Source: a virus. Taken from it: a DNA stretch of 22,062 nucleotides. Positions within the stretch are counted from its first letter, which is position 1, and the number at the start of each line of letters is the position of its first letter. The notes under the pieces are model-generated. The model did not search any database, was not told the origin of the DNA, and saw only the letters and a program-made list of their open reading frames with translations. Shown here in pieces: positions 1 through 22,062 of the stretch. A program made the position numbers and the translations under genes. The stretch covers positions 1-22,062 of IMG/VR virus record IMGVR_UViG_3300006920_000291; one strand, written 5' to 3'.

Positions 1-1
1 A

Positions 2-142
2 GTACACAACATCTGCACAGGAGCAGAAAGCTTTGTGCCTTGGGGTCAACTTAATTGGGTAGCTTTTATGCTTGTAGCTTTTATTTTTGCAGGCACTTTT
101 TATGGGGTATATGAGTTTGTGAAACTAGTAAGGGGTAATTAA
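2..142 (+). CDS. C-terminal end of a small membrane protein (partial)
   Basis: The frame is open from the first bases of the window to the TAA at 140-142 and gives 46 residues, so the start lies upstream. It contains one clear hydrophobic helix (about residues 18-40, WVAFMLVAFIFAGTFYGVY) followed by a short positively charged tail (KLVRGN). That pattern suggests a single-pass inner-membrane protein with its C-terminus in the cytoplasm. The next gene starts one base after the stop, so the two are probably co-transcribed. No family is recognised. It could be a holin-like or other small phage membrane protein, but nothing visible decides this. Confidence 0.55.
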   Translation, partial: VHNICTGAESFVPWGQLNWVAFMLVAFIFAGTFYGVYEFVKLVRGN

Positions 143-143
143 G

Positions 144-473
144 ATGAACCTCAAGTTCAATAAAGACGGATGGACAGACTGGATTCAACACGACCATAAA
201 GGTTGTCCTGTTGTAGGTTGGTATGTTAAGGTTGAGACTGACAAACCTTTTGCGGTTGCCCCTAAGAACTTTAAGGTGATTAATGAAAGATGTGCTGAAG
301 GGGTGGTTATGGGAAATAATACTAGCTGGAATGGTGGTAATGTCCGAAAAGAAGGGGATCTAATAGTACGTGTGGTTCGATATAAGGTCCGTAAACCTCT
401 TGGAGCCTCTAAGCTTGAGGAAATGCTTAAAGACATGCCTAAAGTAGTTGACAAAGAACTAGAATCAACGTAA
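144..473 (+). CDS. Hypothetical phage protein, 109 aa
   Basis: ATG start with an AAGGGG ribosome binding site at 130-135. It begins one base after the preceding stop. The protein is soluble, rich in Trp, Val and Lys, and has a beta-rich look (GWYVKVETDKPF, GDLIVRVVRYKVRKP). The last 25 residues look helical and charged. No catalytic motif or known domain was recognised. It sits in a run of small unknown genes ahead of MazG, typical of phage early or accessory regions. The antisense frame at 185-454 is a shadow. Confidence 0.7.
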   Translation: MNLKFNKDGWTDWIQHDHKGCPVVGWYVKVETDKPFAVAPKNFKVINERCAEGVVMGNNTSWNGGNVRKEGDLIVRVVRYKVRKPLGASKLEEMLKDMPKVVDKELEST

Positions 474-508
474 GGTGCCTATAAGTTAAACAAAAGGACA
501 CTAAAGCA

Positions 509-760
509 ATGAACAACACTCACCAGTACGAAGTAGAAGTAGAGTACAACAAACAGTACTTCCTAGTGTACGCTAACCTGCATTCTCATGGGGTTTATGA
601 TGAAGACGATCAGTGGTTAGACGTCCTTGAGTCTCCTGTTTTTTGTGACTACAAGGTTGTGCAGGATACTGACAATAAGGTGTCTAAAGAGGAACTGGTT
701 AAGGTTCTTAAGCTTGCTGAGAGTATTCTTGAGAACGTATATTGGAATGAAACAAACTGA
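509..760 (+). CDS. Hypothetical phage protein, 83 aa
   Basis: ATG start preceded by AAAGGAC at 492-498. The small acidic protein has an N-terminal beta-like half (YEVEVEYNKQYFLVYANLH), a central DEDDQW stretch and a C-terminal helix (KEELVKVLKLAESILENVYW). No family is recognised. The 35-base gap from the preceding gene and the good ribosome binding site support an independent cistron in the same operon. Confidence 0.65.
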   Translation: MNNTHQYEVEVEYNKQYFLVYANLHSHGVYDEDDQWLDVLESPVFCDYKVVQDTDNKVSKEELVKVLKLAESILENVYWNETN

Positions 761-774
761 ATAGGAAACTAAAG

Positions 775-1290
775 ATGGAACTGAAATCACTGCAAGGGTG
801 GAACGCTAAACCGGGCGATGTGTTTGAGACTGCAGAAGGAACAAGATTCACCGTTGATCACGTCAATCAAGGGTATGCGATTGGCCGAACTGAATGGCCG
901 GATGATTCAGTTAATGCCGTCTCTACGTGGTCAATAGGTAACCCGCAATGGCACCTAATCTCACGCGCAACGCCAACGGTTGACCTGACTACCATCACAA
1001 CGCCGTTCGGATTGCTGGATGATGATACACAAAAAGCGTTGCAAGAGTGTGATGGGGGGGTTGAAATGTGGATAGGTAGTAGCTGGTTGTTAGTAAATGA
1101 GCCGTTGTTCAGTTTATCATCCACATACCGCGTAAAACCAACACCATCCGTCAAGACGTTCACGCAGCGAGTATGGCTGGATGATCTGCAATGCTATGGA
1201 AAAGTCACAGGGCAAGTGCAAGATGGTAAGCTGGTGGGTGATGCTAAGGTAGTAATTGAAAACCAAGAGGAATCTAAAGATGACAACTAA
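775..1290 (+). CDS. Hypothetical protein, 171 aa, with unlike base composition
   Basis: ATG start with AGGAAA at 764-769. The protein opens with a domain containing GWNAKPGDVFETAEGTRFTV and IGNPQWHLISR, and ends with a Gly/Val-rich tail (CYGKVTGQVQDGKLVGDAKV). No catalytic motif is visible. Codon use differs from its neighbours. CpG-containing codons such as GCG, CCG and ACG are frequent here (for example around 880-1010 and 1125-1175) while flanking genes favour A/T-ending codons. This suggests recent acquisition from a different genome. The next gene starts inside its last 11 bases. Confidence 0.7.
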   Translation: MELKSLQGWNAKPGDVFETAEGTRFTVDHVNQGYAIGRTEWPDDSVNAVSTWSIGNPQWHLISRATPTVDLTTITTPFGLLDDDTQKALQECDGGVEMWIGSSWLLVNEPLFSLSSTYRVKPTPSVKTFTQRVWLDDLQCYGKVTGQVQDGKLVGDAKVVIENQEESKDDN

Positions 1291-1624
1291 AACCAAACAA
1301 CAAATGAAAACTGAATGGCTAGAAGCCCTACGGAGCGGAAAGTACAAACAAGTACAAGGAACCCTTAAGGGTCTTACAGAAGACGGAGAAGAGGGCTATT
1401 GCTGTCTTGGTGTGTTCTGTAGTGTAGTGCTAGGGGAAGAGCCCGAGGTGTGTGTAGAAGATGGGGATTTGGAAATTTACGAAGGTCCTCGTGAGACCTA
1501 CATCAAGCTCACTAATATAATTGGTGGGGTGGAGGGTAAAGGTATTGATATGAATGACGAAGGTAAACCTTTTAGCACTATTGCAGACATGATTGAAGAG
1601 GAGTGGGAAGTAACTTATGACTAA
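1280..1624 (+). CDS. Conserved phage-type protein with CCLGVFC motif, 114 aa
   Basis: The start is ATG 1280, chosen because AGAGGAA at 1266-1272 lies at proper spacing. An in-frame TTG at 1256 has no such site. The N-terminal part (MKTEWLEALRSGKYKQVQG) followed by GYCCLGVFCSVV matches a small uncharacterised protein type seen in many phages and their hosts: W..ALRSG.Y.Q..G.L followed by YCCLGVLC. Function is unknown. The paired cysteines (GYCCLGVFC) may bind metal or be structural. It overlaps the previous gene by 11 bases and MazG by 8, so translation is probably coupled. Confidence 0.75.
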   Translation: MTTKTKQQMKTEWLEALRSGKYKQVQGTLKGLTEDGEEGYCCLGVFCSVVLGEEPEVCVEDGDLEIYEGPRETYIKLTNIIGGVEGKGIDMNDEGKPFSTIADMIEEEWEVTYD

Positions 1625-1913
1625 TAAGACAAAAGTTTACGAAGAGGTTGCGGGTATCTTCGAAGTAGAGGGTACACCAGAGTCTGTACTTATGGCTGGA
1701 CTAGCCTCAGAGGTAGGGGAAGTGCTGGCAGAGTGGCTCAAGGAGGAGAGAGTAGACCGCGTGGATACCGACCGTACTGAAGCACTACTAGACGAGCTCT
1801 CTGATGTACTTTGGTATGTCTCCCGTATTGCAGCGCGGCGGGGTTCCAGCTTAGAAGCGATTATGCGCCGTAGTATTATTAAACTTGAAGAAAGGGCTAT
1901 TAATGGCAAATGA
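1617..1913 (+). CDS. mazG: MazG-type nucleoside triphosphate pyrophosphohydrolase
   Basis: The 98-residue all-alpha protein carries the metal-binding motif of the MazG/dUTPase-like superfamily. ExxE is seen as E32-V-G-E35 (SEVGEVLAEW), followed by ExxD as E60-L-S-D63 (DELSDVLWYV). These enzymes hydrolyse NTPs or dNTPs to monophosphates and pyrophosphate. In phages they are thought to cleanse aberrant nucleotides or lower host alarmone signals. It is a single-domain form, much shorter than E. coli MazG (two domains, about 260 aa) but usual for phage versions. The ATG lies inside the end of the previous gene. Together with RNR, glutaredoxin and the deaminase it forms the nucleotide-metabolism set of this phage. 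Confidence 0.88.
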   Translation: MTNKTKVYEEVAGIFEVEGTPESVLMAGLASEVGEVLAEWLKEERVDRVDTDRTEALLDELSDVLWYVSRIAARRGSSLEAIMRRSIIKLEERAINGK

Positions 1914-2070
1914 ACCAGTAGTTGTATGGCTTGAGTCTAAGCTTAATAAAGAGTTTTTCATAGTACTAATTAATGAAGACTTATCTCAGACTAACATCTG
2001 TACTGTTGATTCCAAGGCACAAGCCAAGGCTTTGGTTAAGCAATTCAACGAAGACCTGAAAGGGGGTTAA
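1903..2070 (+). CDS. Hypothetical protein, 55 aa
   Basis: Start ATG 1903 is preferred over the upstream in-frame TTG 1885 because AAAGGG at 1891-1896 has the right spacing. The protein looks alpha/beta: WLESKLNKEFFIVLINE, then a C-terminal helix SKAQAKALVKQFNEDLK. No family is recognised. It overlaps the end of mazG by 11 bases, so it belongs to the same coupled operon. Confidence 0.65.
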   Translation: MANEPVVVWLESKLNKEFFIVLINEDLSQTNICTVDSKAQAKALVKQFNEDLKGG

Positions 2071-2074
2071 AGTT

Positions 2075-2188
2075 ATGGGGAAGTTTGATATGATGTACAT
2101 GGAGATGGCTTACTGCGCTGCTCATGATGAGGCAGGTCTTGTCATGATGTCAATTCTTAAAATAGAAGTGGAGAAGCTTGATGACTGA
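2075..2188 (+). CDS. Very small hypothetical protein, 37 aa
   Basis: An ATG at 2075 follows a strong AGGGGG site (2061-2066) and runs 37 codons to the TGA at 2186-2188. The product is rich in methionine (MGKFDMMYMEMAYCAAHDEAG...) and looks like a single amphipathic helix. It fills the space between two good genes and its stop overlaps the start of the next, a packing typical of real phage cistrons. Function is unknown. A non-coding leader is the alternative. Confidence 0.5.
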   Translation: MGKFDMMYMEMAYCAAHDEAGLVMMSILKIEVEKLDD

Positions 2189-2387
2189 TTATATCGCAGT
2201 TAACCGTAAAGGTGACCGTGTTGAGTGCTATGGTGAAGTTGAAGAAAACTCTAACTTTGAGGTAATCTGTGAGGATGAATGTAATGATTGGGTGTGTATG
2301 GGTATTGACGGGGCAACAACTTGGAGGGAAGTCGCCAAACACATCACTCTAGAAACCTACGATGTTGTTGAGATTTGTGCGATCTAA
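2181..2387 (+). CDS. Hypothetical acidic protein, 68 aa
   Basis: Start ATG 2181, with GGAG at 2170-2173; the TTG three bases earlier is less likely. The small acidic beta-rich protein has repeated short strands (YIAVNRKGDRVECYGEV, NFEVICEDECNDWVCMG) and four cysteines. No domain is recognised. It is the last gene of the first block. An 80-bp gap with a promoter-like motif follows. Confidence 0.65.
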   Translation: MTDYIAVNRKGDRVECYGEVEENSNFEVICEDECNDWVCMGIDGATTWREVAKHITLETYDVVEICAI

Positions 2388-2409
2388 CCCCTTGAATAGT
2401 AAATCAAAA

Positions 2410-2433
2410 AAATACTTCGCCTTAATGACCAAA
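2410..2433 (+). promoter_or_regulatory. Putative phage promoter, copy 1
   Basis: AAATACTTCGCCTTAATGA lies in the only gap before the replication genes. The same sequence with one change (CTAATGA for TTAATGA) recurs at 15267-15285 in the non-coding region before the late genes. The surroundings are also alike (A-rich upstream, purine-rich downstream). Both copies sit ahead of new gene blocks in the reading direction, so a promoter for a phage-specific polymerase or a phage-modified host polymerase is the simplest reading. It is not a sigma70 consensus. It resembles single-subunit RNA polymerase promoters only loosely. Confidence 0.5.
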
Positions 2434-2469
2434 GACCCCCCTAAATATAACTATTAAAGGAGTTTTATA

Positions 2470-3183
2470 ATGACCTTATCGGTAATTGATGGGGATGTGT
2501 TTCTATACCTAAGTATGTGGGGTAGTGATACATTGAAAGAAGCTAAAGATAAGTTTGAGAATGTTCTTGAGGACAGTCTTGAAAGTGTCTTTGCTAGTGA
2601 CTACTGTATGGCTTTCGGAGGACCGAACAACTATCGTTTGGAAATCCATCCCGGATATAAGGGACACAGAAAGAAGAATAACAAAGCAGAATGGTTTGAT
2701 GACCTAAAGCTTTGGGCTTCTGAACTTCCTGGTAGCTACTTATGCAATGGCTATGAAGCAGATGACCAAGTACGTATCTGGGCTCTAGAAGCAGATAAAG
2801 CAGGAATGAATCGTGTTGTTGTTACTGTTGATAAAGACCTTGACTGTATTCCCGGACATCATTGGAATCCTCGTAAGAAAGAGTTCTATGTTGTTGAAGA
2901 AGACTGGGCTGATTGGTTCTACTGGAAACAAGTACTAATGGGTGATAGTGTTGATGCTATTCCCGGAATCCCTAAGTGTGGACCTGTTAAAGCTGAGAAG
3001 CTACTTCTTGGTTGTAATGACCGTAAATCTCGTCAGGATGTTGTTTGTAGGGCTTACCATGATCACTATGGTGATTTGGGTTACGAAGCTATGATTTGGA
3101 ATGGGCGACTAATCCATATCTGGCGTCATATGAACGATCACTTTAAGGTCTCAAAAGAAAAGTATAACAATGCAATCAAATGA
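2470..3183 (+). CDS. 5'-3' exonuclease / flap endonuclease (T7 gp6, T5 D15 type)
   Basis: The 237-residue protein has the metal-binding acidic residues of the FEN/PIN-like family in order. DGD is at residues 7-9, GYEADDQV near 94-101, and VVTVDKDLDCIPG near 117-129. The helix-hairpin-helix DNA-binding stretch follows (GDSVDAIPGIPKCGPVKAEKLL, about 158-179). These enzymes remove RNA primers and flaps and degrade DNA 5'-3' during phage replication and host DNA breakdown. The start ATG has AAGGAG at 2457-2462. The gene overlaps the next by 14 bases and heads the replication block. Confidence 0.9.
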   Translation: MTLSVIDGDVFLYLSMWGSDTLKEAKDKFENVLEDSLESVFASDYCMAFGGPNNYRLEIHPGYKGHRKKNNKAEWFDDLKLWASELPGSYLCNGYEADDQVRIWALEADKAGMNRVVVTVDKDLDCIPGHHWNPRKKEFYVVEEDWADWFYWKQVLMGDSVDAIPGIPKCGPVKAEKLLLGCNDRKSRQDVVCRAYHDHYGDLGYEAMIWNGRLIHIWRHMNDHFKVSKEKYNNAIK

Positions 3184-3631
3184 AGAGTTGGGGCATTGGA
3201 AATGTTCTTTTGAAATTGATGTGAAAAAATCTTTTGGATTTCTTTACTGTATTCAGAATACTATAAATAACCAGTTCTACTGGGGGAAAAAACAGTTTCG
3301 ACATATGGGTAAGAAATCCTCTAAAACTTACGGTAAACCTATGGCTTGGAGAACCTACACAGGATCTTCAACCCATCTAAACAAGGATATTGGTAAGTTT
3401 GGACATGATAAGTTTAAGTTCACAATAGTTGACACTTATACTACGAAAGGTGGTTTATACTATGCGGAAGCCTACTGTCAGATGGTATCAGAGTCAATGA
3501 CCGAGTATCTTGAAGACGGGACTACTCCTCGATTCTATAACAGACAAATTGCAGCGATACGATTTGTACCTAAAGAGAAACCAACGGAACGTACAAGAAA
3601 CTTTCTAAGGAACATAAAACGGAGGTTCTAA
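3170..3631 (+). CDS. GIY-YIG-like endonuclease
   Basis: The 153-residue basic protein contains GFLYCIQN, then NNQFYWGKKQF, which occupy the positions of the GIY and YIG strands. Next come TYTGSSTHLNKDIGKFG and a later EAYCQM. This spacing resembles the phage SegE-like GIY-YIG proteins (G[FV]xYxI...FYxGKK...YxGSS..LxxDIxK.G). The usual arginine of the core is not certain. Such proteins nick or cut DNA and act as homing endonucleases or in host DNA degradation. It is inserted by overlaps between exonuclease and primase-helicase without disrupting either, so it may be a resident replication or degradation nuclease, not a recent homing insertion. Confidence 0.65.
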   Translation: MQSNEELGHWKCSFEIDVKKSFGFLYCIQNTINNQFYWGKKQFRHMGKKSSKTYGKPMAWRTYTGSSTHLNKDIGKFGHDKFKFTIVDTYTTKGGLYYAEAYCQMVSESMTEYLEDGTTPRFYNRQIAAIRFVPKEKPTERTRNFLRNIKRRF

Positions 3632-5280
3632 TGGGACGTATTGTGACCAAGAATCAACCTTGTAATGATTGTGGTGGTTCAGACCCTCTTCAGATTTATG
3701 AAGATGGATCCACCTTCTGCTTCTCTTGTCGAAAATCTCACCAAGCACCCCAAGGAGTAACGGCAGTGAAAGATGATGACTTCGAACCTGTGGAAGGTAA
3801 CAGCTGGGTTTCGATTGGAGAGGTTCGTGATGATTTCCCTACTCGTGGTTTTAAAGAGCGAGGGGTCTTTAAGCAAGTTGCTGAACACTACAAGGTAAAG
3901 GTTTCTTATGACCTTGATGGGCACATCGATGCTCACTATTACCCTTACTATACAAATAACGAATTGTCCGGTTATAAGGTTAGAAATCTACCAAAAACAT
4001 TCTCGTCTATCGGGAAGGTTCGAGGTGGTCTTTTCGGACAACACAACTATAACGGGGGTAAACGTCTTGTTATCACCGAGGGCGAGATGGATACAATGGC
4101 TATCCAATCAGCTTGGTATAAACGTTATAAGACTTTCTATCCTGTTGTATCTATTCGTTCTGCTTCATCGGTTAAAGACCTGATTGAAGAAAGAGAGTGG
4201 GTACGTAACTTTGAAGAAGTAATCCTATGGTTTGACAAGGATGATGCTGGACAAGAGGCGATGAAGGAAGCCGCCCGTATCATTGGTTATGACAAGGTTA
4301 AAATTGCTAAGTCTACAGAGAAGGATGCTTCAGATCTCTGGATTAAGGAACCTGACAAGGTTCTAAAGACAGTTTATGATGCTACCAACTATACTCCTGC
4401 GGGTATCCTAAGTAAAGAAGAACTCTGGGACCAACTAGAAAAGTATAATGAGATTGAATCGGTACCATACCCACCTTTTATGGAAGGCTTAAATGATAAG
4501 CTAAAGGGTATGCGCTTCGGTGAAATCACACTATGGACTTCTGGAACTGGCTCAGGCAAATCAACACTACTACGGGAGATTGCGGTACATCTACTTGAAA
4601 CAACAGAAGAAAAAGTAGGTATCGTGTCTCTTGAGGAAAGTCCAGCAGAGACAGCTCGTAAGATGTCAGGTATGGCACTTAATCGTAATCCTGCTAACGA
4701 GGAGATTCCCTTAGAAGAGCTGAGAGAAGGCTATGAAAGGCTTTTCGGTGATGACAGGGTGCTTGTCCTAGACCACCAAGGCAGTATAAGTGATGGCTCT
4801 ATTATGGACTTCCTAGAGTACATGTGTCTCACAGGCGCAAAGTATATCTTTGTTGACCATATTACAATCCTTGCTTCGGAAGGAGCTGAGGGTCTCACCG
4901 GCAATGAAGCTATCGATCTTATCATGAATCAACTCCTTCGCCTTGTAAAGAAATACAATGTATGGATTGGTCTGATTAGTCACCTGCGTAAAACAGACAA
5001 TAAGGGTAAATCTTTTGAAGAAGGTAAACTTCCAGCTATGGATGATATCCGTGGTTCTGGCTCGATTAAGCAAATCAGTATGGATATCATTGCTTTTGCG
5101 AGGAACGTGGGTTCAAATGATGTTGAAGAACGTAACACTATTAAGACTAAGGTACTGAAGTGCCGATACACAGGGTTAACCGGGCCATCCGGAAGCCTAC
5201 TATACAACTTTAATACCGGACGCCTGTCAAGGGGTTCTAACGAGTTTGAAGAAGAATCAGAGGGATTTAAGAGAGTATGA
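3631..5280 (+). CDS. DNA primase-helicase (T7 gp4 type)
   Basis: The 549 residues are close to T7 gp4 (566). The N-terminal zinc ribbon has C11-C14 and C30-C33. The TOPRIM primase core shows LVITEGEMD (E150) and WFDKDDAG (D202, D204). The C-terminal RecA-like DnaB-family helicase has a Walker A GTGSGKST at about 305-312, a Walker B-type strand KYIFVDHITIL, LISHLRKT, and an arginine-finger region in DIRGSGSIKQ. It makes primers and unwinds the fork as a hexameric ring. The start ATG overlaps the previous stop (TAATG) with GGAGG nine bases upstream, and the end overlaps the next ATG. No truncation is seen. Confidence 0.95.
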   Translation: MGRIVTKNQPCNDCGGSDPLQIYEDGSTFCFSCRKSHQAPQGVTAVKDDDFEPVEGNSWVSIGEVRDDFPTRGFKERGVFKQVAEHYKVKVSYDLDGHIDAHYYPYYTNNELSGYKVRNLPKTFSSIGKVRGGLFGQHNYNGGKRLVITEGEMDTMAIQSAWYKRYKTFYPVVSIRSASSVKDLIEEREWVRNFEEVILWFDKDDAGQEAMKEAARIIGYDKVKIAKSTEKDASDLWIKEPDKVLKTVYDATNYTPAGILSKEELWDQLEKYNEIESVPYPPFMEGLNDKLKGMRFGEITLWTSGTGSGKSTLLREIAVHLLETTEEKVGIVSLEESPAETARKMSGMALNRNPANEEIPLEELREGYERLFGDDRVLVLDHQGSISDGSIMDFLEYMCLTGAKYIFVDHITILASEGAEGLTGNEAIDLIMNQLLRLVKKYNVWIGLISHLRKTDNKGKSFEEGKLPAMDDIRGSGSIKQISMDIIAFARNVGSNDVEERNTIKTKVLKCRYTGLTGPSGSLLYNFNTGRLSRGSNEFEEESEGFKRV

Positions 5281-5486
5281 CAGAAACAGAATTTGCACTT
5301 TCTATGTTGGCAGCTATTGTTGTTAAGAATTTTAAAAAGATTCAATTAAACGAAACCGACATGGGATATATCTCAGGGGTAATGGAAGGTTTTGACAAGT
5401 CTTCAAAGGAAGAGCAGGGGTATATTTTGAACTTTTCAGATATGCTCGCAGCTTTAGAATCTAAAAATAAAGGAATGTTAAATTGA
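5277..5486 (+). CDS. Hypothetical protein, 69 aa
   Basis: It starts in an ATGA overlap with the primase-helicase stop, so it is probably translated by coupling. The small, mostly helical protein has two segments (ALSMLAAIVVKNFKKIQ and EQGYILNFSDMLAALESK). There are no recognised motifs. The location between primase-helicase and the 144-residue gene suggests a replication accessory role, but nothing in the sequence shows it. Confidence 0.6.
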   Translation: MTETEFALSMLAAIVVKNFKKIQLNETDMGYISGVMEGFDKSSKEEQGYILNFSDMLAALESKNKGMLN

Positions 5487-5920
5487 TGGAACTAAACCCT
5501 AAATTCGAAAAAGCATGGAAATATGCAAACAATTTTATGTATGGTCGTATTAAGAACGAAGGTCACTTGACTGTATTCTTGAAAGACCCAGACGTACGCA
5601 AACAGTGGAGCGATGAAGAACGAGCTTTCCTGAAGGACGCTTGGTTTGTAATTACAACGGGCAGCTGCAGCCCCGAGAACAAAGATGTAGCTGGTGAGCC
5701 AATCCTGGAAGAAGAACTCTCTGTTGATGAATCACGTATCTATGAGGATATTGATGCTTCTATTCTTGAGGCAGAGTTTGAAACTGAAGAAGAAGTTGAC
5801 TTTGAAGCTATGACCAAGCGTCAAATTGATGAGTGGGCAGAAGAAACTCACGGTATCAAACTTGATCGCCGCCAATCAAAAACAAATATGCTAAAAGAGC
5901 TTGAAGAAAAGCTTAACTAA
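5486..5920 (+). CDS. Acidic protein with C-terminal SAP/HeH-like helix motif, 144 aa
   Basis: Start ATG 5486 overlaps the previous stop by one base, with AAAGGAA at 5468-5474; the in-frame TTG 5483 is less likely. The first 55 residues are helical (FEKAWKYANNFMYGRIKNEG). The middle is very acidic (EEELSVDESRIYEDIDAS, ETEEEVDFEAM). The end (TKRQIDEWAEETHGIKLD, then RRQSKTNMLKELEEKL) matches the short helix-extension-helix pattern seen at the ends of many phage proteins, often linked to nucleic-acid or polymerase interaction. The specific function is unknown. Confidence 0.65.
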   Translation: MELNPKFEKAWKYANNFMYGRIKNEGHLTVFLKDPDVRKQWSDEERAFLKDAWFVITTGSCSPENKDVAGEPILEEELSVDESRIYEDIDASILEAEFETEEEVDFEAMTKRQIDEWAEETHGIKLDRRQSKTNMLKELEEKLN

Positions 5921-5943
5921 TAAAAAACAAGGAAATAACTATA

Positions 5944-7812
5944 ATGACACCTTACGAACAATTCATCCACTTAAGCAGGTACTCACGTTTTCTAGGCGTC
6001 GAAGGGCGTCGTGAGTCGTGGTCTGAAACGGTAGACAGACTTGTTGGTTTTTGGCGGAAACAGGTTGGCAACAACGTGTTGACCGAAGAAGAATTCCAAG
6101 AGCTACAGACTGCTATCTACAATCGGGAAGTAATGCCTTCAATGCGAGCCATGTGGGCAGCTGGTGATGCTCTTGCTAAGAACAACTTCCGAGGTTATAA
6201 CTGCTCATTTGCTGTAGCCGATAATATCCGTGTCTTCGATGAGATTCTTTATATTCTTATGGCGGGTACTGGTGTAGGCTTCTCAGCTGAATCTCAGTAT
6301 GTAAACAAACTACCTATTGTAAATGATACCTTTAATAAAACCGAACGAGTAATCCTTGTAGAAGACTCTTCCGAGGGTTGGGCTAAGGCTCTCCGTAAGC
6401 TTATTGCTGAACTCTATCTCGGTAACGTCCATTCCTGGGATTACTCTAAGATTCGACCAGAAGGTGCCCGCCTTAAAACTATGGGTGGTCGTGCTTCCGG
6501 ACCTGAGCCTTTGAAACAACTCTTTGCCTTCACTGAGGCGACCTTCCGAAAGGCTGCTGGTCGTAAGCTTCGATCCATTGAAGTACATGATCTTGTATGT
6601 AAAATTGCTGAAGTTGTTGTTGTAGGTGGTGTCCGCCGCTCTGCACTAATTTCTATCTCCGACCTTGGAGACCCCGAGACCCGTGACTGTAAGTCTGGTC
6701 GTTGGTGGGAAACGGATCCACAACGTTCTCTTGCTAATAACTCGGCGGCTTATGAAAGCAAACCATCAATCATGGTCTTCATGGATGAGTGGATTTCCTT
6801 GATTAAATCTGGCTCAGGTGAGCGTGGTATTGTATCACGTTATGGCCTACAGAACTTTGCCCCAGAACGTCGTGATGGTTCGCAAATTGTGGGCCTTAAC
6901 CCTTGCGCAGAGATTGCCCTTCGTAGTAACCAACTTTGTAACCTTTCAGAAGTAGTTTGTCGTGTAGATGACACAAAAGAAGAACTACTTCGTAAAATCC
7001 GTATTGCTACTATTCTTGGTACGCTCCAATCTTCCCTGACTGACTTCAAATATGTTCGTAGTATCTGGAAGAAGAATTGTGAAGAAGAGCGTTTGTTAGG
7101 GGTCTCCCTGACCGGTATTCAAGACTGTAAGATTCTACGCAATCCTAAACCTAAACTGCTAGAGGAAATGAAGGGTCATGCTATTGAAGTCAATAAAGAG
7201 TATGCTCTACGCTTGGGCATTAACCCTGCGACTGCCATTACTACTATCAAACCCTCGGGTACTGTTAGCCAACTAGTGGATAGCTCCTCTGGTATTCACG
7301 GTCGCTTTTCACCGTATTATATTCGAGCAGTACGTCAGTCCAATTCTGACCCCCTGACACACCTTCTTAAGGCTCAAGGGGTTCCAAATGAACCTGATGT
7401 AATGAACCTCAATCGAACAACAGTATTCTACTTCCCAATTAAGTCACCCGGGGGTGCAACTCTTGCCTCTGAGCAGACTGCTATTGAACAGCTGGAAAAC
7501 TGGCTTTTGTTCAAGAAACACTGGGCAGAACACTCTGTGTCGGTAACTGTTTATGTTAAAGAACACGAGTGGCTTGAAGTAGGTGATTGGGTTTATAAAA
7601 ACTTTGATGTGGTAACTGGCATTAGCTTCTTGCCTTACTCAGATCACACCTATGAGCAGGCACCTTATACTCCCTGCACTGAAGAAGAGTATAACGCTGC
7701 TGTTGAAGCCATGCCTACTGTAGACTTCTCTAAGCTCTCAGACTATGAGTTTGAGGATAATACTGAAGGTTCACAGACTCTAGCTTGTAGCGCAGGTGGC
7801 TGCGAAATCTAA
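5944..7812 (+). CDS. nrdJ: Class II (adenosylcobalamin-dependent) ribonucleotide reductase
   Basis: The 622 residues resemble the monomeric B12-dependent ribonucleoside-triphosphate reductase of Lactobacillus leichmannii (739 aa), but shorter. Visible active-site residues are C87 (GYNCSF) and C332 (NQLCNL) as the reducing pair, C321 with E323 in NPCAEI as the thiyl-radical site, and C615/C620 in the C-terminal shuttle ACSAGGCEI. It makes deoxynucleotides for replication and needs host or salvaged cobalamin. No intein or frameshift is seen. AAGGAAA precedes the ATG. The glutaredoxin at 14316 is a plausible reductant. It is the last gene before a structured 118-bp gap, so a transcript may be processed or end there. 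Confidence 0.93.
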   Translation: MTPYEQFIHLSRYSRFLGVEGRRESWSETVDRLVGFWRKQVGNNVLTEEEFQELQTAIYNREVMPSMRAMWAAGDALAKNNFRGYNCSFAVADNIRVFDEILYILMAGTGVGFSAESQYVNKLPIVNDTFNKTERVILVEDSSEGWAKALRKLIAELYLGNVHSWDYSKIRPEGARLKTMGGRASGPEPLKQLFAFTEATFRKAAGRKLRSIEVHDLVCKIAEVVVVGGVRRSALISISDLGDPETRDCKSGRWWETDPQRSLANNSAAYESKPSIMVFMDEWISLIKSGSGERGIVSRYGLQNFAPERRDGSQIVGLNPCAEIALRSNQLCNLSEVVCRVDDTKEELLRKIRIATILGTLQSSLTDFKYVRSIWKKNCEEERLLGVSLTGIQDCKILRNPKPKLLEEMKGHAIEVNKEYALRLGINPATAITTIKPSGTVSQLVDSSSGIHGRFSPYYIRAVRQSNSDPLTHLLKAQGVPNEPDVMNLNRTTVFYFPIKSPGGATLASEQTAIEQLENWLLFKKHWAEHSVSVTVYVKEHEWLEVGDWVYKNFDVVTGISFLPYSDHTYEQAPYTPCTEEEYNAAVEAMPTVDFSKLSDYEFEDNTEGSQTLACSAGGCEI

Positions 7813-7839
7813 TAAACAGGAGACCTAACGTAGAGATAG

Positions 7840-7881
7840 ACTTAGGCTGATAAGTTTGGTCACTGAGGCCAGCGCCTAAGT
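7840..7881 (+). promoter_or_regulatory. Structured RNA element downstream of RNR
   Basis: ACTTAGGC (7840-7847) pairs perfectly with GCCTAAGT (7874-7881). Inside it TGGTC (7857-7861) pairs with GGCCA (7867-7871) around an ACTGA loop. The result is two stacked stems separated by a 9/2-nt internal loop. There is no following T-run, so it is not a classical terminator. It could be an RNase III-type processing site, a stability element or a leader structure for the accessory block. It is immediately followed by the repeat at 7884. Confidence 0.45.
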
Positions 7882-7883
7882 TT

Positions 7884-7909
7884 ACACCTAAGCATGTGTC
7901 TAAACTGCT
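7884..7909 (+). repeat. Conserved intergenic element, copy 1 (before accessory block)
   Basis: ACACCTAAGCATGTGTCTAAACTGCT shares 21 of 26 positions, without gaps, with 13307-13332. Consensus parts are ACACCTRAG, then AWGTGTM, then TAAACTRCT. ACAC/GTGT can form a four-bp stem with an eight-base loop. In this copy GTTT before it and AAAC after it extend the stem across a two-base bulge (7880-7905). The two copies bracket the 7931-13301 block. It could be a promoter, a processing hairpin or a remnant of block insertion. Confidence 0.55.
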
Positions 7910-7930
7910 TACATCCAAAAGGAGAAAATT

Positions 7931-8587
7931 ATGAAAAAAGTATTCAAATCCCTTCTAGGGGCAACTATCGTATCACTAGCTATGATTACTTCAAGCACTG
8001 CTTCTGCGGAGAATCTCACAATTCGGGAAGGTCAAGCAGGGGAGCCAATCATTCAGTTTGAAGGTGGCTATATTAAAGGTACTGCGAAGCGATTGAAACA
8101 GATTGCCGAGATTTCTGGTGCTAAAGTAGTTGAGTTTAATTCCAGTGGAGGTTATGCGGAAGAAGGTTATATGGCTCACGACGTTATGCTTGAGCTGGGC
8201 CTTAGCGGATTTGTACCCCGTGGTAAAACCTGCATGTCTGCATGTGCTGTTACGTTCCTCGGGGCAAAGCATAAAGATATTCAAGGTGTCCTAGGTTTTC
8301 ATCCCTCTTACATTGATGGTACTGCACCTGATGAGTTTAAGCTTGGCCAGATTGACGGTATGAATGAAACATTCTTCCTGTTGGAGAATGGTGTTTCAGG
8401 CCAGTTTATCCGTGCTTTTATGTACCTTGGTAAACCTAGCGTGTTTGCTGTGTTTACTGATAATGATGAATTTAGTAAAATCTTCGACGGTAGCTTTACA
8501 GATGTAGAGCTTATCGACCTATTCTGGAGCTTAGAAGAAATTAAGGCTTACCGGTGGCTCGTTAATGGAGGAACTTTCAATGACTAA
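7931..8587 (+). CDS. Secreted ClpP/crotonase-fold periplasmic protein
   Basis: Residues 1-26 are a clear signal peptide (MKKVFKSLLGATIVSLAMITSS then ASA before the cleavage site). The body matches the periplasmic ClpP-fold family often annotated as COG3904. It has VVEFNSSGGYAEEGYMAHDV (the oxyanion-side glycines), RGKTCMSACAVTFLGA with candidate nucleophile S103 between C101 and C105, and VLGFHPSY with candidate H124. A Ser-His serine protease or a binding protein of that fold would act in the periplasm. AAAGGAG lies at 7918-7923. It overlaps the channel-like gene that follows by eight bases, which suggests joint work at the inner membrane. Protease activity is inferred from the fold, not shown. 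Confidence 0.8.
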   Translation: MKKVFKSLLGATIVSLAMITSSTASAENLTIREGQAGEPIIQFEGGYIKGTAKRLKQIAEISGAKVVEFNSSGGYAEEGYMAHDVMLELGLSGFVPRGKTCMSACAVTFLGAKHKDIQGVLGFHPSYIDGTAPDEFKLGQIDGMNETFFLLENGVSGQFIRAFMYLGKPSVFAVFTDNDEFSKIFDGSFTDVELIDLFWSLEEIKAYRWLVNGGTFND

Positions 8588-9020
8588 GCGTTGGACAATC
8601 TGGACTGTATTTGTTACTATGTTTATCTCTCTTGGTTTTGGCGTAGCTTATGATTCCCATAACTTCTTGCTTGAAAACGATTTCACCTACATTTCTTTCG
8701 TAAATATCGCCTTACTAGTAGGTTTCACTGTTACCTGCGCTGCACAGGCTTTCCGTAAGGACTACACTACTTCTGATATGCAGTGGTTTGTTGCTGATGG
8801 TGTGTTGTCTCTTGGTATGGTGGGTACATTGGCTGGCTTCCTGATAGTCCTCTACTCAACCTTCCAAGGTCTTGATGTAGGCGACACAGAATCAATGAAG
8901 AAGGCCATCGAGACCCTTGCTACCGGCATGGGTACTGCTCTACTAACCTCTCTTGTAGGTCTAGTAGCCTCAATCACAATGAAGTTTCAACTTGTAACCT
9001 TGGAGGGGAAAAATGTCTGA
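8580..9020 (+). CDS. MotA/TolQ/ExbB-like membrane protein
   Basis: Start ATG 8580, with GGAGG at 8567-8571; the in-frame ATG 8565 lies before that site. The 146 residues have four hydrophobic segments at about 5-22, 38-56, 71-93 and 113-135. The last two carry the family pattern LSLGMVGTLAGFLIVLYSTF and IETLATGMGTALLTSLVGLV, comparable with the GllGTv.G and A...Ta.Gl helices of MotA/TolQ/ExbB. These proteins form pentameric proton channels around a dimer of MotB/TolR/ExbD. A TolR-like partner is encoded two genes downstream at 9383. The cytoplasmic loops are much shorter than in bacterial TolQ or MotA. Function in a phage is unknown. Confidence 0.75.
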   Translation: MTKRWTIWTVFVTMFISLGFGVAYDSHNFLLENDFTYISFVNIALLVGFTVTCAAQAFRKDYTTSDMQWFVADGVLSLGMVGTLAGFLIVLYSTFQGLDVGDTESMKKAIETLATGMGTALLTSLVGLVASITMKFQLVTLEGKNV

Positions 9021-9402
9021 TATGCTTGTACATAAACATATTATCCTACGAATTGAGGCTAAGAAGCCCCCAACTGAGATGGGCCTTCGGCAGTGGATGA
9101 TTGATCTAATCGACAAGATTGGTATGAATCGCCTTGCTGGACCTATCTCTGCTTGTGTAGACGTTCCCGGTAATGCTGGCCCAACCTGTGTTGTAGTCAG
9201 TGAGACTTCTCATATGTCTTGCCAGGTATGGACTGAACCAGACCCTGCACTAATCCAACTAGACGTATATACCTGTGGCCCCATTGACTATAATGCTGTT
9301 CTTGAACACATTGAGGTGTGGGAACCCACTAAAGTAGAATACAAATATCTTGACCGTGAATTTAATCTAACGGAGATTTCACATGAGGAAGTACTCAAGT
9401 AA
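9013..9402 (+). CDS. speD: S-adenosylmethionine decarboxylase-like protein (pyruvoyl family)
   Basis: The 129 residues match the small prokaryotic AdoMetDC fold. SETSHMSCQVWTE (63-75) aligns with the self-cleavage motif (xESHISxHTWPE) and gives S66 as the candidate pyruvoyl serine. LDVYTCG (83-89) aligns with the vDvFTCG catalytic cysteine (C88). The residue before the serine is Thr instead of Glu, and the later His is Gln, so substrate or activity may differ. Some phage homologues of this family are reported to decarboxylate other amino acids. AdoMetDC normally feeds polyamine synthesis. The gene overlaps both neighbours, between the TolQ-like and TolR-like genes. GGAGGGG precedes the ATG. 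The symbol marks family only. Confidence 0.75.
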   Translation: MSDMLVHKHIILRIEAKKPPTEMGLRQWMIDLIDKIGMNRLAGPISACVDVPGNAGPTCVVVSETSHMSCQVWTEPDPALIQLDVYTCGPIDYNAVLEHIEVWEPTKVEYKYLDREFNLTEISHEEVLK

Positions 9403-9979
9403 TCTAGCTTTTGTTGACCTGCTGTTTAATCTTCTTGTTGGTTTTACCTCTCTTTTCATTATTGCTTTTTTGATGATTAACCCAATATCAAAACAGGGTC
9501 AAGTTGATCCACCAGTAATGATGATGGTACAAATGCGCTGGGATGACAGCTCTGTGCACGATGTTGACCTGTGGGTAGAATCCCCAAATTCTATTGTAGG
9601 TTTCTCTAATGAGGAGAGTGGTTACGTATCACTAGATCGTGATGACCTTGGCCTCAAGAATGATACCTATGTTGTTAATGGCGAAGAAAGGAAAGTACTG
9701 CGTAACTATGAAGTTGTAAACTTTACTGCGCTACCTGATGGTGAATATACCATTAATATTCACATGTTCTCCTTCAAGTTTGTGGGAGAGGAAAAGGTAT
9801 CGGTCACTGTAACGATGTTGAGCCCTTATAATGAAGTATGGACTGGTGATATTATTTTAAAAAGGGCACGTGAGGAACATACTGCAATTACTTTTGTAGT
9901 TGTAAACGGTAAAGTTGTTGACTTGAATGACAAGATACAAAAGCCAATCCGTAAATCTGTAGAAGGTTCCCGTCCATGA
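9383..9979 (+). CDS. TolR/MotB-like protein with periplasmic beta domain
   Basis: The N-terminus LAFVDLLFNLLVGFTSLFII (8-27) is a single transmembrane helix with an embedded aspartate (D12), as in MotB, TolR and ExbD, where this Asp carries protons. The rest (about 40-198) should be periplasmic and beta-rich, with DVDLWVESPN, SLDRDDLGLKNDTYVV, LPDGEYTINIHMF and a C-terminal strand region. This DVDLWV-type domain with a TolR-like anchor also occurs in bacterial proteins of unknown role. It lacks an OmpA-like peptidoglycan-binding domain. The likely partner is the channel protein at 8580. GGAGA precedes the ATG; overlaps with both neighbours indicate coupled translation. Confidence 0.7.
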   Translation: MRKYSSNLAFVDLLFNLLVGFTSLFIIAFLMINPISKQGQVDPPVMMMVQMRWDDSSVHDVDLWVESPNSIVGFSNEESGYVSLDRDDLGLKNDTYVVNGEERKVLRNYEVVNFTALPDGEYTINIHMFSFKFVGEEKVSVTVTMLSPYNEVWTGDIILKRAREEHTAITFVVVNGKVVDLNDKIQKPIRKSVEGSRP

Positions 9980-10419
9980 TATATATTGTAGCACTAAGTA
10001 TTATTATGACACTTCTAATAATTTATCTTGTGTATGTGTCTAATATCAAGTTTATGATTAAGTTGGTTTGTTTCCCCGTAATGCTTGGGTTGTCTGGCCT
10101 AGCCGGGCATCATTACATTATTAACTTAGGGGCACCTCAGTCTAGAGAAATCCCAGATAAGTTTGAATACAGACACCATATGGTAATGGTAGATGATACG
10201 ATACTTGTTTGGTTAAGGGTGGACGATGAAGAGCGTTTAATAAGAGTTGCTTATGACAGAGAGTTAGCTAAGGCTTTAGAAGAAGCTAAGGAGATGCAAG
10301 AGGGCGGCGGTTATCCTGAAGTTGGGGGTGGAGAAGAACTTTTGGAAGATCCTTCAAATCAACGCCCATGGAAGGTAGAAGACGTTACGCCAACTGGGGC
10401 AGAATCGGAGACTAAATAA
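9976..10419 (+). CDS. Two-helix membrane protein, 147 aa
   Basis: ATGA overlap with the previous gene. Two hydrophobic helices (about 2-21 and 27-51) are followed by a soluble region (HHMVMVDDTILVWLRVDDEE, then a helix RELAKALEEAKEMQEGG) and a flexible Gly/Glu/Pro tail. No enzyme motif is seen. Its place between the TolR-like protein and the SbmA-like transporter suggests another part of the same membrane assembly. The next gene begins directly after its stop (TAAATG) with GGAG inside this gene. Confidence 0.65.
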   Translation: MIYIVALSIIMTLLIIYLVYVSNIKFMIKLVCFPVMLGLSGLAGHHYIINLGAPQSREIPDKFEYRHHMVMVDDTILVWLRVDDEERLIRVAYDRELAKALEEAKEMQEGGGYPEVGGGEELLEDPSNQRPWKVEDVTPTGAESETK

Positions 10420-11391
10420 ATGTTTCTTTTCTTCAAAACTAAAAAGTGGGCTGTATGGGCGTATGCTGGTGCAGTTTTTATTCTTACTATGATTTACCTT
10501 CAAGTTCAGGTAGACGTAGCTATCAACACGTGGTTCGGAACATTCTATGATATGATTCAGAATGCCCTGACCAAACCGGGCAGCATTACTATGACTGAGT
10601 ACACGGGCGGTTTGCTGTCTTTTGGCAAGCTAGCTGGTATCTGGGTTAGTATCGCAATCTTTAGTGCATTCTTCACTAGTCACTTCCTGTTCCGGTGGCG
10701 CACTAGTATGGTGGAGTGGTATCACTCTGTCTACGATAAAGCTTCCTCTATTGAGGGGGCTTCCCAACGTGTTCAAGAGGATACTATCAAGTTCTCACGT
10801 ATCGTTGAGAATCTCGGTGTATCCTTGATTGAGAGTGTTATGATTATTATAGAGTTCTTCCCTATCCTGATTGGTCTAGGCGCAGGTATTAGTGTCCTTT
10901 GGTTTGGAGACTGGGAATATGGACTTGTTACAGGAGCTCTACTTTGGAGCGTTGTTGGTACTGTTGCCCTTGTTATTTCTGGTTACTTGTTGCGACTTGT
11001 CGGTATTGAGTATGATATCCAAGCACGAGAGGCGGCTTACAGGAAGGCCCTCGTCATTGCTGAAGATGGAAATTTCCGTCCAAAGACAATCGCAGAACTT
11101 TATGAATCACTACGGAGAGTCCATTACTATAGCTACTTCCAGTACCTTAAATTTAACGTAGTACGTATGGCCTACCTACAGGCAAATGTTCTAACTGCTT
11201 ACATCTTCCTTGCTCCTGCCATTGTGGGCGGGGTAATCACCCTCGGGGTTATGCAGCAGATTATTAGAGCTTTTGGTCGTGTAGAGGGTTCTATGCAGTT
11301 TATTCTAAAGAGCTGGCCAACTATCATTGAGCTTCTCTCTGTAGCAAAACGTCTACGTGAATTTGAAAAAGAAATCAAAGCCAATTATTGA
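10420..11391 (+). CDS. SbmA/BacA-family peptide transporter
   Basis: The 323 residues align well by eye with E. coli SbmA from about residue 85 to the C-terminus. Examples are VDVAINTWFGTFYDMIQNAL, FRWRTSMVEWY (91-101), IEGASQRVQEDTIKF (111-125), VENLGVSLIESVM, RVHYYSYFQYLKFNVVRMAY and KSWPTIIELLSVAKRLREFE. SbmA and BacA are inner-membrane, proton-driven importers of peptides such as microcins and Pro-rich peptides. The phage version lacks the first 80 or so residues, including the first SbmA helix, but keeps the remaining core without breaks. Neighbours are a channel-like pair upstream and a ClpP-like protease downstream. Import activity is an inference. Confidence 0.85.
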   Translation: MFLFFKTKKWAVWAYAGAVFILTMIYLQVQVDVAINTWFGTFYDMIQNALTKPGSITMTEYTGGLLSFGKLAGIWVSIAIFSAFFTSHFLFRWRTSMVEWYHSVYDKASSIEGASQRVQEDTIKFSRIVENLGVSLIESVMIIIEFFPILIGLGAGISVLWFGDWEYGLVTGALLWSVVGTVALVISGYLLRLVGIEYDIQAREAAYRKALVIAEDGNFRPKTIAELYESLRRVHYYSYFQYLKFNVVRMAYLQANVLTAYIFLAPAIVGGVITLGVMQQIIRAFGRVEGSMQFILKSWPTIIELLSVAKRLREFEKEIKANY

Positions 11392-11412
11392 ATCTATCTA
11401 AGGAAAACAAAT

Positions 11413-12117
11413 ATGTTTAATCGCTTTTCACAAAATAAATCCCCTTTCATTCGCTCTCTCGACATTGAGGAAGAGGAAGAAATCGAAGTATTTGAAGAAG
11501 AAGAACCTGAAGAGGAGACAGGGGAAGAAGAGGAAGACACCATGGAATCTGAGGGTTTCACCATGCCAGCTCTGGGACACATATCACGGGCAAACGGTGT
11601 ACTACTTCTTTCTGGTGTATTTAACAATGATAACATCCTACCTATTGTGAACAGCATTTATGAGTATAACTTGATGTCTGATGAAGTGCGCCCCGAGCGA
11701 CTTACTCTTATTATCAATAGCCCCGGTGGTCGTGTAGATTCTTGTAAGATGCTGATCGATTCTATGTGGATGTCTTCTATTCCTGTAGATACCCTGGCTT
11801 CCGGTATTGCAATGTCATGTGGTGTTATTACTTTAATGGCTGGCAGTTACCGCATGGCTACTACTAACTCTGAGATTATGTCTCACCAGTATGCAGGCGG
11901 TGTAGGTGGTAAGCAACACGAAATCTTTGGCGCTATGAAATCTCATGAGATGATGTCTCGCTGGATTGAGGACCACTATAAAGAGTGCACAGGGCTTACC
12001 CGTCGTAAAATTCGTAAGAAGCTTCTATCACCCACTGATGCATTTATGAATGCTAAAGAAGCTAAGAAATACAACATTATTGATGAGGTCATTAAGCCTC
12101 AACGCATTGTAGGATAA
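11413..12117 (+). CDS. ClpP-like cytoplasmic serine protease with acidic N-terminus
   Basis: The 234-residue ClpP-fold protein has the catalytic triad: S135 in SGIAMSCG, H158 in IMSHQ and D209 in SPTDAFMN. It also has INSPGGRVDSCKMLIDSM and the family ending AKEAKKYNIIDEVI. No signal peptide is present. Residues 18-46 are almost all Glu/Asp, an extension not found in bacterial ClpP (mature about 193 aa). It may steer interaction with an unfoldase or keep the enzyme inactive until cleaved. Phage ClpP-like enzymes are often prohead proteases, but here no capsid gene is near; neighbours are a peptide transporter and an amino-acid dehydrogenase. AAGGAAA precedes the ATG. Confidence 0.85.
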   Translation: MFNRFSQNKSPFIRSLDIEEEEEIEVFEEEEPEEETGEEEEDTMESEGFTMPALGHISRANGVLLLSGVFNNDNILPIVNSIYEYNLMSDEVRPERLTLIINSPGGRVDSCKMLIDSMWMSSIPVDTLASGIAMSCGVITLMAGSYRMATTNSEIMSHQYAGGVGGKQHEIFGAMKSHEMMSRWIEDHYKECTGLTRRKIRKKLLSPTDAFMNAKEAKKYNIIDEVIKPQRIVG

Positions 12118-12121
12118 ACTA

Positions 12122-13174
12122 ATGATTGAATATAAACTGTTTGATTCACCGGGGCACGAGCTTGTTGTGGTAGCTTCGGATAACGATACAAACTTTCTAG
12201 CAGTTATTGCTATACACAATACTGAGCTCGGTCCAGCTCTTGGTGGAATACGTATGAAAGCTTACGATGGCCCTGTTGGGGCCGTTGTAGACGCCTTGCG
12301 ACTCTCAGAAGGTATGACCTACAAGAATGCTGCTGCCGGACTTCCGTTCGGTGGTGGCAAGTCTGTCATTGTAGCAGCTGAATGGAACTCCGAAGTTTCT
12401 GACCAGTTCGCTGAGTTCCTTAACTATGTTAATGACGAACTGGGGGTAGAGTACTACGGCGCTCCTGATATGAATACTAATAATGGTTGTATGTTTGATA
12501 TTCAAGAGTCTGGCTCGGACAAGGTTGTCTTTAACGAAGATGGTGGTGACTGTAGTGAATCTACTGCTTATGGTGTTCTTCAAAGTTTACTTGCTTTACA
12601 AACCTTTAGCAATATTGAAGATGCCTCTAAGATGACAGTTAACATTGAAGGTCTCGGTAAAGTCGGTGCTCGTCTTGCTAAGTACTGTAAGGATGCTGGC
12701 TTTGATGTTTGTGTATCTGACATTGACAAGGATAAAGCACTTGCTATGGCTTCTTATCATGGTTACGCTTTTGCTGCTCCAGAGGACATTAGTTATCTCC
12801 CCGGTGTATACTGCCCTTGTGCTGTTGGTGAAACTGTAACAAAGGAATGGATTAAAGATACAGAGGCTTTTGCAGTTTGTGGAGCAGCCAATAATCAGTT
12901 GGATAAGATTGATACGGGTAAGTTCCTTGCTATTAACAACATTCTGTATATTCCTGACTTTATCGCTAATGCCGGGGGTGTTATCTCTGTCGGTGTAGCT
13001 GTCGAGAACGGTTTAAACTCTGGGTTTGGTCTTGAAAACCCCCATGTACTTGAACGTGTAGAGTTTATTCGTTCACAAGCACGAGCTATTCTCATGGCTC
13101 AAACAACTAATATTGAAACAAGAAACGCACAGTTACTCGCCATTAAGGCTGTGCAATCAAGTTTGGAGAAATAA
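12122..13174 (+). CDS. Leucine dehydrogenase-like amino-acid dehydrogenase
   Basis: The 350 residues are close to Bacillus leucine dehydrogenase (about 364-366). LGPALGGIRM (36-45), GMTYKNAAAGLPFGGGKSVI with K68 (substrate carboxylate) and K80 (catalytic), and APDMNT with D116 are all kept at near-identical positions. The NAD domain shows EGLGKVG (176-182), the D200 acid for NAD ribose, CGAANNQL, and IPDFIANAGGVISV. The family reversibly deaminates Leu, Val and Ile to 2-oxoacids with NADH and ammonia. The C-terminus is about 15 residues shorter. It starts five bases after the ClpP-like stop. Exact substrate is uncertain: Glu/Leu/Phe/Val dehydrogenases share this fold. Confidence 0.87.
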   Translation: MIEYKLFDSPGHELVVVASDNDTNFLAVIAIHNTELGPALGGIRMKAYDGPVGAVVDALRLSEGMTYKNAAAGLPFGGGKSVIVAAEWNSEVSDQFAEFLNYVNDELGVEYYGAPDMNTNNGCMFDIQESGSDKVVFNEDGGDCSESTAYGVLQSLLALQTFSNIEDASKMTVNIEGLGKVGARLAKYCKDAGFDVCVSDIDKDKALAMASYHGYAFAAPEDISYLPGVYCPCAVGETVTKEWIKDTEAFAVCGAANNQLDKIDTGKFLAINNILYIPDFIANAGGVISVGVAVENGLNSGFGLENPHVLERVEFIRSQARAILMAQTTNIETRNAQLLAIKAVQSSLEK

Positions 13175-13175
13175 A

Positions 13176-13301
13176 ATGAAGAAAGATATTGCTTTCGGAG
13201 CAGGTGCTGCCCTTGGGATTGTATTCCGGGTTGCCATTAACCTTGGTGTAGTTTGGCTAAACCTATGGCTGCTAACACAATTCGGTTGGCTACCCTTCTA
13301 A
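13176..13301 (+). CDS. Tiny membrane protein, 41 aa
   Basis: Start ATG 13176, one base after the dehydrogenase stop, with GGAGAA at 13164-13169. The upstream in-frame start at 13113 lies inside the dehydrogenase gene and is unlikely. The product MKKDIAFGAGAALGIVFRVA... is hydrophobic, with either one long or two short helices and an aromatic C-terminus (FGWLPF). It closes the accessory block. It could be a small subunit of a membrane complex encoded upstream. No family is recognised. Confidence 0.6.
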   Translation: MKKDIAFGAGAALGIVFRVAINLGVVWLNLWLLTQFGWLPF

Positions 13302-13306
13302 TCTAA

Positions 13307-13332
13307 ACACCTGAGTAAGTGTATAAACTACT
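13307..13332 (+). repeat. Conserved intergenic element, copy 2 (after accessory block)
   Basis: ACACCTGAGTAAGTGTATAAACTACT matches the element at 7884-7909 in 21 of 26 positions without gaps. The ACAC/GTGT stem is kept and the loop varies. This copy contains TATAAACT, which could act as a -10-like box, but no clear -35 lies upstream. It stands in the 58-base gap between the tiny membrane protein and the next gene, exactly at the downstream edge of the accessory block. Confidence 0.5.
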
Positions 13333-13359
13333 CTTATTAGCTAATAAATGGAGAAAACA

Positions 13360-13653
13360 ATGCCCTATATAACACAAGAAACCCGTGATGATCTTGGTGG
13401 TGTAACCGGTGCTATCTATTCATGCCCACCTGAGAACGCAGGTGAATTACAATATCTTATCGCTCGTATGATTGACTACTACCTTGATAATATTGAAGGT
13501 GGTGCCCGCTATCAGGATATGAACAATGTCATGGGTGCGCTATCGGGAGCTAGTATGGAGTTCTATCGTTGTGTAGTAGCCCCTTACGAAGATGAGAAGA
13601 TTAAAGAAAACGGCAGTATCTATGGAGACTATACAAAGGGAGATAAATACTAA
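13360..13653 (+). CDS. Conserved phage protein (DUF6899-like), 97 aa
   Basis: Start ATG 13360 is preferred because GGAGAA (13350-13355) lies just ahead of it and overlaps the alternative ATG 13348. The sequence MPYITQETRDDLGG..., GELQYLIARMI, YQDMNNVMGALSGASMEFYR and VVAPYEDEKIKENGSIYGD fits a small protein widespread in phages that ends in Y[RK]R.[VA].PYED.KI.ENGD.Y. Function is unknown. The stop overlaps the next start (TAATG). Confidence 0.75.
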   Translation: MPYITQETRDDLGGVTGAIYSCPPENAGELQYLIARMIDYYLDNIEGGARYQDMNNVMGALSGASMEFYRCVVAPYEDEKIKENGSIYGDYTKGDKY

Positions 13654-13922
13654 TGTCTGATGAATCGGAATCAAACCTAGTAAACATCAGTAGCTTCCTG
13701 AAAAACCCGAAGGTTATCGAAGAGTCAAAAGGGTTTGTTGAGGATATGTTTAACCCAGTAGATTCTGTACTAGACGCTATTGAGGAAAATGGCGGTTATG
13801 GTATCGCTGTTAGCCTTGATGAAACAAGAGGTCTAGTGGTAGCCTCCTCTTTCCAACTAAACCATGATGATATTATTAGCTTACTGGAATCAGCACTTGC
13901 TTTTATAAAGGAAGAACACTAG
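13653..13922 (+). CDS. Hypothetical acidic protein, 89 aa
   Basis: The start overlaps the previous stop by one base, with GGGAG at 13638-13642. The soluble acidic protein has a strand pair near the end (YGIAVSLDETRGLVVASSFQ) and a C-terminal helix (HDDIISLLESALAFIKEE). The end resembles the regulatory or antitoxin-like small proteins common in phages, but no family can be named. Confidence 0.6.
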   Translation: MSDESESNLVNISSFLKNPKVIEESKGFVEDMFNPVDSVLDAIEENGGYGIAVSLDETRGLVVASSFQLNHDDIISLLESALAFIKEEH

Positions 13923-13944
13923 ATGTATGCTTTGGAGGTCTCAG

Positions 13945-14331
13945 GTGAAGAATAATATTCTGAATCGACTTAAGAAAGAAGCCGAAGCTCATAGCCCTGT
14001 TTTTGGAGTTAGAATCGTTGCTGCTGTAATCCATAAAGGGAAGATAGTAGCTATTGGAAAGAACCAAGATAAGACACACCCCCAAGCTGCTCTCTATAGT
14101 AAGCACGCGGAAGCAATCTACTTACATGCTGAAGTAGACGCAATTAATAAGGCCAAGAAACAGCTTGATAACCTCTCAAGAACAGAACTATATGTATTAA
14201 GGATTAAACAAGATGGGACTTTTGGACTATCTCTTCCTTGCGAAGGTTGTAGTAATTGTATTGTTTATAACAATATATCTAAAGTAATCTATTCAAAAGA
14301 CAATGGAGAAATGAAATGTATTTCATTATAG
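13945..14331 (+). CDS. Cytidine/dCMP-type zinc deaminase
   Basis: A GTG start at 13945 is chosen because GGAGG (13934-13938) is six bases upstream; the ATG at 13927 lies before that site. The 128-residue protein carries the zinc deaminase motifs HAE (H61, E63, in YLHAEVDAINKA) and PCEGC (C99, C102). These fit a cytidine or deoxycytidylate deaminase that converts dCMP to dUMP for dTTP synthesis. The substrate cannot be fixed from sequence. It overlaps the glutaredoxin gene by 16 bases, so both are probably made together for nucleotide metabolism. Confidence 0.82.
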   Translation: MKNNILNRLKKEAEAHSPVFGVRIVAAVIHKGKIVAIGKNQDKTHPQAALYSKHAEAIYLHAEVDAINKAKKQLDNLSRTELYVLRIKQDGTFGLSLPCEGCSNCIVYNNISKVIYSKDNGEMKCISL

Positions 14332-14543
14332 GAAAGGCTGACTGCCCCTACTGTGAAAAAGCTAAAGCTCTACTAGAGGATAAAGGTGTCATGTATGTTT
14401 ATGTTGATGTACAAACCGGTAGTGATGTAGCTAATGCGGTATGGAAACACTTCTTGGTGGAAGACCTCGGAGCAAGAACGGTACCACAAGTATTCAAACT
14501 AGTCGAGGGGGGTTATGAAGGACTTCTACTGGAGGAACTATGA
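14316..14543 (+). CDS. grx: Glutaredoxin
   Basis: The 75-residue thioredoxin-fold protein has the CPYC active site (C10, C13) and the cis-proline segment TVPQVF. Length and start are typical of phage glutaredoxins. It transfers electrons from glutathione and is the likely reductant of the RNR encoded at 5944, whose C-terminal cysteine pair would be its target. GGAG at 14304-14307 gives good spacing. The stop overlaps the next ATG. Confidence 0.9.
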   Translation: MYFIIGKADCPYCEKAKALLEDKGVMYVYVDVQTGSDVANAVWKHFLVEDLGARTVPQVFKLVEGGYEGLLLEEL

Positions 14544-14968
14544 TAATGAAAGATGAAACTAATAATAGAGGCAGGGGTCGCCCCAAGGGTTCACAAGACT
14601 CTAAGAAGCTCAAACTTAAGCACGACCCTGGGGGAGCCAAGCTTAGATACAACAGTCTCTATGGTGATCTAGCTGTTGTCGCTATTTATGGTATCGATGA
14701 TTACACCAGAGAGCTACTAAAGTCTCTTTGGAAAGACCCTGCTAAGGAGTTTGTAGTAACAGACCCTGTTGAGCAGTATTCAGCTAACCTAACACGAGAG
14801 GTTGGTGCTCTACCTTATTCGATGTATCGCTATAAGGCCATCAGCCATGTAGGATTTATCGAGTCTGGGAGATTCCCTATTGTTGTTGTAGCTAAGAAAT
14901 ACAAAGAAGATGTTCTTAAACTACCCAACCCTAATAAAGTTGAAATCATCTGTCTAGAGGATTTATAA
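14540..14968 (+). CDS. Basic N-terminus (GRPKGS) hypothetical protein, 142 aa
   Basis: It starts at ATG 14540 (ATGA overlap) or at the second ATG 14546; GGAGGA just upstream allows either. The N-terminus NNRGRGRPKGSQDSKKLKLK is strongly basic, like AT-hook or phage small-terminase leaders. The rest is alpha/beta (LAVVAIYGIDDYTRELLKSL, FPIVVVAKKYKEDVLKL). No fold is recognised. The GRPKGS string recurs in the terminase-like protein at 16611, hinting at a shared DNA- or protein-binding tag. Confidence 0.6.
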   Translation: MIMKDETNNRGRGRPKGSQDSKKLKLKHDPGGAKLRYNSLYGDLAVVAIYGIDDYTRELLKSLWKDPAKEFVVTDPVEQYSANLTREVGALPYSMYRYKAISHVGFIESGRFPIVVVAKKYKEDVLKLPNPNKVEIICLEDL

Positions 14969-14972
14969 GATT

Positions 14973-15155
14973 ATGGATGAACTATTTTACTTCCTAAACT
15001 CTTCCCTTGGTGAAGTTTGGGTAAAGACCATAAATGATGTGGAAGCTGGTAAACTAATAGTGCAATACCAAGGACAAGACTACAAGCTCGTCTGGGTACC
15101 ACAATACGGTTACTACCGTGGTACTGTCAATGGGCATGAAGGTTTCTTGGCTTAA
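14973..15155 (+). CDS. Hypothetical protein, 60 aa
   Basis: It starts four bases after the previous stop, with GAGGA upstream at 14956-14960. The small beta-rich protein has many aromatics (LIVQYQGQDYKLVWVPQYGY). No known domain. It is the last gene before the long hairpin terminator and the 407-bp non-coding region, so it ends the middle gene block. Confidence 0.6.
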   Translation: MDELFYFLNSSLGEVWVKTINDVEAGKLIVQYQGQDYKLVWVPQYGYYRGTVNGHEGFLA

Positions 15156-15166
15156 CACAAAAACAA

Positions 15167-15246
15167 CCCTCCTCGGAGCACCCCTTGACTGTCCTTAGTG
15201 GATGGTTGAGGAGGTGCTCTGGGGAGGGCCCCTTTTATTTTTTTTC
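15167..15246 (+). terminator. Very long hairpin with T-tract: strong intrinsic terminator
   Basis: CCCTCC-TCG-GAGCACC (15167-15182) pairs with GGTGCTC-TGG-GGAGGG (15213-15228). Inside, the 12 bases 15183-15194 pair fully, counting G-T wobbles, with 15200-15211 around a TTAGT loop. Only A15212 is bulged. The total is about 28 base pairs. A T-rich run (15233-15246) follows four bases later. It lies directly after the last middle gene, so it should stop transcription before the late region. The length is well beyond the usual 7-12 bp terminator stem. Confidence 0.88.
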
Positions 15247-15266
15247 ATAAGCTTAGCAAGGGGAAT

Positions 15267-15290
15267 AAATACTTCGCCCTAATGATAGAG
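15267..15290 (+). promoter_or_regulatory. Putative phage promoter, copy 2
   Basis: AAATACTTCGCCCTAATGA repeats the motif at 2410-2428 with a single change, followed by TAGAG. It lies 21 bases after the terminator T-tract and ahead of the late genes, the place where a late promoter is expected. The two copies together suggest a shared recognition factor. The GAGC/GCTC pair just after it (15287-15300) may form a small hairpin at the transcript start. Confidence 0.55.
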
Positions 15291-15339
15291 CATTAAAGCT
15301 CGTTATGTTGTTTATGATGGTGACACAGAGAAAGTCAAA

Positions 15340-15390
15340 AGAGTAGTGGTAGGATACGGGGGGATTCTACTACGAAGGGGGGTTGGGGGG
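15340..15390 (+). promoter_or_regulatory. G-rich leader segment with three G6 runs
   Basis: Runs of six G occur at 15358-15363, 15377-15382 and 15385-15390 in otherwise AT-rich non-coding DNA. GTAG...TAGGAT (about 15344-15356) can pair with ATTCTACTAC (15363-15372), exposing the first G-run in the loop. The runs could support a quadruplex in DNA or RNA. They lie downstream of the promoter-like motif, so the element would be in the late leader transcript. The role is unknown. Confidence 0.4.
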
Positions 15391-15472
15391 TAGTCCTTTC
15401 GATGTATTAATTATTCAAAATAATCTTTAAGTAACCCTATAATAACACCTAAAATGTATATCTTTGTTGTTG

Positions 15473-15556
15473 TATCCTTTAAATAAAAGTATTAAAAAGT
15501 CTTAAGATATATCCTTAAATATAAAAAAACATTTAAAACAAAAAACTTAAAGGATA
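15473..15556 (+). promoter_or_regulatory. Inverted repeat able to mask the first late ribosome binding site
   Basis: TATCCTTTAA (15473-15482) is the exact reverse complement of TTAAAGGATA (15547-15556), which contains the AAAGGA ribosome binding site of the gene at 15563. A second partial complement, TATCCTTAA, lies at 15510-15518. The 5' leader could therefore fold back over the site, or switch between two pairings. The AT-rich sequence raises the chance of coincidence, so the regulatory reading is tentative. Confidence 0.35.
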
Positions 15557-15562
15557 TTACAA

Positions 15563-15832
15563 ATGATACCTATACTACACCTAGTAGATGTTATCCCTTT
15601 CATTCTGGCCACACTTGTGGTTCTCCTTGGAGCTACAAAACTTAGCTTCTCTCGTCCCATAAGTGTTCTTATCATTAGCGCCACTCTCATATACATCCTA
15701 GCACAATCTTCATGGTTCTCTGCTTGGTTGTCTGGAGATGAGTGGGGACGTGATTGGGCAAATGCCTTATGGTTCATTTTTAACACAAGTACGATGGTTG
15801 TATTTCTATGGACTCTATTTTCAACAAAATAA
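15563..15832 (+). CDS. Small three-helix membrane protein, lysis candidate
   Basis: ATG start with AAAGGA at 15549-15554. The 89 residues are mostly hydrophobic with about three helices (8-26, 32-50, 66-86) and a short charged loop (SGDEWGRDW). It is the first gene of the late region and the first of three consecutive small membrane proteins before the terminase genes, a layout where holins are often found. No sequence signature proves a holin. The antisense frame 15547-15786 is a shadow. Confidence 0.65.
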   Translation: MIPILHLVDVIPFILATLVVLLGATKLSFSRPISVLIISATLIYILAQSSWFSAWLSGDEWGRDWANALWFIFNTSTMVVFLWTLFSTK

Positions 15833-16263
15833 ATGATGTTATCTTTGAGTTTGCATCAAGTAAAGATAACACAGAAGTTAAAGCCCCTTATGGTAGAGGT
15901 GTTGAACAAGCTTCTGGTTTAGGTCTCTTATTGGTTGCTTATACATTACTTTTTGGTAACGCCTTCCAGAACATTGAAGTGTTCTTTATCACGCCGGTTC
16001 TTTGGGCATGGATGGCTGCTGTACTTGGTATCTGCCAATTACTTTATCGTAGTGTGTCTCAACGCATGGTCTTTACTTTATCCTCGGCTTCCTTCTGGCT
16101 CACCCTAGCTATCTATAGTTATGTTAACGTGATGTCATGGAACTTAGCAACAGCTGCATCAATGCCATTTGTACTATTCAACTTCTATATCTATGGGTTT
16201 GTCTGGAATAAGTGGAAAGAAACTAGGGAGAACAAACAAGGTGTCACTGAATACTTGGCTTGA
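15808..16263 (+). CDS. Polytopic membrane protein, 151 aa
   Basis: The start ATG is inside the end of the previous gene (25-base overlap) with no strong ribosome binding site, so coupled translation is likely. The first 30 residues are soluble, then about four hydrophobic helices follow (LGLLLVAYTLLFGNAF, FFITPVLWAWMAAVLGICQL, VFTLSSASFWLTLAIYSYV and MPFVLFNFYIYGFVW). No known family. It may belong to a membrane or lysis set with its two neighbours. Confidence 0.65.
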   Translation: MDSIFNKINDVIFEFASSKDNTEVKAPYGRGVEQASGLGLLLVAYTLLFGNAFQNIEVFFITPVLWAWMAAVLGICQLLYRSVSQRMVFTLSSASFWLTLAIYSYVNVMSWNLATAASMPFVLFNFYIYGFVWNKWKETRENKQGVTEYLA

Positions 16264-16486
16264 TTTACTTCCCGCTGGACTTGGACTTTTTGTTATAGTC
16301 GTCTCTGCTGGTATCCTTGGGCTTTTCCGCTCTATGGCTCTTAGCAAACAATCTTACACTGACACTGTAGACTCACTTAAAAGGCAGGTTGAAATCTTAA
16401 TGCAGGAAAATGAAATCCTAAAGTCGCATATCTGTATGCTTGAGAAGCGTATATCTGTGGCTCTTGGGGAAAATGAAAAAGAATAA
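16241..16486 (+). CDS. Single-helix plus coiled-coil membrane protein, spanin/holin candidate
   Basis: A GTG start at 16241 is chosen because AGGGAG (16225-16230) lies ten bases upstream. Longer in-frame starts would lie deep in the previous gene. The 81 residues have one N-terminal helix (LLPAGLGLFVIVVSAGILGLF) and a C-terminal heptad-rich helix (VDSLKRQVEILMQENEILKS, MLEKRISVALGENEKE). This is the shape of an inner-membrane spanin or a similar phage membrane protein. No outer-membrane spanin partner or endolysin is visible in the window, so the role stays open. Confidence 0.6.
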   Translation: MSLNTWLDLLPAGLGLFVIVVSAGILGLFRSMALSKQSYTDTVDSLKRQVEILMQENEILKSHICMLEKRISVALGENEKE

Positions 16487-16539
16487 ACAAGGAAGTCATT
16501 GATTATACTAGGAAATAATTTCTTATAGTTTTCAAAGGC

Positions 16540-16559
16540 TTTCTTATAAACCTAAGAAA
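16540..16559 (+). other. AT-rich hairpin before the terminase region
   Basis: TTTCTTA (16540-16546) and TAAGAAA (16553-16559) form a seven-bp stem with a TAAACC loop. It lies in the 124-base AT-rich gap between the coiled-coil protein and the small terminase candidate. No T-tract directly follows, so it is a weak terminator at best. A regulatory or processing hairpin is possible. Nothing else in this gap is recognised except the GGAGAA site for the next gene. Confidence 0.35.
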
Positions 16560-16610
16560 AATTTACAAATAATATTTAAATTTTTTCAACATAAAAACTA
16601 TGGAGAAACT

Positions 16611-16991
16611 ATGTCCAACGATAAACCCGAAAAAGCTCTAGGGGATGTCCAAGAGCGTGACTCCCTTGGTCGCCTAAAGGGTCAAGGTCGTCCAAAAGGA
16701 TCCCGGAATATTTACTCACAAGACTCTGTTAAGAAGCTGGAGGAGCTAGGATTCTGTCCTATTGAGATGATGGTTGAGAAGTATAATGAAATCCAGGAAG
16801 CTCTACAAGATGGTTCTGTCAGGGTGGGCTCTGGTGCTTATGCTCAGTTGTTAGCTACTCAGTCTCAAATCATTAACAACCTTATGAGGTATGGCTATCG
16901 TCAGGTACCTGAGAAGATTGAAACAGAGGTATCTACTAATAAACCAATTGCTGTTAAACTTAATCTAAAGAAAAGGGATAAGAAAGAATGA
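16611..16991 (+). CDS. Probable terminase small subunit
   Basis: The 126-residue basic protein has GQGRPKGSRNIYSQDSVKKL near the N-terminus, then a helical middle (CPIEMMVEKYNEIQEAL, YAQLLATQSQIINNLMRYG) and a basic C-terminus (VKLNLKKRDKKE). The GRPKGS-N leader and the all-helical core are common in phage small terminases, which recognise the packaging site and load the large subunit. The large terminase follows 2.3 kb later. ATG has GGAGAA at 16600-16605. The name rests on pattern and context only; another late DNA-binding protein is possible. Confidence 0.55.
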   Translation: MSNDKPEKALGDVQERDSLGRLKGQGRPKGSRNIYSQDSVKKLEELGFCPIEMMVEKYNEIQEALQDGSVRVGSGAYAQLLATQSQIINNLMRYGYRQVPEKIETEVSTNKPIAVKLNLKKRDKKE

Positions 16992-17740
16992 CTATTCGTC
17001 TAACCAACTCTCAAGAGATGTCTGAGAACTTCTATCTCAAAGTAGCTCAAGGAGAGGTTGCAGGTCACAGTTGGGTACATAAGTTTGGTGCTGCTCCTTC
17101 TATGACTTCAAATACTCAAGGTACTATCTGGGATATTAATGATACTGTTTACCCTTGGGGTGTTTTTGATACTCCTCAGGCTATCACTATTACTTGCGAC
17201 CCTGCTGATAATGGTAAAACATTGGTGCTTTACAGTCTCGATACAAATTATGATATTGTTCGAGAAAACATTATACTAAACAGCACAACCCCTTATGTTA
17301 CTTCAGCTACCTATAAACGAGTGTACCGTGCATTTATGCTGGACGAGCCTAATGTTGCAGATATTAACTTCACTGCTGCTTCTACTGTAGTGGCTCGTAT
17401 CTCAGCAGGTAATTCTCAAACACTTATGGCTGTCTACACAGTCCCAGCTGGTTACACTGCTTATATCACCCAAGGTATCTGCTCGGTAGAAGCGCGCGGT
17501 GACGCCTCTGTGGACTTTATGGTCCGCTTTTATAATTATGACTACCCGGGTTATATTGTTCCTTTCCGTGTTAACCATACACTGGAAGTTACTTCCGGGT
17601 CACCTTATCAGTTCAAGCCAACGTTCCCATTCCCAATCCCGGAGAAATGTGACTTGGACTTGCGTGCCTTTGTCAGAACAAATAATTCAAGAATCACAGC
17701 CTCCTTCGATGTACTACTTGTAAAGGGGCTGCTAGTTTAA
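16988..17740 (+). CDS. Virion structural protein, beta-rich, 250 aa
   Basis: Starts in an ATGA overlap. The features SWVHKFGAAPSM, then YPWGVFDTPQAITITCDPAD, GKTLVLYSLDTNYDIV and GNSQTLMAVYTVPAGYTAYI match a structural-protein type I know from marine T7-like podoviruses (VHKFG...YPW..F...LDSNY...QTLMAVYT[IV]PAGYTAY). The fold is probably a beta-sandwich of head decoration or tail. The exact particle location is not known. No frameshift or signal peptide. The following genes are also virion-like. Confidence 0.7.
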   Translation: MTIRLTNSQEMSENFYLKVAQGEVAGHSWVHKFGAAPSMTSNTQGTIWDINDTVYPWGVFDTPQAITITCDPADNGKTLVLYSLDTNYDIVRENIILNSTTPYVTSATYKRVYRAFMLDEPNVADINFTAASTVVARISAGNSQTLMAVYTVPAGYTAYITQGICSVEARGDASVDFMVRFYNYDYPGYIVPFRVNHTLEVTSGSPYQFKPTFPFPIPEKCDLDLRAFVRTNNSRITASFDVLLVKGLLV

Positions 17741-17755
17741 TACAGGAGTCTTATC

Positions 17756-18040
17756 ATGTCACATGGAATCGAATTCTATGACCAAATCGGAACACTCACC
17801 GCAGGCGCTACTAGGATTCCTAGGGTGGTTCAAGTACTGAGTTCATTGTCGAATACTACCTACAACCTTTCAGTCCCTGATTTCGATACAAGAGAGGGTT
17901 ATTTGTTGCATCTTGGTAACAATACATCTAGCTCCACTAATTTTACCTTTAATACCTTCGATTATTCCTTTTCTGGTACAACCCTTACAATCAACACGAA
18001 TGACTGTTCTGGTAGTTTTATTATAGGATTCGGTTCATGA
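17756..18040 (+). CDS. Small virion-associated protein, 94 aa
   Basis: ATG start with AGGAG at 17743-17747. The short Ser/Thr/Asn-rich beta protein (MSHGIEFYDQIGTLTAGATR) ends in a Gly/Ser-rich strand (CSGSFIIGFGS). Its opening MS-x-GI plus G-T/R-x repeat resembles the start of the next protein (MSYGITTVSNQSGRTVIDAD), so the two may be paralogous tail or appendage proteins. Function is inferred from composition and location. Confidence 0.6.
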   Translation: MSHGIEFYDQIGTLTAGATRIPRVVQVLSSLSNTTYNLSVPDFDTREGYLLHLGNNTSSSTNFTFNTFDYSFSGTTLTINTNDCSGSFIIGFGS

Positions 18041-18792
18041 GCTATGGTATTACAACTGTCTCAAATCAGAGCGGTAGAACTGTTATTGATGCTGATTACA
18101 GAAACTTAGAGATTGTAGCAGAGGGTTCAATGCCTATGATCACCCAAGTCTCAAGCGGTACGAATTGGTATTTCTATATCTATGATATGCCTTCTGTTTG
18201 GGCAAGCGATGCAATTCTCTTTATCAAGATAACTCCCTTTCTTGACAACAATATAAGCTATATTGCCCAGAGACTAGGTAATAGATTTTTGATTCAATCG
18301 GAGGTCAAGCATTCATTTAAGGGGAACCCCGGATCGAACCCTGCAAGCATCCCCTACTACGTTGCTAGACCTTCTTCCACAATCAACCCTGTTATAAATA
18401 CATATGGTGCTGCTGTCTTTGATGGCTCTGGGAGAACCGTGTACAGGAGCGATAAGAAGTATGTTCGTGTTAAAGCTTGGGGTCAAACAGTAGAAACAGG
18501 TGTAGCATCTAGCTTTGGAGGGGTGGGCCCCGCATTCCAAGATGTTGTGGACACCAGTACAGATTATATTACTAATAGTGAGTGTTTCAGCCCTTACTAT
18601 GCTTACTGCAATGTTGGGCTTTACCCCAAGCCGACCTTAGACAACGACGCCATCAAAATATATGCGTCCCAAGGAGGCTTCGCTTTTAGGGAGTTTTACG
18701 ATGGCAATACTTGGGGAACTCTTGCTTATGGCGGCGGTGGTCTTGGTTCTAACTCCCAAATTAGTTATCTAATAGCGGGGCCCCCTTCATGA
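18037..18792 (+). CDS. Virion/tail-appendage protein, 251 aa
   Basis: ATGA overlap with the previous gene. The N-terminus MSYGITTVSNQSGRTVIDAD resembles phage minor tail/appendage proteins that start with [MA].YG..[VT].N.[SN]G[RD]..IDS.YR. The rest is rich in Gly, Ser, Tyr and short strands, and ends with a Gly-rich segment (LAYGGGGLGSNSQISYLIAG). No enzymatic motif. It lies in the late region between terminase subunits. Its last bases overlap the next ATG. Confidence 0.65.
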   Translation: MSYGITTVSNQSGRTVIDADYRNLEIVAEGSMPMITQVSSGTNWYFYIYDMPSVWASDAILFIKITPFLDNNISYIAQRLGNRFLIQSEVKHSFKGNPGSNPASIPYYVARPSSTINPVINTYGAAVFDGSGRTVYRSDKKYVRVKAWGQTVETGVASSFGGVGPAFQDVVDTSTDYITNSECFSPYYAYCNVGLYPKPTLDNDAIKIYASQGGFAFREFYDGNTWGTLAYGGGGLGSNSQISYLIAGPPS

Positions 18793-19268
18793 TTTATTTA
18801 CTAGACAACAAGTTCGTAAAGAACAAGGCACTATTAAAACAAATACAAATGGCTCACTGGATAGCAAACAATACATGGTCTGAGGATTCTAATATGATCC
18901 TCTCCAGCCATCTTAGCAAATACATATATTCAAATAGAGACGATAATATCAAGGAGTTATCAATGTACAGACTTATTTATACCGTACAAGGTTACGGCGA
19001 ACAGACACTAGAAATCGATGCAATCAGCATCACAGACGCTACTAACAAGTTTTACGCAACACTTGTGAATACCTACTCAATCCGTGTTGAACAGCACCTA
19101 GAGAATGGCCACGAGATGTATCGTGCCAAGACTGTTATCAACAACGAACACTTCTATGAGCACCTCATTGAAGCCTATGAGCCCTATCAAGTAGCTGCAT
19201 CTTTCTTGGCAGACTTCTGTAAGGTGGTCGGTGTAGAGCAGCTAAACCCCGGCTTCACTGCACCATAG
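18789..19268 (+). CDS. Hypothetical late protein, 159 aa (or 101 aa from an internal start)
   Basis: The frame opens at ATG 18789 (ATGA overlap, no clear ribosome binding site). A strong AAGGAG at 18951-18956 stands six bases before an in-frame ATG at 18963, which would give a 101-residue protein starting MYRLIYTVQGYGEQTLEIDA. Either form or both may be made. The C-terminal part looks alpha/beta (ITDATNKFYATLVNTYSIRV, YEPYQVAASFLADFCKVVG). No family is recognised. It lies directly upstream of the large terminase. Confidence 0.6.
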   Translation: MIYLLDNKFVKNKALLKQIQMAHWIANNTWSEDSNMILSSHLSKYIYSNRDDNIKELSMYRLIYTVQGYGEQTLEIDAISITDATNKFYATLVNTYSIRVEQHLENGHEMYRAKTVINNEHFYEHLIEAYEPYQVAASFLADFCKVVGVEQLNPGFTAP

Positions 19269-19283
19269 TTAGGAAACGTTTAA

Positions 19284-19811
19284 ATGACAGATATTAGTCT
19301 TCACGAAGGACAATCAGAGATTATCAACGATTTGTTTGTTGAAGAGAATAATAGATACGCTGTTGTATGTGCCTCACGGGGCTTCGGTAAGTCTTATCTT
19401 GCTGCTACAGCTGCTATGTTGGCTGTCCAAGAACTTATGGATTTACCTGATGATGTTCCCAACAAAAATGTAGCGATTATCGCCCCCACCTACTCACAAG
19501 CTGTTGATATTTACTACCCACTACTTGCCTACCAGTTGGGTATGGAGGGGTTCGCTGATAAAGCCTCTAGGGCTGCAGGTACCTTCTGGTTCCCCGGTAA
19601 CGTACAACTAAAGATTTGGTCGTATGAGGCTTCAGAGCGTATGCGGGGTACTGGTCAGTACTTTGTGGTGGCAGATGAAGTGTGCTCTTGGAAGGGTGCT
19701 GGTATAACCTTAAGGAATCTTGGGAGTCTATCATTCAGCCTTGTGTGTCTACTCGTTGGTCACGTAAGAACTCTAAAGCCTATGGAGCTAGCCCCGGTAG
19801 AGCGCTTATAA
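19284..19811 (+). CDS. terL: Terminase large subunit, N-terminal ATPase part (frameshifted)
   Basis: ATG with AGGAA at 19271-19275. It carries the packaging ATPase: Walker A variant CASRGFGKS (29-37), KNVAIIAPTYSQAVDI, YEASERMRGTG, and Walker B FVVADE (D131, E132). After SWKGAG near residue 140 the homology stops: the frame continues with an unrelated tail (ITLRNLGSLSFSL...) to 19811, while the expected sequence (YNLKESWESIIQP) continues in the -1 frame. The shift must fall after the TGA at 19676 in that frame, most likely near 19700-19706. An extra T making GGTTAT would restore GAG-YNL. No X-XXY-YYZ slippery heptamer is visible there, so a sequencing error or real mutation is more likely than programmed shifting. 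Confidence 0.85.
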   Translation: MTDISLHEGQSEIINDLFVEENNRYAVVCASRGFGKSYLAATAAMLAVQELMDLPDDVPNKNVAIIAPTYSQAVDIYYPLLAYQLGMEGFADKASRAAGTFWFPGNVQLKIWSYEASERMRGTGQYFVVADEVCSWKGAGITLRNLGSLSFSLVCLLVGHVRTLKPMELAPVERL

Positions 19812-20614
19812 TTAGTACTCCAATGGGCTATGATTATTTCTGGGAAATGTTTAACAGACAAGAGATTGACAAAGATTGGAAGAGCTACCACTACACTTAC
19901 CACGATTCACCGTACCTCGATGAAGAAGAAATTGAAAGAGTTAAGCTAACACTAGACCCTCTAAAGTTTGCTAGGGAATATACCGCTAGCTTTGAGGATT
20001 CTGGTAATAACGTATTCTATTGCTTTAATCGTAAAGAACATATCGATGATACTCTCCCTCAGTTTGATGCTGGTGAAGATGTTCATGTAGCTATTGACTT
20101 CAACGTAGGTATTATGGCTTCAGTTGTCTTTGCTATCCGTGGTAACCAAATGCACATCATTGATGAGATGCAAGGGCACCCTGATACGGAGACACTATCA
20201 AGGGCACTAACAGACAAGTACAGGGGCCATCGCATTATCAGCTACCCAGACCCGGCTGGTAAGGCTCGTAAGAGTTCTGCTGCTGTTGGTCGTACTGACT
20301 TTAGTATTCTAGAATCTTATAAGATTGTAACTCGTGCTCATAGTAAAGCACCACCTATCATTGACTCGGTGGCTGCTGTTAACAAGAAGTTCAAGAATGC
20401 TAATGGTGATATAGACATCTATGTACACCCTCGGTGTGTCAACACCATCAAGTCTCTAGAGCGTACTCAGTGGGTGGAGAGCAATCCTAACCTTGCTACT
20501 ATCTGTAAGAAAGAAGGTGTGGAACACTGGACTGATGCTTTACGTTATGCGGTAGAGTATATATGGCCTATCCGTGCTGGCTCTAAAGTAGTCACTAAGG
20601 GATTTGGCTTCTAA
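19682..20614 (+). CDS. terL: Terminase large subunit, C-terminal nuclease part (frameshifted)
   Basis: This frame (-1 relative to the ATPase part) encodes the rest of TerL from about YNLKESWESIIQPCVSTRW. It includes motif III-like ALIISTPMGYDYFWEMF, HDSPYLDEEEIERVK, LKFAREYTASF, and an RNase H-like nuclease with HVAIDFNVGIM, SYPDPAGKARKSS and HWTDALRYAVEYIWP, which supply the metal-binding aspartates. The first residues in this frame before YNL are not homologous, and no ribosome binding site gives an independent start. Joined to the ATPase part it gives about 443 residues, a normal TerL length. The nuclease cuts concatemers for packaging. Confidence 0.87.
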   Translation: MLLEGCWYNLKESWESIIQPCVSTRWSRKNSKAYGASPGRALIISTPMGYDYFWEMFNRQEIDKDWKSYHYTYHDSPYLDEEEIERVKLTLDPLKFAREYTASFEDSGNNVFYCFNRKEHIDDTLPQFDAGEDVHVAIDFNVGIMASVVFAIRGNQMHIIDEMQGHPDTETLSRALTDKYRGHRIISYPDPAGKARKSSAAVGRTDFSILESYKIVTRAHSKAPPIIDSVAAVNKKFKNANGDIDIYVHPRCVNTIKSLERTQWVESNPNLATICKKEGVEHWTDALRYAVEYIWPIRAGSKVVTKGFGF

Positions 20615-20670
20615 ACAAAAACAAAAACAAACTTAAATCCCACCCGAGGGTCGGAGAAAGGCATAAATAG

Positions 20671-21120
20671 ATGGCACGTTCAAAAATTAACTCAAGGTCC
20701 AAAGACCTAATTAAAGACAATGGTGCAGTACTTGTATCAATTGTTGAAGGTGAACAAATACAGCTAGATATTACTCTTGGCTGGCTTACAAACCTAACCA
20801 GCTATACTCTCACAGCTAAAGTAGTAGAAGCTGATATGTTAGGAACTCTTGATACAGATGGTTATCCTGTTGACATTAAATCCAGCGGTGTAGTTACTAC
20901 ATTACCTATCATTGATGCTGATGTTACTGATAATACTTTTAAAATCGTAATCCCTGAAGACCTTATTGATAGCTGGACTACACAACCTTCACCTAATTCC
21001 CCCTCTTATGGCTGGATTGGTCTTGAAGTTCGTGACATAGGTGCTGGTGACTCACAGCAAGTATGGAAGCCTTTCCGGGGTCTAGTGGAAGTAGTTTATA
21101 GCCCCTCTGAGGAGGTATAA
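20671..21120 (+). CDS. Ig-like virion protein, 149 aa
   Basis: GGAGAAAGG at 20653-20661 precedes the ATG. The beta-rich protein includes EGEQIQLDITLGWLTNLTSY, TLPIIDADVTDNTFKIVIP, WIGLEVRDIG and the ending WKPFRGLVEVVYSPSEEV. This matches a small structural protein type placed just before tail fibres in marine podoviruses. It may be an adaptor or baseplate-associated protein. The 56-base gap upstream contains A-rich sequence and only a short ACCC-GA-GGGT pairing. Two bases separate its stop from the fibre ATG. Confidence 0.65.
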   Translation: MARSKINSRSKDLIKDNGAVLVSIVEGEQIQLDITLGWLTNLTSYTLTAKVVEADMLGTLDTDGYPVDIKSSGVVTTLPIIDADVTDNTFKIVIPEDLIDSWTTQPSPNSPSYGWIGLEVRDIGAGDSQQVWKPFRGLVEVVYSPSEEV

Positions 21121-21122
21121 CA

Positions 21123-22062
21123 ATGGCCGACAAATATTCAATTACAGTAGGTGCTAACAGCATCTCTGCGTCTCTCACTCAGACAACTCAAACAGTATCC
21201 CTTTCCCGCACAGGTGGACAGGGCACTAAAGGTGATAGTATCTCTGATGTTTATGTTGTAGGTAATGTATTATATGTAGATGTATCAGACTCAGCAGGTA
21301 CTGTAGTAGCAACGCATAATCTCGATCTCAGTTCAATCTCAGCTATTGTTGGTGAGGCTATCGCTATCGACGATCTTGGTGATGTTGCTATTGCTGTCCC
21401 CTCTAACAATCAAGTTATTAAGTATAACTCTACACTAGGTGTATGGGAAAATGAAGACATCAACTTAGCATTTACATCACTAACAGATGTTGATGTTGCT
21501 AGTATTAACGACGGTGATGTTATCGCTTATAATGAGACCACCGGAGAGCTTGTTCCATATAACATTTTCTCTGATGTATACTCTAAAGCAGAAGTAAATA
21601 TTGCTCTAGCTACTAAGGCTGATGTTTCACATAATCATGACGGTGTCTTTGAGCCAGCCGATGCGACTATCCTTAAAGACGCTGATATTGGCGTTACAGT
21701 TGCTGCAGAAGGTCACAACCACGATGGTGTCTTTGAGCCAGCCGATGCGACTATCCTTAAAGACGCTGATATTGGCGTTACAGTTCAGGCTTACGATGCT
21801 ACTATTCTTAAAGACGCAGACATCGGTGCTAATGTCCAAGCTTACGATGCAACCATTCTAAATGATGCAGACATCGGTGTGACTGTTGAAGCTTACGATG
21901 CTACTATTCTTAAAGACGCTAATATTGGTGTTAATGTACAAGCTTACGATGCTACTATTCTTAAAGACGCTAATATTGGTGTGACTGTTGAAGCTTACGA
22001 TGCTACTATTCTTAAAGACGCTAATATTGGTGTGACTGTTGAAGCTTACGATGCTACTATTC
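21123..22062 (+). CDS. Tail fibre / receptor-binding protein with tandem repeats (partial)
   Basis: Open from ATG 21123 (GAGGAGG-like site at 21108-21113) to the window end without a stop, at least 313 residues. The N-terminus (MADKYSITVGANSISASLTQ) is followed by a GTKGDSI segment, DLGDVAIAVPSNNQVIKYNS (a D-VD/LGDV-type fibre repeat) and SLTDVDVASINDGDVIAYNE. Residues from about 170 on are repeats: HNHDGVFEPADATILKDADI twice at 28-residue spacing, then 17-residue units (QAYDATILKDADIGANV type). Such repeats build the trimeric shaft of phage fibres. The receptor-binding tip lies beyond the window. Confidence 0.85.
   Translation, partial: MADKYSITVGANSISASLTQTTQTVSLSRTGGQGTKGDSISDVYVVGNVLYVDVSDSAGTVVATHNLDLSSISAIVGEAIAIDDLGDVAIAVPSNNQVIKYNSTLGVWENEDINLAFTSLTDVDVASINDGDVIAYNETTGELVPYNIFSDVYSKAEVNIALATKADVSHNHDGVFEPADATILKDADIGVTVAAEGHNHDGVFEPADATILKDADIGVTVQAYDATILKDADIGANVQAYDATILNDADIGVTVEAYDATILKDANIGVNVQAYDATILKDANIGVTVEAYDATILKDANIGVTVEAYDATI
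21642..21785 (+). repeat. 84-bp direct repeat in the fibre gene (two copies)
   Basis: Sixty bases at 21642-21701 are identical to 21726-21785, at a period of 84 bp (28 codons). Complete identity, including third codon positions, indicates a recent duplication or gene conversion inside the fibre shaft. Only the flanking HNHDG codons differ. Confidence 0.9.
21786..22062 (+). repeat. 51-bp tandem coding repeats in the fibre gene
   Basis: Units start at 21786, 21837, 21888, 21939, 21990 and 22041 (last one cut by the window end). Each encodes 17 residues of the type [QE]AYDATIL[KN]DA[DN]IG[AV][NT]V. The last units are nearly identical in DNA, while the second (21837) is more diverged (CAATG..ACCATTCTAAATGAT region). 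The array continues past the window. It is a coding repeat, not a CRISPR array. Confidence 0.92.

Follow-up and report, generated by a model that had tools for sequence, protein, structure and literature searches.

Most of the nine genes at positions 7931–13301 of a viral DNA of 22,062 nt (hereafter the window; positions 1 to 22,062 of IMG/VR record IMGVR_UViG_3300006920_000291) form a recurring cassette, the invariant core of which is a trio of genes (ExbB, TolR and g9976) whose products look like a proton-driven stator. Ocean phages with this cassette appear to encode a proton-driven envelope motor of their own, together with a peptide importer, protein-cutting enzymes and sometimes an amino-acid-degrading enzyme, which suggests that they may use peptides of the cell they infect as food. 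The reading that we favour, tentatively and with somewhat less than even confidence, is that of a phage envelope cassette that salvages peptides during infection, aided by a dedicated proton-driven stator.

The contig, a virus record, also encodes a ribonucleotide reductase (RNR), a primase-helicase, an exonuclease and a terminase, the last of these close to the end of the window. The module is flanked by RNR genes on one side and by dCMP-deaminase/glutaredoxin genes on the other. As the initial annotation had described, all nine genes are present in a nearly gapless array on the + strand, the largest gap being 21 bases:

7931..8587, + strand, ClpPsec, predicted secreted ClpP/crotonase-fold protein, 218 aa (AlphaFold2 model, Foldseek, conserved residues)
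8565..9020, + strand, ExbB/MotA-like putative proton-channel subunit, 151 aa (weak PF01618 match, family profile; alternative start at 8580 possible)
9013..9402, + strand, AdoMetDC-like protein, 129 aa (PF02675, 2.3e-9)
9383..9979, + strand, TolR/ExbD-like subunit (N-terminal helix with Asp12, place after ExbB)
9976..10419, + strand, g9976, membrane protein (homologues follow TolR in both phages and bacteria)
10420..11391, + strand, SbmA-like transporter, 323 aa (PF05992, 5.2e-122)
11413..12117, + strand, ClpP-like putative serine protease (PF00574, 2.6e-27)
12122..13174, + strand, Leu/Phe/Trp dehydrogenase-like enzyme, LeuDH (PF02812 and PF00208)
13176..13301, + strand, small hydrophobic protein, 41 aa (ATG 1 base past the LeuDH stop)

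No Pfam match was found for genes 1, 5 and 9. The listed start of gene 9, a TTG at 13113, lies within LeuDH; tested with this longer start, the protein has a single weak PHROGs match (0.046), to a family without assigned function.

A set of 88 distinct viral contigs was pooled from searches with SbmA, LeuDH, ExbB or TolR. The trio is present in 60 of these and is accompanied by SbmA in 44; all six shared genes (ClpPsec, ExbB, TolR, g9976, SbmA and ClpP) are found in 33, and the order ClpPsec-ExbB-TolR-g9976-SbmA-ClpP is kept in 28. Recurrence of this order in many contigs that were assembled separately puts the cassette beyond chance, and the six-gene order is retained at TolR identities of ~40–57%. 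The initial annotation had named the lack of a conserved neighbourhood as the main observation that would speak against a joint pathway; this objection falls away, since most of the genes are conserved neighbours in related and unrelated phages alike. Where the flanking sequence is sufficient, contigs retrieved with TolR carry SbmA (33/46), ClpP (27/38) and ClpPsec (49/63, on the opposite strand in L103 and L108), and viral loci have an ExbB member near TolR without exception (68/68, upstream in the tabulated loci), as they do g9976 (61/61). Contigs retrieved with SbmA have the trio in 12 of 29 cases with sufficient flank. Eighteen of the 88 contigs have SbmA without any trio gene, six have ClpP without SbmA, and nine have the trio with no SbmA, ClpP or LeuDH nearby; in one of the latter (L102) the trio sits beside T4-type tail genes. 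The invariant core, which also occurs in bacteria, was missed in the earlier account.

The ExbB-like protein matches PF01618 (MotA_ExbB) at 2.7e-4 and 21.1 bits, below the cut-off of 22.9 bits; a bacterial homologue (L113) scores 35.5 bits with this model, and among PDB sequences the family profile picks up MotA, ZorA and ExbB, with E-values of 0.0018–0.096. The TolR-like assignment rests on the place of the gene after ExbB and on an N-terminal membrane helix in which Asp12 is invariant (20/20 sequences), the protein having at most a weak Pfam match (0.068). Such an invariant membrane aspartate is typical of 5:2 proton-driven stators, and by analogy with known stators we take Asp12 to be the ion-carrying residue. 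The product of g9976 has two membrane helices and a conserved C-terminal domain (topology by eye) that is probably periplasmic. The trio resembles TolQR, ExbBD and MotAB in that a putative MotA/TolQ/ExbB-type channel protein adjoins a partner whose single membrane helix carries a conserved aspartate. It differs from them in the A subunit, which is short in the phage (151 aa, against 246 aa in bacterial L113), in the fold predicted for the B subunit, in the extra membrane protein g9976, and in being phage-encoded alongside a protease and SbmA.

The TolR-like label of the initial annotation thus holds for the N-terminal helix and gene position, whereas the periplasmic part is modelled as a TerD-like beta-sandwich. 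The AlphaFold2 model has a pLDDT of 84.7, and its periplasmic part is matched best by VIA-align to TerD (3ibz; Z 12.5, rmsd 3.4, 140 aligned). Three of the best six matches are titled TerD or a homologue (3ibz, 12.5; 2qz7, 10.9; 2kxt, 9.9), the others being 2qng (unknown function, 11.2), 9a6r_B (10.9) and 7jtk_A (10.7); the seventh drops to Z 6.6. Plain Foldseek gave no match at E up to 0.001, the protein has no match to PF02342 (TerD) at E up to 0.1, PF02342 was found in none of 10 genomes bearing a TolR-like gene, and a profile comparison with few TerD proteins gave no signal. Membership of the Tol-Pal system was rejected: the nine module genes have no TolA, TolB, Pal or TonB Pfam match, and the TerD-like fold appears in place of the TolR periplasmic domain. 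Zorya was rejected as well; the ExbB-like protein shares the proton-channel membrane core of ZorA, but at only 151 aa it lacks the long ZorA tail, and the TolR-like protein has no PADLOC match.

The trio is also present in Rhizobium phages. Proteins p038, p040 and p042 of Rhizobium phage 16-3, annotated without function, correspond one after another to the ExbB, TolR and g9976 profiles, with an annotated trypsin-like protease (p036) upstream; no SbmA or ClpP match was found among the 16-3 proteins tested. Of six Rhizobium phages examined, three have an annotated protease immediately before the trio and another has one ~3 kb downstream; none is annotated in the stretch read of N34 and RL2RES. 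Since a stator-like trio, sometimes with a secreted protease, is the part common to such phages, the cassette could serve superinfection exclusion or envelope defence: the stator would compete with or block the host Tol/Ton motors used by phages and bacteriocins, the secreted protease would cut incoming proteins once they reach the periplasm, and antimicrobial peptides would be cleared by SbmA and ClpP. The available part of PMC10424213 describes binding of TolQR by pIII of phage fd, and the defence-model matches of the ExbB-like protein are to membrane parts of ZorA. These matches, however, span only the generic membrane core, the six other window proteins tested (genes 1 and 3–7) have no PADLOC match, and exclusion would have no need of an M42 aminopeptidase or LeuDH. 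We consider exclusion somewhat unlikely; if correct, it would amount to a phage-borne proton-driven exclusion machine, equally open to experiment.

Gene 6 is predicted from its sequence to encode an SbmA-like proton-coupled peptide transporter (SLiPT). It matches SbmA_BacA (PF05992) at 5.2e-122 and 407.7 bits (cut-off 24) and NCBIfam PRK12369 at 380.5 bits (cut-off 385), and Pfam finds no nucleotide-binding domain, as in SbmA/BacA. Residues 4–320 align to 77–394 of E. coli SbmA; the phage-borne, stator-linked protein differs from SbmA/BacA in lacking the first ~73 residues, where the available part of PMC13316013 leads one to expect the TM0 peripheral helices, and the alignment shows no N-terminal counterpart of these. 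The same part of that source gives the glutamate ladder as E193, E203, E269, E276, E287 and E378. All six have equivalents in the window protein, and these are almost invariant among homologues: E120 (64/64), E130 (63/64), E197, E204 and E215 (63/63 each) and E304 (62/62). What SbmA itself does physiologically is termed unclear there (PMC13316013, available part), which counts against the salvage reading.

The initial annotation's secreted ClpP-fold protein is supported by modelling: ClpPsec (AlphaFold2 pLDDT 87.6) finds ClpP structures as its best Foldseek PDB matches (E 2.4e-6). It has a Sec-type signal peptide (by eye) and CxSACA and GFH motifs, with C101, S103, C105 and H124 invariant in 16 aligned sequences, and with a modelled ClpP/crotonase fold and conserved Ser and His it is a putative protease. 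Some other phages have a different, likely secreted protease in its place. The second ClpP-like protein is without an evident signal peptide, has an acidic N-terminal extension, and keeps the Ser-His-Asp triad (S135 and H158 in 41/41, D209 in 38/38). In PHROGs it matches a head maturation protease family (phrog_94, 2.5e-24) better than ATP-dependent protease (3.4e-15), and it may therefore serve the capsid; its gene adjoins SbmA and no identified capsid gene, in a window that ends soon after terminase. Further peptidases occur in single members, an M42 aminopeptidase gene between SbmA and LeuDH (L004) and a subtilase gene between SbmA and ClpP (L005).

Secreted hydrolases could also act with the stator late in infection, weakening the cell wall and destabilising the outer membrane so that the cell lyses or virions are released, with SbmA, ClpP and LeuDH as separate cargo. 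In L219 a lysozyme-like and a SleB-like hydrolase gene (labels by eye) flank the trio, and annotated lysozyme genes lie ~3.5 kb upstream of it in two Rhizobium phages. Envelope weakening is nonetheless unlikely, given the location of the window module between RNR and dCMP-deaminase/glutaredoxin genes, and it leaves an SbmA with a complete ladder unexplained.

Gene 8 is assigned to the leucine-dehydrogenase fold family (ELFV_dehydrog_N, 1.3e-16), its substrate being a prediction. Its closest matches in the PDB are Glu/Leu/Phe/Val and leucine dehydrogenases, and the best NCBIfam model is the tryptophan dehydrogenase ScyB (184 bits, far below the cut-off of 600). The intact catalytic Lys of the initial annotation is borne out (K68 and K80, together with D116, in 7/7). 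The gene is patchy (3/33) and varies in position (on either side of ClpP, or following M42); it also occurs in a lineage that has the trio and in which SbmA was not found, and 24 of 34 LeuDH loci have no module gene nearby. The AdoMetDC gene is an insertion in this contig, and its membership of the set is not supported: its only relative among 136 viral loci (L202, 69% identical) has a LeuDH gene ~5 kb away but no trio gene that could be found, and it is absent from all other trio-bearing loci examined. The joint module of the initial annotation is partly supported, most of its genes being conserved neighbours. Such an insertion, the coming and going of LeuDH, SbmA and ClpP, and the PHROGs match of ClpP would suit a loose cluster of independent auxiliary genes with no joint function, whose proximity would reflect a locus tolerant of insertions and among which ClpP may act in capsid maturation as a protease. 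The constancy of ExbB and g9976 beside TolR and the six-gene order retained across divergent TolR sequences argue against this, and we regard it as quite improbable.

In peptide salvage, the stator would draw on the proton gradient and act on the outer envelope or on the secreted protein, making proteins or peptides accessible in the periplasm. ClpPsec would cleave these, SbmA would import the resulting peptides with protons, and ClpP and peptidases would complete their breakdown; LeuDH would convert branched or aromatic amino acids to oxoacid, NADH and ammonium, on which phage synthesis could draw. We count in favour the six-gene order, the intact SbmA ladder and ClpP triad, the company of M42, subtilase and LeuDH, the Rhizobium-phage proteases, and the tree, in which phage trios sit in several separate places; against it we count the trio-only contigs, SbmA without the trio, ClpP without SbmA, the two Rhizobium phages with no annotated protease, the L219 locus, which suits envelope weakening equally, the bacterial lipoprotein partner (below), the patchy LeuDH and the PHROGs match of ClpP. 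A fuller proposal, possible but doubtful, is that a phage 5:2 stator with a TerD-like head mobilises envelope or external protein and a dedicated SbmA hands the peptides on to proteases and dehydrogenases of the virus, the host cytoplasm thereby being fed from the periplasm, and that the same trio is an undescribed bacterial envelope machine exchanged repeatedly with phages. If true, phages would do more than steal central-metabolism genes, operating a proton-powered machine within the envelope of the host; a TerD-like domain would be placed on a stator; the natural role of SbmA-type transporters would become testable in a virus with the whole glutamate ladder; and protein and peptide salvage during infection would enter ocean ecology. 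It would also give a first functional handle on the trio of Alpha- and Gammaproteobacteria.

The trio is found in bacterial genomes, mostly proteobacterial, and most of the loci preserve its gene order. Among 80 bacterial trio loci, ClpP, ClpPsec and LeuDH were not found, and SbmA was present only in L110, a probable phage contig. The chromosomal set in Alpha- and Gammaproteobacteria, ExbB-TolR-g9976-lipoprotein, has the same trio with a lipoprotein instead of proteases. Because the bacterial trio is accompanied by a lipoprotein, and phage trios also occur without SbmA, ClpP and LeuDH, the role of the core need not be peptide uptake. In 44 of the 80 loci the lipoprotein-like gene (by eye) begins within 900 bases downstream of TolR, and one such gene has a weak DUF3108-like match.

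The run of nine genes on the + strand (7931-13301), which the initial annotation had described as having overlaps or gaps of no more than 21 bases, was confirmed in the window. In order, the genes encode a secreted ClpP-fold protein (ClpPsec), an ExbB-like protein, an AdoMetDC-like protein, a TolR-like protein, a membrane protein (g9976; 9976-10419), SbmA, ClpP, a leucine-dehydrogenase-like enzyme (LeuDH) and a small hydrophobic protein, the last most likely starting at 13176, 1 base past the LeuDH stop. The run is flanked by a ribonucleotide reductase gene and a dCMP-deaminase/glutaredoxin block, in a 22-kb virus record that also carries primase-helicase, exonuclease and terminase genes. The reductase has a strong PHROGs match and weak class-II Pfam matches, and among the matches listed, roseophages CRP-7 and DSS3_VP1 have the closest primase-helicases of any named phage (50-51% identity). 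Searching 50,697 phage records with the whole module by blastn gave no matches, and neither promoter-like sites (17 against 11.9 expected) nor terminator-like sites (3 against 4.3 expected) in the window gave a usable signal. The terminase large subunit is seemingly split into overlapping frames at 19284-19811 (assigned by eye) and 19682-20614, and is a single frame of 443 amino acids in the related contig L035; a tandem repeat with a 51-base unit, present in 6.3 copies (21743-22062), reaches the contig end.

The module contains a conserved envelope cassette that is found in unlike phages. Viral contigs were retrieved with single-protein queries or with a TolR alignment, and 88 were left once twice-fetched contigs were removed using a hand-made duplicate list. 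Many of these are near copies of one another and the counts are therefore not independent events: the ExbB-TolR-g9976 trio is present in 60, the trio with SbmA in 44, and all six shared genes (ClpPsec, the trio, SbmA and ClpP) in 33, so that the co-occurrence of SbmA, TolQ/R-like and ClpP-like genes raised in the initial annotation is borne out. In the 70 TolR-retrieved contigs, with partners counted anywhere within a distance limit of TolR (adjacency not required) and only where there is enough flank, ExbB is found in 68 of 68, g9976 in 61 of 61, ClpPsec in 49 of 63, SbmA in 33 of 46, ClpP in 27 of 38, and LeuDH in 3 of 33. Among SbmA-retrieved contigs, 12 of 29 have the trio.

SbmA occurs without any trio gene in 18 of the 88 contigs, three of which carry ClpPsec, and in 15 it has no further gene of the module closer than 6 kb (L006, L009-L011, L013-L015, L017, L018, L020-L023, L028 and L030). 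The neighbours of these lone SbmA genes, on contigs of up to 123 kb, are conserved and mostly without annotation; one of them matched no Pfam family. SbmA matches in four phage records—two of 7.5 and 2.7 kb, and two of 254 kb that are both from one Acinetobacter phage—were set aside as possible host DNA.

AdoMetDC, which the initial annotation had counted as a member of the set, is ruled out as a core part. No relative was found in the first 36 viral loci, and a single one in 136 (duplicates included), on the 68-kb viral contig L202; this protein (10965-11336) is 69% identical to that of the window and lies about 5 kb from a LeuDH gene near 5986, with trio genes absent from the stretch examined. 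A scan for LeuDH yielded 34 loci, of which 24 have no module gene nearby and ten have trio genes nearby, six of them on previously retrieved contigs and four new (L215, L219, L220 and L221); SbmA was not found in the four new loci. Within L219:4871-8514, the trio has a lysozyme-like gene upstream and a SleB-like cell-wall hydrolase gene downstream (both by eye), and the L219 lineage carries LeuDH and PhoH-like genes.

The trio is likely a proton-driven stator. The ExbB/MotA Pfam match of the window protein is slightly below the cut-off, and the TolR-like protein has a single N-terminal helix. All 20 sequences compared, taken from Rhizobium and marine phages, keep Asp12 of this helix. A structure model of its periplasmic part (pLDDT 84.7) gave no Foldseek matches at E ≤0.001. 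With VIA-align the top six rows have Z scores of 12.5 to 9.9 and the seventh 6.6; three of the six are titled TerD or its homologue, a likeness for which a common fold alone is no proof of function. Given the invariant-Asp12 helix and the TerD-like model, the second gene of the trio apparently combines a helix of the stator kind with a head that is TerD-like. Membership of TerD by sequence was ruled out; one of the checks, a profile comparison, drew on few TerD proteins, and its negative outcome carries little weight. The fold likeness stands. Zorya or another defence system was also ruled out, the match being limited to the ZorA membrane core. The available portion of a 2025 stator survey (PMC12505986) describes the Exb/Tol scaffold as carrying diverse DUF appendages, and the term DUF2135 is absent from it. 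No description of such a phage cassette was found among the top matches in the open-access literature (titles and abstract openings), nor any open-access paper on leucine dehydrogenase as a phage auxiliary metabolic gene.

SbmA, ClpP, AdoMetDC and the Glu/Leu/Phe/Val dehydrogenase all have clear Pfam matches. Six ladder glutamates are described in E. coli SbmA, whose loss abolishes or weakens transport (PMC13316013, in the portion available); their equivalents in the window are E120, E130, E197, E204, E215 and E304, and these are kept wherever a sequence has a letter, with a single exception at E130. Judged by alignment, the cassette SbmA thus retains all of the known key residues; the window protein is missing the N-terminal TM0 part. 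ClpPsec has no Pfam match, and its AlphaFold2 model (pLDDT 87.6) has ClpP as the best solved fold, with C101, S103, C105 and H124 invariant in 16 sequences. ClpP retains S135, H158 and D209, and the cassette hydrolases are likely proteases. As the initial annotation had noted, the catalytic Lys of LeuDH is intact, and K68, K80 and D116 are present in seven of seven sequences. An M42 aminopeptidase gene is placed between SbmA and LeuDH in the viral contig L004, and a subtilase gene with a lipoprotein-like start (by eye) between SbmA and ClpP in L005.

This clustering of several families of protein-cutting enzymes and an amino-acid dehydrogenase around a transporter favors peptide salvage as the role of the cassette, a reading that we hold tentatively and with some doubt. 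The genes may instead be a loose cluster without joint function, and here it counts that the top PHROGs match of ClpP is a head maturation protease, by which ClpP may have a capsid role. Serious rivals to peptide salvage are a role in keeping out other phages and one in weakening the envelope.

Relatives of TolR are present in 27 named phage records, every one from Rhizobium or Sinorhizobium. Profile searches of six Rhizobium phages place ExbB before TolR and g9976 after it, although in one phage the g9976 match is weak (E 0.019); none of the proteins tested matched SbmA or ClpP. An annotated protease lies directly upstream of the trio in 16-3, RHph_X2_25 and RHph_TM3_3_14B, and about 3 kb downstream in RHph_N3_19; protease annotation is absent from the stretch examined around the trio in RHph_N34 and RL2RES. 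In bacterial genomes, the best 80 of 131 TolR loci (among them L110, a row titled Harrisonbacteria and one titled Parcubacteria), with partners counted anywhere in the locus, have ExbB in 80, g9976 in 69 and SbmA in one, and no ClpP, ClpPsec or LeuDH was found in them. That the trio also exists apart from SbmA, protease and dehydrogenase genes shows that it has a broader task of its own, perhaps to move or open a component of the outer membrane or periplasm.

In at least 44 of the 80 bacterial loci, the 900 bases that follow TolR include the start of a lipoprotein-like gene (by eye), a lower bound because the gene caller missed some genes in GC-rich loci; one such gene has a weak DUF3108-like match. 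Sets of ExbB, TolR (TerD-like), g9976 and a lipoprotein-like gene, as at L113 (7235-9798) and similar loci, are chromosomal in Alpha- and Gammaproteobacteria, and apparently constitute an unnamed envelope stator system. A TolR-like protein was found in 23 of 190 sampled genomes of the class of the L134 genome (titled uncultured Alphaproteobacteria), two of them already known. Near five of the bacterial loci lies a gene that resembles, by eye, an L,D-transpeptidase (cluster c31).

The TolR tree was built from 63 rows: exclusion of duplicates and truncated loci gave 149, which fell to 63 once near copies were dropped at 80% identity. One clade of 24 phage-counted rows (support 100/99) contains the window, L084 and L110, the last a 6.7-kb contig from the bacterial collection and the single locus of that set with SbmA; its place inside the phage clade suggests that it is probably a phage fragment. 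L084 has a T4-type baseplate gene in common with L087, and the SbmA-bearing cassette is present in unlike phages. The Rhizobium phages fall outside the clade, in two places, and the starred branches require at least two changes for them; with phage TolR in separate places, the trio has thus crossed between phages and bacteria on more than one occasion, in a direction that we infer. Contigs L096-L098, which have no SbmA, are also outside the clade. A secreted protein of 160 amino acids encoded upstream of the trio in L096 (3443-3925) resembles a lone subtilase prodomain by eye, and its relative in L102 has no Pfam match; in L102, a relative of L096-L098, T4-type neck and tail-sheath genes adjoin the trio.

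Follow-up and report, generated by a model that had tools for sequence, protein, structure and literature searches.

What would a virus do with two membrane proteins resembling the channel subunit and the partner subunit of a bacterial ion-driven motor? This question is raised by IMG/VR record IMGVR_UViG_3300006920_000291, which is probably a genome fragment and whose whole 22,062-base length was analyzed here as the window. A preliminary description, made from the sequence alone, had proposed a TolQ/MotA-like and TolR/MotB-like pair within positions 8580–9979. Both open reading frames were confirmed, but they are not adjacent, as a SpeD-like gene lies between them, and the unit extends to a third gene at 9976–10419. 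We designate the three genes A, B and C, and together the module. The relevant features of the window are as follows.

7931..8587, + strand: secreted protein 5' of A (the "ClpP-fold product" of the preliminary description), with a signal-peptide-like N-terminal stretch
8580..9020, + strand: A, channel subunit of the MotA/TolQ/ExbB superfamily by sequence, 146 aa, four transmembrane (TM) helices, PF01618
9013..9402, + strand: SpeD-like gene (S-adenosylmethionine decarboxylase), PF02675 E=2e-9, outside the conserved module
9383..9979, + strand: B, 198 aa, one TM helix and a predicted periplasmic TerD-like beta-sandwich (invariant residues, AlphaFold2, VIA-align)
9416..9418, + strand: codon of D12 of B, the membrane aspartate (107/107 sequences)
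9560..9568, + strand: D60-V61-D62 of B, paired with TerD Ca1 ligands D40-L41-D42 in an alignment whose score is non-significant alone
9641..9646, + strand: D87-D88 of B, paired with TerD Ca1 ligands D78-N79 by invariance and by the register of the same alignment (score non-significant alone)
9976..10419, + strand: C, 147 aa, TM hairpin and probable periplasmic domain (C profile, topology, AlphaFold2)
10420..11391, + strand: SbmA/BacA-like inner-membrane peptide importer, PF05992 E=5e-122

A conserved three-gene operon in phages and bacteria

For A of the window, ATG at 8580 was favored over 8565 as the start codon on the basis of ribosome-site spacing. A and B are separated in the window by the SpeD-like gene, whereas they abut in most relatives; since the gap between them was below 100 bases in 44 of the 49 phage loci with a complete triad, the SpeD-like gene is an insertion. 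Genes related to it (cluster 31) were also seen near the module in loci L084 and L097. Elsewhere in the window, positions 12122–13174 encode a Glu/Leu/Phe/Val dehydrogenase-like protein, an odd cargo for a phage, and a similar gene lies beside the module in L013. In addition, the terminase-like large subunit (19284–20614) is seemingly split into two overlapping frames (19284–19811 and 19682–20614), which may reflect a frameshift, a sequencing error or an insertion remnant.

A tblastn search of 50,697 phage records with B of the window detected 27 records, all from Rhizobium or Sinorhizobium phages. These included the temperate phage 16-3, in which B is p040, and much larger genomes of 150–170 kb. 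When three divergent B sequences from viral contigs were used as queries, 27 phage records were found, again all from phages of these two genera. No matches to phage records were obtained by tblastn with A alone because A sequences are too divergent, and B served as the probe. A profile scan of IMG/VR detected 256 relatives, and 80 of these were retained; eleven loci came from another scan, which added nine new ones. Profiles built from eight sequences detected A in 96 of 99 loci and C in 93; the three loci lacking A are on contigs that end there. In a reduced set of 54 distinct phage loci (B less than 80% identical), 49 contained the complete triad, and similarity clusters showed a C-like gene in 54/54. 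Wherever all three genes were present, they occurred in the order A-B-C on one strand (49/49 phage and 65/65 bacterial loci), mostly overlapping or abutting. In the 16-3 group, other small or endonuclease genes interrupt the module. A, B and C are thus a conserved operon, and the co-conserved unit is a triad rather than a pair.

The module is not limited to viruses. A scan of GTDB genomes revealed 33 loci with B, most of them with A, B and C together. Some bacterial loci were on large contigs or chromosomes and, by inspection, had housekeeping neighbors such as tilS and dnaE. When genomes were sampled class by class, 38 of 289 from Alphaproteobacteria and 31 of 274 from Gammaproteobacteria contained B; these rates refer to species genomes of mixed completeness, MAGs included. 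In the class of a Desulfobacterales genome used as query, 1 of 147 genomes matched, namely the query genome itself. Among fetched bacterial loci, A was detected in 45/45 and C in 44/45, the remaining one ending at a contig edge. In a tree of 107 B sequences, no more than five switches between the labels phage and chromosome were needed, which indicates that viral carriage is old and repeated and that exchange between phages and chromosomes is rare.

Several Alphaproteobacterial MAGs had B without nearby A or C (L146, L149, L152–L156 and L158). By inspection, several of these solo B paralogues lie near PQQ-related-looking genes, and quinoprotein-like genes adjoin several other chromosomal operons. 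In L149, a TerC-family gene (8653–9138, PF03741 E 2e-26) is located directly 3' of the solo B, an arrangement that recalls the TerC-TerD pairing of ter operons.

Sequence and predicted structure of the three proteins

A of the window matched the Pfam family PF01618 (MotA_ExbB) with E=2.6e-4 and 21.2 bits, 1.7 bits short of the curated cut-off of 22.9. The family was matched by 47 of 48 sequences of the A alignment (best E 2e-10), and all three bacterial A proteins scanned (181–265 aa) scored above the cut-off. Two motifs of the MotA/TolQ/ExbB superfamily, GxxGTxxG in TM3 and the threonine motif in TM4, are both present; in the window they read GMVGTLAGF and GMGTALLTSLVGL, respectively. Residues G79, G82, T83, G86, G116, A120 and T123 were 89–100% conserved among 105 sequences. 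Searching the whole set of PDB sequences with an A profile returned ZorA (top), PomA, MotA, ExbB and TolQ, the exception being one weak unrelated row, the F1Fo c2 subunit. Consistent with this, an A profile that included bacterial members, applied to 400 ORFs flanking 25 ExbD genes, gave 27 matches, and the TolQ/ExbB gene was among them in 25/25 loci. The hhalign comparison with ExbB/TolQ covered TM3-TM4 with matched GTV and TTxxGL motifs (96% probability, E 2.9e-9). The proposal of a four-helix MotA/TolQ/ExbB-type protein was thus borne out by four hydrophobic segments, the channel threonine motifs and the PF01618 check, and the charge distribution fits an N-in four-helix topology. The short loops attributed to A turned out to be a property of the phage versions, as the TM2-TM3 loop has a median of 21 residues in phages vs 82 in bacteria. 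No PHROG family was found for A. Judged by its sequence, A belongs to the MotA/TolQ/ExbB superfamily.

B has one hydrophobic segment, located near the N-terminus, with D12 inside it. Eight residues (D12, W53, D60, D62, D87, D88, G90 and E110) were identical in 107/107 sequences from bacteria and from phages of several unrelated types. This invariance argues that neither D12 nor the DVDLWV motif (residues 60–65) is due to chance, and both features named in the preliminary description were indeed present. B has the single TM helix bearing an aspartate that characterizes the partner subunit of 5:2 motors, and D12 is predicted to be necessary. The absence of a peptidoglycan-binding domain also stood: no Pfam match to an OmpA-like domain of the MotB/ZorB type was found in 50 B members. 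The assignment of B to a TolR/ExbD/MotB-like family did not survive the same analyses, as PF02472 (ExbD/TolR) was absent from the Pfam matches of these 50 members, the B profile matched ExbD genes at E 0.16 or worse (non-significant) and the predicted fold is of another type. We rejected B as an ExbD, TolR or MotB protein. A PDB search with the B profile was empty, and neither B nor C had a Pfam, NCBIfam, PHROG or PADLOC family of known function. Twelve of 50 B members weakly matched phrog_1735, a large phage family of unknown function (best E 6e-7), in which positions 420–558 of 673 resemble the periplasmic domain of B. This sequence likeness hints that the B domain may also be used elsewhere in phages.

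An AlphaFold2 model of B, built with 43 sequences, had a mean pLDDT of 89 and showed a helix at residues 5–32 and a beta-sandwich at 45–182. Foldseek found no significant PDB match for the model; its rows were weak ones to peptidylarginine deiminase and DUF4425 and a few of unknown function from a viral library. Upon realignment with VIA-align, the top five chains were 3ibz, 2qng, 9a6r_B, 2qz7 and 2kxt (Z 9.2–11.2, rmsd 3.4–4.5 over 131–142 residues), followed by DUF4425 as the next family (Z 6.0). Four of the five are, by title or homology, TerD proteins or homologues thereof, and we identify 9a6r_B as the Bacillus TerD-like Scp2.

It has been reported that the Ca2+ sites of Klebsiella pneumoniae TerD involve residues 40–42, 78, 79 and 89, and 29, 82, 84 and 88 (PMC8779313). 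A profile-profile alignment of B with TerD paired W53 with W29, D60-V61-D62 with D40-L41-D42, and D87-D88 with D78-N79, so that columns of TerD Ca1 ligands fell on B residues that are invariant; by score alone the alignment is non-significant. Its hhalign score of 15.5 lay within the decoy range, with at least 10 of 100 column-shuffled decoys scoring higher, and searches for PF02342 (TerD) were negative both for the window record (E 1) and for 13 genomes that bear the module. As the sequence score was non-significant, and as the relation to TerD derives from one predicted structure, we limit the claim to a predicted TerD-like fold with coincident candidate ligands and do not claim membership in the TerD family.

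C is predicted to have two helices whose connecting loop is strongly positive (173 K/R vs 15 D/E among 100 sequences), a feature which indicates that the C-terminal domain is probably periplasmic. The AlphaFold2 model of C (pLDDT 82) contains three strands and one helix after the hairpin. It had no PDB match above Z 6.0, a result compatible with a known fold, and the PDB search with the C profile was empty. Two chromosomal operons (L219 and L220) carry a tandem duplication of C.

A putative ion-driven motor compared with known systems

We consider it likely, with some reserve, that A, B and C assemble in the membrane as an ion-driven motor of the 5:2 type that bears a TerD-like head as well as a third subunit, and we infer its stoichiometry, ion flow and role. 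Five A subunits would surround two B helices, and protons (or Na+) would pass D12 of B as well as the TM3/TM4 threonines in A. The resulting motion of the two B chains would then be transmitted to their TerD-like heads, which probably bind Ca2+, and relayed through C to a periplasmic or outer-membrane partner. The axle role of B is proposed because of its topology, its membrane aspartate, which lies where an axle subunit would carry one, and its operon linkage, and not because of sequence similarity, the comparison with ExbD being non-significant. The solo B copies of some Alphaproteobacterial MAGs and the absence of a recognizable fold in C speak against the motor reading.

An improbable alternative is that A is a leftover or a passive ion leak, for example one that depolarizes the host at lysis, or that it blocks host Tol/Ton by mixing of subunits. 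The compact, short-looped A would suit such an activity, as would a lysozyme gene found a few kb away in two records of 16-3-like phages. However, D12 and the channel motifs are kept across very wide divergence and B and C are retained. Besides, no role in lysis is evident for the copies on chromosomes, and many of those in phages are surrounded by genes of DNA metabolism.

The 5:2 motors listed in a review are MotAB, ExbBD, TolQR, AglRQS and GldLM (PMC9389320), and a recent survey of stators adds Zorya and various appended domains of unknown function, its text containing neither TerD nor viruses (PMC12505986). The GIT stator homologues of that survey resemble the module in having an Exb/Tol scaffold with other domains attached. 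The module shares with ExbBD/TolQR a small two-gene membrane core, to which A aligns over TM3-TM4 (GxxGTVxG, TTxxGL), and an adjacent gene for a third envelope subunit (TonB or TolA there, C here). It differs from them in that A has four TM helices vs three and B has a TerD-like sandwich vs the ExbD/TolR fold, and C bears no resemblance to TonB or TolA. The four-helix A and the membrane aspartate of B recall MotAB/PomAB; in contrast to these, the module lacks a peptidoglycan-binding domain and the large torque-generating cytoplasmic domain, the latter especially in phage A. With TerD, B shares the predicted fold (Z 9–11) and the Ca1-ligand positions on invariant residues (in the alignment that is non-significant alone), but B is membrane-anchored and periplasmic and has no PF02342 match in the window record and the 13 module-bearing genomes.

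Genomic context and possible roles of the module

In a phage, the putative motor may have an accessory function at the envelope in the course of infection or lysogeny, and its two leading uses would be support of the envelope or nutrition and exclusion of competing phages. We regard exclusion and nutrient/peptide use as near-equal candidate roles.

The commonest extra neighbor of the module was a ClpP-family gene (17/54 phage loci), followed by SbmA (11/54); ClpS was found in 6/54. The secreted ClpP-like product of the window, for which no Pfam family was found, had been suggested as the motor's client. Its gene (cluster 12) lies beside the module in only 5/54 loci, all close relatives of the window, and the product can therefore not be the general target of the module. 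The position of this gene is occupied in the 16-3 group by one for a secreted trypsin-like protein. Compared with the secreted ClpP-like gene, SbmA is the more frequent and more informative neighbor. In five loci (L039, L070, L078, L087 and L097), DnaK and/or HSP20 were located just 5' of A, and ClpS, sometimes with SbmA, 3' of C; these are related viral contigs, one of 328 kb, with proteostasis-flavored surroundings.

Such neighbors raise the tentative possibility of a Ton-like drive which, with SbmA, periplasmic proteases and Clp proteins, serves peptide uptake and recycling in the infected cell. Besides the ClpP, ClpS and SbmA counts above, a complete A-B-C was found just upstream of SbmA in 12 of 30 viral SbmA loci (kinship among contigs uncorrected), although SbmA occurs in only 4 of 50,697 phage records, and the secreted trypsin-like or ClpP-like gene lies 5' of the module in both the 16-3 and window groups. 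On the other hand, B was not found in 11 of 13 SbmA-bearing virus records (mostly fragments, in a set largely chosen without nearby B), and the 27 isolate phages with B did not overlap with the 4 records with SbmA. By inspection, SbmA was not seen beside bacterial operons, and there was no linked TonB or receptor gene.

The other candidate use, which we likewise hold only as possible, is an exclusion or defense device, that is, a Zorya-like sensor motor without a cytoplasmic effector that detects or resists the envelope disturbance caused by a second phage. The phage-related setting recalls ZorAB. ZorA headed the PDB search with the A profile, and the nearest named relatives of A of the window are ZorA models, the best match in PADLOC having E 4e-8 and NCBIfam ZorA_4 E 3.5e-6. 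The cluster's protease gene in Rhizobium phage RHph_TM3_3_14B begins ~100 bases past attL as annotated, and the cluster of phage 16-3 is a few kb from the immX genes; positions at attL and immX are typical for accessory genes. A part in inhibiting phages and in resistance to colicins has also been ascribed to the operon of TerD (PMC8123226). However, the module differs from Zorya in that A lacks the long ZorA tail, B lacks the OmpA-like peptidoglycan-binding domain of ZorB and no Zorya effector gene was recognized alongside. B and C matched no PADLOC model, and the combination of ZorB and effectors in one operon that defines Zorya was not found. The chromosomal surroundings examined were, by inspection, housekeeping rather than defense genes, and among the carriers are large T4-like genomes, whose lifestyle is probably strictly lytic.

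No description of the module was found in the open-access literature on phage ExbB/TolQ/MotA, TerD with stators or phage SbmA, and the paper on phage AP-16-3 did not discuss it under the terms tried. We give about even odds to the broader view that many Proteobacteria possess a class of ion-driven 5:2 motors not described before, which has a TerD-type head responsive to calcium and a third subunit dedicated to it, and that many kinds of phages have kept compact copies of their own. The module occurs in roughly a tenth to one in eight of the sampled Alpha- and Gammaproteobacterial genomes and is apparently unnamed. Known 5:2 motors are few (flagellar, Ton, Tol, gliding and Zorya), and the module would enlarge this set by one that has a third subunit and a periplasmic head of another kind. 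As it is carried by an isolate, phage 16-3 of Sinorhizobium meliloti, its role is directly testable. The module would be a case of phages carrying a 5:2 motor and, if this reading is true, viruses possess a molecular motor of their own with which mechanical work is done on the envelope of the host.
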